In this document: positions 1-54,191 of the stretch, one piece after another | Layout of the letters: each line of letters opens with the position of its first letter | Numbering within the stretch: position 1 is the first letter of the stretch | Assembly (NCBI RefSeq): GCF_000337615.1 | Contig: NZ_AOII01000045.1 | Span: forward strand, 6,604 to 60,794 | Direction: 5' to 3' | Length of the DNA: 54,191 bases | From: Natrinema pallidum DSM 3751 | Lineage (GTDB): Archaea > Halobacteriota > Halobacteria > Halobacteriales > Natrialbaceae | Made by a program: the position numbers and the translations under genes | Notes under the pieces: model-generated | The model's input: only the letters and a program-made list of their open reading frames with translations | Databases searched by the model: none | What the model was told of the DNA's origin: nothing

Positions 1-2
1 GG

Positions 3-362
3 ATGTATACCGCCTACGACATCGCCGGCAGCCACACCGAGGGCGTCCAGACGACGCTGGCCGCGACGGTGCTCGGCGCGGCGATTCTCGCGGGCGAGCT
101 TCGGCCGTGGCTCGTCCTCGCAGTGACCGGTGCGTTCTGTTACCTGATGGTCTCGCGAATTCGGTACCCCGATCTCCTGGCTCGAGACGCCGCGATCATG
201 GGTGTCGTCCACGCGCTCGCGATCCTCGTCCCCGATTTCGCCGGTCGAACGTTTCCCTACGCCCTCCTGACGCTCGGACTGGCGTACATGACGTGCAGTC
301 CCTGGTTGTACTGGGGCGACGCCGAACGGACCGGCGAGGTCGACGTGCATGGAAACGCTTAG
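3..362 (+). CDS. pssA: Archaetidylserine synthase-like membrane protein, C-terminal part (5' truncated)
   Basis: The reading frame is open from the left edge of the window, so the first visible methionine is probably internal. The 119 visible residues hold about four hydrophobic segments separated by short loops, as in the C-terminal half of CDP-alcohol phosphatidyltransferases. The pattern RIRYPDLLARDA followed by helices ending in CSPWLYWG resembles the C-terminus of haloarchaeal archaetidylserine synthases, which make the polar lipid linked to archaeosortase-dependent protein sorting. The catalytic CDP-alcohol motif would lie upstream and is not visible, so the function rests on the C-terminal pattern only. 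A HEAT-repeat gene follows 66 bases downstream. Confidence 0.55.
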   Translation: MYTAYDIAGSHTEGVQTTLAATVLGAAILAGELRPWLVLAVTGAFCYLMVSRIRYPDLLARDAAIMGVVHALAILVPDFAGRTFPYALLTLGLAYMTCSPWLYWGDAERTGEVDVHGNA

Positions 363-428
363 GGCCGTGCTGACACGACCGTAGAGTATGTACACAGTCA
401 CGCGTCGGCGTCGTCCCGAGGTGGGACC

Positions 429-1769
429 ATGAGCGAGGACGAGGCGAACGGTGACGACGCGGCCGACGAGACCGAGCCGGACGGAACCGCCGTCGATCTC
501 GACGCCATCGGCGAACGGCTCGACGCTGTGGCGGCCGACATCGAGGAACTCGAGTCGACCCTCGAAGCGGCCGAGACCGAGGACGACTTAGACGTCGTCG
601 AGGCCGATCTCGACTCCGTCCGCGCCGAACTCGAGAGCGTCGAGGTGCCGGAGCCACCAGAGACCGACGAGGAGGAAGACGAGGACGAGGAACCCGCCCC
701 CGAAGAGGAACTGCAGGAGGAGTACGACGAACTGGAGAGCGATCTTTCGGATCTGGAGTCCGAACTGGACGACCAGCGCGGCCCCTACGGCGAGGACGTC
801 GTGAGCGAAATCGACGACGCGAGCGACACGATCACGAGCACTCGCTGGACCGAAGAGGGCAACGCCGAACTGATCGAAGCGGTCGACGACTTCCTCGACG
901 AGGTCGAGGGGCTGCTCGGGACATCAGTGGCGCTGGTCGACGAGGACGAGACAGTTGCCGCCCAACTCGAGGCGACCCTCGACGACGCGGCCGACGCCGT
1001 GGCGGACGCTGCCCTCGACGCCGACGACGACGCCGAAACGATCGCCGGGCTGCTCGAGGCGACTGACGACCTCCAGAGCGAGATCGACGACGCGACCGAG
1101 TGGACCGACCTCGAGGTCCGCGAACAACTCCGCCGGGAGGGCTACTACGACGTGCTCGACCACGTCAAGGACTTCCCGCCGGAGTGGCACGCACTCAAGG
1201 TCCACGAGAAGCAGGGCAACGTCGACCAGATCCTGCTCGCGCTCGAGACCTTCGACTCCGACTTCATGGAGGAGCACTGCATGGAGGCCTTAGAGCGGAT
1301 GGGCCCCGAGGAGGCCATCGACCCGATGCTCCAGAAGGCCAACCGCCGCGATCAGGCGGCGATGCGTATCCTCGGCAAGATCGGTGTCGACGACGAGGAG
1401 GTCGTCGACACGCTCGTCGACTACGTCGACTCCAACCCGAACCTCCAGCGGCCGGCGTTCCGCGCGCTCGGCGAAATCGGTGCCACGGATGCGGTCGAGC
1501 CGATCGCCCACCAACTCGTCGCCGACGAGGACGACGTCCGCAGCTGGGCTGCGCGCGCGCTCGGACTCATCGGCGACACGCGCGCCATCGACCCGCTCGC
1601 GGATGTCCTCGAAGACGACGAGGCCGACCGCGTCCGGGCCAGTGCCGCGTGGGCGCTCAACCGCATCGGCACCCAGGACGCGCTCGAGATCGTCGCCAAC
1701 TACGACGACGATCGGGCCTATCTCGTCCAGGCCGAAGCCGAAGGCGTGGACCTCGAGCCCGCGGCCTGA
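429..1769 (+). CDS. HEAT repeat protein with acidic coiled-coil N-terminus
   Basis: This 446-residue protein has two parts. Residues 1 to about 230 are extremely acidic, with long runs of Asp/Glu and heptad-like Leu/Val spacing (for example around EELESTLEAAETEDDLD), suggesting coiled coil. From about residue 250 to the end there are tandem two-helix repeats with the HEAT/PBS-lyase signature, such as AIDPMLQKA, AVEPIAHQL, AIDPLADVL and the recurring RxxAAxALGxIG. There is no signal peptide or membrane segment, so it is probably cytoplasmic. HEAT repeats bind proteins; no catalytic motif is seen and the partner is unknown. It may be co-transcribed with the lipid synthase gene upstream. Confidence 0.8.
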   Translation: MSEDEANGDDAADETEPDGTAVDLDAIGERLDAVAADIEELESTLEAAETEDDLDVVEADLDSVRAELESVEVPEPPETDEEEDEDEEPAPEEELQEEYDELESDLSDLESELDDQRGPYGEDVVSEIDDASDTITSTRWTEEGNAELIEAVDDFLDEVEGLLGTSVALVDEDETVAAQLEATLDDAADAVADAALDADDDAETIAGLLEATDDLQSEIDDATEWTDLEVREQLRREGYYDVLDHVKDFPPEWHALKVHEKQGNVDQILLALETFDSDFMEEHCMEALERMGPEEAIDPMLQKANRRDQAAMRILGKIGVDDEEVVDTLVDYVDSNPNLQRPAFRALGEIGATDAVEPIAHQLVADEDDVRSWAARALGLIGDTRAIDPLADVLEDDEADRVRASAAWALNRIGTQDALEIVANYDDDRAYLVQAEAEGVDLEPAA

Positions 1770-1886
1770 CGAACGACGGGCCGGAACCGATTCGATCCGC
1801 CCAGTCCGACCCACTCGTCCGCAGTTAGCGCGAGACGGTCGAATTCTCCCGCGGGTTTAAGTACGAAAGGGCGGCCAGACGGAGTG

Positions 1887-3689
1887 ATGAACCTCCGGCG
1901 TGTGGCCCTCGTCGCGGCGTTCGCGTGTGGTCTCGTCGCCAGCACCGCGCTAGTCGCGGGCTTCGTCGCCGACGGAACGACGGTGGACGGCCGGCCAATC
2001 GCTCAAGCACCTGCCGGCCCGGGCGCGAACGCAACCGCCCTCGACTGTCCGTCCCGAGCGAGCGACGCGACGGCCACGAGCCCGACGACGACCGACACAC
2101 CGGCACGACCGCGGATCGCCGCTCTCGCCCCGAATCCAGCGACCAACGGCAACGTCGGCGAGTTCATCGTCCTCGAGACCCCGCCCGATACGCGACTCGA
2201 GAACCTCTCCCTCACTGACGGCCACACGACGGCACCCCTCCCGAACGAGACGGTTTCCGGCCGCGTCGCGCTGAGCACTGCCCCAAACGTCACGCGGACG
2301 CTGACCGACGCACCCGTCCTCGCACTCGCGGGCCGTCTTCGGCTCGCGAACGACGGTGACGAACTCCGACTCCAAAACGCCACGACCGAGATCGATTCGG
2401 TCTCCTACGACCGCGCGCCGACGGCAGCGCGGTGGTACCGAACGGAGCCGACTACCAACGGAGCGGGCGGCAGTAACGGCGGCCAGTGGTGGCCCACCGG
2501 CGCGACCTGTCTTCCCGTCGCGAGCACCGCGGTCGACGAGGCAACGGCGTTCGTCCTTCCCGACACCCCCGAGGTTCCGCGAGCGACGATCCGAACCGCG
2601 GACGACCGACTGCTGCTGGCGGGATACACCGTCACCTCCGACGCGATTGCCGCCGACCTCGTCGACGCGGCCGAACGCGGCGTCGATGTCGCCGTCCTCT
2701 TCGAGGCGAGCCCGGTCGGCGGCACGCCTGCACCGACCGAGAGCGTCCTCGAGACGCTCGAGGCCGGTGGCGTCGATGTCCGAGTCATCGGCGGCGAGAA
2801 CGCTCGCTACCGGTATCACCACCCGAAGTATGCCGTCGTCGACGATCGCGTGCTGGTCACGACCGAAAACTGGAAACCCGCTGGCGTCGGCGGCGAGAGC
2901 AGTCGCGGCTGGGGGGTCCGTCTCGAAAGCGAGACGCTCGCAGCCCGACTCGCGACGGTTTTCAGCGCCGATTTCGAGGGCCGAGACACGACGGCCGGCA
3001 GTGCCTACCGCGCGAACGCCACGTTCGTCGACGATGAACCGCAGGGGCTCCCGTCGGCGGAAGCCGATCCCGAGTTCCCGACGGCTCACGATCCGGCGAC
3101 GGTCCCGGTCGAGTCCGCCGAACTCCTGCTCGCGCCGGACAACGCCGACGCCCGGATGCAGGCATTGTTGGCCGACGCCGACGACGAGATCCTCGTCATC
3201 CAGCCCAGTATCAACGCCGACGTCTCACTGCTCGAGGCAACCCTTGCGGCGGCCCGCCGCGGCGTCGACGTCAAACTCCTGCTCGGCTCGACGTGGTACA
3301 ACGCCGACGAAAACGAGGCGCTAGCCGCCGACCTCGAGCGAGTCGCCGACCGTGAGGACCTCCCGCTCGAGGTCCGCCTCGTCGAGGACACCGATCGGTT
3401 CGAGAAGATCCACGCCAAAGGCGTCGTGATCGATCGGGAGACGGCGATCGTGGGCAGTGCGAACTGGAATTCGAACTCGCTCGAGAACAACCGCGAAGTG
3501 CTCGTCGTGCTCCACGGTGTGGCGGCCGCGAATTACTATGCCGACGTATTCGACGCGGACTGGGCGGGCGACTCGTGGTCGCTCCCGATCGGCCTCGGCG
3601 TCGCGGTCGTCATCGCCCTCGCGGCCGGGGCGATCGTCGGCCGACGCTACGTCCGATTCGGTGATCGGGACGGGGCCGACGACCCCTGA
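1887..3689 (+). CDS. Exported phospholipase D-like protein with lamin-tail-like domain
   Basis: A 600-residue exported protein. It starts with a hydrophobic signal segment (about residues 5-27) and ends with a transmembrane helix (about 565-588) plus a short basic tail, so the bulk should face outside. Residues about 75-210 look like a lamin-tail domain (GEFIVLETPP, LENLSLTDG, DGDELRLQN, IDSVSYD). Two PLD domains follow. The second has a full HKD motif, HAKGVVID followed by GSANW, near residue 508. The first, near residue 311, keeps HPKYAVVD but has TTENW where GSxN is usual. LTD with PLD suggests a surface nuclease or phosphodiesterase; the substrate is unknown. A TATA-like GTTTAAG at 1854-1860 supports the ATG at 1887 over the GTG at 1884. 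Confidence 0.8.
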   Translation: MNLRRVALVAAFACGLVASTALVAGFVADGTTVDGRPIAQAPAGPGANATALDCPSRASDATATSPTTTDTPARPRIAALAPNPATNGNVGEFIVLETPPDTRLENLSLTDGHTTAPLPNETVSGRVALSTAPNVTRTLTDAPVLALAGRLRLANDGDELRLQNATTEIDSVSYDRAPTAARWYRTEPTTNGAGGSNGGQWWPTGATCLPVASTAVDEATAFVLPDTPEVPRATIRTADDRLLLAGYTVTSDAIAADLVDAAERGVDVAVLFEASPVGGTPAPTESVLETLEAGGVDVRVIGGENARYRYHHPKYAVVDDRVLVTTENWKPAGVGGESSRGWGVRLESETLAARLATVFSADFEGRDTTAGSAYRANATFVDDEPQGLPSAEADPEFPTAHDPATVPVESAELLLAPDNADARMQALLADADDEILVIQPSINADVSLLEATLAAARRGVDVKLLLGSTWYNADENEALAADLERVADREDLPLEVRLVEDTDRFEKIHAKGVVIDRETAIVGSANWNSNSLENNREVLVVLHGVAAANYYADVFDADWAGDSWSLPIGLGVAVVIALAAGAIVGRRYVRFGDRDGADDP

Positions 3690-3981
3690 CCGGACGTGTC
3701 GTGCGGTGCAATCCGTTATTTCGGCGGTCGTTCCACCGAGTTCGGTTCAGCAGTCGCTCCCGATGTGGCGTTGCAGCACGTATCTCTGTAGTGGTCAATA
3801 CGGCCCGCCGACCACGATAGCAATCGCTCGTGGGTATTTGAGAGACGGAGTAGGTCAGTCAGGTGAACACACGTGGAAACCACGCGTGCTGAAAGGTAGC
3901 TGTCTGACCGTGCCGTCTCCTAGTTCTCTCCGCTCCCCCTACAAAACAGCACCGGTATACGGGTCCGGTAACCGATCCGAC
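3690..3981. other. Intergenic region with nested inverted repeat
   Basis: No convincing gene is seen between the convergent PLD and DtxR genes. The region holds a hairpin GTGGTC/GACCAC (3791-3796 with 3810-3815). It also holds a nested inverted repeat: an outer GGTCAG/CTGACC stem (3853-3858 with 3904-3909) around a 9-base stem with one mismatch and an AAA loop (3868-3876 with 3880-3888). This could be a terminator-like or regulatory structure, or a small RNA. Confidence 0.35.
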
Positions 3982-4416
3982 TCAGTCGGCCCGACCGCTG
4001 GCCTCGAGTTCGAGCAGTTCACAGCAGTCCTGCTCGGCATCGAAACAGTCGGGACACTGGGCGGGCCGGTCGATGATGGTGTCGAGGCGTTCCGCAACGG
4101 TATCGTCGATGACGCTTTCCAGTGCGCGGGCCTCGTCGCGAAACTCCTCGACCTCGAGGACGTTCGCGAGGAATCGCTCGATGATACAGTAGGTCTGGAG
4201 GGCGTTGTGTGCCCGTTCGAGTCCGTCGTCGGTCAGACTGGCACCTTTGTATTTCTCGTGGTCGACGAGTTCCCGCTCCTCGAGTTTGCCGATCATCTCG
4301 TTGACGCTGGCCGGACTCACCTCGAGGAGGTCCGCGAGCGTGCCGGTCGATGCGGGGCCGTCCTCGATGCGCTGGGCCAGATAGATCGCTTTGAGGTATT
4401 GATCTGCAGTGTTCAT
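3982..4416 (-). CDS. DtxR-family metal-dependent transcriptional regulator
   Basis: This 144-residue protein has the two-domain layout of the DtxR/IdeR/MntR family. The N-terminal winged helix begins MNTADQYLKAIY and has the recognition helix VSPASVNEMIGKLEE. Next comes a metal-binding and dimerisation region (GLERAHNALQTYCIIERFL, with Glu, Cys and His candidates for metal ligands), and a Cys-rich tail CPDCFDAEQDCCELLE. It has no SH3-like third domain, as is common for short archaeal members. Family members repress iron or manganese genes when metal is bound. Its place beside ferritin-like and suf genes supports an iron role; whether it controls them is inference. Confidence 0.88.
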   Translation of the reverse strand: MNTADQYLKAIYLAQRIEDGPASTGTLADLLEVSPASVNEMIGKLEERELVDHEKYKGASLTDDGLERAHNALQTYCIIERFLANVLEVEEFRDEARALESVIDDTVAERLDTIIDRPAQCPDCFDAEQDCCELLELEASGRAD

Positions 4417-4549
4417 GCCATCCCTCCGTCGGTCGCGTTCCGTGCGGTGTCGGTTCCTCGCCGGCGTGCTCGCGGCCGGGCGTCGATGCGTGTCGCGGAC
4501 GGTGTCAACGCGGTAACTGCGGTGGCCGCAATCGTGGCGCTCACCCCGA

Positions 4550-5044
4550 TCATGCTCGCTGCTCCATGACCTCGGTCACTTCCTCGACGCCCTCTTTCTC
4601 CTCCTCGCGGATGCTGTACAGCGTCTCGAGCAGCCGCTCGCGGTCGACGGCGAACTCGGACTCGGAGGCCTCGATCGCTTCGATCAGGTCGTCGTAGAAC
4701 TTGTAGGCCGTTTCCTCGTTAGCCAACTGGTCGTAGAGGACGCCGTCCGTATCCTCCGGCGGCCCGTACTGGGCGTCGACCAGTGCGTTGATCTCCTCGT
4801 ATCCGACCGTTTCCGCCTCGAGATCGTCGATCAGCGCCTCGAGTCGCTCGCGGTGGTCGGCCGACTCCGTGGCGGCCTCCGCGAGTAACTCTTCCACCTC
4901 CTCGTCGAATTCCGCCCGCTCGTCGGGGGGCAGGGACTCGATGTGGTGGGCGGCGCGTGACTCGACGAGTTCCTCCAGCACGACCCCGATCTGGAGCAAT
5001 CGGGTCAGCTGGTGGTCGCTCGAGACACGCTGTCCCAGGCTCAT
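4550..5044 (-). CDS. Ferritin-like four-helix-bundle protein
   Basis: A 164-residue, highly charged and almost entirely helical protein with Glu and His spaced as in rubrerythrin/ferritin-like bundles: GVVLEELVESRAAHHIESL early, then ATESADHRERLEALI, and later LANEETAYKFYDDLIEAIE. Repeated E-x6-Y and ExxH-type spacings could provide di-iron ligands. There is no rubredoxin domain, so it is not a full rubrerythrin. The likely role is iron binding or peroxide protection. It is transcribed on the same strand as the DtxR regulator downstream and the suf genes upstream, which favours a role in iron handling. Confidence 0.72.
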   Translation of the reverse strand: MSLGQRVSSDHQLTRLLQIGVVLEELVESRAAHHIESLPPDERAEFDEEVEELLAEAATESADHRERLEALIDDLEAETVGYEEINALVDAQYGPPEDTDGVLYDQLANEETAYKFYDDLIEAIEASESEFAVDRERLLETLYSIREEEKEGVEEVTEVMEQRA

Positions 5045-5135
5045 ATCACGACAAGGGAGCCGTGGTTACTTAGTCGTCTCGGAGCACGGACGGGGACAAC
5101 GCGAAACGGCGGTCGGGACAGGGAACCGACAGCGA

Positions 5136-6356
5136 TCAGTCGCGCTGTCGGAGTCGAGCGCCGATCAGCTCCTCGAGGTCATCGCGGAGCTCGTCGACGT
5201 CGACCTCCTCGAGAACGGGCACGAAAAAGCCCTCGACGAGCATGTTACGCGCCGCTCGCGGGTCGACACCGCGGGAGGTCATGTAGAACAGATCTTCCGC
5301 GTCGATCTGACCGACCGTCGCGGAGTGGCTGGCCTCGGTGTCGTGGTTGTTGATGATCAGCTTCGGGGAGGCGTCGGCCTCGCTCTCGTCGCTGAGCATC
5401 AGCGTATTCTCGCGCTGGTAGGAGCTGGTGTCCCAGGCATCGGCGCCGACGTCCTGGACGCCCTCGTAGACCGAGCGGGCGACGTCGTCAGTGACGCCGC
5501 GGGTGACGAGATCCGCGGTCGTGTGCTCGGCTCGGTGCCAGACCTTCGCGTCGAGATCGAAGTGTTGGTCGTTGTGGCCGTAGAACGCTCCGACGATCTG
5601 TGTCTCGGAGCTATCGCCGCTGAGCGTCGTCGAGACCTCCGTCTTCGTGAGTTGGGTCCCGAGGTTGCCCTCGATCCAGTCGACCGTGGCGTAGGTGTCG
5701 GCGACGCCGCGCTTGACGGTGAAGTTGTAGGCCTCCTTCGAGAGGTTCTGGAGGCTGCCGTACTGGACGTAACTGTTCTCGCCGGCGGCGACTTCGACGA
5801 CGCCGCTGTAGTACTGTTCGTCCTGCTCGGCACCGGTCGACTGTCGCTCGAGGATCGTGACCGAGGACGATTCCTCGGTGACGACGAGCGTGTAGTTGAA
5901 CAGCGAGCGGGAGTTCTGCTCGGTGCGGACGGTAACGTCCTCGGCGTCGACGCCTTCGGGGACGTAAATGACCGTCCCGGTGCTAAACAGCGCCGTCGAG
6001 AGCGCAGTTAGATAGTTCTCCTGCGGGTCGACGATACTGCCGAAGTGCTCCTTGAGGAGCTCCTCGTGCTCGGCGACGGCGTCGCTCCAGGCCAGGACCT
6101 CGGCCTCGTCGGGACCGACCTGATCCTTGTCCTCGGCCGCGTTGAGCGGATCGACGAGGGACTCGAAGTCCAGGTCGTGGAGGTTCGTCCAGTCCCGCCC
6201 CGGCGTCCGGATGACGTCGGGCATGTCGAGTTCCTCGAGGGCTTCGAGGGCCTCGAGACGGGTCTCCGTGAGCCAGTCGGGCTCGTTGAGGTCCCCGCTG
6301 ATTTCGCGTACCTGTTCTTCGGTCAGATTGGCGTGTACCTGTGTTCCTGCGCTCAT
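5136..6356 (-). CDS. sufD: Fe-S cluster assembly protein SufD
   Basis: A 406-residue SufB/SufD-family protein, with the beta-helix core and the family C-terminus (GQIDAEDLFYMTSRGVD, then AARNMLVEGFFVPVLEEV). SufD partners SufB and SufC in the SufBCD scaffold on which Fe-S clusters are built in the cytoplasm. It lies one base downstream of sufB, consistent with a sufC-sufB-sufD operon read leftward. It is shorter than SufB and lacks SufB's N-terminal extension, which separates the two paralogues. Confidence 0.93.
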   Translation of the reverse strand: MSAGTQVHANLTEEQVREISGDLNEPDWLTETRLEALEALEELDMPDVIRTPGRDWTNLHDLDFESLVDPLNAAEDKDQVGPDEAEVLAWSDAVAEHEELLKEHFGSIVDPQENYLTALSTALFSTGTVIYVPEGVDAEDVTVRTEQNSRSLFNYTLVVTEESSSVTILERQSTGAEQDEQYYSGVVEVAAGENSYVQYGSLQNLSKEAYNFTVKRGVADTYATVDWIEGNLGTQLTKTEVSTTLSGDSSETQIVGAFYGHNDQHFDLDAKVWHRAEHTTADLVTRGVTDDVARSVYEGVQDVGADAWDTSSYQRENTLMLSDESEADASPKLIINNHDTEASHSATVGQIDAEDLFYMTSRGVDPRAARNMLVEGFFVPVLEEVDVDELRDDLEELIGARLRQRD

Positions 6357-6357
6357 A

Positions 6358-7788
6358 TTATCCGAGGCTCCCCTCCATCTCGAGTTCGATGAGACGGTTG
6401 AGTTCGACCGCGTACTCGATCGGCAGTTCCTCCGTGATCGGCTCGATGAAGCCGGCGACGATCATCTTCTTGGCGTCGTCGTCGTCCAGTCCGCGGGACT
6501 GGAGGTAGAAGATGTCCTCGTCGCCGATCTTGCCGACGGTCGCCTCGTGGGCGACATCGACCTTCGACTCCTCGATCTCCATGTACGGCATGGTGTCCGA
6601 CGTGGACTCGTTGTCGAACATCAGGGCGTCACACTCGACGGCAGTGCTCGAGTTCTCCGCGCCGTCGGCGATGTGGACGAGCCCGCGGTAGTTGGTGCGG
6701 CCGCCGTCCTTGGAGATCGACTTGGACTCGATGGTCGAACTGGTCTCGGGCGCGTTGTGGTAGACCTTCGCGCCGGTGTCGATGTCCTGGCCCTCGCCCG
6801 CGAAGGCGATGGTGATGTGGGTGTCGGTCGACCCGCGGCCCTTGAGGATCGTACACGGGTAGAGCATGGTCGCTTTCGAGCCCATGCTGCCCGAGACCCA
6901 CTCCATCGTGCCGTTTTCCTCGCAGATGGCGCGCTTGGTGTTGAGGTTGAAGGTGTTCTTCGACCAGTTCTGGACGGTCGAGTACTGGACGTGAGCGTCC
7001 TCGCCGACGAAGACCTCGACGCCGCCCGAGTGCAGGTTGTGGGTGCCGTACTTCGGCGCGGAACAGCCCTCGATGTAGTGGACTTCCGACCCTTCCTCGG
7101 CGATGATGAGCGTGTGCTCGAACTGGCCCATGCCCTCGGAATTCATTCGGAAGTAGGCCTGGACGGGCATCTCGACGGTGACGTCCTCGGGGACGTAGAC
7201 GAAGCTCCCGCCGGACCAGACGGCCCCGTGCAAGGCGGCGAACTTGTTGTCGCTCGGCGGCACGCAGGTCGTCATGAAGTGCTCTTTGACGAGTTCGGGA
7301 TGCTCCCGAACGGCCTCATCCATGTTACAGAAGATGACGCCTTTCTCCTCCCACTGCTCTTGCATGTTCTGGTAGACGACCTCGGACTCGTACTGGGCAC
7401 CGACGCCCGAGAGGGCGTTCTTCTCCGCTTCCGGGATTCCCAGCTTGTCGAACGTGTCCTTGATCTCGTCGGGCAGCTCCGTCCAGTCGTCGACGCCTTC
7501 GCGCTTGTCGACGTCCGGTCGGATATACGGGATGATCTCTTCGACGTCGAGTTCGGAGAGATCGGGCATGCCGGGCCAGTCGGACGGCATCGGCATGTTG
7601 TGGTACTGCTCGAGCGCACGCAGGCGACGCTCGAGCATCCAGTCGGGCTCGTCCTTGTCCTCGGAGATCATGCGAATGACCTCCTCGGTCAGGCCTTTCC
7701 CGGATCGGACCGCGGCGTTCTCTTCCTTCTTGAACTCGAACCGGGCCTCGGTGTCTGTCTCTTGTAGGTGGTCTTGATCGGAACTCAT
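6358..7788 (-). CDS. sufB: Fe-S cluster assembly protein SufB
   Basis: A 476-residue SufB orthologue with the full-length family N-terminus (MISEDKDEPDWMLERRLRA) and the highly conserved central and C-terminal blocks (VHYIEGCSAPKY, WSKNTFNLNTKRA, GSMGSKATMLYPC, NYRGLVHIADGA, HEATVGKIGDEDIFYLQSRG). The Cys in EGCSAPKY and the late Glu/His region match residues involved in cluster assembly in SufB. It forms the scaffold with SufD and the ATPase SufC. It lies 60 bases downstream of sufC and one base upstream of sufD. Confidence 0.96.
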   Translation of the reverse strand: MSSDQDHLQETDTEARFEFKKEENAAVRSGKGLTEEVIRMISEDKDEPDWMLERRLRALEQYHNMPMPSDWPGMPDLSELDVEEIIPYIRPDVDKREGVDDWTELPDEIKDTFDKLGIPEAEKNALSGVGAQYESEVVYQNMQEQWEEKGVIFCNMDEAVREHPELVKEHFMTTCVPPSDNKFAALHGAVWSGGSFVYVPEDVTVEMPVQAYFRMNSEGMGQFEHTLIIAEEGSEVHYIEGCSAPKYGTHNLHSGGVEVFVGEDAHVQYSTVQNWSKNTFNLNTKRAICEENGTMEWVSGSMGSKATMLYPCTILKGRGSTDTHITIAFAGEGQDIDTGAKVYHNAPETSSTIESKSISKDGGRTNYRGLVHIADGAENSSTAVECDALMFDNESTSDTMPYMEIEESKVDVAHEATVGKIGDEDIFYLQSRGLDDDDAKKMIVAGFIEPITEELPIEYAVELNRLIELEMEGSLG

Positions 7789-7848
7789 TGGTTGATGTAG
7801 TTGTGGTTACGGCTGTAGCGTTATTACGGTTGTTCTAGTCGAATCCGG

Positions 7849-8760
7849 TTACGCGGTGCCGTAGACTTCCTCGCGGACCCAGTCGTACCCCTTGTCCTCG
7901 AGCTTCTCGGCGAGTTCGGGCCCGCCGCTCTTGGCGATCTGGCCGTCGAGCATTACGTGGACGTGATCGGGCTCGACGTAGTCGAGGATGCGCTGATAGT
8001 GGGTGATCTGCAGGACGCCGGTGCCTTGCTCGTCGCGCAGGGCGTTGATCCCGTTGGACACGTCCTGCAGGCGGTCGATGTCGAGCCCGGAGTCGATCTC
8101 GTCGAGGACGGCGATCGAGGGCTCGAGGATGGCGGCCTGTAGCACTTCGTTCTGTTTCTTCTCCCCGCCGGAGAACCCGGCGTTGAGGTAGCGCTGGGCG
8201 AACTTTTCGTCCATCTCCAGTTGCTCCATCTTCTCCTGGAGAATTTGCTGGAACTCGGCGACGCCGATTTCGCCCTCATCCGCGGGGCCTTCCATCGGCG
8301 AGGACTCGAAGCCCTCGTCGTCCGCCGCGTCGGACTCGTCATCCTCCTCGTCCTCGAAGAGTTCCTCGCGCTCCTCGATCTTGGCGTTCAGCGCCGTTCG
8401 GAGGAAGTTCGTCATCGTAACGCCCTCGATCTCCGCGGGATACTGGAAGCCGAGGAAGATACCGAGCGCGGCGCGTTCGTTCGGCTCGAGATCGAGGAGG
8501 TTCCAGGTACGCTGATCCTCGTCGATCTCGATATCCTCGCCGAACTCGTCGTCTTCGAGGTGAAGCAGGACGTCGCCCTCGGTGACCTCGTAGGCCGGGT
8601 GGCCGGCGATGACCTTCGCGGTCGTCGACTTCCCGGAGCCGTTCGGTCCCATCAGCGCGTGGATCTCGTCCGACTGAACCTCAAGGTTGACGCCCTCGAG
8701 AATGGTCTCGTCGCCCTCCGCTACTTCCGCATGCAGATTGTTGAGTTCGAGGCGTGCCAT
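7849..8760 (-). CDS. sufC: Fe-S cluster assembly ATPase SufC
   Basis: A 303-residue ABC-type ATPase. Walker A is GPNGSGKSTTAKVI near residue 38, the ABC signature is FSGGEKKQNEVLQ and Walker B is AVLDEIDSGLDID, followed by the His of QITHYQRIL. The FSGGEKKxNE and DEIDSGLDID forms are typical of SufC rather than of transporter ATPases. An acidic, low-complexity insert of about 35 residues (about 130-170, rich in Asp/Glu) precedes the signature and makes the protein longer than the usual 250 residues; this looks like a halophile-specific surface loop. It is the first gene of the suf operon. Confidence 0.96.
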   Translation of the reverse strand: MARLELNNLHAEVAEGDETILEGVNLEVQSDEIHALMGPNGSGKSTTAKVIAGHPAYEVTEGDVLLHLEDDEFGEDIEIDEDQRTWNLLDLEPNERAALGIFLGFQYPAEIEGVTMTNFLRTALNAKIEEREELFEDEEDDESDAADDEGFESSPMEGPADEGEIGVAEFQQILQEKMEQLEMDEKFAQRYLNAGFSGGEKKQNEVLQAAILEPSIAVLDEIDSGLDIDRLQDVSNGINALRDEQGTGVLQITHYQRILDYVEPDHVHVMLDGQIAKSGGPELAEKLEDKGYDWVREEVYGTA

Positions 8761-8807
8761 AGTATTCTGTCGTCTGAACAGTGGGTCGTATGACTGATAA
8801 CGGTTTC

Positions 8808-8823
8808 GTATTCAATTGGATAC
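8808..8823. promoter_or_regulatory. Near-perfect palindrome at the suf promoter, candidate operator
   Basis: The sequence GTATTCAATTGGATAC is a 16-base dyad with one mismatched pair. It lies about where leftward transcription of sufC should start, roughly 22 bases downstream of a TATA-like element. This position would let a bound protein block initiation. The DtxR-family regulator encoded 4 kb away is the obvious candidate, but that pairing is inference. Confidence 0.6.
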
Positions 8824-8837
8824 AGTCCCGCAGAGTC

Positions 8838-8845
8838 AAAATAAG
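8838..8845 (-). promoter_or_regulatory. TATA-like element for sufCBD
   Basis: On the minus strand this reads CTTATTTT, in an AT-rich stretch (AAAAACTTATTTTGA) standing out from GC-rich surroundings. It predicts transcription starting near 8816 and a leader of about 55 bases before the sufC ATG at 8760. Confidence 0.55.
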
Positions 8846-8985
8846 TTTTTGATTCGGAAACCACGGTTCGGGTAGTCCGATACGGGACCGTGATACGGCA
8901 TCCGGATTTCGTCGGAGAAGCGGGCTTCAGATCGGCGTTACGTACCGATTCCCTGGACCGGACCGGTCGCAGTCAGTCGTTTAAT

Positions 8986-11900
8986 TCACATGAACGAGTC
9001 GAGCCCCTTCTGCTCCTGCCCGCTTTTCACTTCGTCCCACGAGATATCCAGTGCTTCGAGGATGCGCTCGATCGGCCCCTGCAGCGTCTTCTCGAGCATC
9101 TTGTCGTAGTCGACTTCGAACGCCTCGGGGATCTGGTCTTCGTACTCGAAGCAGATGACATCGGGGTCGCGCTTGAACGCACCGTAGCGGGGGTCGGTGC
9201 GGGCGTCGAACCCCTCCTCGGCTTCAAGGCGTTCGAAGAAGGACGGATCGACGCGGTCGAGATAGAGTCGCTTGGGTTTGCTCCCGCGCTGGAAGTTGGT
9301 TCCGAGCAGGAGGTTGGCGTACTTCGCGCCCCGGACCTGGGCCGTGTCGGTGTCGTAGTTGTCGAGTCGTTTTCCGATCCCGCCGGGAATCGCGATCTCC
9401 TCGAGGGAGATGTCGCCCGCGAACACGTCTTCGATGACGCCGTTGACGTACTCCTTGGCACCCTCGACATCGCCCTCGCGGACGATCATCTCGATGACGC
9501 GGTGCTGGACCTCCTTGGTGATCGGCGCGATATCGGACCGCTGGTACTCGAAGCCGACGATGTCGATGTCGTTGACGTCCTTGCCCTCCTTCCAGGTGAT
9601 GTGGCCCGCGTAGCGTTTCTTTTTGCCCGCCTGGAAGAACCGCCGGTAGAGTTTTTCGAACTCGATCTGGAAGCGATGGAACTCGGCACCTAGTTCTTCG
9701 CGCGCAAAATCGTCGTACCGACCGTTGATGTGGTCTTCGAGGTCGAACGACGTTTCGATAGCTTCCGCTTTCGATACGTCGGTACCGAGTTCGAGCATGA
9801 CGCTGTCGGTGTCGCCGTAGGTAACCTCGTAGCCTTCCTCGGTAGCGGCGGTCTCGGTAAACTCGATGACTTCGCGACCAGTGGCAGTGATGGCAGATGC
9901 TGCTTCCTTGTCGTACAGGCGGAACTGCTCCCAACCCGAGACGCCGTACAGCGATTGACCGACGAACTGGAACTTCCCGTTTCGGCCGGCGAGCAGCGTG
10001 TGGTTGTCCTCGACGGTAACGCAGTAAACACCGTCGTCAGCAGTACTTCGAGACGCACTTCGGTGCATTCGAAGCGTGTTTTTCGAGCCCTCAGTGACAT
10101 AGATGCGCCACGAGCCGCTATCACGATTGTAGTTTGCTGTTACGCCGAGATGTGCACAGAGACGGAGAACGTCGTCCCGAAGCCGGTCGCTCGAGGTCGT
10201 ATACCGCCAGGAGTTGGCCTGCCGATCGCCATCGCCGTCGATGAGTACCTCGAGGAACTGTCGTTTCTGTTGGCTGCTGCACTCGAAGACAAACTCGGGG
10301 ATTCGCTTCTCGAAACTGCCGTCGCCACAGTGCGACGTCAATAGATCACTGAGGAGTTTCGATGTGACCGTGTAACATCGATCATCGACGTAGTAGTCGA
10401 ACTCCATGTCATCGAGCAAGTCGCCGATCGTCGCGTGGTGGTCAACGCCGCCGTCGGCAACCGGCAGTTTGTCCTGTGCCAGGGTTACCGTCGTTGCCGA
10501 ACCGCGGAAATTCTCGCCGAACTGCTTGTCTTCGGACGTATAGACGTTTCCTTCCGTTACGAACCATGCAAGCAGGTCGAGGAAATCGTCTCCATCGTAG
10601 GTCCGGGGAATCCATTTCCGTCCGGATTCCCGGTGAATGAAACTTATCTCACAGACCTCTTCGATGTACTCTCGGTGTTCCTCGAACTCCTCGTTCGTGA
10701 AGACGTACCCCGTTTTGCCGACATCAGCTTTCGGTACGCGACGCGGCGTCCAGCCTAATTCCGCCGTGAACGTACGGCCGTGAACGGACGGCCTGACCCA
10801 CACTTCGTATTCGCCGTCGATCAGTTCCGTGAGATCGACCTCCTCGAGCGTGTCTCCGTCGGGGCCCGCCCACCCGTGAGGGAGTTCATAGTTCGTCGCT
10901 CGGTCGAGGTTTCCGGCCTCGACAAAGCTGTACTCGTCGTCCGTGATCCCGTTTGTCTCGTTCTTTCGGACGAGCATGCGGTGATTCGGCGTGACGCGGA
11001 AGTCTATCTTGCTCGTCTCGATATCGATCAGATCGCCGTCGTAGTCGGGATAGTCGTGGGTTTCGACGACCGGCTTGATCTCCAGTTCTTCCGTCTCCGG
11101 ATCGAGCGAATACACGTCGTCGCCGATCTCGAGATCGGTGATCTCGCGCACGCCACTAGGAGTCAAAACCTCCGTATCCGGCGTAAAGCAGTTCATGATA
11201 ACCTTTACCGCCCCCTGCTGGCGGTCGTACTGCTCGTACTCGAGCGATCCGGGCTCGTGTTCGTTTCGCAGTTCCTTCTTCTCCTCGCGCTCGGCGAGCA
11301 GTTCCGTGATCATCTCGCGCATGACGCCGTCGGGTTCCTTGCGGAAGTGAATTTCATCCTCGCCGACCGGCGCGACGTAGGTGTCACCGTCGTACTCGTC
11401 GGGATCGACCCTCGTCTCGGGCGAGGCGTTGATCGTCGTCATACACATCGGGTACAGCGACTTCAGGTCCAGTACGGTGACGTTCTCCTTGACGCCCGTG
11501 ATGGGCTCGAACACCGCGCCGCCCTCGTACTCCTCGCCGGCCTCCTGTTGCCCCTTCGATGGCAGCGCGAACCGCCCGTAGGCCTCGTGGAGGACGTACA
11601 TGTCGACCGCATCGCCCGGCGTCGGCGCGTCCTCGAGTTTGCAGCCGACGAACGAGCGCACCTCGTCCCAGAAGGGGATGATCTCCTGTTGGCGGTCGAG
11701 TTCGACACAGAGTTCGACGTCCCGCAGGTTGTACTCGAGCAACTGCGTGGGGTCGCCCTCCCAGAGGTCGCCGATATCGCCGGCGTAGCGTTCCTTGCCG
11801 ACGCCCAGCTCCGCCTCCCCGACGGCGTCGAGCCGGTACGAATCCAGTTCGGAGAAGACCATCCGCTGGTAGCCATAGAGGAGATCGAAGACGACCCGAC

Positions 11901-12960
11901 CCTTGATGTCCGGGCCGCCCCAGTTGCTGCGCCAGACCTCGTCGACTCGCGAGAGGCGATCGATCGAGAGGTCGTAGTCGTGGTGAGGACCCGAAAGCTC
12001 CTCGAGTCGGTCGAGGAAGTACGGTGCGTCGAAATCCTCGAAGTTCCAGCCCGTGAGGACGTCGGGGTCGGTTGCCTCGATATACTCGATGAAGGCCTCG
12101 AGCATGGCCTCCTCCTCCCCGAAGCACCGCACGTCGTGGTCGATCTCGCCCTCGATCGGTTCGTACTCCGTAATCTCGGTCGGAATTTCGCCGTCGCCGA
12201 CCGGGGCCTCGTAGAGCCACATGACGTACTCGTCGCGGTAGGAGTCGTGGCTGGTGAGACAGAGAATCGGCTCCTCGCCGTCCTCGGGAAAGCCCGAGCG
12301 GTCGTCGACCTCGATGTCGAAGGTATTCACGCGCGGAGCGGCGTCGACGTCGACCGCTTCGACCTCGTCGTGGGGGACGACCAGTGAGCCGTCGTCGGCG
12401 CGGCGTTCGGGGACCCGAATCCCGCTGCGAACGTCCTTGTCGATCAGAAGCCGGTTGGGAAACAGAATGTCGGCCTCGTAGTGGTCGAAGTCGTCGCGGA
12501 CCTGCCCGACGTCACGGGGTGTCTGGCCGAAGATCTTGGTGAGTTTCTCGCCCCGAATACTCTCGTAGGGCTCGCCGTCCTCGTCGTACTCCCGACTACC
12601 AGTCAACCGGTCGTACTGTTCCTCCGGCGGTCGCTCTAAACTCTCCGTCGGCGCGTAGAAATACGGTTTGAAGCCGACGACCTGTACGTGCTCTAGCTCG
12701 CCGTCGGGCGTCCGTCCGAAGACGTGCATGATCGGCCGTTCCTCGTCGCCGTAGCCGGCGATCGTGTAGTCGACCTGCATCACGGCGAGTTCGAGGGTGC
12801 CCTCGGATTCGGGCAGCGTTTCCTCGACGACGTCGATAACCTCCGCGGCGTCGGACCCGCCGTTACCGGCGATGGCAACCGCCTCTTCGTCCGGCCGGTC
12901 GTCGGTCTCCGCGGAGTCGCCGCCGAACTCCGTGAGTCCGGTCTGGCCCGCCTCAGTCAT
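8986..12960 (-). CDS. polB: Family B DNA polymerase (PolB) containing an intein
   Basis: The precursor is 1324 residues; removing the 412-residue intein leaves 912, normal for haloarchaeal PolB. The 3'-5' exonuclease motifs are present (NTFDIEVDD, TGWNFEDFDAPYF, YNLRDVELCVELD), as are polymerase motif A (VLDLKSLYPMCM), motif B (KVIMN joined to SLYG after splicing) and motif C (TYGDTDSVML). This is the main replicative or co-replicative archaeal B-family enzyme. The ATG at 12960 is chosen because a TATA-like element lies about 27 bases upstream and because translation upstream of it lacks haloarchaeal composition, although the frame stays open to 13173. Confidence 0.96.
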   Translation of the reverse strand: MTEAGQTGLTEFGGDSAETDDRPDEEAVAIAGNGGSDAAEVIDVVEETLPESEGTLELAVMQVDYTIAGYGDEERPIMHVFGRTPDGELEHVQVVGFKPYFYAPTESLERPPEEQYDRLTGSREYDEDGEPYESIRGEKLTKIFGQTPRDVGQVRDDFDHYEADILFPNRLLIDKDVRSGIRVPERRADDGSLVVPHDEVEAVDVDAAPRVNTFDIEVDDRSGFPEDGEEPILCLTSHDSYRDEYVMWLYEAPVGDGEIPTEITEYEPIEGEIDHDVRCFGEEEAMLEAFIEYIEATDPDVLTGWNFEDFDAPYFLDRLEELSGPHHDYDLSIDRLSRVDEVWRSNWGGPDIKGRVVFDLLYGYQRMVFSELDSYRLDAVGEAELGVGKERYAGDIGDLWEGDPTQLLEYNLRDVELCVELDRQQEIIPFWDEVRSFVGCKLEDAPTPGDAVDMYVLHEAYGRFALPSKGQQEAGEEYEGGAVFEPITGVKENVTVLDLKSLYPMCMTTINASPETRVDPDEYDGDTYVAPVGEDEIHFRKEPDGVMREMITELLAEREEKKELRNEHEPGSLEYEQYDRQQGAVKVIMNCFTPDTEVLTPSGVREITDLEIGDDVYSLDPETEELEIKPVVETHDYPDYDGDLIDIETSKIDFRVTPNHRMLVRKNETNGITDDEYSFVEAGNLDRATNYELPHGWAGPDGDTLEEVDLTELIDGEYEVWVRPSVHGRTFTAELGWTPRRVPKADVGKTGYVFTNEEFEEHREYIEEVCEISFIHRESGRKWIPRTYDGDDFLDLLAWFVTEGNVYTSEDKQFGENFRGSATTVTLAQDKLPVADGGVDHHATIGDLLDDMEFDYYVDDRCYTVTSKLLSDLLTSHCGDGSFEKRIPEFVFECSSQQKRQFLEVLIDGDGDRQANSWRYTTSSDRLRDDVLRLCAHLGVTANYNRDSGSWRIYVTEGSKNTLRMHRSASRSTADDGVYCVTVEDNHTLLAGRNGKFQFVGQSLYGVSGWEQFRLYDKEAASAITATGREVIEFTETAATEEGYEVTYGDTDSVMLELGTDVSKAEAIETSFDLEDHINGRYDDFAREELGAEFHRFQIEFEKLYRRFFQAGKKKRYAGHITWKEGKDVNDIDIVGFEYQRSDIAPITKEVQHRVIEMIVREGDVEGAKEYVNGVIEDVFAGDISLEEIAIPGGIGKRLDNYDTDTAQVRGAKYANLLLGTNFQRGSKPKRLYLDRVDPSFFERLEAEEGFDARTDPRYGAFKRDPDVICFEYEDQIPEAFEVDYDKMLEKTLQGPIERILEALDISWDEVKSGQEQKGLDSFM
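9955..11190 (-). other. PolB intein with LAGLIDADG-type homing endonuclease
   Basis: The intein covers precursor residues 591-1002. It interrupts polymerase motif B between Asn (KVIMN) and Ser (SLYG). It begins with Cys (CFTPDTEVLTPSG, block A) and has the block B histidine (VTPNHRML). Two LAGLIDADG-like motifs, LLAWFVTEGN and FLEVLIDGDGD, keep their acidic residues, so the endonuclease may be active. The C-terminal block reads FQFVGQ before the Ser. The usual His-Asn end is replaced by Gly-Gln, so splicing must cyclise Gln or use a variant route. C-terminal Gln inteins are known but uncommon. Confidence 0.93.
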
Positions 12961-12982
12961 GATGCCGAGATTCGCAGTCGGC

Positions 12983-12991
12983 GGATAAAAA
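12983..12991 (-). promoter_or_regulatory. TATA box of polB
   Basis: On the minus strand this reads TTTTTATCC, centred about 27 bases upstream of the polB ATG at 12960. That is the spacing expected for a leaderless haloarchaeal mRNA and it fixes the start codon. Confidence 0.65.
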
Positions 12992-13061
12992 CCCCTGCAA
13001 TCCCCATCTGCGATACCCGCTGACAGGAGTCCGTCAGCGGACGCTTGCGGGAGCAACAAGA

Positions 13062-13069
13062 CATATAAA
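13062..13069 (+). promoter_or_regulatory. TATA box for the small rightward gene
   Basis: CATATAAA lies in the polB-divergent spacer, about 29 bases before the GTG at 13095. It would drive the small gene that follows. Confidence 0.6.
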
Positions 13070-13094
13070 GTGGTAACACATAGCATGCGCTCAG

Positions 13095-13280
13095 GTGATC
13101 GACGTGTCCACCCATGTGAACGACGACGCGACGGATCGGAGCGAGCCGAGTAGTGAACCCGCGGGGACCGCAACGATCGAATCGTACGAGACCGAGGACG
13201 GCGTCGTCTTCTACGACGCCCAGAACCCGCTCGCGTGGGTCGAGACCTCTCGAACTCTCACGCTCGAGGATCTGGCCTGA
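13095..13280 (+). CDS. Small haloarchaeal conserved protein
   Basis: A 61-residue acidic protein ending in a compact motif, IESYETEDGVVFYDAQNP followed by LAWVETSRTLTLEDLA. Short proteins with this ESYETxDGVVFYDxxNPLAW pattern are, to my knowledge, a recurrent haloarchaeal family without known function. There is no membrane segment or Cys. GTG at 13095 fits the TATA spacing for leaderless transcription; GTG at 13116 (54 residues) is an equally plausible start if there is a short leader. It is divergent from polB. Confidence 0.65.
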   Translation: MIDVSTHVNDDATDRSEPSSEPAGTATIESYETEDGVVFYDAQNPLAWVETSRTLTLEDLA

Positions 13281-13332
13281 GGCGACACTCGCGAAGCGAA
13301 CGTTTTTCTCCTCCCTGGGCATCGACCCGCAT

Positions 13333-13860
13333 GTGGTATTCGACCGGCCCGAAGACGAGCCCGACGAGTGGGACCCGGAAGTGGACCTCTACGACGAGGA
13401 GAGCGACGGGCTCACGATCCCACAGGTGTCGACCGAGGACGACGTTCCGGACAACGACCTGCCCGATCTGTCGGACGGGATCGACCCGCCAACCGTGTCC
13501 ATCGACGAGACTGACGTCTCCGGCGACCTCCTCGAGGCGTTCTGGTCGCTGGTGTTGGTCATCAATGCCGCCGTGCTGGCCGTCTCGCTCGGGGCGCTAT
13601 TGGTCGTGTTCGAGGGCGATCTGTCCCGCGGCGGCATCCTCGTCGCCGCCGGGGCCGTACTGTGCGGGTTCGCCGGCCGTCGATACAGAACGCTCAAGCG
13701 AGACCGCGACGCTAGTCTCGCCGACGGTTCAGAGGCCGACGACGGAGCCGATACCGACACGGGAACGGCTACACCGCGACCGACCGACGGTTCAGAGGCC
13801 GACCCGACGGCGGGAGACGTTCCCCGCTCACGATCACCGGAGCAAAACGACAGCCCATGA
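13333..13860 (+). CDS. Haloarchaeal membrane protein with acidic N- and C-termini
   Basis: The protein is 175 residues if it begins at GTG 13333 (VVFDRPEDEPDEWDPEVD). The N-terminal half is acidic and Pro-rich with no predicted fold. Two hydrophobic helices follow (about residues 60-85, LVLVINAAVLAVSLGALLVV, and about 95-112). The tail of about 55 residues is rich in Asp, Gly, Thr and Ser and contains an imperfect repeat (DGSEADD and DGSEADP, encoded near 13724 and 13785). No catalytic motif is visible. Its stop overlaps the next gene's ATG by four bases (ATGA), so the two are probably translationally coupled. Confidence 0.65.
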   Translation: MVFDRPEDEPDEWDPEVDLYDEESDGLTIPQVSTEDDVPDNDLPDLSDGIDPPTVSIDETDVSGDLLEAFWSLVLVINAAVLAVSLGALLVVFEGDLSRGGILVAAGAVLCGFAGRRYRTLKRDRDASLADGSEADDGADTDTGTATPRPTDGSEADPTAGDVPRSRSPEQNDSP

Positions 13861-14318
13861 ACACAGTCGAGGACGACACCGGCAAACGGTACCTGCTTCT
13901 CAAGCGATCGGACAGCGCGAGTCTCGTCCGTGACCCCGAAACCGGCAACGAGTGTTACATCCGCAACGACCGTCTCGAGGCCGTCGACGAGGGGTCCGTC
14001 CTCGAGACCGCGGCCCGAAGCGTTCCGGACCCCGTTCTCACCCTCCTGACGAACGTTCACGACGCGGAGACGCTGGGCCTGCTGATCGAACTCGCCGACC
14101 GGGGGCCGCTCGGGGTCCGGACCCTGCTCGACACCTACGACTGCTGCGAGAGCGATCTGCACGGCCGCCTAACGATCCTCTCGGCCGCCGACCTGCTCGA
14201 GGAAGCCGAAGTCGCGGGGGAACGCGGGTATCGAGTGACCGAGGACTGTGAGACGGCGCTCGAGACGCTCCGAACTGAAACGCCGGGACTCGACGAGTCC
14301 CCGTCGGACGATCCATGA
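13857..14318 (+). CDS. Predicted winged-helix regulatory protein
   Basis: A 153-residue soluble protein. Residues 1-40 form a beta-rich segment (GKRYLLLKRSDSASLVRDPE, ECYIRNDRLEAVD). About residues 60-140 resemble a winged helix: VLTLLTNVHDAETLGLLIEL, LLDTYDCCESDLHGRLTI and a C-terminal wing ERGYRVTEDCETAL. This suggests a transcriptional regulator or DNA-binding accessory protein. It is coupled to the membrane protein upstream by an ATGA overlap, so the pair may act together, for example as membrane sensor and regulator. That function is inference; I do not recognise a characterised homologue. Confidence 0.65.
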   Translation: MNTVEDDTGKRYLLLKRSDSASLVRDPETGNECYIRNDRLEAVDEGSVLETAARSVPDPVLTLLTNVHDAETLGLLIELADRGPLGVRTLLDTYDCCESDLHGRLTILSAADLLEEAEVAGERGYRVTEDCETALETLRTETPGLDESPSDDP

Positions 14319-14590
14319 TGCACCTCTCGCCTCGACTGCAGTAATTCACGAATCGCGATAGTGATGCACGGAAGCGAAGTATCGACCATCCGGGACGGAT
14401 TAGCGTGATACTGGGTGGTCAGTTACAGATCGGTGTTGTGCCGGGTATACTGGAACGATTCCGCTATTTGTCCCTTCGAGAGCCGATCGATGAGTAACCG
14501 GGAGCGGACCCCTCAATCGAACAGTCTCCCCCAGATCAGCATAACGTCTCGTGGTCGACCACCGTCTAGAGACGGTTCCAGCGAACGAGT

Positions 14591-17275
14591 CTAGTCGGAC
14601 GCGAGTAGTTCTACGTCCGGCGGTTCACCATGTTCGAGCCGCGACCGGTTCGATGTCGCGTCCTTCTCGACGCGGACGAGCGAGTCGGCCGCGCCGACGA
14701 GTTCCTCGTCGTGGCTCACGACGACGATCTGTTCGACGCCGAGCTCGCGCATCGACTCGATCAGTGAGACGAGTTGGGTCACGTGACCCGAATCGAGAAA
14801 CACCGTCGGCTCATCGAGAATCAGCGGCGGCATCGGTGCCGATCCGTCGACGCCCTCGGCGAGCAGCCGGTAGATCGCACACCGCAGGCTGAGGTTGAAC
14901 AGTGCTCGTTCGCCGCCGGATAGCTGTTCGGGCTCGAGCGCCTCGCCGTCTTTCTGATACACCGTCAGCCGGTAGTCGCCGTCGAGATCGATCGCCGCGT
15001 AGGAATCGTTCTGATAGACCAGTTCGAACGTTTCGTTGAGCAGCCGCTCTAAGGTCTCGACGTTGTGTTGGCGCAGTTCCGCCCGCAGGTCACCGTACGT
15101 GGTCTGGAGGGTCTCGGCCTCCTCGTAGAGGGATTCGAGTCGCTCACAGCGATCCTCGACCGACTCGAGGCGGTCGCGAAGCCGCTCGAGTTCTTCGAGT
15201 TCGTTCTCGGCGGCACCGATGGCGTTTTGCATCTCGGTCCGCCGCTCCTCGAGTTCGGCGAGTTTGTCGTCGACCTGTTCGATGTAGCGCTCGGCGTTGG
15301 CCTTGTCCTCGCGTGCCGTTTCGATGCGGTCCTCGTCGAACTCCGACTCGAGGTCGCGTTTGCGGTCGCGCTTTTCGGAAAGGGTCTCGCGGCGCTCGTC
15401 GTTCATGTCCTTCCAGTCTTGCCGCCGTTCGCGGAGGGTTTCGATCTCGCTCTCGAGACTCGCCCGCTCGTCGGCGATCGCGGAAATGCGTTCGAGGGAC
15501 TCGAGGGTCTCCGTGAGCTCCCCGCGCTCGGTGTTGATCTCGCCGAGTTCGGCCCGTGCGTCTGCCACCTCGTCCTCACGGTTGGCCGCCGCGGATCGCT
15601 TTTCGTCGGCGTCGGCGTCGTACTCCGCGGCGTCCGCTCGGAGCTGATCGCGCTGGTCGCGCCGGTCCGCGAGACGTTCGCGTTTCTCGGCGAGTAACTG
15701 TTCGATGTTGTCGCGATTTTCCGCGAGTCGCTCGACTCGCCGTTCGGCCTCCCGGAGCGCCTCGGCGCGGTCGATCCGGTCGTCGAGGTTCTCACGCTCC
15801 GCGTCGAGGTCCTCGCGGTCGGCCTCGAGGTCGGCGAGTTCCTCCCGGCGGTCGTCGAGCACGTCGACGTGGGGCGAGTCCTCGACCGGCTGGCCACACT
15901 CGGGACACTTCCCCTCCTCGAGCAGCCGTTCGCCCTCCTCGATCGCGTTCTCGGCGGTGCGTATGTCGGCAGTGATGTCGTTGATCGCCGCGTCCAGCTC
16001 CTCGCGTTCGGTCTCGAGGTCGTCGAGGTGGGACGCCGCCTCGCCGAACGTGATCGGCGCGTCGTCGAACGTCGCCCGCGCGGATTCGATCTCCGCCTCG
16101 AGGTCCTCGAGTTTCGCCTCGCGGTCCGCGATCGCCTCCTCGTCGGCCTCGATTCGCTCGTCGAGGTCGTCGGCCTCCTCGCGAGCGCGTTCGGCCTGCG
16201 CTTCGCAGTCGTCGGCCGCCTCGCGGAGTCGCTCGATCTCGTCGGTCCCGGTTTGAATCGTCACCGTCAACTCCTGTAGCTCGTCGCCGAGTTCCTCGTC
16301 GCGAGCCTCGAGTTCCGCGATGCGGTCCCGGACCGCACCCTCGTCGGGGTCGTCGCTCTCGAGGCCGACGGTCTCGAGGAGGTCGCCGCGTTCGGCCGCG
16401 AGTTCCTCGCGGCGGTCCCGAACCTCGCTGATCTCGTCGCCCGCCGCCTCGCGCTTGCGCTCGGTCTCGGAAATCTTCGATCGGAGGGCCTCGATATCGG
16501 CAGTCAGTTCCGCGATCTCCTCACGGGTCTCCTCGTGGCGGTCGAGGACGTCTTCGGCCGTCTCGAGCGTCTCCGTGGCCTGCTCGCGCTGTGTCTCGTA
16601 GTGATCGATCTCCTCGACGACGTCAGTTCGGCGGGACTCGAGGCTGTTCAGCCGCTCGTGGAGGTCCTTCGCCTCTTTCTGCTCGACCTGAGTGCGAACG
16701 TCCTCGAGGACCTCCCGCTGGCCGTCCAGCACCGCTTTGACGCCGAGGCGGGCCTCGCTGGCGCGCTCCCGGTAGTCCTCGAGCGCGCCCAGCTGGAGGA
16801 GGTCGTCGATCATGTCCTGGCGATCGCTCGGCGAGGCGTGGATGAGCTTGTTGACCTCGCCCTGCCGGACGTACGCGCAGTTGACGAACGCGTCGGCGTC
16901 CATCCGCAGGAGCTGCGTGACCTCCCGACGAACGTCGCGAGCGCCCTCGATCGTCTCGGTCGGCGTCTCGAGCACGCACTTCGTCGTGGCCGCGCGGTCG
17001 CCGCGCAGTTTGAGCCGGCGCTCGACGTGGTACTCGCGGTCGTCGTGGGTAAACCACAGTTCGACCGCCGCTTCCTCCTCGCCGGTCGTGATGACATCGT
17101 CGAGCGTGCGGTCGTCCAACGCCTTCGAGCCGTAGAGCGCGAAGAAGACGGCCTCGAGCAGCGTCGACTTCCCGCTGCCGTTGACGCCGTGGACGACGGT
17201 GACGCCGCGCTCGAGCGTGAGATCGGCGTCGCCGTAACACTTGAAGTTCAACAACTGAACGCGATCGACTCTCAT
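14591..17275 (-). CDS. rad50: DNA double-strand break repair ATPase Rad50
   Basis: An 894-residue SMC-like ATPase. The N-terminal Walker A is NGSGKSTLLEAVFFALYG and the Q-loop is YVRQGEVNKL. Long coiled-coil arms (about residues 170-440 and 475-720) flank a zinc hook, GKCPECGQPVEDSPH, near residue 457. The C-terminal lobe has the signature LSGGERALFNLSLRCA and Walker B PLILDEPTVFLDSGH. It forms the Mre11-Rad50 complex that tethers and processes DNA ends. Its ATG overlaps the mre11 stop by four bases. The length fits archaeal Rad50. The arms are strongly acidic, as expected in a halophile. Confidence 0.97.
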   Translation of the reverse strand: MRVDRVQLLNFKCYGDADLTLERGVTVVHGVNGSGKSTLLEAVFFALYGSKALDDRTLDDVITTGEEEAAVELWFTHDDREYHVERRLKLRGDRAATTKCVLETPTETIEGARDVRREVTQLLRMDADAFVNCAYVRQGEVNKLIHASPSDRQDMIDDLLQLGALEDYRERASEARLGVKAVLDGQREVLEDVRTQVEQKEAKDLHERLNSLESRRTDVVEEIDHYETQREQATETLETAEDVLDRHEETREEIAELTADIEALRSKISETERKREAAGDEISEVRDRREELAAERGDLLETVGLESDDPDEGAVRDRIAELEARDEELGDELQELTVTIQTGTDEIERLREAADDCEAQAERAREEADDLDERIEADEEAIADREAKLEDLEAEIESARATFDDAPITFGEAASHLDDLETEREELDAAINDITADIRTAENAIEEGERLLEEGKCPECGQPVEDSPHVDVLDDRREELADLEADREDLDAERENLDDRIDRAEALREAERRVERLAENRDNIEQLLAEKRERLADRRDQRDQLRADAAEYDADADEKRSAAANREDEVADARAELGEINTERGELTETLESLERISAIADERASLESEIETLRERRQDWKDMNDERRETLSEKRDRKRDLESEFDEDRIETAREDKANAERYIEQVDDKLAELEERRTEMQNAIGAAENELEELERLRDRLESVEDRCERLESLYEEAETLQTTYGDLRAELRQHNVETLERLLNETFELVYQNDSYAAIDLDGDYRLTVYQKDGEALEPEQLSGGERALFNLSLRCAIYRLLAEGVDGSAPMPPLILDEPTVFLDSGHVTQLVSLIESMRELGVEQIVVVSHDEELVGAADSLVRVEKDATSNRSRLEHGEPPDVELLASD

Positions 17276-18612
17276 GCGAAATCACCCAGCGAGGCGGTGT
17301 CGGCGTCGGCGGGCTCGTCGGGGTCATCGGTGCCCGCAGTCCCGCCGTCGTCGACCGCGTCGGCGCTGTCACTCGCCGCCCCTTCAGCGGGCGCATCGTC
17401 GGTCGACTCGGGGGCGGGCTCCGCACCGTCAGCGAGGTGGTCGGCAACGGTCGTCACGTCCTCGTCGCCCGGGTGGCGCTCCGGGGCAGACTCGAACGCC
17501 GAGTCGTCGTCCTCGAGCAGGTCGCGAACCCGCCGCTCGACGGCATCGCGGACGTTCGAGTCGGCGAGATCGCCGCTCCGGACGGTCTCGTCGATCTCGA
17601 GGGCGGCGTCGCTGAGACCCATCTCTCGCACCCGTTCGCGGACCGCATCGTCCGGGTTGGCGAAACTGACCGACACGTCCTCGTCCTCGTCCGGGAGGTC
17701 CCGGCGATCGTTCACGCGAGCGACGAGCGCGCCGCGGTCGATTGCGAGTTCCTCGACGGCCGCCGGGGCGATGGGTCGTCCCTCGCCTTCGACGGTGACG
17801 ATGACGACTGTGTCCGCGAGGTCGTGCTGGCGGACCCGCTCCTGGACGCGGTCGATGCCCTCGTCCGCGGCGAGGGCAACGTCGACGAAGACGAACTCGC
17901 GGGTCGAGGGCAGGCCGCGGCGACTGATACCGACCGTCCCGTCGTCCGCGAAGTCGACGAGGTTGTAGCCTCGGTCCGCGCGCTCGCTGGCGCTCGCGCG
18001 CTCGGTCGAACCGCAGTAGGTGACCCACGTGTCCAGTACTTCGGCGGTGTCGGGTTTGTGGTTGTCCCCCAGCAGAACGGCGTCGAAATCGACCGTCGAC
18101 TCGGCGAGGACGGTTTCGGTGTCCCAGTCGGCGTGTGCGAAGGGTTCGAAGAGACCGTGACTCACTAAACTCGCATGAGCAGCGTCGGCCGGCAGCGCGT
18201 CGAAATCGTAGGTGAGATCGTCCCGACGAGATCGAGGGACGAAGTCGAGTCCGTAGAAGGCGGTGTCGTCGACAACGACCGGCTCGGCCCCGAGCCGTGT
18301 CGCCAGACCGAGGTCCGCGAAGAGATCGAGCCACTGTGCGTCGCGTTTCGATTCGTGGTTGCCGACGACGGCGAGAAAGGGGATGTCGGCGTCGGCGAGC
18401 GTCCGGAGGATGTCGACGGTGCCCTGCAGGTCGACGAGGCTCGGCCGGCGGTCGTGAAAGAGGTCGCCGGCGTGGATCACCGCGTCGACATCGTCGGTGA
18501 CGGCATCCTCGACGACCGAGCGAAAGGCCTCGAGAAAGTCCTGGCGTCGCTCGGGCGAATTATACTGCCGATACCCGATATGAGTGTCGCCCGTATGAAT
18601 AACCCGCGTCAT
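17272..18612 (-). CDS. mre11: DNA double-strand break repair nuclease Mre11
   Basis: A 446-residue calcineurin-like phosphoesterase with all the metal-binding motifs: GDTHIGYRQ (start), HAGDLFHDRRPS, VVGNHESKRD, VSHGLFE and LLGDNHKPD. These bind two Mn ions for 3'-5' exonuclease and endonuclease activity on DNA ends. The last 90 residues or so are Asp/Ala/Glu-rich and probably disordered. A TATA-like CTTTAGGG about 27 bases upstream supports the ATG at 18612. It overlaps rad50 by four bases, the usual archaeal order. Confidence 0.96.
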   Translation of the reverse strand: MTRVIHTGDTHIGYRQYNSPERRQDFLEAFRSVVEDAVTDDVDAVIHAGDLFHDRRPSLVDLQGTVDILRTLADADIPFLAVVGNHESKRDAQWLDLFADLGLATRLGAEPVVVDDTAFYGLDFVPRSRRDDLTYDFDALPADAAHASLVSHGLFEPFAHADWDTETVLAESTVDFDAVLLGDNHKPDTAEVLDTWVTYCGSTERASASERADRGYNLVDFADDGTVGISRRGLPSTREFVFVDVALAADEGIDRVQERVRQHDLADTVVIVTVEGEGRPIAPAAVEELAIDRGALVARVNDRRDLPDEDEDVSVSFANPDDAVRERVREMGLSDAALEIDETVRSGDLADSNVRDAVERRVRDLLEDDDSAFESAPERHPGDEDVTTVADHLADGAEPAPESTDDAPAEGAASDSADAVDDGGTAGTDDPDEPADADTASLGDFA

Positions 18613-18794
18613 TGTCCCCTCGTTGGCAGGCGCTCCCTAAAGGGATTCCGTGACCGAAGTGAAAGTGAACCGGATGGGTCGCGTCAGTGGCAACCGAGGC
18701 GAATCGGGCTTGTGGTTGTGAACTATCCCACAATAATCACAGCACCTATTGGTTGGAGACGAAACATGCGTGAGTAGTGGGAGAGTTGCGTTGC

Positions 18795-19248
18795 ATGAAC
18801 GCCACGACCGCGAAGACGTTGGTGTTGTTGGTCCTCGTGATCGGGCTCTTGCTGAATCCGCTCTCTCTCTATCCGGACGACCTCGTCGGCTCAGGAACGG
18901 TATCAACGTATGACGTCGAGCGGGTACCGAACGAAAGCGTCGCAGAAATGGCCGGAGTCCGATCCGACCGAACGCTCAAATGCGGAACGGAGCGAGCCTG
19001 TGCCCTTGAGCGGGAAACCGCCGAGAACGTCTCGAGCGAGTCGGATCGATCGGAACTCCTGTGTTCCCGACTACTACTCCGGTCGATCGGGATGGTGTGT
19101 ACCGCCGTCGACTGACATCGCCGTGGACAGCAGTCGCTCTCCTGACTGGTGGGCCGGAAAACGACGACTCGAGCCGCTGACGGTGGAATCCATCCGCCGC
19201 GAGAAACGACGATTAGATCGCGCTTACGAGTCAATCCCGAGGCTGTAG
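18795..19248 (+). pseudogene. Exported or membrane-anchored hypothetical protein, probably frameshifted
   Basis: The frame from ATG 18795 gives an N-terminal hydrophobic helix (AKTLVLLVLVIGLLLNPLSL) and then an extracellular-like segment (YDVERVPNESVAEMAGVRSD, CGTERACALERETAEN) before stopping at 19115. Near 19060 the natural continuation seems to move to another frame, where VPDYYSGRSGWCVPPSTD runs to a stop at 19248. The N-terminal part looks like a genuine haloarchaeal protein of unknown function. The frameshift is inferred from composition, not alignment. If it is absent, the gene is an intact 106-residue CDS (18795-19115). The tail overlaps the 3' end of the convergent regulator gene. 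Confidence 0.45.
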
Positions 19249-19493
19249 AGCCGCTTGCGAGCGTCGGAAAACGAGAACCGGGAATCGATGACGTTCTCCT
19301 CGTCGAGACGGTTCAACGCGTACCGGACCGTCCGGGACGGCAGCAGCGTCTCGTCGGCGATCTGTTGCTGGGTCATCGTGTCGTTGTATTCGAGGACCTT
19401 CGCGACGAGTTTCGCGCTCGGCGGCAGGTCTCGGACGTCGTCCCACGTTCCGCGCTCAGTAGTCTCCTGTCGAAGCCGCTCTGAAGCACTCAT
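19224..19493 (-). CDS. MarR-like winged helix-turn-helix regulator
   Basis: An 89-residue single-domain regulator starting MSASERLRQETTERGTWDDV. The winged helix is clear: SAKLVAKVLEYNDTMTQQQI, then the recognition helix LLPSRTVRYALNRLDEENVI and wing DSRFSFSDARKRLYSLG. Very similar small regulators are common in haloarchaea. It may be a general promoter-binding or stress regulator; the target is unknown. The ATG at 19493 is preferred over in-frame codons further upstream because those would overlap the AT-rich promoter. It is divergent from PAN and flanked by an inverted repeat that may be its own operator. Confidence 0.85.
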   Translation of the reverse strand: MSASERLRQETTERGTWDDVRDLPPSAKLVAKVLEYNDTMTQQQIADETLLPSRTVRYALNRLDEENVIDSRFSFSDARKRLYSLGIDS

Positions 19494-19507
19494 CCTACTC
19501 CCCCATT

Positions 19508-19539
19508 CCGAATACAGAGTAATAATATTTGCTATTCGG
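19508..19539. promoter_or_regulatory. Inverted repeat in the wHTH/PAN divergent promoter
   Basis: CCGAATA (19508-19514) and TATTCGG (19533-19539) form a perfect 7-base inverted repeat around an AT-rich core containing AATAATATT. The core is the probable TATA of the leftward regulator gene, so the repeat is well placed as an autoregulatory operator. PAN's own TATA is about 55 bases further right. Confidence 0.5.
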
Positions 19540-19590
19540 TTTAATATCCTACGGTTATATTTCGAGGACGAATGCACCTACCCGAAGTCT

Positions 19591-19598
19591 CTTATGAA
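19591..19598 (+). promoter_or_regulatory. TATA box of PAN gene
   Basis: CTTATGAA lies about 25 bases before the ATG at 19620 and supports that start over an in-frame ATG at 19572. A second AT-rich box (GGTTATATTTC, about 19553-19563) lies further upstream. Confidence 0.5.
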
Positions 19599-19619
19599 CC
19601 AGCACCCAAAGGGCGGGTA

Positions 19620-20837
19620 ATGAGCGACACCGCGGACGACGTCGACCTCCCATACGACGAGGACGAGGCGTCCCAACAGGAGAAAATCCAGGCGCTCGAG
19701 GAACGGCTGGAGATCCTCGAGGCGCAAAACGAGGAGATGCGCGACAAACTCCTCGACGCCAACGCCGAGAACAACAAGTACCAGCAGAAACTCGAGCGTC
19801 TCACACACGAGAACAAGAAACTCAAACAGTCCCCGCTGTTCGTCGCCACCGTCCAGGAAGTCACGGACGAGGGCGTCATCATCAAACAACACGGGAACAA
19901 CCAGGAGGCGCTGACGGAAGTCACCGACGAGATGCGCGCGGACATCGAACCCGACGCCCGGGTCGCGGTCAACAACTCGCTGTCGATCGTCAAGCCCCTC
20001 TCGAACGAGACCGACGTCCGCGCCCGCGTGATGGAGGTCACCGAGAGTCCGGACGTCAGCTACGAGGACATCGGCGGGCTCGAAGAGCAGATGCAGGAAG
20101 TCCGAGAGACCGTCGAGATGCCCCTCGAGAAGCCCGAGATGTTCGACGACGTGGGGATCGATCCGCCCAGCGGCGTCCTCCTCTACGGGCCGCCGGGCAC
20201 GGGGAAGACGATGCTCGCCAAGGCCGTCGCCAACCAGACCGACGCCACGTTCATCAAGATGGCCGGCTCGGAGCTGGTGCACAAGTTCATCGGCGAGGGC
20301 GCGAAGCTGGTTCGCGACCTCTTCGATGTCGCCCGCGAACACGAGCCCGCCGTCATCTTCATCGACGAGATCGACGCCATCGCGGCCAAGCGAACCGAAT
20401 CCAAGACCTCCGGCGATGCCGAGGTCCAGCGGACGATGATGCAACTGCTCTCCGAGATGGACGGCTTCGAGGAGCGCGGCGAGATCCGCATCATCGCCGC
20501 CACCAACCGCTTCGACATGCTCGACCGCGCCATTCTCCGTCCCGGCCGGTTCGACCGCCTGATCGAAGTGCCCAAGCCGAACGCGGAGGGTCGCGAGATC
20601 ATCTTCGAGATCCACACCCGCGGAATGAACGTCGCCGACGACGTCGAGTTCGCCGAACTGGCCGCCGAGGCCGAAGACGCCTCCGGTGCCGACATCAAAG
20701 CCGTCTGTACCGAGGCCGGCATGTTCGCCATTCGCGACGACCGCACCGAGATCCGGATGGAGGACTTCCGCAGCGCCTGGGACAAGGTCGAGGCCGAATC
20801 CGACGAGTCCGAAGAGGTCTCGAAGACGTTCGCCTGA
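19620..20837 (+). CDS. pan: Proteasome-activating nucleotidase PAN
   Basis: A 405-residue AAA+ ATPase, the archaeal counterpart of the 26S proteasome ATPase ring. It unfolds substrates for the 20S proteasome in the cytoplasm. Residues about 15-75 form a coiled coil (EERLEILEAQNEEMRDKLLD); an OB-fold region follows (SPLFVATVQEVTDEGVIIKQ). The AAA domain has Walker A GPPGTGKTMLAKA near residue 190, Walker B AVIFIDEIDAIAAK, sensor and Arg-finger regions (IIAATNRFDMLDRAILRPGR). The C-terminus ends KTFA, with Phe where the proteasome-docking HbYX motif has Tyr. Confidence 0.95.
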   Translation: MSDTADDVDLPYDEDEASQQEKIQALEERLEILEAQNEEMRDKLLDANAENNKYQQKLERLTHENKKLKQSPLFVATVQEVTDEGVIIKQHGNNQEALTEVTDEMRADIEPDARVAVNNSLSIVKPLSNETDVRARVMEVTESPDVSYEDIGGLEEQMQEVRETVEMPLEKPEMFDDVGIDPPSGVLLYGPPGTGKTMLAKAVANQTDATFIKMAGSELVHKFIGEGAKLVRDLFDVAREHEPAVIFIDEIDAIAAKRTESKTSGDAEVQRTMMQLLSEMDGFEERGEIRIIAATNRFDMLDRAILRPGRFDRLIEVPKPNAEGREIIFEIHTRGMNVADDVEFAELAAEAEDASGADIKAVCTEAGMFAIRDDRTEIRMEDFRSAWDKVEAESDESEEVSKTFA

Positions 20838-20860
20838 ACGCACCCCGACGTCGACAGCCG

Positions 20861-20880
20861 TTCTCCTCTTTCGGTTTTCC
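20861..20880 (+). terminator. Pyrimidine-rich candidate terminator after PAN
   Basis: TTCTCCTCTTTCGGTTTTCC begins 24 bases after the PAN stop. Haloarchaeal transcripts often end in T-rich tracts without a strong hairpin. The rest of 20838-21061 shows no gene. Confidence 0.4.
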
Positions 20881-21061
20881 GCCGCTCGAGCGACGGCGAT
20901 ATCGTCGATGGGCGGTCGCAGTGTGGACCCACCGCCGCGTTCTCTCTACCGGGATCGCTGCGGCCGCAATAGCTGACGGCCGGCCGCACCGCTCGGCGCT
21001 CTCGACAGGGACCGAGAACATCGAGTGGCAACGCGTTGTCCGTCGGAACGCCGGGTCGACG

Positions 21062-21199
21062 TTACAGCGACGAGAAGACGAGCCACGGAACGACGAACAT
21101 CAGCAGTGTTAGCAGCCCGAGAATGGCGACATACCCGATACCCGTTCCTGCCGCAGTGAGCCACGACGGATGCTCGAATTCGCTGAGATCGACTGCCAT
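21062..21199 (-). CDS. Small single-pass membrane protein
   Basis: A 45-residue protein beginning MAVDLSEFEHPSWLTAAGTG, then one hydrophobic helix (YVAILGLLTLLMFVVPWLVF) and a short Ser-Leu end. A TATA-like GTTTATGCG on the minus strand (21222-21230) lies about 27 bases upstream of the ATG at 21199, which supports a leaderless small gene. The protein is acidic before the helix, so the N-terminus may face either side. No function can be assigned. Typical haloarchaeal codon use (GTC, CTC, TCG) supports real coding. Confidence 0.65.
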   Translation of the reverse strand: MAVDLSEFEHPSWLTAAGTGIGYVAILGLLTLLMFVVPWLVFSSL

Positions 21200-21414
21200 G
21201 TCAGTTGTAACCGGTGACGAACGCATAAACATACCGGAACACCGAGTCGAAACTCGCCGTTTCCGTCGGGATGTGTGCCCTGCTTCCTGATCCTCCTCGT
21301 CACACCCATCCTCGGGCGGGCACTATCCGTAAGCCTCGCTGCGATCGCCGTCGTCACCGACGCCGAGAGCGGTTTTCGGACCGCTTTTACCGGGTGGGCC
21401 GCTACGGGCACCCA

Positions 21415-21969
21415 ATGACGAAGATCGTCGTGGTGGACAACCACGGACAGTTCACCCACTTGGAGCGCCGGGCGCTTCGCGACCTCGGCGTCGACACGGA
21501 ATTGATCGATAACGAGACGCCGCCGAAAGACGTCGACGCCGACGGCGTCGTCCTCTCGGGAGGCCCGGACATGGATCGGATCGGGGAGTCGCCGGCCTAT
21601 CTCGAGGCGGACGTGCCGGTTCTGGGCATCTGCCTGGGAATGCAATTGATCGCCGCTGAACTCGGCGGTAGCGTCGGGAGCGGCGAGTACGGCGGGTACG
21701 CCGACGTGACCGTCGACATCGTCGACGACGACGACCCGCTGACCGGTTCGCTGCACCCCGAAACCCGCGTCTGGGCGAGTCACGCCGACGAGGTCACGGA
21801 ACTGCCGGCGGGCTTCGAACTGACGGCGAAAAGCGACGTCTGTAACGTCGAAGCGATGAGCGACACCGACCGCGATCTCTACGGCGTCCAGTGGCACCCC
21901 GAGGTCGCCCACACCGAGGAGGGCGACGAGATATTCGAGAACTTCCTGGCGATCTGCGAATCGCGGTAG
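21415..21969 (+). CDS. guaAA: GMP synthase subunit A (glutamine amidotransferase)
   Basis: A 184-residue class I glutamine amidotransferase. The nucleophile Cys sits in GICLGMQL, and the catalytic His and Glu in VQWHPEVAH. The N-terminus IVVVDNHGQFTHLERRAL is that of archaeal GMP synthase amidotransferases, which are separate from the ATP-pyrophosphatase subunit B, unlike the fused bacterial GuaA. It supplies ammonia for XMP to GMP conversion in purine synthesis. Subunit B is not in this window. A TATA-like CTTTTAC (21384-21390) sits about 27 bases upstream of the ATG, confirming the start. Confidence 0.93.
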   Translation: MTKIVVVDNHGQFTHLERRALRDLGVDTELIDNETPPKDVDADGVVLSGGPDMDRIGESPAYLEADVPVLGICLGMQLIAAELGGSVGSGEYGGYADVTVDIVDDDDPLTGSLHPETRVWASHADEVTELPAGFELTAKSDVCNVEAMSDTDRDLYGVQWHPEVAHTEEGDEIFENFLAICESR

Positions 21970-22064
21970 TCACGCGGCCGTTCCGAGTCGCGCCACCGTA
22001 CCCTCACGACATGACAACGGGCCGACCGTCACTGTCTTTACCGTTCGCCCGGATGTGAGACACG

Positions 22065-22571
22065 ATGACAGTCGACACTGTCGGCCGGTTCGAACGCGCA
22101 CTCGAGGGACTCGAGGTTGGACTCGAGCGCGTGGCGGCCGCCGACGCGAGCGAGCGGATCGGAACGATCGCTGCGGAACCAGCGATCGGTGTTCCCCTCC
22201 CCTTCGACGGCGTATCGCTCCCGGCATCGGTGACGACCGAGCCGACGGCCGCCGAGCTAACGGCTGCTCGAACCGGCGTCACCCCGGTCGGGTTCGCGAT
22301 CGCGGAGTACGGCACGGTCGCCGTCGAATCGACGGCCGGCGGCGCGGAACCGATCAGTCTCTACCCGGAGCGACACGTCGCCGTCGTCGCCGAGAGCGAT
22401 ATCGTCCCCGATCTCAGCACCGGCTTCGACCGACTCGCCGACGGGTTCGATGCGGGTCGTGACAGCGTCGTCTTCGCGACCGGCCGGAGCGCGACCGCCG
22501 ACATGGGCGACCTCGTCCACGGCGTCCACGGGCCCGGCGATGTTCACGTGATCGTCCTGGAGGATCGATAG
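22065..22571 (+). CDS. lutC: LUD-domain protein, LutC-like
   Basis: A 168-residue protein of the LUD (LutC/YkgG) family. It keeps the family core: TAARTGVTPVGFAIAEYGTV, then VESTAGGAEPISLYPERHVA and a C-terminal TGRSATADMGDLVHGVHGPG. LutC is the small partner of LutA and LutB in non-flavin L-lactate oxidation to pyruvate. A TATA-like TCTTTA (22035-22040) lies about 27 bases upstream. The next gene, a LutB-LutA fusion, starts two bases after its stop, so the two are one operon. Confidence 0.87.
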   Translation: MTVDTVGRFERALEGLEVGLERVAAADASERIGTIAAEPAIGVPLPFDGVSLPASVTTEPTAAELTAARTGVTPVGFAIAEYGTVAVESTAGGAEPISLYPERHVAVVAESDIVPDLSTGFDRLADGFDAGRDSVVFATGRSATADMGDLVHGVHGPGDVHVIVLEDR

Positions 22572-22572
22572 G

Positions 22573-24900
22573 ATGGCCCAACGCACGCGCTCGGACCGAG
22601 CGGACCGGATTCGGCACCTGCTCGAGACCGAGGGACCGGCGATCCACGCCCAGGCGAGCGCCTCGAACGCCCGCCGAAAGGAGACCTACGGCGGGACCGA
22701 CGACCTCGAGGAACTGCGGACGGAGGCGCGATCGATCAAGGAAGCCGCCATCGATCGGCTCCCCGAGTTGATCGAGACGGTCCGCGAAGCCGTCGAGGAA
22801 AACGGCGGGACCGTCTACGTCGCGGACGACGCCGCGGACGCGAACGCGTACGTGGCCGACGTGGTCAACCGCGAGGCCGCGAACGGTACCGACGGCGCGA
22901 CAGCGGCCGCGTCGCCGTCGGTCGTCAAATCGAAGTCCATGACGACCGAGGAGATCGAGCTCAACGACGCGCTCGAGGCCGACGGGATCGATGTCACCGA
23001 GACCGATCTGGGCGAGTGGGTCCTCCAAATCGCGGACGAGACGCCCTCCCACATCGTCGGCCCGGCGATGCACATCTCCCGCGCGGAGATCGCCGAGTTG
23101 TTCAACGAGCGGTTCGACCCCGACGAGCCGTTCGAGACCGCCGAAGAACTCACGCGGTTCGCCCGGGACCACCTCGGCGAGATCATCACCGACGCCGATG
23201 TGGGAGTCACCGGCGCGAACTTCGTCGTCGCCGACAGCGGGACGATCGCGCTCGTCACGAACGAGGGCAACGCCCGGAAATGTGCGGTCACGCCCGACAC
23301 GCACGTCGCGGTCGCGGGCGTCGAGAAACTGCTCCCGACGCTGTCGGACCTCGAGCCGTTCGTCGACATCATCGCAAAGAGCGCGACCGGCCAGCCGATC
23401 TCCCAGTACGTGACGATGCTGTCGCCGCCGACCGACTCGCCGACGCTGGACTTCGACACACCGGACGAGCCGATCACGGCCGGCGAGGGAGCGGCGGCCG
23501 ACGGGACGGGAGCGGACGGACCCGGAGACCAGGACCGCGACTTCCACCTCGTCCTGCTGGACAACGGCCGCATGGACATGTGCGAGGACGACCAACTCCG
23601 GGAAACCTTGTACTGCATCCGTTGTGGCGCGTGCTCGAACTCGTGTGCGAACTTCCAGTCCGTCGGCGGCCACGGCTTCGGCGGCGAGACCTATTCGGGA
23701 GGCATCGCCACCGGCTGGGAGGCCGGCGTCCACGGTCAGGCGTCCGCGGCCGAGTTCAACGACCTCTGTACCGGCTGTACGAACTGCGTCGACGCCTGCC
23801 CGGTGAAGATCGACATCCCGTGGATCAACACCGTCGTCAGGGACCGGCTCAACCGCAGCGCCGAGGCCGAATCGTACGACTTTCTCGTCGACGGCCTCAC
23901 CCCCGACGCGGAGTCGGGCGGGCTCGACCCCGGCAAACGCTTCTTCGGCAACATCGGCGCGGTCGCGAAGGCCGCCAGCGCGACCGCCCCCGTCTCGAAC
24001 TGGCTTGCCGACGCCGGCCCCGTCCGCGCGGTTCTCGAGCGGACCCTCGGTATCGACCGGCGGCGCGACCTGCCGACCTTCCGTCGACAGTCGCTCGTCG
24101 ATTGGTTCGAGGGGCGAGGCGGCGCGGACGCGTCGAGCCAACGGGCAGCACGAGCGAACTCCCGAGATGGGAGCACCGATGTCGACCGCGAGGTCGTTCT
24201 CTACCCCGACGTCTACACGAACTACGTCGACGTCGACCGCGGGAAGGCCGCCGTCCGTGCGCTCGAGGCGCTGGGGGTTCCGGTGCGAGTCCCCGACCTC
24301 CCTGAAAGCGGACGTGCGGCCCTTTCCCAGGGAATGATCGCCACGGCGGACCGGCAGGCAAGTCGCCTCTACGCCGCGCTGGCCGAGGACCTCGATGCCG
24401 GCCGGGACGTGGTCGTCATCGAACCCTCCGATCTGGCGGCCATGCACCGCGAGTACGAGCGCCTGCTGCCGGAGCACTCGTTCGAGCGGCTTCGGGACGG
24501 CAGCTACGAACTCTGCGAGTACGTCTACGGACTCCTCGAGAACGGGGCCGATCCGACGGCCCTGTCGACCGGCGACGGCGCAGCGCCGGTCGCCTACCAC
24601 TCCCATTGCCAGCAGCGCACGCTCGATCTCGAAGCGCCAACCGTCGCCGTCCTCGAGCAGTGCGGGTACGCGCCCGCGACCTCCGACGCCGAGTGTTGTG
24701 GCATGGCCGGCTCCTTCGGATACAAGCGGGAGTACTACGAACTCAGTCTGGACGTCGGCGAGCGGCTGGCGACGCAAGTCGATGGTGCCGAGACCGTTGT
24801 CGCGTCGGGGACGTCCTGTGGCGACCACCTCGAGACGCTACTCGAGCGCGACGTTCCGCATCCGATCGAGTTGCTCGCCCCTGGTGGCCCTCGGACGTAG
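22573..24900 (+). CDS. LutB-LutA-type fusion iron-sulfur oxidoreductase
   Basis: A 775-residue protein combining what are two proteins in Bacillus. Residues about 60-300 form the LUD domain of LutB (KSKSMTTEEIELNDALEADG, GANFVVADSGTIALVTNEGN). Two ferredoxin-type 4Fe-4S motifs follow near residue 348 (CIRCGACSNSC) and 397 (CTGCTNCVDACP). The C-terminal third has the paired Cys-rich CCG domains of LutA; the second is clear (HSHCQQRT near 680, ECCGMAGSFG near 706), while the first lacks an obvious CCG and is YPDVYTNYVD-like. Probable role: cytoplasmic lactate or glycolate-type oxidation with electrons passed to a carrier. It forms an operon with lutC. Confidence 0.88.
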   Translation: MAQRTRSDRADRIRHLLETEGPAIHAQASASNARRKETYGGTDDLEELRTEARSIKEAAIDRLPELIETVREAVEENGGTVYVADDAADANAYVADVVNREAANGTDGATAAASPSVVKSKSMTTEEIELNDALEADGIDVTETDLGEWVLQIADETPSHIVGPAMHISRAEIAELFNERFDPDEPFETAEELTRFARDHLGEIITDADVGVTGANFVVADSGTIALVTNEGNARKCAVTPDTHVAVAGVEKLLPTLSDLEPFVDIIAKSATGQPISQYVTMLSPPTDSPTLDFDTPDEPITAGEGAAADGTGADGPGDQDRDFHLVLLDNGRMDMCEDDQLRETLYCIRCGACSNSCANFQSVGGHGFGGETYSGGIATGWEAGVHGQASAAEFNDLCTGCTNCVDACPVKIDIPWINTVVRDRLNRSAEAESYDFLVDGLTPDAESGGLDPGKRFFGNIGAVAKAASATAPVSNWLADAGPVRAVLERTLGIDRRRDLPTFRRQSLVDWFEGRGGADASSQRAARANSRDGSTDVDREVVLYPDVYTNYVDVDRGKAAVRALEALGVPVRVPDLPESGRAALSQGMIATADRQASRLYAALAEDLDAGRDVVVIEPSDLAAMHREYERLLPEHSFERLRDGSYELCEYVYGLLENGADPTALSTGDGAAPVAYHSHCQQRTLDLEAPTVAVLEQCGYAPATSDAECCGMAGSFGYKREYYELSLDVGERLATQVDGAETVVASGTSCGDHLETLLERDVPHPIELLAPGGPRT

Positions 24901-24951
24901 CGGCCGCTCTCCGTCGGTGTGCCGGGGAGAAACGACGTTCGGACGGACCGG

Positions 24952-25200
24952 CTACGCCCCGAACAGGTCGTCGACCGCGTGTCGCGCCGCGAGCGCGGCG
25001 TCGTCGGCGACCTGTTCGGGATCGGCCTCGTCCGCCGGCGCGTTGAGGTAGACGTCGACCTCGAGGACGCCGTCCTCGAAGACGACGGTCACGTCGTAAT
25101 CGCGCACGTCGGACTGTTTGTACTGTGAAAAGATGACGCCTTCCGCGGCGTCCGAGGCCGTCTGAACGACGGTCTCGTCCGTCGGCTCGTCAGTCGGCAT
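24952..25200 (-). CDS. DUF3194 family protein
   Basis: An 82-residue acidic protein with a beta-alpha pattern: VVQTASDAAEGVIFSQYK, then VRDYDVTVVFEDGVLEVDVY and a C-terminal helix ADDAALAARHAVDDLF. Archaeal DUF3194 proteins are regularly encoded directly after prefoldin beta. Here its ATG is the base next to the prefoldin stop, so the two are co-transcribed. Function unknown; the neighbourhood suggests a link to chaperoning or translation. It has no Cys, membrane segment or signal. Confidence 0.85.
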   Translation of the reverse strand: MPTDEPTDETVVQTASDAAEGVIFSQYKQSDVRDYDVTVVFEDGVLEVDVYLNAPADEADPEQVADDAALAARHAVDDLFGA

Positions 25201-25596
25201 TTACGCGCCGCCAGCGCCCGGGCCGCCGGGACCGGCCGGACCGCCGCCCATGCCGCCGCCGAGCAGGTCCTCGAGTTCCTCCTGAAGGCTCTCGAACTGG
25301 TCCTGGACGCGCTCTTCCTGCTTCTCGAGGGTCTCGAGGCGGATTTCGAGGGAGTCGACCTTGTCCTCGAGGTCCTCCTCGGCCTGGTCGTAGTCGGTCT
25401 CGACGAGGAGTTCGCCGACGTTCCGGTACATCGTCGTTCCTTCGTCGATGTTCTCGAGTTCGTCGAGGGCGTTCTGTGCCTCGGTGAGACCCGATTCGGC
25501 TTCCTGTTTCTGGACGGCGACTTCCTGTGCCGTCTCCTGCAGATCCTGTAGCTGCTCGATTTTCTCTTGTGCTTCCGGCGGCAGGTTTCCTTGCAT
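25201..25596 (-). CDS. pfdB: Prefoldin subunit beta
   Basis: A 131-residue protein with the beta-prefoldin plan. The N-terminal coiled coil ([20 protein letters not shown]) leads to the beta-hairpin region with the conserved [20 protein letters not shown], followed by the second coiled coil to about residue 112. The last 20 residues are Gly/Pro-rich ([13 protein letters not shown]) and disordered. It forms the alpha2-beta4 hexamer that delivers unfolded proteins to the thermosome. It is encoded in the conserved L37ae-RpoP-Pcc1-prefoldin neighbourhood. Confidence 0.95.
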
Positions 25597-25660
25597 ATCT
25601 CGACCGTCGCCCTCCGGACTGATAAAGCCAAGCTTTGTCTTCCGTCCGGGGGATCGGACC

Positions 25661-26203
25661 CTAGCCGCGTCCGTCCGTCGCGACCGCGTCGTCGCCGGCC
25701 GTCGGCGTCGCCGCGCTGTCGGTTCGGATCACGAGATAGCCGCCGCCGAGGAAGAGCACGCCCCAGAGCAGGAAGCCCGCGTCCCAGAGGACGACCGGTC
25801 CCGGGCCGGCGGGCCAGACGTGGTGAATTCCGAGCAGGTGGTGACTCACCAGTCCTTCGATGAGATTGAAACCGCCCCAGCCCATGATCACTGCGCCCAG
25901 TAGCGTCCGCCCGGAGTTCGGCACCGGATGAAAGCGCCACGCTCGCGAGAGTAACACGACGCCGATGACGGTGAACACGTACGTCGCGAGGTGAAAGAGG
26001 CCGTCGGCCAGCACGTTGAGTTCGAGGTCGGTCGCGATACTCGAATCCGGATAGGACGAGAGCATGTGGTGGAACTGGAGTATCTGGTGGAAGACGATGC
26101 CGTCGAAGAAGCCGCCAAAGCCGAGCCCGAGCGCGAGGCCGGCGAGCACCAGCGGCTTGGCGTCCCGCCGCAGTCCGAACCACGTTTCGTTCCGGTCGGC
26201 CAT
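25661..26203 (-). CDS. DUF2243 family membrane protein
   Basis: A 180-residue integral membrane protein with about four to five hydrophobic helices. It shows the family hallmarks [20 protein letters not shown] (Asp and His in a membrane helix), [11 protein letters not shown] and [17 protein letters not shown]. The conserved His and Asp inside membranes suggest metal binding or a redox role, but no function is established. ATG 26203 is chosen because the protein then starts [10 protein letters not shown] just before the first helix. It interrupts an otherwise information-processing cluster on the same strand, so it may be a recent insertion there. Confidence 0.85.
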
Positions 26204-26309
26204 ACGACGGGTTCGGCGACGACGATGAAGACCGCGTTGCCTGCCGGTACAGGGCGGGCTCGCTGGACTCGCCGCGAACCGACCCGGTCGCTCGGCTCGA
26301 GCAGCGTGG

Positions 26310-26576
26310 CTACTGGGACGTGAGAACGGCCTCGCCGGCGTTAGCGGTCCGTTCGGCGACATCGACCAGCGAGAACCAGGTGTTCAGCGCCGCTCGGAGC
26401 GCGACCACGTCCTCGGCGTCGATCTCGATACGAACGCACGAGCCGTCCCGCTCGAGGGTCGTCCGCGAGCGCTCGTCGTCGATCTCGCCGATCTCGCGGG
26501 CGACGCTCGCGGCGACGAGTTCGGCACGCGACGGCGTCTCGTAGTCGAACTCGAGTGTCGCGTCGTGAGAAGACAC
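26310..26576 (-). CDS. pcc1: KEOPS complex subunit Pcc1
   Basis: An 88-residue protein with the small alpha/beta fold of Pcc1: ATLEFDYETPSRAELVAASV, then RSRTTLERDGSCVRIEIDAE and ALRAALNTWFSLVDVAERT. Pcc1 is the dimerisation subunit of KEOPS, which makes the universal t6A37 modification on ANN-decoding tRNAs with Kae1, Bud32 and Cgi121. Its ATG lies five bases after the rpoP stop, a conserved archaeal arrangement. The length is normal. Confidence 0.93.
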   Translation of the reverse strand: MSSHDATLEFDYETPSRAELVAASVAREIGEIDDERSRTTLERDGSCVRIEIDAEDVVALRAALNTWFSLVDVAERTANAGEAVLTSQ

Positions 26577-26581
26577 GGCGG

Positions 26582-26716
26582 TTACTGGACGTCGACTTCC
26601 TTGACGTCGCGACTGCGTTCTTTCAGGAGTACGCGGTGGCCGCAGTAGGGACAGCGGACGCCGCCGTACTCGTCGAGTTGGACGTCGCGTTTACAGCGGG
26701 AGCATTTGTAACTCAT
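26582..26716 (-). CDS. rpoP: DNA-directed RNA polymerase subunit P
   Basis: A 44-residue protein, [20 protein letters not shown] followed by [20 protein letters not shown]. The two CxxC pairs (CSRC and CPYC) form the zinc ribbon of RpoP, the archaeal counterpart of eukaryotic Rpb12. The length matches the family. The ATG at 26716 is the only start that gives a complete zinc ribbon. It sits between L37ae and Pcc1, as in many archaea. Confidence 0.96.
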
Positions 26717-26734
26717 ACTGGGTCTCGGAACGCG

Positions 26735-26998
26735 TTAGTCGTCGTCCTCTGCGAGGGCAGCGCGGATGGAGCGCTGGACGGTACGGCCGGCGGGGGTCTC
26801 GGGGCGGTACGCGCCGCCGGTGAAGACTTCGCCGGTTTCCTCGTTCTTCCAGATGCCGGTGCCGACACGGGTGACATCGTCGCCGTCGACCTCGGCGTTT
26901 TCCATGTCGTCTTCGATCTCGCTGACGCGACGTCGGGCGACGCGGCCGTAGCGGGCACCGAAGCGGCCAGCGCTACCGACCTGTCCTTTCTTGGCCAT
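26735..26998 (-). CDS. rpl37ae: 50S ribosomal protein L37ae, cysteine-less form
   Basis: An 87-residue L37ae (eL43). The N-terminus [20 protein letters not shown] and C-terminus [20 protein letters not shown] are standard. Between them, where zinc-binding family members have two CxxC pairs, this protein has [20 protein letters not shown] and no Cys at all. So the fold must hold without zinc, perhaps stabilised by salt. ATG 26998 is chosen because it begins with the conserved MAKKG block. The gene is the second in the small membrane protein-L37ae-RpoP-Pcc1 series. Confidence 0.92.
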
Positions 26999-27095
26999 AG
27001 TGATCCACTCTATCGCCAGCGGATTCTTAAACCTGTTGAGTCGCGACGCCGTCCGGTTCGGATCGCGCCGCGGACCGGTCCGTCGACGGGCCCGA

Positions 27096-27302
27096 TCAGG
27101 AGTCGCCGATCCGCTCGGCGATCGGCCACGCGAGCAGTTCCAGGAAGACGAGCGCGAGCGCGGCGAGGTAGCCCGCGACCGCGAGCGGGGCAGTGAGCAG
27201 TCCCGTGCCGACACCTGGGGCCGCAAGCAGCGTGCGAACCGCGAGGCCGCTTACCGCCAACAGCGGGATCAGGGTCAGGACGGCGTCCGGTCGCTCGAGC
27301 AT
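27096..27302 (-). CDS. Small two-helix membrane protein
   Basis: A 68-residue protein made of two hydrophobic helices: about residues 8-32 ([20 protein letters not shown]) and 40-60 ([20 protein letters not shown]). It ends in a short charged tail (PIAERIGDS). It lies 97 bases upstream of L37ae on the same strand and could be its operon leader. No function is known to me. The composition and codon use are haloarchaeal, and hydrophobic two-helix patterns rarely arise by chance in a shadow frame, though this is not proof. Confidence 0.6.
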
Positions 27303-27415
27303 GGCTAATTATATCTCATTACGACCGGGGGGTTAAGGCTCACACAACCAGCAGCACCTGACACTGCCATCGACTCGACACAATAGTTGCCGTGGGACGC
27401 TCCCGCTGACACTAC

Positions 27416-27499
27416 TATAGTAGCAACTGAAAGTCAATGCACACCTGATCGCACGACGGCGTTGCGATCAGTGTGTCAATCGTTTCAGTTGCTACTATA
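27416..27499. mobile_element. MITE-like 84-bp palindromic element
   Basis: Perfect 17-bp terminal inverted repeats (27416-27432 and 27483-27499; left arm TATAGTAGCAACTGAAA) enclose a second perfect 9-bp inverted repeat (CTGATCGCA, 27445-27453 with 27463-27471) around a 9-base loop. The whole element could fold into one long hairpin. It is far more AT-rich than its surroundings and has no ORF. This is the form of a miniature inverted-repeat transposable element or the fused ends of an insertion sequence. I see no clear target-site duplication. It occupies most of the 239-base gap between the small membrane protein and DUF2103 genes. Confidence 0.75.
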
Positions 27500-27541
27500 A
27501 CAGCAGCGGTTGGCAATTCGAACCGATGACCGAACGGGACG

Positions 27542-28303
27542 CTACTGAAACTCGGCGTCGGCAAGCACGTCGTTGAGGTCGTCGCGGATGCGCTCGCCCA
27601 TCTCCCGGTCACGAGCCGTCGTCACGACTCGGTTCTCCTGAACGCTCGAGCCGTTGCGTAACAGCATGCGGACGTTGCCGCCGTCGTCGGCGCGGGTCAC
27701 TTTCGCGCGCATGCCCGATTGGGACCCCTTCCCGCCGGCGTCGATGGGGCCGGGGATCACCTTCTTGACGTGGGGGTGGTCCGCGACGGTATGAATGGCC
27801 CGCATCCCCGTACGGCCGCCGATGAGCGTCGAGTGACTCCCGCTGATCTTTTCGGCCGGCGGCGTCTCGACGACATCGAGCGCGCGGTTACCGCGGCGCT
27901 CGAGGACCGCCCGGACGGGATCGTCGTCGTCGACGCGATAGAAGGGATGGTGAACGTCCTCGCGAACGGCGCGAATCACCGCACGGACGCCGCCCGCGTA
28001 GACCTCTTCGGGACGCTTCCGGCGGATTTCGTCGCCGATCAGCCCCGCGAAGTTGCGGAGTTCGATTGGCTCGTTCTCGCCGTCTTCGGGCGTCGTCGTG
28101 ATCGTCGTCTCGCCGAGCACCTGCTCGTCGGCATTGATATCGTCGTCCCTCGTCGTCGGGTCGTCTGGTTCGCCGGCGAGCATCGTGATCGTCGCCCTGT
28201 CGCGTGCCGCATCGAGGACGATCGCCTCGGTGTTGGCCTCCCGACAGACCAGACAGAAGTCACCGGGTTTCTCGAGCGGCGATGCGCAGTGGCGACACTC
28301 CAT
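27542..28303 (-). CDS. DUF2103 family metal-binding protein
   Basis: A 253-residue protein. The N-terminus holds a zinc-ribbon-like CRHCASPLEKPGDFCLVC. The middle is acidic and variable, and the C-terminal half has the family core: SGSHSTLIGGRTGMRAIHTV, HPHVKKVIPGPIDAGGKG and SGMRAKVTRADDGGNVRMLL. The family is annotated as predicted metal-binding and is archaeal, with unknown role. The positive Lys/Arg strip (KVIPGPI to RAKVTR) could bind nucleic acid, which is inference. It is on the same strand as the L37ae cluster but separated from it by the MITE. Confidence 0.87.
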   Translation of the reverse strand: MECRHCASPLEKPGDFCLVCREANTEAIVLDAARDRATITMLAGEPDDPTTRDDDINADEQVLGETTITTTPEDGENEPIELRNFAGLIGDEIRRKRPEEVYAGGVRAVIRAVREDVHHPFYRVDDDDPVRAVLERRGNRALDVVETPPAEKISGSHSTLIGGRTGMRAIHTVADHPHVKKVIPGPIDAGGKGSQSGMRAKVTRADDGGNVRMLLRNGSSVQENRVVTTARDREMGERIRDDLNDVLADAEFQ

Positions 28304-28435
28304 GGGTGGATTTGTCGGGACGGATGTAAAACAGGTCTGTTTCCGACCGACTGCGGTCGTCGCCGATCGGACGCCGTCCGAACGGATCGAACGCCGGCCC
28401 CGGAGAGCACGACCGGGATCGATGTCCAGTCCGGG

Positions 28436-30043
28436 CTACCCGCTCCCGCGAACCACGACCTCGTCGCTCCCCGTCTGTCCGTCCGCATCGACGACGGTCG
28501 CGACGATTCGATACGTCGCGCGTCGCTCGCGCCCCTTCGCTCGCAGCCGTCCGGTCGCGGTATCGCGGTCGCCGCCGAGGTCCGCCGTCACCGTCCGGAT
28601 GGGAGTCCCGGTATTGGGGTCCCGGAGTTCGAAGTCGACCCGCTCGAGATCGCCGTTCCCGTCGGTCGCCTCGATGGAGGTCCGGTAGCTGTCCCGCGGG
28701 TTCGTCGCCGTGACGTCGGTGATCGACACGCCCGGCTCGGTACCGGTTGCCTCGTCACCGCCGTCCGAACCTCCGCCGGGACTCGACGTCCCGCTGCCGC
28801 GATCCAGCACGCGAATATCGTACCGGACTTCGCGGTGCGCGCGCTCGCCGAACCGAAGCGTCGGCTCGACGTCCCGCGTCCCGTTTACGTCCGGCGGAGC
28901 CTCGTAGACGAACGTCGCCCGTCCCGCCGCGTCGGTCACGGGCTCGACGGCCCGAACGGTCCCGTCACCCCCGACGCTCCCGGTCACGGGAACTCCACTG
29001 ACGGGGTTATCGAACCGATCGCGGGCTTCGACGACGAGCCGCTGGCGGCCGCTCTCGGGGACGGCCGTCGCGTTGCCCTCGAGATCGGTGAGATACGCCG
29101 CCGCCTCCTCGGTCGCGCCGCCGAGGGCGACGGCCCCGAGTCGAAGTTCGTAGGTGACCCCGCGCTCGAGCGTGAGCGTCAACTGGCCGCAGGGGTCCGG
29201 CGGCGCTCGCTGACAGTCGAGCCCCGTCACGTACCGGTCGTCGTCGGGATCGCCGTCCGGGTCGCGTTCGTCCGCGAGGAGGGCAGCCCACTCGTCCTCG
29301 GTGAGCCGCGTCGGGACCGTCAGCGTGACCGGCTCGCCGTCGCCGCGGATCGTCACCGTCCGACCCGGCGCACTGGTCGGCTCGAGGTCGATCGCGACAT
29401 CGGTCGCCCCCGACGCAGAGCGATCGCCCGCCAGCGCGACGAGATCGAGCCGGCGGGCGTCGACGAGGTCCTGGTCCCCCCTCGCGACCGCCGTCCCGTC
29501 GAAGCGGTCGTAGACGACCCACGGCTCGGCCACCATCACCGGCGCGTCGCCGTACTCGTTGTAGTCGGGCACGTACTCGAGCGACCGCGTCTCGAACGTC
29601 CGCGTGGTCCCGTTCCAGTAGTCGCCGGTCTCGCCGGCCGCGGACGCGTTGGCGATTTCGATGCCAGCGGGGTCCGTCGTCCGAACCGTCCCCGCTGCTG
29701 GCGGCGGGTTGACGAAGAACAGCCGGGGCGGGTAGCGCAGGCCGGCCTCGATGGAGACCGTCTCGCCGTTCCCGGTCGCGGCCACCCGATCGACGGCTCC
29801 GTCGACAGCCTTCACGTCAGTCCGAACCCGCTCGTTGTGCTGAAACTCGAGGCCCTCGTTGACCGCGGGAATCGCGGTCGTCTGGAGGATCGCCAGCAAG
29901 GCGAGGAGGAGTGCGAACATGAGTATCGCGCCGATGACCGGCGAGACCGCTCGTTCGGAGCCGCGGAGCGCTCCGGTCCCGTCGAGTCGGGTCGTCGGCT
30001 GCGTCTCGGTTCCGTTCCGGCCGTGCGGATGCGAGTCGACCAT
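28436..30043 (-). CDS. Large pilin-like surface protein with invasin-type Ig-like domain
   Basis: A 535-residue protein that starts with an archaeal type IV pilin N-terminus, ERAVSPVIGAILMFALLLAL at about residues 30-49, preceded by a 29-residue polar leader. A beta-rich extracellular part follows. About residues 334-404 carry an invasin/intimin-type Ig-like (Big_1) domain: EARDRFDNPVSGVPVTGSVG and VTDAAGRATFVYEAP. A Gly/Ser linker leads to a C-terminal domain resembling a PKD or Ig-like fold (TYRIVATVVDADGQTGSDEV). Most pilins are about 150 residues, so this is probably an adhesin or minor pilin. It starts two bases after pilC and is the last gene of the operon. Confidence 0.82.
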   Translation of the reverse strand: MVDSHPHGRNGTETQPTTRLDGTGALRGSERAVSPVIGAILMFALLLALLAILQTTAIPAVNEGLEFQHNERVRTDVKAVDGAVDRVAATGNGETVSIEAGLRYPPRLFFVNPPPAAGTVRTTDPAGIEIANASAAGETGDYWNGTTRTFETRSLEYVPDYNEYGDAPVMVAEPWVVYDRFDGTAVARGDQDLVDARRLDLVALAGDRSASGATDVAIDLEPTSAPGRTVTIRGDGEPVTLTVPTRLTEDEWAALLADERDPDGDPDDDRYVTGLDCQRAPPDPCGQLTLTLERGVTYELRLGAVALGGATEEAAAYLTDLEGNATAVPESGRQRLVVEARDRFDNPVSGVPVTGSVGGDGTVRAVEPVTDAAGRATFVYEAPPDVNGTRDVEPTLRFGERAHREVRYDIRVLDRGSGTSSPGGGSDGGDEATGTEPGVSITDVTATNPRDSYRTSIEATDGNGDLERVDFELRDPNTGTPIRTVTADLGGDRDTATGRLRAKGRERRATYRIVATVVDADGQTGSDEVVVRGSG

Positions 30044-30045
30044 GG

Positions 30046-32259
30046 TTACACCAAGAGGAAGAACGCGATGACGGTGAGGGCGATCAGTGCCAGTCCGTAC
30101 TTGAGGCCGCTGAGGATGTCGTTCTCGGCCAGTTTCCCGGCGATCAGCCCGCTGCCGAAGCCCTGAATGAGCGCCGAGTGGAGGAACAGTAGCTCGTAGG
30201 TGTCGACGGGAATCGCGCCCAGCGAAACCGGTCCGCTGGCGGCCGCTGGATCGGTCTCGGCCGCCACCTCGGCGATCGGGGTGAGATAGCTCGCGCTGAC
30301 CATGACGATGACCAGCAGATAGACGAGGAAGCCGATCACGACGATCGCGACGTACGAGCCGACTTCGCGCCGTCGCTCGCGGGCCAGTTTCGCCTGCGCC
30401 CGCGTGTTCGTCGCCGCGATCTCGAGCAGGCCGTGGAGATCGCCGCTCGAGCGGCTCCCCTCCGCGACGAGCGTCATCGTCCGAGTCAGTTGGGGCACGT
30501 TCAGTCGGTCGGCGAAGCCAAGCAGGGCGCGGGTCAGGTCGTGGTTCCAGGCCACGTCGTTGCGGACCCGGCGGAGTTCCGCGGCGAGGGTCCCGCTGGC
30601 CCACCGCGTGACCAGATCGAAGGCGTCGACGATGTCGACGCCCATCCGGTTCGCGCTGGCGAGGATGCTCAGCACGTCCGGGAACCGCTCGGTAATGACG
30701 GTCATCCGTCGGCGCTCGCGCTCGTGGAGGAGCGTCAACGGCGCGGTCGCCGTCACCAACGGGACGACGGCGAGCCCGACGGTCGTCCGGAGCGGGGCGG
30801 CGAGAAACGCGGCGGCGGTCGGCTCGACGAGTCCGGTCCGGATCGCGAGCCCGGCGACGGCGAGGGCGGCCGGCACCGTCACCCCGAGCGAACGGACGGG
30901 ACGGCGGGTGATCGCCCGCAACGGGTCGGCGAGGAACGCACGGATGCCGGTCTCGCGTTTCGACCGCTGGTAGGCCAAAAACCGGGGATCGTCGACCACC
31001 TGCTCGAGGTCGACCGTTCGCTCGTCCGCGACGGCGAGGCTGGCGGTCGGCTCCTGGTACGGGCGCGAGAGCACGTCGACGAGGAGCAGGAACCCGCCCA
31101 TCGAAAGCGGGAAGACGACGTAGACGAGCCCGGCGATCAGGCCGACGGTCTCCGCGCCGAGGAAACTCACCACCATCAACACGACGATCAGGAACAGCGG
31201 CGCGGCGACGAACGCGACGACGAACACTTCGCTGAGCATGCCGAGCGTCTCGATGAACGACGACTGCTCTTCGAGCGCGTCTTCGAGGGCTGCCTCGGAT
31301 TCCGCCTCGAGGAACGTCTCGAGGTCGCCGCCGGAGTCGAGGACGCCGAGCAGGTCGTCGAGGAACCGCCGAAAGTCGTCGCTCGGCGTCAGCATCCGGA
31401 CGTTATCCAGCGCCTGCAACAGGTCGTTGCCGAACAGGTCGATCTCGCGGACGACGAGGTCGAACTCGTTTGCGACCTCGCCGTAGACCGCCTCGCTGTT
31501 CCCGAGTCGGCGACACACCTCGATGACGTTCATCCCGCCGCTGGAGAGCGCGTACATGAACGTGATCGCGTACGGGAGGTTGAGCGCGATGCTGCGTCGC
31601 CGCGCCGCCACGACGCTGCGCGGGTAGTAGTAGTTCCGACCGACCCAGACGGCACCGCCGGCGGCGAGCGAGCAGAGCGGGGGAACGAACAGCGCGGCCA
31701 CGACCAGCGGGTGCGTCAGGAACGCGTCCCGTGTCCGGCCGGACAGGCCGAACAGCGGTTCGAGCACGCTGAATAGCGTCCCCGTAAACACCAGCGCGAC
31801 GAGTGCGACAGTCGCGAGGAGTCCCGCGGCGACCGCGGCGATCCCCGCCCATTTGGCGCTGTCGGTCAGGTACGTATCGTAGGTGTCCCGGATCCGGGCC
31901 TGCTTGAGCAGCCGCTGGAGCCCGCGATATCGCTCCGGTCGCGTCTTGAAGAACGCCCGCGTCCGGCCGTACGCCTCCCGGAATTCGAGTTGCTCCGCGG
32001 CACCGAGGTGGCGCTCCTCGGCGAGCGGCTGGCTGAGCGCTTCCTCGGGTTCCGGCTCCGCGTCGGCCACCGCCGCCCGTCGGTCGTCGGCCGCCGCGAA
32101 CGGATCGGACGCCGCAGGTTCGCTCGAGACCCCCGCATCGTCGCCGAACGCGTCCTCGAGGACGGCCTCGACCGTCGCCTCGTCGAGCGCCGGGTCGCGG
32201 AACGCCGGCTCGTCGGGCTTGCGATCGGCGTCGTCGCTGGATGGATCACGGTCGGTCAC
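30046..32259 (-). CDS. pilC: Type IV pilus assembly membrane protein PilC (T2SSF family)
   Basis: A 737-residue integral membrane protein with two GspF/TadC-type modules. Its cytoplasmic N-terminus is acidic and Ala-rich (about 90 residues). Helical bundles follow, for example FRRFLDDLLGVLDSGGDLET and MTLVAEGSRSSGDLHGLLEI, each near transmembrane helices; about nine helices are visible (such as AGIAAVAAGLLATVALVALV). It forms the membrane platform for pilus assembly with PilB. It ends two bases before the large pilin-like gene and follows pilB by three bases, so the three are one operon. Confidence 0.92.
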   Translation of the reverse strand: MTDRDPSSDDADRKPDEPAFRDPALDEATVEAVLEDAFGDDAGVSSEPAASDPFAAADDRRAAVADAEPEPEEALSQPLAEERHLGAAEQLEFREAYGRTRAFFKTRPERYRGLQRLLKQARIRDTYDTYLTDSAKWAGIAAVAAGLLATVALVALVFTGTLFSVLEPLFGLSGRTRDAFLTHPLVVAALFVPPLCSLAAGGAVWVGRNYYYPRSVVAARRRSIALNLPYAITFMYALSSGGMNVIEVCRRLGNSEAVYGEVANEFDLVVREIDLFGNDLLQALDNVRMLTPSDDFRRFLDDLLGVLDSGGDLETFLEAESEAALEDALEEQSSFIETLGMLSEVFVVAFVAAPLFLIVVLMVVSFLGAETVGLIAGLVYVVFPLSMGGFLLLVDVLSRPYQEPTASLAVADERTVDLEQVVDDPRFLAYQRSKRETGIRAFLADPLRAITRRPVRSLGVTVPAALAVAGLAIRTGLVEPTAAAFLAAPLRTTVGLAVVPLVTATAPLTLLHERERRRMTVITERFPDVLSILASANRMGVDIVDAFDLVTRWASGTLAAELRRVRNDVAWNHDLTRALLGFADRLNVPQLTRTMTLVAEGSRSSGDLHGLLEIAATNTRAQAKLARERRREVGSYVAIVVIGFLVYLLVIVMVSASYLTPIAEVAAETDPAAASGPVSLGAIPVDTYELLFLHSALIQGFGSGLIAGKLAENDILSGLKYGLALIALTVIAFFLLV

Positions 32260-32262
32260 GGA

Positions 32263-34104
32263 TCAGTCGTCGGCCTCCGTCACCGCGATCCGGTCGGGGT
32301 CGAGGTCGCCGGCACGAACCTCCTCGAGGACGTAATCCGGATCGCGAATGAATCCCTGAATGACGCGGGCGACGCTCTCGTAGTCGGTGATACCCGCCTC
32401 GAGCAGGTACTCGAGGACCGCTTCGCGGTGGTCCAGTTCCCGTTCGATGCGGCCCGGCGTCCAACCCCGTTCGTCGGCGATGGCACCTAACACGCTCGAG
32501 CCCGTGGTCTGCTCGAACCCGTCCGAGCGGGGATCGTACCGAAACACCTCGTGTGGCTCGAGGTCGTCGGCGTCCGCGTCGCCGGCACCGAATTCGACGA
32601 GTCGCCTGTTGCGCCGAACGCGTTTGCCGTTCTGGGTCGTCTGTTGCTGGATCGAGACGATATCGAGGTTGGCGATCATCTCGGACGGGACGTTCAGCGG
32701 CTCGTTACTGAGTCGGCTCAACAGTCCCCTGACGGAGTCGGCGTGGAACGTCGTGTACGCCGTGTGCCCGGTGGCGATCGACTGGAAGAAGGTAAGCGCC
32801 ACGTCGCTTTCGGTGCGGATTTCGCCGACGACGAGGTACTCCGGTCGCTGGCGCAGGGCCGCCTGGAGGAGGTCGAACATTCCGACGGAGCCACGCCCGC
32901 CGGCGGTGACGCCCGTGCGCGTGACGCTTTGAATCCAGTTGTCGTGGGGCAGCGTCAACTCCGGCGTGTCCTCGATGGAGACGACCTTGCTTTCGGGCGG
33001 CACGAACATGGAAATCGCGTTGAGGCTAGTCGTCTTCCCCGACCCGGTGCCGCCAGCGACCATCAGCGAGGCGTTGTTTTCGACGGCCACCCAGAGATAG
33101 GCCATCTGCGCGATGCTGAACGTCCCCCAGTTGATGAGGTCGACCGGCGTGAACGGCACCTCGGAGAACTTCCGAACGGTGAAGTTGGGTCCGCCGGTCG
33201 TCACCTCGCCCCCGAGCGTGAGTTGGACGCGTGACCCGTCGGGGAGCGAGGCGTCGATCAGGGGGTCGGCCACCGAGAGGTGTTTGCCGGCGCGTTGGGC
33301 GAGTCGCACGACGTACGCGCTCAGGCGCTCGTCGCTGAACGCGAGGTTCGTCCGCAGGTCGCGGTAGCCGTGGTGGTAGACGAAGACGGGTTTCGCCGCG
33401 CCGTCACAGGAGATGTCCTCGACCGCCCGGTCGCGCATGATCGGGTCGATCTTCCCGTAGCTCACGAAGTCCCGGCGGAGGTAGTAGCGGAGTTGCTGGA
33501 GGGAGCCGTCGCCGACGGTCGCGGCGTGTTCGCGCATCACCCGCGGGACTTCCTCGTCGAAGGTCGCCGCCCGATCGATCTCGCCGTCGAACTCCTTGTA
33601 CAGCAGATCGCTGCGCAGCGACCGGATGAGGTCCTCGCGGACGTACTCCTCGAACTCGTCTAAGTCGGGTTCGACGACGTGATACCGGTTGGTGTTGGTC
33701 GCCTCGTCGTAGGGGATCGTCACGTAGGCGTAGGGGCGGTTCACCCAGTAGCGCTCGACCTCCTCGTAGTCCTCGAGATAGCCGAAATCGAAGAACTCCG
33801 CCTCGATGAAGGCATCGGACGGGCGACCGGGGAACGCGTCGTCGTCTCGGTCGTCGAACGACGCCTTCACGTCCGCGAGGACGGCGTCCCTGATCGCTTG
33901 CGTCGACTTCGAGTCCGACGGGGCGATAGCCGACATCGGCTCCGTATCGGCGTCGTCGCTCCCCGTCGTCCCGTCACCCGTCGGAGCGACGATCGAATCA
34001 GCCTCGGTCCCGAGACTCGAGGCCGGGCCAACGCCGCTCGGCGGCTGTGAGGGGATCTCACCCCGGTTGTCGTCGGTCTCGTCCGGTGGATTCCCGTCCG
34101 ACAT
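32263..34104 (-). CDS. pilB: Type IV pilus assembly ATPase PilB (GspE/VirB11 family)
   Basis: A 613-residue secretion ATPase. Walker A is VAGGTGSGKTTSLNAI near residue 350; the Asp box is SIEDTPELTLPHDNWIQSVT; Walker B is YLVVGEIRTESDVALTFFQS, followed by the His box ATGHTAYTTFHADS. The N-terminal 90 residues are variable and acidic. It powers pilus extension through PilC. A TATA-like element (34136-34144, minus strand) lies about 35 bases upstream and would give a short leader. Together with the pilin-like gene this resembles the haloarchaeal pilus loci used for adhesion. There is no pilT-type gene here. Confidence 0.95.
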   Translation of the reverse strand: MSDGNPPDETDDNRGEIPSQPPSGVGPASSLGTEADSIVAPTGDGTTGSDDADTEPMSAIAPSDSKSTQAIRDAVLADVKASFDDRDDDAFPGRPSDAFIEAEFFDFGYLEDYEEVERYWVNRPYAYVTIPYDEATNTNRYHVVEPDLDEFEEYVREDLIRSLRSDLLYKEFDGEIDRAATFDEEVPRVMREHAATVGDGSLQQLRYYLRRDFVSYGKIDPIMRDRAVEDISCDGAAKPVFVYHHGYRDLRTNLAFSDERLSAYVVRLAQRAGKHLSVADPLIDASLPDGSRVQLTLGGEVTTGGPNFTVRKFSEVPFTPVDLINWGTFSIAQMAYLWVAVENNASLMVAGGTGSGKTTSLNAISMFVPPESKVVSIEDTPELTLPHDNWIQSVTRTGVTAGGRGSVGMFDLLQAALRQRPEYLVVGEIRTESDVALTFFQSIATGHTAYTTFHADSVRGLLSRLSNEPLNVPSEMIANLDIVSIQQQTTQNGKRVRRNRRLVEFGAGDADADDLEPHEVFRYDPRSDGFEQTTGSSVLGAIADERGWTPGRIERELDHREAVLEYLLEAGITDYESVARVIQGFIRDPDYVLEEVRAGDLDPDRIAVTEADD

Positions 34105-34186
34105 CGATCGATTGGCTGTCCCTTGTGAGCCGACTCCCTAAATTGTGCTGGCTCGTGACCCGACAGCGAACCGTGGCTGCCGGCCG

Positions 34187-35026
34187 TTACAGAACCCGAT
34201 CGAAGACGGTCCGTACCGGCTCCGTGTCGACGACGTCGTACGGGACCCGAAGCGGGGAGATCGAGACCGCCTCCTCGAGGACGGCGTGGCGGTCGGTATC
34301 CTCGTCGTCGGGGATGTCCCGGTTGGACATCTGCTGCCAGAGGCGGTTCGTCAACTGGAACCGGCCATCCTCGAGGGCGGCGTCCATCTCGTAGACCTCG
34401 GTCGGGCGCGTGATCGCAAAGCCGTCGGGGTCGGCCGCCGGACCGGGGACGTTGACGTTCAGGTAGTCGACCCGATCGAACAGACCGGTCCCTGGCGCGC
34501 CGGCCACGAGATCGGCGGCGATCTCGCCCGCGCGCTCGAAGTCCGCGGGCTCGAGATCGTCGTCGTAGCCGAGCGTGTCCATCGAGACGGCGATCGACGG
34601 GGTGCCGAGGAAGGCCGCCTCCATGGCGGCGCTGACGGTTCCCGAGCGTGAGAAGACGTACGCACCGAGATTCGCGCCGTCGTTACAGCCCGAGACGACG
34701 ATATCGGGGGCCGGCTCGAGCCCCTTCGCACCGACGATGGCACAGTCACAGGGGGTGCCGTCGACGGCGTAGCCCAGGTCGTGATCGGTGTGGGGGACCA
34801 GCGAGGTAAAGGAGTCGGCCTCGAGGTCCAGCGAGAGATCGCCGCCGTCCGAGGAGTTCGTCCGGCCGTAGGACAGCGACCGACCGACGGCGCTCCGGTT
34901 CCGGTCCGGCGCGATGACGGTCACCTCGCCGACCGCCGAGAGCGCGTCGTGCAGCGCCCGGAGGCCGGGCGCGTCGATCCCGTCGTCGTTCGTCAGGAGG
35001 ATGTGCGGGTCCGAGTCCAGTTCCAT
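34187..35026 (-). CDS. surE: 5'/3'-nucleotidase SurE
   Basis: A 279-residue SurE family phosphatase. The N-terminus ILLTNDDGIDAPGLRALHDA gives the Asp-Asp metal pair. VIAPDRNRSAVGRSL provides the next conserved block, and VSGCNDGANLG has the conserved Asn and Gly-rich loop (the family has SGxNxGxNxG). Family members dephosphorylate nucleoside monophosphates. ATG 35026 is used because the frame upstream has no family sequence. It is on the same strand as the zinc-ribbon gene 69 bases upstream. Confidence 0.93.
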   Translation of the reverse strand: MELDSDPHILLTNDDGIDAPGLRALHDALSAVGEVTVIAPDRNRSAVGRSLSYGRTNSSDGGDLSLDLEADSFTSLVPHTDHDLGYAVDGTPCDCAIVGAKGLEPAPDIVVSGCNDGANLGAYVFSRSGTVSAAMEAAFLGTPSIAVSMDTLGYDDDLEPADFERAGEIAADLVAGAPGTGLFDRVDYLNVNVPGPAADPDGFAITRPTEVYEMDAALEDGRFQLTNRLWQQMSNRDIPDDEDTDRHAVLEEAVSISPLRVPYDVVDTEPVRTVFDRVL

Positions 35027-35094
35027 TGGCTGGTCGATCGATCGGGGGCGAGCCACGTAGCTGTTCGGTTCAGCGAAGACGACATCGCTGCCCC

Positions 35095-35331
35095 TTACGA
35101 CGGACTGCCGCCCGTCTCCGCGAGCCGCGTCCCGCAGGCCGGACAGTACCGCGAGCCCTTGGCGGCGACCGCGTCGCACTCCGGGCAGACGATTCCACCG
35201 TTCGGCTCCGGGACCTGCTCGAGGCCGTCGCCACAGGCCGGGCAGTAGTCGACCGACGCCGGGATGTCCGCGCCGCAGTGCGGACAGCCGACCGCGTCTT
35301 CCCAGGGAACTCGCCGCCGGGAGTTCGACAC
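35095..35331 (-). CDS. Double zinc-ribbon protein
   Basis: A 78-residue protein made of two treble-clef or zinc-ribbon motifs in tandem: CPHCGADIPASVDYCPACG and CPECDAVAAKGSRYCPACG. Each has two CxxC pairs, so two zinc ions are expected. Ends are short and Ser/Gly-rich. Such proteins are common in haloarchaea and act as adaptors or nucleic-acid binders; no function is known. It starts 15 bases after the stop of a small membrane protein gene, suggesting a two-gene unit. Confidence 0.85.
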   Translation of the reverse strand: MSNSRRRVPWEDAVGCPHCGADIPASVDYCPACGDGLEQVPEPNGGIVCPECDAVAAKGSRYCPACGTRLAETGGSPS

Positions 35332-35346
35332 GTAGTTGTACGCCCC

Positions 35347-35526
35347 TCAGACGACGTTGCCGAGCCCCATCGAGAACCAGACCGTCAGGACCGCGACGAG
35401 GACGTGTGACAGCACCGAGCCGAACTCCCGGTCGACCATCACGACTCGGTCCGGCGTCTCCTCCTCGATCGTCCAGCCCCGAGACACGAGGTCGTCGATC
35501 TCCCGTTGCAGGCGGTTGCTTCGCAT
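35347..35526 (-). CDS. Small membrane-anchored protein
   Basis: A 59-residue protein: MRSNRLQREIDDLVSRGWTI, then EEETPDRVVMVDREFGSVLS and a C-terminal hydrophobic helix (HVLVAVLTVWFSMGLGNVV). The N-terminal half looks like a soluble helix-strand unit (DLVSRGWTIEEETPDRVVMV) found in other haloarchaeal small proteins. It is transcribed just before the double zinc-ribbon gene, with 15 bases between them. The pair may form a membrane-tethered complex, which is inference. The start is the only ATG that leaves the N-terminal unit intact. Confidence 0.7.
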   Translation of the reverse strand: MRSNRLQREIDDLVSRGWTIEEETPDRVVMVDREFGSVLSHVLVAVLTVWFSMGLGNVV

Positions 35527-35624
35527 GGACGGGATAGGTCGCGGGCGGCCAAAAGGCTGTCAGCGAAGCCGGGCGACGGCACGTCGACATCGCCGTTTAT
35601 GTACCGGCCGGGCCTTCAGGAATC

Positions 35625-36146
35625 ATGATCGGACTCGACGGACCGACACTCGCAGTCGCAGTGGTCACACAGGTCGATCCCGGGACCGAGATCGAGATCG
35701 GGACGACCGACGGCCTCCTCGGGGGTGCGCTCGGGGCCGCCCTGACGACGCTCGTCGTCGGCGCGATCCTGATCGCGATCGCGCCCGACTACACGGACCG
35801 GATGATGGACGACGTCCTCGCGGACCCGTTCGGCTCGTTCCTCTACGGCATCGCGTCGCTGCTCGGAATCGGTCTGCTGACGCTGCTCCTTGTCGTCACG
35901 CTCGTCGGGATCATCGTGGCGGTTCCGCTGTTCCTGCTGGCGTATCTCGTCTGGGCGATCGGAGGTGCGATCGCGTATCTCGCCATCGCCGATCGGCTGG
36001 TCGGGCACGACGACGAGTGGCTCAAACGGCTGCTCGTCGCCGCGGCGATCAGCGGCGCGCTCGCGGTCACCGGCGTCGGGGGCATCCTCGCGGTCTGTAT
36101 CGGTGCCGCCGGTTTCGGCACGGTGCTTCGGAGCTCCCTCGAGTGA
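35625..36146 (+). CDS. Predicted integral membrane protein, unknown function
   Basis: A 173-residue protein with four hydrophobic helices: about 32-52 (LGGALGAALTTLVVGAILIA), 72-95 (LYGIASLLGIGLLTLLLVVT), 97-125 and 140-165. Between helices one and two is a small acidic loop (PDYTDRMMDDVLADPF). The pattern of Gly-rich helices resembles haloarchaeal bactofilin-associated or DUF membrane proteins, but I cannot name a family with confidence. It has no Cys motif. It is divergent from the small membrane and zinc-ribbon genes and ends 13 bases before the convergent gene at 36160. Confidence 0.7.
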   Translation: MIGLDGPTLAVAVVTQVDPGTEIEIGTTDGLLGGALGAALTTLVVGAILIAIAPDYTDRMMDDVLADPFGSFLYGIASLLGIGLLTLLLVVTLVGIIVAVPLFLLAYLVWAIGGAIAYLAIADRLVGHDDEWLKRLLVAAAISGALAVTGVGGILAVCIGAAGFGTVLRSSLE

Positions 36147-36159
36147 GGCCGTCTCTCGG

Positions 36160-36486
36160 TCAGTGCAGGCGCGTCCTCGCCCGCTCGAGGAGCGGGCTTT
36201 GTGAGACGCCGATCGATCGATACAGCCAGCCCTGGACGAGGATCGAAACGAGGAACCCGAGGGACAGCATCGTCGGATACCACACCGTCGGGAGGCCGTT
36301 CAGTTGCACCCACGACGCGCTGGCAATGCCGGCGACGAGGAACGCAACCGAACTGCCGAGATGCACGCTCGCGGCCGGTCGTGCACGCGATCGCTGTTCG
36401 TCGGTGAGGACGCGCTGATCGGCCAGTCCCAGCAGGCCCTGCACGACGTACAGCGCCGAGGTAAACAGCGAGAACGGCTCGAACAT
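36160..36486 (-). CDS. Small membrane protein, three to four helices
   Basis: The visible protein has hydrophobic helices FSLFTSALYVVQGLLGLA, VHLGSSVAFLVAGIASASWV and WYPTMLSLGFLVSILVQGWL, and a basic C-terminus. It has a short charged loop (DEQRSRARPAAS) between helices one and two. The start is uncertain: ATG 36486 gives MFEPFSLFTS directly before the first helix, while ATG 36513 would add nine residues (MRLSRDVGR). I use the inner one. The function is unknown. Its stop lies 13 bases from the convergent gene at 36146. Confidence 0.65.
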   Translation of the reverse strand: MFEPFSLFTSALYVVQGLLGLADQRVLTDEQRSRARPAASVHLGSSVAFLVAGIASASWVQLNGLPTVWYPTMLSLGFLVSILVQGWLYRSIGVSQSPLLERARTRLH

Positions 36487-36572
36487 ACGACCCACGTCTC
36501 GTGACAGCCTCATACCTGTTTTGACGATCGATACCGCTTGCGGTTCGAACGCGGCCGAAACGGGCGGACGCG

Positions 36573-36869
36573 TCACCACGGCAGGTAGCGCCGGAGCCGA
36601 TCGACCATCGATCGCTCGCGGCGGACCCGCAGCGTCGTGCCGTCGGCGTCGAAGGCAGCCTCGGTCGCGGGGATGCGCGTGCCGTCGGGCATCTCGAAGA
36701 ACTGGTCGCCGGCGGGGACCGTTCCGCCGCTGCCCGCGCCGAACAGCGTCTTCGAGCGGCCCGTCGGCTCCGGGACGGGTTCGGTGTACTCGATTTCGTA
36801 CACCGGCTGTCCATCGTCGGTCGTCTTCTCCCAGTCGACGATCTCACGGCTCTCGCTCGTGCCAATCAT
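36573..36869 (-). CDS. Small conserved hypothetical protein
   Basis: A 98-residue soluble protein with a beta-strand pattern: DDGQPVYEIEYTEPVPEPTG, GDQFFEMPDGTRIPATEAAF and DGTTLRVRRERSMVDRLRRY. It has no membrane segment or Cys. The EIEYTEPVP and MPDGTRIP blocks suggest a small beta-barrel fold. It is on the same strand as the membrane protein downstream and starts 146 bases before truD's stop. I do not recognise a characterised family. Function unknown. Confidence 0.62.
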   Translation of the reverse strand: MIGTSESREIVDWEKTTDDGQPVYEIEYTEPVPEPTGRSKTLFGAGSGGTVPAGDQFFEMPDGTRIPATEAAFDADGTTLRVRRERSMVDRLRRYLPW

Positions 36870-37015
36870 GCGCGGGCCCTACCTCGGTTCGATTCCTGCT
36901 CGGGTGCGGGGACCATTCCCTCGAGACTACTCGTGACACGGTGCTAAAAGCTTCGCCGCGATACGTCGAGCGGTGACGGTCGCCTCGAGCGGTCGGGTCC
37001 CTCACGGGCGTCGTC

Positions 37016-38377
37016 TCAGCCGAGGTCGATCGGATCGACCTTCAGGAACTCCCGGGAGACGACGGTCGCGTACGACCCCTTCGGCAGTGCGAACGTCAGC
37101 GTCAGCGGATCGGGTTCGAGCGAGAGGTCGGTCCGCAGGAGGACCGCCCGCCGGGTGCCGGTCGAGCCGAACTCCCCGGGCAGGTCGAAGTCCGCCGGCT
37201 CGAGGCCGAGGTCGTCGAGGACGGCGCGTTCGATCGCGCCCTGCTCGCCGTCGGCGAGTTCGGTCTCCGTGCCGACCAGCGGCGCGGTGACGAACGCCCG
37301 GCCGCGCTCGCAGTGGCGGGTCACCGAGTCGACCCGGCGCTCGTCGACCCGCTGGAGGCGGTCGGTATCGGGGAGCGCGAGCCCGTCGGGCGCGTCGGTA
37401 TCGGTGAAACAGACGACATCGCCCTCGACCGGGCGATCGAAGGGGAGTCCACGCTCAAGGCGCTCGGAGAGCATCAGGTTGAACGCGTACGACTGGGCGG
37501 CGTGGACGAACAGCCGCTGGAGATTCGAGGGGACCCGCTCGAGGGCCGCTCTGAACTGCTCGGGGCCGGGCTCGCCGTCGTACTCGGCGAGCGCGTGGAG
37601 CATCGAGCGCTCGTAGCGCAGGCGATGGGGCATCCGCTCGAGGGCGTCCTGCCAGTCTCTCGTCTCCTCCACGAACGCGCGAGCCTCCTGCGTCCCCTCC
37701 GGCTCCGCGTCGGTCGGGTTTCCGAGGTAGGCCATCACCGCTCCTTCCCAGTCGTCGCGGGCGATAGCGAGCCCGACCTCGTGCGTGACCGGCCGCCGAC
37801 TGCCGAAGCGCTGCTGACCGAAGAAATTGGGGACGCCGATCGACGTCTCGGTCCCGCTCGAGTCCGGTTGGTCGGTCTCGAGTCCGCCGAACTCGGCCAG
37901 CTCCGTCGTGATCGCGTCGGCGTTGTCCGGCCGCTCGGGATCGGTGACGACGAGTGCGAACTCGTTGCCCGCCAGATCGCCGAACTCGAGGTTTCGGCCG
38001 GCCCGGCCGAGGACCTCGATCTCGACGCCATCGATTGCGGGCAGGTCCGCGGGATCGGCCCCGTAGACCGAAAACAGCTGCGTCGTCACGGCGTATTTGT
38101 CCTTCGTGCCGGCCCAGTTGACCCGCTCGCGGGAGATCCCCAGCGCGTCCGAGACCCGCGCGGCGAAATCGTTGGTGTCCCAGCCCCGCAGCGTCGCTCG
38201 AAAGACGAGGTGCGGGTAGGCGTCCGTCGGCGCGTCGACGGGTTCGGTGTCGAAGCGCTCGAGTTCGCGCACTCGGAAATCGGCGTCGTCCTCGCGGAGA
38301 CGGCCGCCGACGCCGTCCGCGTCGCTGACGTAGTACTCCATGCCGACAGCCTGCTCCGTGGGGTGTCCCGAGCGCAT
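37016..38377 (-). CDS. truD: tRNA pseudouridine synthase TruD
   Basis: A 453-residue TruD-family enzyme. The catalytic Asp lies in [14 protein letters not shown], the family's GTKD motif. Other conserved blocks are [22 protein letters not shown] and [20 protein letters not shown], and the C-terminal catalytic region ends in the [19 protein letters not shown] block. It isomerises a uridine to pseudouridine in tRNA (position 13 in the bacterial case). Start ATG 38377 is chosen because archaeal TruD begins with a HPxE-containing segment ([18 protein letters not shown]); ATG 38341 is the alternative. It belongs to the archaeal TruD type. Confidence 0.95.
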
Positions 38378-38465
38378 ACTGGTTGCCGTCGATTCGAGTG
38401 CCGCGCGTAAATCGGTTCGTTCTCGCGGCGACGGAGCCCGCATCGCAACGATCCGGCCGCGACGG

Positions 38466-39239
38466 TCAGTCCGTTCGCGGGATCGACCGCGCGCCCAGCG
38501 CGAACGCGAGGACGGCGAGGACGGCGAGGATGACGAGGTTCGCGAGCGCGGGATCGACGCCGGCGACGGCTGCCGTGTCGGCCCCCGCGTAGGTCACCGC
38601 CCGCACGCCCCGCGCGAAGTACGTCAGCGGCGAGAGGTTCACCAGCGGGCCGAACCAGCCGGGGAGGAGCGCGGGCGAGACGAACGTCTCCGAGAGGAAC
38701 AGGAGGGGAAGCCCGATCCCGTTGCTGGCGGCGACCGCGCCGTCCTGTGAATCGGTGTAGCTACCGAGCATCGCGCCGACGCCGCAGAAGCAGACGACGC
38801 CGACGAGGACGTAGGGCACTAACAGCGGCGAGACGACGATCTCCGCGCCGGTCAGCAGAATCACCAGCCCGAGGATGAGCAGGCTCGCCAGCCCGATGAT
38901 CGCGGCGTTGACGACCGTCTGGGCGAGTAACCACTCGCCGCGGGTCAGCGGCGTCGTCGCGAGCTTCTCGAACCGGCTCCCCTCGCGGTGACGCGCGACC
39001 TCGCTCCCCATCCGCGACAGCGGAGTGAAGAGCACGACGACGGCGAGATAGCCCGGCACGTAGTAGGCTGCCGGCTCCGTGAACAGCCCGCCGCCGGTCG
39101 GGTCCGTCCGCACGAGCGCCCCGAAGATGACGATCAGGATCACGGGGAAGAAGAACGTGAAGAAGACCGCCGTCCGCCGGCGGACGAACGACCGCCAGCC
39201 GGCGCTGGTTTCGGCACCGACGCGTCCCAGCCGACTCAT
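38466..39239 (-). CDS. ABC-2 type transporter permease
   Basis: A 257-residue membrane protein with six hydrophobic helices. The first is [18 protein letters not shown], and later blocks include the family's Gly-rich [19 protein letters not shown] and [17 protein letters not shown]. The loop [20 protein letters not shown], with NLSPLTYF, is characteristic of ABC-2 permeases that export drugs or polymers. It starts with an ATGA overlap at the ATPase gene's stop, so the pair makes one exporter. The cargo is unknown. Confidence 0.92.
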
Positions 39240-40234
39240 GCTGTCTCACCCGCCTGCGCGAGGTCGGACTCGTCGGCCACGCCATCCCCGGTCCCGCCGC
39301 CCGCGAGCCGATCCGTCCGCGCCCGCTCGGTCCCGTCGGCCAATTCGAGATAGACGTCCTCGAGATCGGGTTCGGCCCACGAAAGCTGCGTGTACTCGAT
39401 CGCGTGGGTCTCGAGATAGTCGACGACCGACCCGATCGCGGCGGGGTCGATCTCGCGGACGACGACCGCGCTGTCGGGGTTTCGGGTCCGACCGCGCTCG
39501 GGGCGTTCGACCGGATACTCGAGGGCGTCGAACGCGGCCGGGTCGGCCACCGTCTCGATCGTGAGCCGGCTCGAGCCGCCGTGGTCACGGACCAGCCGCT
39601 CGGGCGGCCCCTGTGCGACGAGCGAGCCGTCGGCGAGCAGGCCGACGCGGTCGGCCAGGCGCTCGGCCTCGGCCATGTCGTGGGTGGTCAGGACGACCGT
39701 CGTCCCGGCATCGGCGAGGTCCTCGATCAGTCGCCAGACGGTGCGGCGGCCGGCAGGGTCGATGCCGGTCGTCGGCTCGTCCAGGAAGAGCAGATCGGGG
39801 TCGTTGACCAGTGCGGACCCGACGCAGACCCGGCGTTGCTGACCGCCGGAGAGGTTCTCGTACCAGGTGTCGCCGGTATCGACGAGGCCGACATCGGCGA
39901 GCACGTCGTCGGGATCGCGCGGGTCGTCGTAGAGGCCGGCGTAGTACGCGAGCAGTTCCCGCGCGCTGAGCCTGTCGGGTGGCGAGAACGACTGTGGTAA
40001 CACGCCGAGCTGGGCGCGGTCGACCGTCGACGGTGACGCGCCGAGAATCCGTGCCGTCCCGCCGTCCGGCTCGGTTGTCCCCGTCAGCGTGCGGACGAGC
40101 GTCGTCTTGCCGGCACCGTTCGGCCCGATCAGGGCGAAGACCTCTCCGCTGCCGACCGACAGCGAGGCCCCGGACAGGGCGACCGTCTCGCCGTAGGTCT
40201 TCTCGAGGTCCGTCGCATCGACTACGGCTTCCAT
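39236..40234 (-). CDS. ABC transporter ATP-binding protein
   Basis: A 332-residue ATPase. Walker A is IGPNGAGKTTLVRTLTG, the signature is LSGGQQRRVCVGSAL, Walker B is LLFLDEPTTGIDPAGRR and the switch His is TTHDMAEAERLADR. The last 100 residues form the C-terminal regulatory region of the drug-exporter (CcmA/DrrA) type, with an acidic tail rich in Ala and Gly. ATG 40234 gives the canonical N-terminus MEAVVDATDLEKTYGETVAL. It forms an operon with the permease through a four-base overlap. Confidence 0.93.
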   Translation of the reverse strand: MEAVVDATDLEKTYGETVALSGASLSVGSGEVFALIGPNGAGKTTLVRTLTGTTEPDGGTARILGASPSTVDRAQLGVLPQSFSPPDRLSARELLAYYAGLYDDPRDPDDVLADVGLVDTGDTWYENLSGGQQRRVCVGSALVNDPDLLFLDEPTTGIDPAGRRTVWRLIEDLADAGTTVVLTTHDMAEAERLADRVGLLADGSLVAQGPPERLVRDHGGSSRLTIETVADPAAFDALEYPVERPERGRTRNPDSAVVVREIDPAAIGSVVDYLETHAIEYTQLSWAEPDLEDVYLELADGTERARTDRLAGGGTGDGVADESDLAQAGETA

Positions 40235-40417
40235 ATGGATCGGTTCCGGCGCGGCGTGGGTAAGGGGTTCGGTTCGGCACAGTTCAGCGCGCGCCACGCA
40301 GGTCGGAGACGCGAGTCGCAGTACCCGGCCGGGGTCGCAGTCGGAACGCGGCCGCGCTCGCGCTCTTGCCCTCGCAGGTGCAACCGTTACCCGCCGGTTC
40401 GTGGTAGCGGGCCGGGA

Positions 40418-41374
40418 ATGACGGAGTTCGGATACACGCTCTCGAGCGAGGAGTTCGGGCCGACTGAACTGGTCGAAATCGCCCGTCGCGCGGAGGCGGC
40501 CGGCTTCGACTTCTGCTCGATCTCGGATCATTTCCACCCCTGGGTCTCGGCGCAGGGTGAGTCGCCGTTCGTCTGGTCGACGCTGGGAGCGATTGCGGAA
40601 GCGACCGACGAGATCGAGATCGGCGTCGGCGTCACCTGCCCGACGATCCGGGTCCATCCGGTCACCGTCGCCCACGCGGTCGCCACCGTCGCCGAGATGC
40701 TCGGCGATCGCTTTACGTTCGGCGTCGGGACCGGCGAGAACCTGAACGAACACGTCACCGGCGAGCGCTGGCCCGAGCACGACGTGCGCCTCGAGATGTT
40801 GGACGAGGCGCTGAACGTCATGCGCTCGCTGTGGACCGGCGAGACGACGAGTCACCACGGCGAACACTACACGGTCGAGAACGCGCGGCTGTACACCTGC
40901 CCCGACGAGCAGCCGACGACGATCGGAAGCGCGTTCGGCCCGCAGACTGCCGACTGGGTGGCCAAGAACGCGGACGGGCTCTGGTGTTCCGGGCCGAAGT
41001 CCGAACCGGTCAAGGCCTACGAGGACGCCGGCGGCGACGGCCCCAAGTACACGCAATTGCACGGCTGCTACGCCGACAGCGAAGCGGAGGCGATCGAGAC
41101 GATCCTCGAGCAGTGGCCCAACGGCTCGCTTCCGGGCGAACTCGGACAGGAGTTGCCGACGCCGGCTCACTTCGAACAGGCCGCGGCGCTGGTCGAGAAG
41201 GAGGACATCGCCGCGGCCGGTACCACGACCGAACCCACCGCGGAGGCCCACATCGACAGCCTCGAGCGGGCGATCGACGCCGGCTACGACCACGTCTACT
41301 TCCATCAGATCGGTCCGGAACAGGAGCAGGCGCTCGCGTTCTACGAGGACGAGGTGTTGCCGTCCTTCGAGTGA
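40418..41374 (+). CDS. F420-dependent LLM-class oxidoreductase (TIGR03557-like)
   Basis: A 318-residue luciferase-like TIM-barrel oxidoreductase. It has FCSISDHFHPWVSAQGESPF near the start, IEIGVGVTCPTIRVHPVTVA and GDRFTFGVGTGENLNEHVTG, which match the coenzyme F420-dependent group rather than the FMN luciferases. The substrate is unknown. It is transcribed divergently from the ABC exporter, with a 183-base spacer that shows no gene. The start is ATG 40418; the frame continues upstream but without family sequence. Confidence 0.9.
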   Translation: MTEFGYTLSSEEFGPTELVEIARRAEAAGFDFCSISDHFHPWVSAQGESPFVWSTLGAIAEATDEIEIGVGVTCPTIRVHPVTVAHAVATVAEMLGDRFTFGVGTGENLNEHVTGERWPEHDVRLEMLDEALNVMRSLWTGETTSHHGEHYTVENARLYTCPDEQPTTIGSAFGPQTADWVAKNADGLWCSGPKSEPVKAYEDAGGDGPKYTQLHGCYADSEAEAIETILEQWPNGSLPGELGQELPTPAHFEQAAALVEKEDIAAAGTTTEPTAEAHIDSLERAIDAGYDHVYFHQIGPEQEQALAFYEDEVLPSFE

Positions 41375-41434
41375 CGCGGCCGACGCCGGATGGCGATGCG
41401 GCTACCGCTCGAGCCGACCGCCGGCACCGTGGTG

Positions 41435-43063
41435 TCAACACGCGAATGCGACGAACCGGTTGACCGCCTCGTCGCTTCCCGCGACGATCAGCATGTCGTC
41501 CTCGTGGACGACGAACTCCGGGCCGAGGTCGGTCAGCAGCTCCTCGCCGCGTTCGACCGCGACGACGGTACATCCGGTTCGCGCTCGCAGGTCGACCTCA
41601 CCGAGGCTTCGTCCGGCGATTCCCGGCGCGGTCGTCCTGATGAGTTCGAACTGGGTCTCGGGCGTGAGGATTTCCTCGCCCTCGATCAGGAGAGAGCCGA
41701 GCATCCGACCGGTCACCGTCGAAAGCGAGAGGACGTACTCTGCCCCCGCGCGGTAGAACTTCGGAATGTTCTCGGTTTCGTTCGCTCGCACGATGATTTC
41801 GACCTCGGGGGCGACCTGCTTGAGGACCAGCGTCGCGTAGATCGTCGTCGAATCGTCGTCGAGAGTGAGAATGACCGCCCTGGCGTCGTCGACGGCGGCC
41901 GCCTCGAGAGCCGATTCGTCGGTGACGCTCCCGACGATATCGACCCCCGGCTCGTCCGCGAGGTCGACGACACAGGTCGAGACGCCGCCGGACGCCAGGG
42001 TCTCGACCGCGGTCCGGCCGACGACGCCGTAGCCGCCGACGACGATGCGGTCCGGGTTGTGCCGCAGCGCCGACACCGTCCGCGATTTCAGCTCCGTGAG
42101 ATCGTCGCGACGCCCCGCGACGAGCAGGATGGTATTGCCGTCGATCACGTTTTCGGAGCCGGGAACGGGAACGAACTCCCCGCTAAACCAGGCTCCGATA
42201 ACGGTGATTCCCATCCGATCCCGAATGCCGGATTCGGGAATCGTCTGCCCGACGAGGTCGCTGTGCTCTTGAACGAGCAGTTCGGTCACCGCGAGGTCCT
42301 CGCTGAACTCGATCGTATCCCGGAGTTCGGCCGAGACCGTCGTCGTGGCCTTCGTTGCGAGGCTCTGGCCCAACACCCGACGCGGCCGGACGATCTCGTC
42401 GGCTCCGGCGTAGCGGTGGTAACTCGCGACCTCGTCGTCCTCGACCACGCTGACGATGGTGAGGTCGCTCGAGAGTTCCCGCGCCGTGAGGATCACCATC
42501 GCGTTGGTCTCGTCGTCGATGTCGGTGACGAGCGCGTCGGCCCGCTCGGCGTTGGCGGCCCGCAGCGTCTCCTCCTGGTCGAGTTCGCCGTAGATAGCGT
42601 TGGTCCCCTCGTTGTTGAGGTCGACGACGAGTTCGGCGTCGTCGTCGACGAAGACGTAGGGGACGTTCGCCGCCTCGAGTTCACCAGCGAGAACGTCCGA
42701 GCGCGGCGTGTACGAACAGATAACAACGTGATCGGTGAGATCGGTCGACTCCGGCGGCCGGTCCTCGAGAGCCTGCTGAAAGAGCGGGACGACGATCAGC
42801 GGCAGGGCGAGAAAGACCAGCAGGACGCCCGTGAGGTTCATCACGATAACGATCAGGTTCATCGGCGTGCTCTGCCAGTCGTCCGCGTCGCCGCCGAAGC
42901 CGGCCGTCGTCAGCGTCTCGATGACGGTCCGGATCGCCTGGGCGTACGTCCTCGGCTCGCCCTCGAACGTGGCCATTCCCAGCCGATAGAGCCACGCGTA
43001 GACGAGGACGAGAACGAGAACGGCGACCAGCGAGAGGGCGATCCGCCGCCACCAGTGATTCAT
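41435..43063 (-). CDS. Two-RCK potassium channel family protein
   Basis: A 542-residue protein. The N-terminal pore module has TM1 (about 8-28), a pore helix and a selectivity filter TAGFGG at residues 53-58, then TM2 (about 67-93). Two RCK cassettes follow, each with a TrkA-N nucleotide-binding domain and a TrkA-C domain: HVVICSYTPRSDVLAGELEA begins the first, RIVVGGYGVVGRTAVETLA the second (GxGxxGR-type Rossmann motif). MthK-like channels use RCK gating by ligands. The filter has Ala and Phe where TVGYG has Val and Tyr. It is likely to handle K+ in the salt-in osmoprotection of haloarchaea. Confidence 0.9.
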   Translation of the reverse strand: MNHWWRRIALSLVAVLVLVLVYAWLYRLGMATFEGEPRTYAQAIRTVIETLTTAGFGGDADDWQSTPMNLIVIVMNLTGVLLVFLALPLIVVPLFQQALEDRPPESTDLTDHVVICSYTPRSDVLAGELEAANVPYVFVDDDAELVVDLNNEGTNAIYGELDQEETLRAANAERADALVTDIDDETNAMVILTARELSSDLTIVSVVEDDEVASYHRYAGADEIVRPRRVLGQSLATKATTTVSAELRDTIEFSEDLAVTELLVQEHSDLVGQTIPESGIRDRMGITVIGAWFSGEFVPVPGSENVIDGNTILLVAGRRDDLTELKSRTVSALRHNPDRIVVGGYGVVGRTAVETLASGGVSTCVVDLADEPGVDIVGSVTDESALEAAAVDDARAVILTLDDDSTTIYATLVLKQVAPEVEIIVRANETENIPKFYRAGAEYVLSLSTVTGRMLGSLLIEGEEILTPETQFELIRTTAPGIAGRSLGEVDLRARTGCTVVAVERGEELLTDLGPEFVVHEDDMLIVAGSDEAVNRFVAFAC

Positions 43064-43326
43064 TATCCGTACGAGACTGGCAAGTGATTTGTAGCTTCGG
43101 AAAGCCCGGAGGCGGTCCCGTCGCGGTCTCCGCTCCGTCGTCGAATCGCTTCGTCGTTTCGCGTCCGACGTTGACGAGTAGCCGACCGCGCGTCGCTCGA
43201 GCGTGTGCGATGACCGCCGGGGAGATCAACGCGACGCTGCAGTGGGATGAGATCCCGATCGAAGACGTGGCCGCGGTGATCGCCGCTTCCGAACTCGTTT
43301 TGCCCCTCGCCACTGAACCGGCGACC

Positions 43327-44346
43327 ATGGAGTACACGACGCTCGGAAAGACGGGTACGAGGGTATCGAAGCTCTGTTTCGGAACGTGGCGCTTCGGCAA
43401 GGAAAGCGACGGCACCGTCGAAACGGACCGCGAAGAGGCCTACGACCTGCTCGACGCCTGCTGGGAGCACGGTATCAACTTCATCGATACGGCGAACGTC
43501 TACGGCAATCCCAACGGGAAGAGCGAGCGCTGGATCGGCGAGTGGCTCGCGGACCGGGAGGACATCGACCGCGAGGACCTCGTCCTCGCCTCGAAAGTCT
43601 ACTTCCCGTTCGACGGCCGCGGCGAGCCGGGGCCGAACGATTCCGGCCTCGGCCGCAAGCACATCCGGGCCCAGATCGAGGGCACGCTCGAACGACTGGG
43701 CACCGACTACCTCGATCTATACTACATCCACCGCTGGGACGAGGACACGCCGATCGAGGAGACGATGCGGACGCTGACCGAACTCGTTCGCGAGGGGAAC
43801 GTCCACTATCTCGGGGCCTCGAGCATGGCCGCCTGGAAACTCACCAAGGCGCTGTGGACGAGCGACGCCGAGGACCTCGAGCGGTTCGACGTGACCCAGC
43901 CGATGTTCAACGCGGCCGATACGGACGACGTGAGCGACTATCTCGAGGTCTGTGCGGATCAGGACATCGCGGTCTGTCCGTACTCGCCGCTGGCCGGCGG
44001 CTTCCTCACCGGGAAGTACGAGCGGGCCGACGACGGCACCGTGATCGCGCCCGACGGCGCTCGCGGGAGTTTGACTGATCTCTTCGAGGACCGCTACACC
44101 AGCGACACCGCATGGGAGGTCCTCGAAGCCGTCGAGGGCGTCGCCGACGAAATCGACGCCACGCCGGCACAGGTGTCGTTGCGCTGGCTAATGGAGCAGG
44201 ACCGCTTTACGTGTGTGCCGATCGTCGGCGCGCGGACGCCTGACCAACTCGCGGAGAACGTCGGTGCGGTCGACCTCGAACTGTCCGACGCGCAGTTCGA
44301 GCGGATCGACGCGGCCCGCGGCCCGGACGACGACGGCTATCGCTGA
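43327..44346 (+). CDS. Aldo/keto reductase
   Basis: A 339-residue TIM-barrel NADP-dependent oxidoreductase. The catalytic tetrad is visible: Asp and Tyr in FIDTANVYGNPNGKSE, Lys in VLASKVYF and His in LYYIHRWDED. The C-terminal cofactor loop is PIVGARTPDQLAENV. It is of the Kvbeta/YghZ-type subfamily, which reduces aldehydes; the substrate is unknown. ATG 43327 gives the conserved MEYTTLGKTGTRVSKLCFGT. The 263-base spacer to the channel gene shows no clear gene, though the frame upstream stays open. Confidence 0.92.
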   Translation: MEYTTLGKTGTRVSKLCFGTWRFGKESDGTVETDREEAYDLLDACWEHGINFIDTANVYGNPNGKSERWIGEWLADREDIDREDLVLASKVYFPFDGRGEPGPNDSGLGRKHIRAQIEGTLERLGTDYLDLYYIHRWDEDTPIEETMRTLTELVREGNVHYLGASSMAAWKLTKALWTSDAEDLERFDVTQPMFNAADTDDVSDYLEVCADQDIAVCPYSPLAGGFLTGKYERADDGTVIAPDGARGSLTDLFEDRYTSDTAWEVLEAVEGVADEIDATPAQVSLRWLMEQDRFTCVPIVGARTPDQLAENVGAVDLELSDAQFERIDAARGPDDDGYR

Positions 44347-44431
44347 GTCCGAATATCGTCGCTGGGGCCACGTTCCCACCCGTTCGGAACTACCCTGGTG
44401 ATTATTAACAATACCAGTCCAACCGAAGAGC

Positions 44432-44896
44432 ATGGTACGAGATGGGGCTGTGTCCCGACGGCGGATGCTCGCGCTAACAGGTGTCGCAGCGTCGACGGCA
44501 TTCGTTGCCGGTTGTGGTGGTGGCGGGAACGGTGACAGCGGGAACGGCGACGGCGATGGTGGTGTGGAGATCGATCCCGAAACACGGATCGAACTCGACG
44601 GACAGACGCCCGGTTGGGTGGGCATCAAACCCGATTCGATTGCGGACGAGACGAACCCGACGCTCATTCTTCAGGAGGGGGAATCCTACGAGATCGGCTG
44701 GACAACCGGCGATGGCAACCAACACAACATCGCGATCTACGACGAAAACGACGACGTTGTCGATGATCTCGTGACCGAACGGGTCACTGAGCCCGGCGAC
44801 GATCAGTGGTTGGAGTTCGAGGCCAGCAGCGCGATGGTCACGTACATCTGCGAGGTCCACCCGAATTCGATGGTCGCCGATATCCAGGTCGAATAG
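44432..44896 (+). CDS. Cupredoxin-domain lipoprotein (halocyanin-like)
   Basis: A 154-residue exported blue-copper-like protein. The signal SRRRMLALTGVAASTAFVAG ends in VAGC, combining a Tat twin-Arg with a lipobox Cys. A Gly/Asn/Asp linker follows. The cupredoxin core carries His (GNQHNIAIYD, about residue 97), Cys and His (YICEVHPN, about 139-142), and Met (SMVADI, about 146), the four-ligand set of a type 1 copper site. It probably shuttles electrons at the outer face of the membrane. A TATA-like TTATTAAC (about 44402-44410) lies upstream. Confidence 0.85.
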   Translation: MVRDGAVSRRRMLALTGVAASTAFVAGCGGGGNGDSGNGDGDGGVEIDPETRIELDGQTPGWVGIKPDSIADETNPTLILQEGESYEIGWTTGDGNQHNIAIYDENDDVVDDLVTERVTEPGDDQWLEFEASSAMVTYICEVHPNSMVADIQVE

Positions 44897-45011
44897 CAGT
44901 ACCGGCGACGACACGGTCGAATACCACCCACGATTCGACGTCACTCATTTTTGCCGGCTTCCGTGCGACGCCACCGGACTGGTCACGGGAGTCGCGATCG
45001 TCCGTGCGACG

Positions 45012-46208
45012 TCACTCCCGGGCGTCGGTCGTCGGTTCGAGCCCGATCCGATACTCGGTGAGGTTCTCGTAGCCGTCTTCGGTGACGACGACGAGATCCT
45101 CGATGCGGATGCCGCCGACCGCGGGGTCGTAAATCCCGGGCTCGATCGAGATCACGTGCCCGGGCTCGAGGTCGCCTCCGGACGGCGAGACGCTCGGCTC
45201 CTCGTGGATGTCCAGCCCGACCCCGTGGCCGGTGCTGTGGATGAAGCCGGTGTCGGTGTTGGGATCGCTGCGCAGCGTCTCGTAGCCCGCGTCCTCGATC
45301 ACGTCACAGGCCGCGGCGTGAACGTCGGCCCCGGTCACGTCGGCCGCGACCGTCTCGAGGGCGGCCTCGTAGGCGTCGCGGGTGACCTCGTAGCGCCGTC
45401 GAGCCTCCTCGCCGGGGTCGCCGCGGGCGAAGGTGCGGGTCATATCGGCGAAGTAGCCCGTCTCCTTGTCCCGCGGGAAGATATCGATCACGATCAACTC
45501 GTCAGCCGCGAGCGGCCCGCTGCCCCGGTCGTGGGGGTCCGCACCGTCGGCCCCGCAGGCGACGATGGTCTCGTCGAGGGCACAACCGTGGCGTAGCAGG
45601 GTGACCTCGATCTCCTCCGTGACGCGTTCGCTGGTCAGAGGGTCGCCGTCGTGAACGAGCGTGCCGTCCTCGATGTCGGCGGTGGCGATCAGTTCCTCGG
45701 CCCGCGCCATCGCGGCCTCGTTGGCCCGCTGGCTCGCCCGGATCCGCTCGACTTCCCACTCGGTTTTCGTCGCACGGATATCCGTCACGATGCCCGTGCG
45801 TTCGGCCGTCACCGCGACCCCGTGCTCGCGAAGTCCGTCGGCGGTCCCCGTCGGGAACGTTCGGGGCACCGCGAGCGCATCGACATCGTGGTCCTCGAGA
45901 AAGGCCGCGAGCGTACGGATCGTCCCCTCGTACTGGCCGTGTTCGGCCACCAGTCGCTGGTAGTCGTAGGCGGCGCGGCGGCTGACCGAGTCCGCGTTGG
46001 CCTGGGCCGTCGCGCGCCCGTACTCGAGCCCCGAGACGAGCAGGTGGACGCCGTCGGCCGTCACGAGCGTCTGATAGGGGTCCGGCGCGGTAAAGCCCGA
46101 GACGTACCGCTGGTCGGCGTCCGAGGCATCGTCATCGATCAGGTAGCCGTCCAGGTCCTCGGTCGAGAGATACTCGCGCAGCGGGGCGAGATCGACGTCG
46201 ACGTTCAT
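45012..46208 (-). CDS. M24 family Xaa-Pro peptidase
   Basis: A 398-residue metallopeptidase with the creatinase/prolidase plan. An N-terminal domain precedes the pita-bread catalytic domain, with metal ligands Asp (ELIVIDIFPRDKETGYFADM, two Asp), His (STGHGVGLDIHEEP), Glu (HVISIEPGIYDP) and Glu (GGIRIEDLVVVT). It cleaves Xaa-Pro dipeptides or related N-terminal bonds in the cytoplasm. ATG 46208 is chosen over an upstream in-frame ATG because it follows directly after a promoter-like AT run and gives the standard MNVDVDLAPLREYL start. Divergent from the lipoprotein at 46312. Confidence 0.93.
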   Translation of the reverse strand: MNVDVDLAPLREYLSTEDLDGYLIDDDASDADQRYVSGFTAPDPYQTLVTADGVHLLVSGLEYGRATAQANADSVSRRAAYDYQRLVAEHGQYEGTIRTLAAFLEDHDVDALAVPRTFPTGTADGLREHGVAVTAERTGIVTDIRATKTEWEVERIRASQRANEAAMARAEELIATADIEDGTLVHDGDPLTSERVTEEIEVTLLRHGCALDETIVACGADGADPHDRGSGPLAADELIVIDIFPRDKETGYFADMTRTFARGDPGEEARRRYEVTRDAYEAALETVAADVTGADVHAAACDVIEDAGYETLRSDPNTDTGFIHSTGHGVGLDIHEEPSVSPSGGDLEPGHVISIEPGIYDPAVGGIRIEDLVVVTEDGYENLTEYRIGLEPTTDARE

Positions 46209-46311
46209 GCTCGAAGATATGACAGCGGGACACATAATCCCGCGGATCGCGACCGAGAGCGGGTCGGTTCGAACCCGCAACCTTATCACCAAACGTGGTA
46301 ATTCCCCGCGT

Positions 46312-47457
46312 ATGAACCGTCGCCGGATCCTGGCAACGGGAGCCGCGGTCGCATTCGCCGGCTGTGTGAGCTATCCGTCCGACAGCGACGAGCCACCCTC
46401 GAGCCGGGCCCTCCTCCGGGACGCGATCGAGACGCGTCGCCACATGACCGATCTCACGGCCCGGCGGGTCATGACCGTCGAAACCGGGGACGAAACGGTC
46501 GAGCGAACGGAGCGGGTCGCGTTGCGGCCGCCGGCCAAGCAGCGTCGCGAGGTCGTCGAGTCGACCGATCCTGACGTGCCGGCCGGCTCGGTCACGGTGA
46601 CGAACCGGACGACGACGTGGGAGTACAACCCGGCGACCGAGACGGTTGAGAAACAGTACCATCCGAACAAGACCGACACCGACCGTACGCGACTCGTCCT
46701 CGAGACCCTCCGCGACGACCACCGGCTCAGTTACCGGGGGACGGAGACCGTCGACGGTCGCGAGACACACGTCGTCGAGACACAGCCGCCGGCCGAGGAT
46801 ACCGGGCCGGCGATCGGCCTCGTCGTCGGTGATACGGAGTTCCTCGTCAAGCTCCGGGCGACGAGCGATCCGGAGGCGCTCTCCGCGACCCGAACCGTCT
46901 GGATCGACGACGAGTACCGGTACCCGATCAAGGAGCGGAACACCACCAGGATCGACGGCGAGGTCTACCACGAACTGACCGTCACCTACGAGGACCTCGC
47001 GCTCGATACGGGGCTCGAGCCGGGGACGTTTACGTACGACCCGCCGGCGGACGCGACGGTCACCACGGAGGGTGTCGGCCCGGACGGCGTCTTCGAATCG
47101 CGGTCGGCCGCCGAGGAGTTCGCGCCGTACGACCTGCCGGAGCCGACCGTTCCGGACTCGTACGTGCTTGATCGGATCACCGTCGTCGAGACGGCAGAGC
47201 GGTTCGGAACGACCACGACGCTGTGGTACACCGATCCGAACGTCGTCGCGCGCGAACTCTACGTTGCGGTCAAGGAGGTGCAACGGATCGATACGGCCGC
47301 GTTGGAGCCGATCGAGTTCGACGGCCACACCGCCTATCGCCGCGACGGCGGGAAACGGAGCATCTTCTGGCAGTGTGACGGACTCAACTACGAGGTCACG
47401 TGTCTGACCGACGACACACCCCTGCTCGAGATCGCCGCGTCGATCGGGTGTTCATAA
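46312..47457 (+). CDS. Lipoprotein with LolA-like carrier domain
   Basis: A 381-residue exported lipoprotein. MNRRRILATGAAVAFAGC gives a signal with a lipobox (FAGC) and a Tat-like RRR. The rest is beta-rich: TWEYNPATETVEKQYHP and GRETHVVETQPP suggest the LolA/DUF-type outer-lipoprotein carrier fold found in haloarchaeal secreted proteins; the second domain includes VTVTNRTTTWEYNPA and GDTEFLVKL. The role is unknown; it may bind lipids or envelope ligands. Divergent from the Xaa-Pro peptidase; it ends 120 bases before aroA. Confidence 0.78.
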   Translation: MNRRRILATGAAVAFAGCVSYPSDSDEPPSSRALLRDAIETRRHMTDLTARRVMTVETGDETVERTERVALRPPAKQRREVVESTDPDVPAGSVTVTNRTTTWEYNPATETVEKQYHPNKTDTDRTRLVLETLRDDHRLSYRGTETVDGRETHVVETQPPAEDTGPAIGLVVGDTEFLVKLRATSDPEALSATRTVWIDDEYRYPIKERNTTRIDGEVYHELTVTYEDLALDTGLEPGTFTYDPPADATVTTEGVGPDGVFESRSAAEEFAPYDLPEPTVPDSYVLDRITVVETAERFGTTTTLWYTDPNVVARELYVAVKEVQRIDTAALEPIEFDGHTAYRRDGGKRSIFWQCDGLNYEVTCLTDDTPLLEIAASIGCS

Positions 47458-47577
47458 CCGGCCGGTGACCGGCGGGAGCCGCGAGCGACGAGCGAACCGG
47501 CCGAAGAGGGGCCGGTCGTCCCGTCGGGGACTCGTGGGATCGGTATCGGTAAGGCGAGGCCACCCCACAGAGCCATC

Positions 47578-48882
47578 ATGAACGTCACGATCACGCCCTC
47601 GACCGTCGAGGGGACGGTCCGCGCACCGCCCTCGAAGAGCTACACGCACCGGGCGATCCTCGCGGCGGGATACGCCGACGAGACGACCGTCCGCAACGCG
47701 CTCTGGAGCGCGGATACGCGGGCGACCGCCCGCGCCGTCACCCTGTTCGGCGGCGACGTAACACGGACCGACGACGGAGCCCTCGAGATCGACGGCTTCG
47801 ACGGCCGTCCGGACGTGCCGGCGGACGTCATCGACTGCGCGAACAGCGGCACGACGATGCGCCTCGTCACCGCGGCGGCAGCGCTGGCCGACGGCACTTC
47901 GGTCTTAACCGGCGACGAATCGCTGCGCTCGCGCCCGCAGGGCCCGCTGCTCGAGGCGCTTGCCGATCTCGGAGCCGAGGCGGACAGTACCCGCGGGAAC
48001 GGGCAGGCTCCGCTGGTCGTCACCGGCCCGTTGTCGGGCGGCGACGTATCGATTCCGGGCGATGTCTCCTCCCAATACATCACCGCCCTGCTGCTGGCCG
48101 GTGCGGTCACCGAGGACGGGATCGCGATCGACCTCGAGACCGAACTCAAGTCCGCGCCGTACGTCGATATTACGCTCGAGGTACTCGCCGACTTCGGCGT
48201 CGACGCCCGCCACACGGACGCCGGCTTCGAAGTCGACGGTGGGCAGTCGTACGCGCCCGCCGGCGGCGCGTATGCGGTTCCCGGGGATTTCTCGTCGATT
48301 TCCTACCCCCTCGCCGCGGGGGCGATCGCCGGCGACGACGGCGCGGCCGTCCGAATCGAGGGCGCACACCCCAGTGCGCAGGGCGACAGCGCCATCGTCG
48401 AGATCGTCGAACGGATGGGTGCCGACGTCGACTGGGATCGGGACGCGGGGACGATCAACGTCGCAGCCGCCCCGCTCGCCGGGATCGAGGTCGACGTCGA
48501 GGATACGCCCGATCTGCTCCCGACGATCGCGACGCTGGGCGCGGTCGCGGACGGCGACACCCACATCACGAACGCCGAGCACGTCCGATACAAGGAGACC
48601 GACCGCGTGAGCGCGATGGCCACGGAGTTGGGAAAGTTGGGCGTCGAGACGACCGAAGAGCCGGATTCGCTGACGATCCACGGCACGGAATCGACGCTCG
48701 AGGGGGCGACCGTTCGCGGCCGATCGGACCACCGCATTATCATGGCGCTCGCGCTCGCCGGTCTCGTCGCCGACGGCGAGACCGTCATCGAGGGGGCCGA
48801 CCACGTCGCCGTCTCGTACCCCGGGTTCTTCAGCACGCTCGAGGAGTTGGGCGTCACCCTCGAGCGCGACGACGGACACTAG
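47578..48882 (+). CDS. aroA: 3-phosphoshikimate 1-carboxyvinyltransferase (EPSP synthase)
   Basis: A 434-residue enzyme of the shikimate pathway, condensing shikimate 3-phosphate with PEP in the cytoplasm. Family blocks are [40 protein letters not shown], the catalytic-loop [56 protein letters not shown] and [16 protein letters not shown]. Length and motif order match archaeal AroA. The downstream chorismate synthase gene aroC is 3.7 kb away, with non-aromatic genes between, so they are not in one operon here. Confidence 0.96.
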
Positions 48883-48933
48883 ACGGGACCGGACGGAAGG
48901 GAAACGGCCGTCGGTGCGGTCGCCGACGACGGA

Positions 48934-49146
48934 TCAGTCGGGGATTCGGAAGCGATCGAGGACGATATGACGTTCGTGGGTCGGTCCGAGCCAGGAGACC
49001 GCGAGGTATTCGCCGGGATCAGCGTTCGGAACGCGACCGTGAGGGCGTCCCCAGCGGTGATCTCGCCGGAGAACTGTGCCTTGCCTCGGAACTGACCTGC
49101 ACGTGCTCGCCCTGGAACGTGGGGCCGTCCTCGTGGCCGATCGCTC
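48934..49146 (-). pseudogene. Frameshifted pilin-like C-terminal remnant
   Basis: On the minus strand three adjoining frame segments read like one protein: GHEDGPTFQGEHVQVS (about 49140-49090), AQFSGEITAGDALTVAF (about 49080-49030) and ADPGEYLAVSWLGPTHERHI with VLDRFRIPD and a stop (about 49020-48934). No single frame holds them, so two frameshifts are needed. The order and motifs (HEDGP, GEITAGDALTV, EYLAVSWLGPTxE) resemble the C-terminal domain of haloarchaeal pilin-like secreted proteins. It looks like a decaying gene tail; I see no intact N-terminus upstream. It fills the 353-base gap between aroA and the thiolase gene. Confidence 0.55.
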
Positions 49147-49203
49147 GAGACCGCCACCGATGGATGGGCGACGGGGCCGCCCGTCGCGTTCCGGAGGGCG
49201 CAG

Positions 49204-49210
49204 CTATTTA
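49204..49210 (+). promoter_or_regulatory. TATA box of thiolase gene
   Basis: CTATTTA lies about 29 bases before the thiolase ATG at 49236, in an AT-rich patch; spacing fits leaderless transcription. Confidence 0.5.
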
Positions 49211-49235
49211 TGACTACGAAAAATTGTGATGAACA

Positions 49236-50378
49236 ATGTCAGGCAACACGCCAGTAATCGTTAGCGCTGTTAGGACAGCCCAGGGGAAAGAGGACGGCGC
49301 GCTCGCGGGCGTCCGCAGCGAGGATCTCTCGATCCCGCTGGTCGACGAGATGCTCGCGGAGACGGGCATCGAGGGCGACGACATCGACGACCTGATGTGG
49401 GGGTGTGCCCAGCAGCGCTCGGAGCAGCGGACGAACATCGCGCGACAGATCGCGCTCTTCTCGGAGCTGGGCGAGTCGGTCCCCGCGACGACCATCGACC
49501 GTCAGTGTGCCTCCTCCGCCCAGGCGATCATCAGCGCCGCGGACTCGATCGCCGCGGGCCGCCAGGACGCGGTCATCGCGGGCGGCGTCGAGAGCATGAG
49601 CCGCGTCAAGATGGGGGGCGGCGACGCCGGCGACATGTACCCCAAGCTCGACGAGAAGTACGGCATGCGGAACCTCCAGATGGGGATGACCGCCGAAAAA
49701 GTCGCCGCGGAGTACGATATCAGCCGCGAAGAGCAAGACGAGTACGGCGCACGCAGTCAGCAGCGTGCGGTCGAAGCCACCGAAGCGGGCCGGTTCGACG
49801 ACGAGATCGTGCCCATCGAGACCGACGACGGCGTCCACGACGAGGACGAGGGGCTCCGTCCCGGCACGACCCCCGAGAAACTCGCCGAACTGCCGACCGT
49901 GTTCACGGAGGACGGTACCGTCACGCCCGGCAACGCCTCGCAGATCGCCGACGGCGCGGCCGGCGTCATGCTCACCAGTCGCGACTTCGCCGACGAGAAC
50001 GATCTCGAGGTCCTCGCGGAAGTCGGCACCAGCTACGTCGCCGGCGTCGACCCGACGATCATGGGCGTCGGCCCGGTCCCCGCGACCGAGGGCCTCCTCG
50101 AGCGCGCGGACCGCGAGATCGACGACTACGGTCTCGTCGAGATCAACGAAGCCTTCGCCAGCCAGACGCTGTACTCCCAGCGCGAACTCGGCATTCCGGA
50201 CGATCGGCTGAACGTCAACGGCGGCGCGATATCGATCGGTCACCCGCTGGGCTGTTCCGGCGCGCGCCTGCCGGTGACGCTCGTCCACGAGATGAACCGC
50301 CGGGGCGTCGACCGCGGCATCGCGACCGAGTGTGTCGGCTTCGGACAAGGTGCGGCGATCGAGTTCGAACTCCCCTGA
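49236..50378 (+). CDS. Thiolase (acetyl-CoA C-acyltransferase family)
   Basis: A 380-residue type II thiolase. The nucleophile Cys lies in [14 protein letters not shown] near residue 91. The second catalytic residues are [19 protein letters not shown] (with His and Cys) and a Gly-rich C-terminus [12 protein letters not shown]. It interconverts acetoacetyl-CoA or beta-ketoacyl-CoA and acetyl-CoA in fatty-acid breakdown, PHA precursor supply or the mevalonate route. The paralogue cannot be set from sequence alone. A TATA-like CTATTTA lies 29 bases upstream. Confidence 0.93.
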
Positions 50379-50583
50379 CCGGACCGGTCGGGGCGTTCCG
50401 GTCCGAGTGTTGCGAGCGGGAACCGCGTCGACGCGAACGGAGAGCCGAGCGATCCGCGAGCGGACGACGAAACGGACGAGACAAAAGGCGGTCGAGGGCG
50501 TCGGGTCGCCCCGCGCGGAAGGGCGGGACGGCGACCCGAGGATCGGGAACGGCGACCACGACAGTTCCGGAGAGCGAAACCCC

Positions 50584-51159
50584 TTAGCCGAGGATGTACT
50601 CGAGGCGGGGGTAGCGCTCGAGGAGGGGTTCGCCGCCGAGGTCGTAGCTCTCGATCCAGGCGTCGAGCCCGAGGATGCGCCCGGCACCGAAGGCGGCGAC
50701 GGCGAGGAAGACGAGCATGTACGCGAAGTCGCCGTTGATGACCCCGTGGGCGATGTCCCAGTTCCCGAAGTAGAACATGAGCATCATGAGCGCGCCGAAG
50801 AACGCCGCGAGCCGGACGAGCGCGCCGACGAGCAGCCCGAGGCCGATCAGGAGCTCGCCCCACGGGACGGCGACGTTCGCGAACTCGACGAACCACGGCG
50901 TCGAGCCCATCCAGGCGAAGAGGTCCGCGAGCGGGTTGCCGTTGGTCGCCGCGACGGCGGTCAGGTAGCCGCCGGCGCTGAACGGTTCGGCCGCGACGAG
51001 TTTCGTGAACCCGGAGTAGGCGAACGCCCAGCCCATCATGAGCCGGAGCGAGAGGACGAACCAGGCCGAGAGGCTGTGGGCGCGGCCGCCGACCGTGTAG
51101 CCGCCGATGGTGCTTTCGAACGTGTTGCGCGTGTCTGTGACGAGAGTGGGTGCAGTCAT
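50584..51159 (-). CDS. DoxX family membrane protein
   Basis: A 191-residue four-helix membrane protein. The DoxX core shows GRAHSLSAWFVLSLRLMMGW, WAFAYSGFTKLVAAEPFSAG and a central Glu-containing helix VPWGELLIGLGLLVGALVRL, followed by MMLMFYFGNWDIAHGVINGD. DoxX/DoxD proteins are linked to thiosulfate-quinone oxidoreductase and to quinone-associated redox partners; the role here is unknown. Promoter signals for this gene lie in an AT-rich patch 51203-51265. It is followed by 205 bases without a clear gene to the thiolase stop. Confidence 0.88.
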   Translation of the reverse strand: MTAPTLVTDTRNTFESTIGGYTVGGRAHSLSAWFVLSLRLMMGWAFAYSGFTKLVAAEPFSAGGYLTAVAATNGNPLADLFAWMGSTPWFVEFANVAVPWGELLIGLGLLVGALVRLAAFFGALMMLMFYFGNWDIAHGVINGDFAYMLVFLAVAAFGAGRILGLDAWIESYDLGGEPLLERYPRLEYILG

Positions 51160-51202
51160 GGTAGCGGAAGAAAACTTCCTACTGCCTAGAAGGACGGGAT
51201 AG

Positions 51203-51265
51203 TATATAATCTTATTCTAATATGCAGTATCATGGATATTCGTAAGTTATGTAGATATAACGCAT
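51203..51265 (-). promoter_or_regulatory. AT-rich promoter region of doxX
   Basis: This patch (with TATATAATCTTATTCTAATA at its left) is much richer in AT than its surroundings and holds several TATA-like boxes upstream of the doxX start at 51159. A leader of roughly 20-50 bases would follow. No second gene is seen in the 231-base gap. Confidence 0.45.
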
Positions 51266-51390
51266 CAGTTCGTGAGGTGCGATCGCCGCGGGAACCGATC
51301 GTGCACGGGTCGTTCGGACGGGAGCGCGGTTCGTCACGGGGCGGGGGTCACCGCCGTCTCCGGCCGACGGTCGCTCGAGTCGGGGAGTTG

Positions 51391-52224
51391 CTATCCGAAA
51401 CTGACGTCGAGGTAGAGCATTACGATCACGCCGGCCATCAGTCCGAGCGTCGCGGTCCGTTCGTATCCGTGGATGTGGGTTTCGGGGATGATTTCGTCGG
51501 AGATGACGAAGAGCATCGCCCCTGCAGCGAACCCCATCGCGTAGGGAAGGATCGGCTCGACGGCGCTCACTGCGAGCGCCCCCAGCACCGCGAGCGGAAT
51601 TTCGACGAGCCCCGAACGCACGCCGGCGACGGCCGCGTAGAAGCGTCGGTCAAGCCCGGCGTTGATCGCGGCCACCGAGACGGCGAGCCCTTCGGGAACG
51701 TTCTGGATGCCGATAGCGAGCATGAGCGGGATCGCGTTCTCGACGTTGCCCGAGCCGAAGCCGACGCCCACGGCCAGTCCCTCGGGCATGTTGTGAAGCG
51801 TGATCGCCAGGATGAACAGGACGACGGGAGCCAACCGATCGCGATCGAGCGGAAGGGACGTGCTCGGATTCGCCTCGTCCGCCCGCCTGTTCCCGGTCAA
51901 CAGATAATGTGCGTGCGGGACGAGCCCATCGGCCCGATCCAGAAAGATCGCCCCGAGCGCGACGCCCACGAGCGTCGGAATCGGGTTCCCGCCGGAGTAC
52001 TGCTCGATTCCCGGGACGATGAGGCTCGTGAAGGCCGCGGCGAGCATCACGCCGGCCGCGAACCCGAGCGCGCCGTCGAGTGCGCGCTCCGATGGATCGC
52101 GCCAGACGAGCACCAGCGACGCCCCGAACAGGTTCAACGCCGCGATAACGATCCCGCCGAGGAGCCCCTGGATCACCGGGTCTTCGCCGGCGACTCGAAC
52201 GAACAGGTCGATTACCGAGGTCAT
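51391..52224 (-). CDS. ZIP family metal transporter
   Basis: A 277-residue membrane transporter with eight hydrophobic helices. The metal-binding helices carry HNMPEGLAVGVGFGSGN (TM4) and QNVPEGLAVSVAAINAG (TM5); the latter has Gln where ZupT-like proteins often have His. A cytoplasmic loop with His and acidic residues (HAHYLLTGNRRADEANP) lies between TM3 and TM4. It imports divalent metals such as Zn or Fe. ATG 52224 gives MTSVIDLFVRVAGEDPVIQG; the frame runs on upstream without family sequence. It lies upstream of doxX on the same strand. Confidence 0.92.
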   Translation of the reverse strand: MTSVIDLFVRVAGEDPVIQGLLGGIVIAALNLFGASLVLVWRDPSERALDGALGFAAGVMLAAAFTSLIVPGIEQYSGGNPIPTLVGVALGAIFLDRADGLVPHAHYLLTGNRRADEANPSTSLPLDRDRLAPVVLFILAITLHNMPEGLAVGVGFGSGNVENAIPLMLAIGIQNVPEGLAVSVAAINAGLDRRFYAAVAGVRSGLVEIPLAVLGALAVSAVEPILPYAMGFAAGAMLFVISDEIIPETHIHGYERTATLGLMAGVIVMLYLDVSFG

Positions 52225-52593
52225 GCGTTCATCCCTCGAGTCATCGAAACGCGGCCGCGTCGTCTCCCGCGCTCGTCTCCCGCGTGGTTCATTTCGACAC
52301 GCTACGCTATGGGCGGTGAAATAACTCATCGATGGCGTGCGGCGGGCCGCGACGACGAGGAGGAGAAAGGCGGCCCGGAGAATCGCACCCACGATGTCGA
52401 ACCGCAGCCACTTCGTCTGGGGGGCCGTCACCCGAGGCCCTTCCGTCGGGTCCGTCCATCGGTGCCGAACGGTCGCGGAGGGAACTCGATGCTGCGACGA
52501 GGGAGCGACTTTCTCGAGCGAGGGACGGACGCTCGATCGCAGTTCGTGCGCGAACCTGCACCGCTAAGTGGCCCCGTCTCCGAAGACGTGGTA
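52225..52593. other. Intergenic region between ZIP and aroC
   Basis: This 369-base divergent spacer holds no gene I can support. It has a TATA-like GTTATTT on the minus strand (about 52318-52325), which could drive the ZIP gene with a leader of about 65 bases, and a weak box (CGCTAAGT, 52562-52569) about 28 bases before the aroC ATG. Confidence 0.4.
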
Positions 52594-53745
52594 ATGAACG
52601 GCAACCGCTTCGGTCGCCTCTTTCAGGTGACCACGTTCGGCGAGAGCCACGGGGAGGCGATGGGCTGTACCGTCTCGGGCTGTCCCGCCGGCCTCGAGCT
52701 CTCGGCGGAGGACATTCAGGAGGACCTCGACCGGCGAAAGCCGGGCCAGTCGATGATCACGACCAGCCGCGGCGAACCCGACGCGGTCTCGATCAAGTCG
52801 GGGATTCAGGACGGCTACACGACGGGGACGCCGATCGGCCTGGTCATCCAGAACAAGGACGCCCGCTCGGGCAAGTACGAACCCTTCATCACCGCGCCAC
52901 GGCCCTCGCACGGCGACTTCACGTACTCGGCGAAGTTCGGCACGCGAAACTGGGGCGGCGGCGGCCGTTCGTCGGCCCGGGAGACCGTCAACTGGGTCGC
53001 CGCGGGCGCGATCGCGAAAAAGATTCTCGCACGGGAGGGGATCGAACTCAAAGCTCACGTCAATCAGATCGGCGACATCGAAGCGCCCGACGTGAGTTTC
53101 GCGGACATTCTCGAGCACTCGGAGGAGAACGACGTCCGCTGTGCTCACCCCGAGACCGCCGAGCGGATGCAAGAGCGGATCGCGGAGTACCAGGAGGCGG
53201 GCGACTCCATCGGCGGCAGCATCTACTTCGAGGCGCAAGGCGTTCCGGTCGGCCTCGGCGCACCCCGGTTCGACTCCCTTTCGGCGCGGCTCGGGCAGGC
53301 GATGATGGCGGTGCCGGCGACGACGGCGTTCGAGTTCGGGCTTGGTACCGAGGCGGCGGAGTGGACCGGCACGGAGCGAAACGACGAGTGGGCGTTCGAC
53401 GACGACGGCGATCCGACGCCGGTCGAGAACGACCACGGCGGGATTCAGGGCGGCATCTCGAGCGGCGAACCGATCTACGGCGAGGTCACGCTGCACGCAC
53501 CCACCTCGATTCCCACGTCCCAGCAGACTGCGGATTGGGAGACGGGCGAACTCAAAGAGGAGCAGGTCATCGGCCGCCACGACCCCGTGCTCCCGCCGCG
53601 GGGCGTGCCCGTCGTCGAGGCGATGCTCGCGCTGACGCTGGTCGACTTCATGCTGCTGTCGGGCCGGCTCAACCCCGACCGCGTCGACGACCGGCCCGGC
53701 GAGTACGACACCGAGTACCACCCAAGCAGCCCGCGCAACGAGTAG
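52594..53745 (+). CDS. aroC: Chorismate synthase
   Basis: A 383-residue enzyme catalysing the last step to chorismate, using reduced FMN. Family blocks: FGRLFQVTTFGESHGEAMGC (start), DRRKPGQSMITTSRGEPDAV, KYEPFITAPRPSHGDFTYSA, RNWGGGGRSSARETVNWVAA and GISSGEPIYGEVTLHAPTSI. Length is normal. ATG 52594 gives the canonical MNGNRFG start; the frame is open far upstream (to 51232) but without family sequence. It is separated from aroA by 3.7 kb here. Confidence 0.96.
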   Translation: MNGNRFGRLFQVTTFGESHGEAMGCTVSGCPAGLELSAEDIQEDLDRRKPGQSMITTSRGEPDAVSIKSGIQDGYTTGTPIGLVIQNKDARSGKYEPFITAPRPSHGDFTYSAKFGTRNWGGGGRSSARETVNWVAAGAIAKKILAREGIELKAHVNQIGDIEAPDVSFADILEHSEENDVRCAHPETAERMQERIAEYQEAGDSIGGSIYFEAQGVPVGLGAPRFDSLSARLGQAMMAVPATTAFEFGLGTEAAEWTGTERNDEWAFDDDGDPTPVENDHGGIQGGISSGEPIYGEVTLHAPTSIPTSQQTADWETGELKEEQVIGRHDPVLPPRGVPVVEAMLALTLVDFMLLSGRLNPDRVDDRPGEYDTEYHPSSPRNE

Positions 53746-54005
53746 TTCGACGGGCCGCGCGTTCGTCTTCTCGGATCGACCCGCAGTCGGTATCGGTAAG
53801 CGACATCCCGGCCCGCACTGGCCACTCCGCACGCGGTGACCCGTGTGGATGCCGCCCCGCTCCCACCAGAGTCGGTCGGCCAACCCGACATGAGGGGACA
53901 GGGGTCGTCCTGTTCGATGGGACCGTTCGACGCCGGACCCGTCTCCGACGGGGATGGTTCCAGTCGGTCGCCACTAGATATAAGTCACTATAGGTAATAG
54001 CCCCT
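53746..54005. other. Intergenic region after aroC
   Basis: No gene with haloarchaeal protein character is seen here. The stretch ends in a TATA-like AGATATAAG (53976-53984), about 25-28 bases before the start of the structured sequence at 54006. Confidence 0.45.
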
Positions 54006-54147
54006 GGTGGAAGCTGTCGTCTCCAGAACAGTCGCGGGGGGCATGCGCTGAAATGCCCCGGGTGCTAAGGACACCCGAGACGTGGCTTCCAACCCGGTGA
54101 GGTCGAAGCCATGCTTGCGTATCCGCTCCCGAGACATAAACGTCTCG
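54006..54147 (+). ncRNA. Candidate structured RNA (non-coding RNA, riboswitch-like leader or transposon-end RNA)
   Basis: A TATA-like box about 25 bases upstream predicts a transcript starting near 54006. The sequence folds compactly. P1 pairs GGAAGC (54009-54014) with GCTTCC (54085-54090). P2 pairs CGTCTC (54018-54023) with GAGACG (54077-54082). Inside are hairpins 54038-54044/54053-54059 (GGGGCAT/ATGCCCC) and 54060-54064/54072-54076 (GGGTG/CACCC). The 3' strands of P1 and P2 can instead pair with 54105-54113 as a 9-pair hairpin. A last hairpin is 54130-54135/54142-54147 (CGAGAC/GTCTCG). It matches no tRNA, RNase P or SRP landmark I know. The sequence may continue past the right edge. Confidence 0.5.
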
Positions 54148-54191
54148 CCCGACAGTCCGTTCGCTCGAGACGAAGAGCGGTGCGTCCGAGG

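Follow-up and report, generated by a model that had tools for sequence, protein, structure and literature searches.

The DNA polymerase B (PolB) gene of the haloarchaeon Natrinema pallidum DSM 3751 carries an intein that ends in Gly-Gln instead of His-Asn. How would such an intein leave its host protein, and is its end peculiar to this locus or common to a wider group? The original prediction, made on the window (the whole stretch of 54,191 nucleotides that was analysed), called a Gln end rare and took the missing penultimate His as the mark of a mechanistic variant. The feature itself turns out to be the standard end of a known and widespread allele. That prediction missed the published polB-b allele, the retained block-F His and the covariation of this His with the terminal residue. 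The new leads are this covariation and a stand-alone offshoot of the intein lineage.

The intein and its host gene

The intein lies exactly at the predicted coordinates (Table 1), in one frame with PolB, with KVIMN of motif B on one side and SLYG on the other; no stop or frameshift interrupts the joint frame. PolB has 1324 codons with the 412-codon intein and 912 once spliced. The intein starts with CFTPDTEVL and ends with VEDNHTLLAGRNGKFQFVGQ. It matches the Pfam families Hint_2 (3.9e-9) and LAGLIDADG_3 (8e-7) as well as the NCBIfam models intein_Nterm (TIGR01445, 3.2e-8) and intein_Cterm (TIGR01443, 9e-4), each above its cut-off. The first-position Cys and both acidic LAGLIDADG motifs (LLAWFVTEG and LEVLIDGDG) are present as described, and the junction codons, GGT for Gly411 (9958-9960), CAA for Gln412 (9955-9957) and TCG for Ser+1 (9952-9954), bear out the FVGQ end before Ser and the absence of a penultimate His. 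V71, T72, P73, N74 and H75 of block B are invariant in alignment A1, the numbering of which is that of the window intein plus five. A single match to the intein is found in the organism's own genome. Judged by eye from the translations, minus-strand frames at 6358-8760 resemble SufB and SufC, and a frame at 14591-17275 on the same strand, on the other side of PolB, is Rad50-like.

Table 1. Coordinates of PolB, its intein, the residues with a predicted role and the stand-alone relatives.
Feature	Position	Strand	Remarks
Family B DNA polymerase (PolB) gene	8986..12960	minus	Open frame; Pfam DNA_pol_B 8e-41, DNA_pol_B_exo1 1e-20
Intein, 412 aa, CFTPDT...FQFVGQ	9955..11190	minus	PolB motif B, KVIMN/SLYG
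Cys1, predicted step 1 nucleophile	11188..11190	minus	Cys in 138/138 distinct b-site inserts
Block B RVTPNH (Thr67, His70)	10981..10998	minus	Read directly
First LAGLIDADG motif region, DDFLDLLAWFVTEG (Glu213)	10549..10590	minus	99% of full-length copies have Glu
Second LAGLIDADG motif region, QKRQFLEVLIDGDGD (Asp320)	10225..10269	minus	98% of full-length copies have Asp
Block F region, GVYCVTVEDNHTLLAGRNGKF; Cys390 at F:4, His397 (10000-10002)	9970..10032	minus	
Block G end, Gly411-Gln412	9955..9960	minus	Gln 128/138, Asn 10/138; Gly 134/138, Ser 4/138
Ser+1 of C-extein, predicted step 2 nucleophile	9952..9954	minus	Ser in 138/138
Stand-alone relatives	L253-L268, e.g. L257:5857-7179, L183:1986-3239	plus (L257), minus (L183)	

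By its residues the intein is of class 1 and ordinary for its family. It has Cys1, a TxxH motif in block B, a cyclisable C-terminal Gln and Ser+1; a penultimate His, common in class 1 and not defining for it, is replaced by Gly411. The two acidic dodecapeptide motifs place it among the LAGLIDADG homing endonuclease inteins, and its insertion at motif B KVIMN/SLYG assigns it to the known haloarchaeal polB-b allele, a name that we infer to denote the MN/SLYG site from the order of the sites and the lengths of their inteins. Class 3, which has Cys at F:4 and no position-1 nucleophile, was considered and rejected: despite Cys390 at F:4, Cys1 is present and invariant. Among the distinct proteins with an insert at this site, F:4 is Cys in 131/138 and Ser in 7/138.

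An AlphaFold2 model built from 42 window and named sequences (pLDDT 86.3, pTM 0.87) has the HINT fold, with intein and Hedgehog structures matching at Z 14-24. In the PDB the intein-nuclease structures 2cw7 (Z 23.9, rmsd 6.5, 382 residues aligned) and 7qsu (Z 23.2, rmsd 4.7, 307 aligned) match best, and 1dq3, another intein nuclease, is also among the matches. Mini-inteins are found as well, such as 7oec (Z 14.7), the Pho Pol II intein with a Gln end; Hedgehog 1at0 scores Z 15.3, and the nuclease part matches the I-DmoI type at Z about 14.

Occupancy of the site

Among the 125 genomes of the Natrialbaceae, DNA patterns for the intein tail and for the uninterrupted site pick out 32 with the tail and 86 with the uninterrupted site, none carrying both; within the window's genus (29 genomes) 8 are occupied and 21 uninterrupted. 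The uninterrupted pattern is not found in the window, and as it occurs in those 86 genomes the borders of the intein are precise. Such an exact and patchy insertion is what is expected of a homing intein; it fits homing without proving it. A scan of viral_contigs for intein relatives gave two pattern stretches, neither of which was confirmed, and no relative.

The Gly-Gln end across haloarchaeal PolB inteins

The class-wide sample comprised 391 genomes, 250 of which match the window intein at E 0.001 or better, many through other, distant inteins. From the matches listed 129 genome loci were fetched (the best 30 and 99 chosen stretches); these and 63 overlapping named loci make up the 192 that were examined for inserts in PolB, nine of which hold no PolB. 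The site letters used here are our own labels. At site b (MN/SLYG) the 129 fetched loci hold 116 inserts, ending in GQ in 108, GN in 6 and SN in 2; at site a (DLK/SLYP) the end is GQ in 26/26. The search for the same end in haloarchaeal PolB sequences that had been proposed as a check thus finds it in abundance, also among the overlapping named loci, where 56 of 60 b-site rows end in GQ, three in SN and one in GN. The Gln end is therefore real, as predicted; far from being rare, it is the rule in haloarchaeal PolB at these two sites. Site c (YGD/TDS) has 22 inserts in the same 129 loci, 21 with an HN end and one cut by the end of its locus, and three more sit at a fourth site within the exonuclease region, where they read VHN before Cys after a one-residue shift. 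Four other large insertions, a single one in each of L021, L022 and L171 and a cut one in L027, were left out of the intein counts for other sites. Site-c inteins (e.g. L048, L101) have Ser first and HN last, with Glu, Asp or Gln at the usual position of the block-F His, a combination opposite to that of sites a and b within the same PolB protein.

The amino acids of the end are kept while their codons drift, since Gly and Gln are written by varied synonymous codons. Over the 139 distinct DNA sequences of b-site inserts, the final codon is CAG in 84, CAA in 45, AAC in 5 and AAT in 5, and the penultimate one uses all four Gly codons, with TCA in four. Gly-Gln is shared by relatives of the window intein at 97, 96 and 95% identity (the nearest named ones are Natrinema altunense, 96%, and N. 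ejinorense, 95%) and is kept in b-site inteins down to about 41% identity. Two further types were seen at this site. The inteins of L196 and L197 (365-366 aa) end in GQ and have lost the LAGLIDADG acids (YITGGEL, VAGGGQY); they are probably dead nucleases that keep their splicing parts. A shorter type of 353-356 aa, with a GN or SN end (L085, L086, L088, L089, L176, L178, L182, L185, L216), has no His at either the block-F or the penultimate position.

The Gly-Gln end is very probably a stable trait, kept by selection throughout the lineage. It could instead be a transient, suboptimal stage after the loss of His-Asn, on its way to repair or decay, as section 6 of PMC4031507, in the portion available, suggests for Gln-ended and non-His inteins generally; the Asn end of 10/138 b-site proteins would agree with this. 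We consider it improbable, given that GQ persists over the range of divergence just described and in every site-a insert of the fetched loci, that it also occurs in three Halorutilus-type rows placed outside all others on the tree, and that the terminal residue changes just 3 to 5 times on that tree.

A probable route of splicing with a terminal Gln

An insert in an active-site motif that is conserved in many genomes presumably has to be removed for PolB to function. From the anatomy, conservation, precise and patchy insertion and predicted fold, all established here, the window intein is very probably a working class 1 polB-b intein, with a LAGLIDADG nuclease that is probably intact and a C-junction that would be cut by Gln cyclisation in the absence of a penultimate His. 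Cys1 would form a thioester, assisted by Thr67 and His70 of block B, and the N-extein would be transferred to Ser+1. Gln412 would then cyclise to a glutarimide, cutting the C-junction, with the help of block-F His397, a role proposed because there is no penultimate His. An O-N shift would yield native PolB, and the nuclease would cut uninterrupted polB alleles and so spread the element.

A Gln-dependent third step has precedents in the available portions of the literature. C-terminal-Gln inteins are described as class 1 in their route, step 3 proceeding by cyclisation of the Gln, with alternatives being possible; the penultimate residue is other than His in about 5% of functional inteins, and block-F His has been proposed as an aid to step 3 (PMC4031507). 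Gln-ended inteins do splice, block-F His is considered an aid to them, and cyclisation of Gln has been reported before, among others in the Pol II and CIV RNR inteins (PMC4031507, PMC8229266, PMC8175363). The idea of a mechanistic variant hence holds for step 3 only, and there as a known one. Those Pol II inteins that have been described with a Gln end are slow to splice and retain the penultimate His (PMC4031507, PMC8229266, PMC8175363), whereas the window intein lacks it, which counts against our explanation. So does the variation at position 397, which is His in 120/138 distinct b-site proteins and Asn in 18: as 8/138 without the His are still Gln-ended, this His is not indispensable.

The missing penultimate His would also agree with a cut at the C-junction that bypasses Gln cyclisation, for instance by hydrolysis of the branched ester or through another residue, and PMC4031507, as far as its text was available, allows for other mechanisms. 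Such a cut is very improbable here, as the last position holds Gln or Asn, the two cyclising amides, in 138/138 distinct proteins, whereas in the junction-less stand-alone relatives described below each of the 13 tabulated tails carries Val, Ala or Thr at that place. A sequence error or a dead, non-splicing insert, conceivable inasmuch as splicing is deduced from sequence, can practically be dismissed in view of the shared end in close relatives and class-wide, the open frame and the invariant catalytic positions; the error at 9955-9960 that had been named as a refutation is excluded by the 108 of 116 fetched b-site inserts with the same end and by the varied codons that encode it.

Covariation of block F with the last residue

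In the 138 distinct b-site proteins the residues at block F and at the end pair as His-Gln (120), Asn-Gln (8) or Asn-Asn (10), with no His-Asn; the block-F His is missing from every Asn-ended protein. A DNA-pattern census of three families (170, 146 and 125 genomes), which admits some codons only (Ser as AGY, so that the NSN forms with their TCA escape it), gives 128, 9, 7 and 0 for the same four classes among 144 sites. Fisher tests give p 9e-11 for the proteins and 5e-8 for the census sites, both ignoring kinship; with a sign test restricted to independent pairs, 0.05 is out of reach.

When the tail is left out of the tree, the block-F residue changes seven times and the last residue three times; adding a further eight b-site rows and the inteins of site a brings these to eight and five, on a tree in which the rows of the DLK/SLYP site do not form one clade, leaving the root unsure. 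One of the five is an apparent return from Asn to Gln in L196/L197, on a long branch with degenerate nuclease motifs. An estimate from branch lengths (p about 1e-4 for the five changes), which assumes no recombination, was set aside because of this return and the unsure root. The change from Gln (CAR) to Asn (AAY) requires two base changes. The identity of L153 to its sister L147 drops towards the junction, where its identity to L216, which ends in Asn and comes from the same genus, is high, so that the Asn tail of L153 may have come by recombination; exchange of a short tail is likely in at least this one case. Strict co-switching of the two residues was rejected on the eight Asn-Gln proteins of the full set.

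As a lead, then, the last residue appears to covary with the block-F His, through few independent switches, some of them probably recombination. Gln may be the safe and slower choice while the block-F His is present, and Asn may restore the rate once it is lost. His with Asn is found in other inteins, including those at the exonuclease site of PolB, so any constraint would be specific to the haloarchaeal Gly-Gln PolB lineage. What was presumed an oddity offers an extensive natural series for the study of the slowest splicing step, with more than 100 sequenced inteins that lack the penultimate His and keep Gln, together with natural Asn variants.

Stand-alone LAGLIDADG relatives

Nine of the first matches lie outside PolB. 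They are stand-alone frames that keep the LAGLIDADG motifs, have no exteins and read Gly-Gly-Phe/Leu at the place of Cys1; their end reads, for example, FQWVGVSNVS-stop where an intein has FQWVGQ-Ser. A class-wide search with one member finds 16 such genes in the 391 genomes at E 6e-107 or better; the next match, at 1e-103, is the b-site intein of a second copy of PolB, and the rest follow at 2e-75 or weaker. Residues were tabulated for 13 of the 16 loci, in full for 11 (L264 gave a tail match only, and the first nuclease motif of L263 was unrecognised); in them Cys1 is replaced by Gly and Gln by Val, Ala or Thr. One second copy of PolB, located on a 135-kb contig (L171/L239, G228 contig 3), has its own b-site intein with GQ ahead of SVYG, the closest of the PolB inteins to the stand-alone family (42%).

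Conjugation-like genes are often found close to the 16 genes; recurrent neighbouring frames are TrwB-like (9), NrS-1-polymerase-like (6) and TraG-like (4), each cluster being named from one or two members and the TrwB match being weak. A gene for a pilin-like DUF7261 protein occurs in 8/16 of the genomes at E 5e-11 or better; weaker matches, mostly N-terminal only, were taken as paralogues. In seven of the eight its distance to the stand-alone gene is between 6 bases and 1.4 kb, in the eighth it is 20 kb, and in 7/8 the first 10 to 130 positions of the profile precede the start of the match, so that the 5' part is mostly missing.

The second lead is that this family may be an offshoot of the Gly-Gln PolB intein lineage which lost Cys1, Gln and exteins and would be splice-dead. 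If confirmed, it would be an archaeal case of an intein turned free nuclease, a change that to our knowledge is so far best known from yeast HO. A wider scheme joins both leads: a long-lived Gly-Gln lineage whose step 3 would be tuned by the pairs His/Gln or Asn/Asn, with His/Asn avoided as cleaving too early, and which gave rise to splice-dead, extein-less nucleases, a prokaryotic counterpart of HO/WHO that would ride conjugative elements and target the 5' end of the DUF7261 gene. We offer it tentatively and think it rather unlikely to hold as a whole.

Comparison with known systems

The closest published relative is the haloarchaeal polB-b allele, given for 38 Halobacteria by Soucy et al. 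2014 (PMC4071816), which shares host gene and organism class with the window intein; the available text of that paper contains neither 'glutamine' nor 'asparagine' and mentions no Gly-Gln end. Nor was this end of haloarchaeal PolB inteins, or the covariation, found in the portions available of the full-text literature, outside which InBase and most subscription papers lie, and either may already be in print. Nine instances of 'Gln' in the available text of PMC3990103 refer to glnA and to no intein residue.

The DNA polymerase II inteins of Pyrococcus abyssi and P. horikoshii resemble the window intein in class 1 residues, C-terminal Gln and block-F His, and have a slow third step; they differ in being mini-inteins of another polymerase, with a penultimate His and Cys+1 (PMC8175363, PMC8229266, in the parts available). 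The RNR intein of Chilo iridescent virus, compared here by its description, is likewise of the Gln type, in a different host protein and in a virus (PMC4031507, PMC549080), and is reported to splice better with Gln than with Asn (PMC4031507). In fold, the best whole-length match is the archaeal intein homing endonuclease PI-PkoII (2cw7; Z 23.9, 382 aligned), which has 537 residues compared with 412; identity over the structural alignment is 19%, and the sequence match (E 2.3e-9) lies in the nuclease domain. Like yeast HO and WHO, as portrayed in the accessible part of PMC7282806, the stand-alone proteins are putative intein-like nucleases, predicted not to splice, often beside what is left of a possible target gene. 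The WHO elements sit beside FBA1 (PMC7282806), an arrangement that the stand-alone genes and DUF7261 recall by their gene positions alone. HO and WHO differ in belonging to yeast and in having a zinc finger, whereas in the haloarchaea DUF7261 is only a candidate target.

Follow-up and report, generated by a model that had tools for sequence, protein, structure and literature searches.

A likely new family of haloarchaeal 5' leaders in which two mutually exclusive helices covary beside the start codon

Bacterial translational riboswitches mask the ribosome-binding site or the start codon. One strand is shared between two pairings, with an upstream domain or with the initiation region, and a conserved junction is joined to a variable platform. 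As of 2021, the Thermococcus fluoride riboswitch was the only natural archaeal riboswitch determined experimentally (PMC8241225). Haloarchaea also carry structured 5' leaders thought to act on translation, among them the halobacterial ribosomal-protein leaders (for example S15-Halobacteria, RF03143). A separate body of work describes haloarchaeal C(P)XCG zinc-finger micro-proteins (PMC11241148, PMC6562870); a term search of the first of these papers found no RNA leader.

Here we analyse an element near the right end of a 54,191-nucleotide stretch of Natrinema pallidum DSM 3751 (the window). Like a translational riboswitch, it has a strand shared between an upstream domain and the initiation region, and a conserved junction with a variable platform. 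Unlike those riboswitches, it would mask the region directly before the AUG and not a Shine-Dalgarno sequence, it is found only in haloarchaea, it has no known ligand and it matches nothing in Rfam. It resembles the ribosomal-protein leaders as a structured haloarchaeal 5' leader, but the genes behind it, as listed from the downstream open reading frames (ORFs), are not ribosomal-protein genes, so that the defining criterion of that class is not met. (RF03143 itself matches a separate, neighbouring element at one relative's locus only, L035:1950-2015.) Its link to the micro-proteins is the gene coupled to most Natrialbaceae copies, whose product is very small and has two Cys-pair motifs. Rfam 15 (4227 families), applied at the gathering threshold and at a loose E-value, matched the element neither in the window nor in those relatives that were scanned, and gave no significant match anywhere in the last 4.2 kb of the window. 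The open-access literature that we searched, which leaves out subscription papers, contains no description of it. The RNA element is probably undescribed. Its many copies and its two exclusive folds, one of which would hide the start codon, give it the look of a family of genetic switches that has so far gone unrecognised.

All features of the window copy lie on the forward strand. The TATA box of the putative leader promoter (TAGATATAAGT, 53975-53985), identified from its spacing across Natrialbaceae copies, precedes by about 30 nucleotides the helix P1, which begins at 54009. The 5' strand of P1, strand A or the anti-anti-start strand (54009-54023), was assigned by folding and by covariation with strand B; 54009-54014 (GGAAGC) and 54018-54023 (CGTCTC) pair with 54077-54082 (GAGACG) and 54084-54090 (GGCTTCC). 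Two hairpins follow strand A. H1 (54038-54059, GGGGCAU...UGAAA...AUGCCCC; arms 54038-54044/54053-54059) comes from folding and appears in most of the folds computed for relatives. H2 (54060-54076; arms 54060-54064/54072-54076), with an apex of the type GUG-YURGRR-CAC, is the best conserved part of the element and is supported by pairing and two-sided changes. Strand B (54077-54090), found by an unbiased helix scan and by covariation, is common to both folds, serving as the 3' strand of P1 and as the anti-start strand. Its segment 54084-54090, extended by 54077-54082, pairs either with A or, to the exclusion of A, with strand A' (GAAGCC, 54105-54110). A' rests on the helix scan, covariation and a permutation test, and it adjoins a conserved start codon at 54111-54113. 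The small ORF opened there (MLAYPLPRHKRLARQSVRSRRRAVRPR..., 54111-54191) runs off the window; it was assigned by reading the frame, which varies among copies of the window's sub-class. Within this ORF sits a last hairpin at about 54129-54147, whose loop and 3' arm are occupied by a downstream box (54136-54147, +26 to +37 from the AUG; WWRARNGUNYCG, here AUAAACGUCUCG), supported by information content and by covariation of the hairpin.

How stable is this fold? Taken as a single sequence it is only moderately so: z = -2.6 against shuffled sequences, with 2 of 200 shuffles folding as well. The two states of the leader are nearly isoenergetic, at a predicted -46.7 kcal/mol for the P1 state and -42.9 kcal/mol for the state with A' sequestered, a gap of about 4 kcal/mol. 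Prediction favours the P1 state in 83% of distant copies and 66% of those in the family. Such predicted energies do not settle which state is the default, nor whether the other is ever populated at high salt. The decisive support is comparative: both alternative helices covary.

The homologues behind this comparison are numerous. BLAST finds 11 matching places in the window's own genome, one of them a partial duplicate at an assembly join, and matches in 46 of 100 relatives. (At such joins, seen at window position 54191/54192 and in L010, a single N separates two contigs and the same sequence is repeated on both sides; the repeat mimics a tandem partial copy, C44:1972-2063.) A covariance model built from 35 copies (R1, alignment A1) finds 13 copies in the genome and matches 81 of 117 family genomes. 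Several of these hold at least 26 copies each, a lower bound because only 26 were scored. Named carriers include Natrinema, Natrialba, Halovivax, Halostagnicola, Halopiger, Natronorubrum and Natribaculum and, outside the Natrialbaceae, Haloparvum sedimenti. The copies occupy ordinary intergenic sites beside aroC, suhB-like, sufS-like and similar genes. One such locus is kept between species, the aroC-RNA arrangement of the window recurring as orthologous copies in L021 and L022; near-identical copies occur within Halopiger djelfimassiliensis.

R1 also matches other haloarchaeal families, weakly. With a wider model (R2, E <= 0.01), 145 of 242 Halobacteria genomes match, 52 inside the family and 93 outside it. 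In a phylum-wide sample all 14 matches fell in Halobacteria, and about 120 genomes from outside the class gave none. One genome of another family (G272) carries some 13-15 copies of a divergent form, GGGAAC...GTTCCC...GTAACCC-ATG (L216, L233, L293, L298, L299), which probably arose by independent amplification.

Do these homologues preserve both helices? Distant relatives differ in sequence and keep the same plan: A, H1, H2, B, a short linker, A' and the AUG. Where B has changed, both A and A' have changed with it. Thus B is GGTCTTTC with A' AAAAGACC-ATG in L228, GGCTTTC with GGAAAGCC-ATG in L225, and GGGTTCCC with GTAACCC-ATG in L233. When 22 diverse members were aligned (A2), the three top helices of the unbiased scan were P1, B:A' and H2. 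P1 plus H2 was 94.7% paired, with 19 cells showing two-sided change against 3.2 in shuffled alignments; B:A' plus H2 was 92.0% paired, with 18 such cells against 2.9. Sliding the partners by 1-3 columns lowered pairing to about 30-50%. The wide alignment (A3) holds 54 distinct sequences, nearly all from outside the Natrialbaceae. There P1 plus H2 remained 93.9% paired, with 91 two-sided cells against 21.5 shuffled and about 45% pairing in slid controls; H2 alone was paired in 98.7% of cells, with two-sided changes at 4 of its 6 pairs. B:A' was less completely paired than P1 in the wide alignment (77%), with 28 two-sided cells against 15.3 shuffled, R2 not having B:A' as a modelled pair. Across the set of A' strands, pairing with each copy's own B was stronger than in every permutation (0 of 2000). 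This last test was not corrected for relatedness, and kinship inflates such tests somewhat. That relatedness explains the whole of the covariation is unlikely, given the slid controls and the diversity of pair types.

These results bear on an earlier note on the window, made from its letters alone. It had described a TATA-like box, five helices and a strand with two exclusive partners, all of which are present. It had read them as a regulatory switch, either a leader or a new non-coding RNA, and this is supported: compensatory changes preserve the two exclusive helices among homologues, and the second of these helices adjoins a start codon. A lack of homologues with compensatory changes would, by its own account, have refuted it, and the opposite was found. 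It had also reported no tRNA T-loop, and ARAGORN finds no tRNA in the window. It missed the conserved start codon at 54111-54113 and the placing of the last hairpin inside its ORF.

A TATA-type box lies 30-33 nucleotides 5' of P1 in most of 99 Natrialbaceae copies and in many distant ones; among 91 control stretches only 5 contained TATA-type hexamers, at scattered positions. Given this spacing, transcription is expected to start a few nucleotides 5' of P1. ACGT-centred palindromes (for example CAATTGCTACGTAGCAATTG) occur between the TATA box and the RNA start in several copies outside the Natrialbaceae (L281, L286, L296, L269), and these could conceivably be operators of a repressor. On the Haloarcula plasmid pHsi540, the gene start annotated by PGAP (171135) coincides with the AUG predicted from the RNA match at 171049-171143. 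Downstream, 41 non-redundant distant members share a box, WWRARNGUAYCG, that spans +26 to +37 counted from the AUG; information content averages 0.52 bits over +22..+42 and 0.10 further on. They keep this box although the proteins encoded are largely unrelated. At an equal distance the Natrialbaceae have AUAAACGUCYCG, in the last hairpin, which itself covaries in that family. We rejected a pairing between the 5' arm of H2 and the GUAYCG of the box; the two are complementary in some copies, yet H2 varies and the box does not. We also rejected a protein-coding explanation of the whole element, because the frame is broken in L053 and L055 and the downstream box is conserved before unrelated proteins.

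What does the leader precede? In the Natrialbaceae the AUG opens a tiny ORF with a consensus of about M(I/L)xYILPGYKRPAR..., which spans 28-90 codons in most copies. Of 100 copies, 62 are followed by a gene for a small CPxCG...PCGC protein. Where the AUG is clear (57 copies), the stop of the tiny ORF lies within 11 nucleotides of the zinc-finger gene start in 52, and in 32 stop and start overlap exactly (ATGA/GTGA). Stop/start overlaps of the ATGA kind couple translation in archaea (PMC6728339). The overlap is a strong sign that the tiny ORF is genuine and that the switch controls the zinc-finger gene, and we consider both likely. The coupled protein meets the description of a C(P)XCG micro-protein, being very small with two Cys-pair motifs, its zinc binding being inferred; it matches no Pfam or NCBIfam family. 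In haloarchaeal families other than the Natrialbaceae, it is usually the gene proper that begins at the AUG. Some of these direct downstream ORFs encode SWIM zinc fingers, which match Pfam SWIM only below its cut-off (E 0.0024 and 0.05); others encode further small Cys-rich proteins, or proteins that belong to no known family. Of 45 such ORFs, 22 have two or more zinc-type Cys/His pairs, against 5.4% of 354 background proteins. Taken together, the downstream genes are diverse and most have no known function; the regulon therefore gives no clue to the ligand, if there is one.

Leaders of the same plan also stand before clustered small genes in the Halorubrum viruses Humcor1 and BJ1 and in a Deep Lake tailed virus. 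They fold as the same junction, with GACAGC before the AUG. These viral relatives have diverged, and it was their SWIM proteins that led to them; they score weakly with the covariance model (E 0.002-0.03), and their assignment rests on inspection and folding. An exact 19-mer search of IMG/VR viral contigs gave no matches. In BJ1 (L312), ORF7 is annotated from a GTG at 168, within the leader itself; the ATG that follows A' (about 219) suits the family better.

The window copy belongs to a sub-class, class A, with close copies elsewhere in its own genome, in Natrinema gari and in Halopiger djelfimassiliensis. Class A has neither the zinc-finger gene, whose start in class B relatives overlaps the stop of the small ORF, nor any shared downstream gene, and it carries a conserved T-run about 45 nucleotides past the last hairpin. 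Its ORF frame is not conserved; the start codon, A' and the downstream box are. Reading to the right of the window, across an assembly join marked by an N and about 0.6 kb past the RNA, reveals a gene with an eCIS_core domain (PF13699, E 3.9e-17; L009:3349-5037). Genes of this type follow some class A copies in Halopiger (L049, L050) and not others.

We propose, and regard as likely, that the window element belongs to a new family of structured 5' leaders in haloarchaea, in which strand exchange switches translation. The TATA promoter would start the RNA at P1. Pairing of A with B would close a three-way junction of P1, H1 and H2, leaving A' free and the start codon accessible. If the junction were unformed, or remodelled by a ligand or protein at H1/H2, B would pair with A' and mask the start codon. 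In most Natrialbaceae copies the switch would act on the zinc-finger micro-protein gene through termination-reinitiation from the tiny ORF. The homology, the covarying exclusive helices, the promoter spacing, the adjacency to the AUG and the ORF overlap are established here. In the absence of transcript or expression data, transcription of the RNA is inferred, and so is a fall in translation on masking; the bound state and its binding partner are likewise a matter of inference. The likely sites of recognition are the conserved H2 apex and the A-rich loop of H1.

Is this a riboswitch? Two criteria are met: a conserved structured domain supported by covariation, and a mutually exclusive expression-platform helix at the initiation region, where B:A' covaries beside the AUG and the translational effect is inferred. 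The element is riboswitch-like in its working. We do not claim membership, because ligand binding cannot be tested by sequence analysis. A metabolite riboswitch and a protein-bound leader are both possible on the evidence. A bolder reading would make the element a class-wide archaeal riboswitch, or other signal-responsive switch, of haloarchaea, their viruses and plasmids. It would sense an unknown common signal and gate zinc-finger proteins, and would have been amplified to tens of copies as a Natrialbaceae regulon. We offer this only tentatively, at rather less than an even chance.

The strongest rival is a protein-responsive autoregulatory leader, modelled by analogy on ribosomal-protein leaders, in which H1/H2 is bound by the small zinc-binding protein that the downstream gene encodes, or else by a single common RNA-binding protein, and the RNA thereby shifts to the start-masked state without any small-molecule ligand. 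The strong enrichment of zinc-finger proteins behind the leader speaks for it, and the H2 apex, a strongly conserved hairpin loop, would suit protein binding. Against it, the downstream proteins are of several unrelated kinds (SWIM, CPxCG and others without Cys pairs), which makes feedback by a common product hard to sustain; a common host protein remains possible. We think this rival plausible but, on balance, slightly improbable. Alternatively, at least class A, including the window copy, may be a stand-alone trans-acting small RNA, the leader role being derived or secondary. The lack of a shared downstream gene, the frame broken in some copies (L053, L055), the conserved T-run and copy numbers reaching at least 26 per genome keep this alive for class A. 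It is nonetheless unlikely, as class A conserves the start codon, A' and the downstream box, and elsewhere a gene is attached, at a constant position, to most copies.

Two further explanations fare worse. A transposon-end RNA or mobile repeat (IS200/IS605-type or MITE) would fit the many dispersed copies and the near-identical ones in Halopiger djelfimassiliensis. The earlier note had entertained the IS200/IS605 option, which is not supported: no transposase was recognised beside ten own-genome copies, as judged from predicted genes, not every neighbour having been profile-searched. Orthologous copies stay put across species at aroC-RNA, compensatory changes are not expected of a decaying repeat, and what is seen is a set of leaders driven by TATA boxes, at varied intergenic sites of chromosomes, on plasmids and in viruses. 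We consider a mobile origin very unlikely. Chance structure in GC-rich intergenic DNA draws support only from the modest single-sequence z of -2.6; the covariation, the phylogenetic depth and the absence of matches outside Halobacteria all but exclude it.

The proposed strand-exchange leader is a candidate found widely and in many copies, and its switch is explicit enough to test: the three short strands are open to mutation and compensation, in hosts whose genetics are well developed. The covariance models find hundreds of further copies. That the leader stands first in virus operons suggests that it takes part in controlling mobile elements. Through it one could also approach how the many haloarchaeal zinc-finger micro-proteins that are still uncharacterised are regulated.
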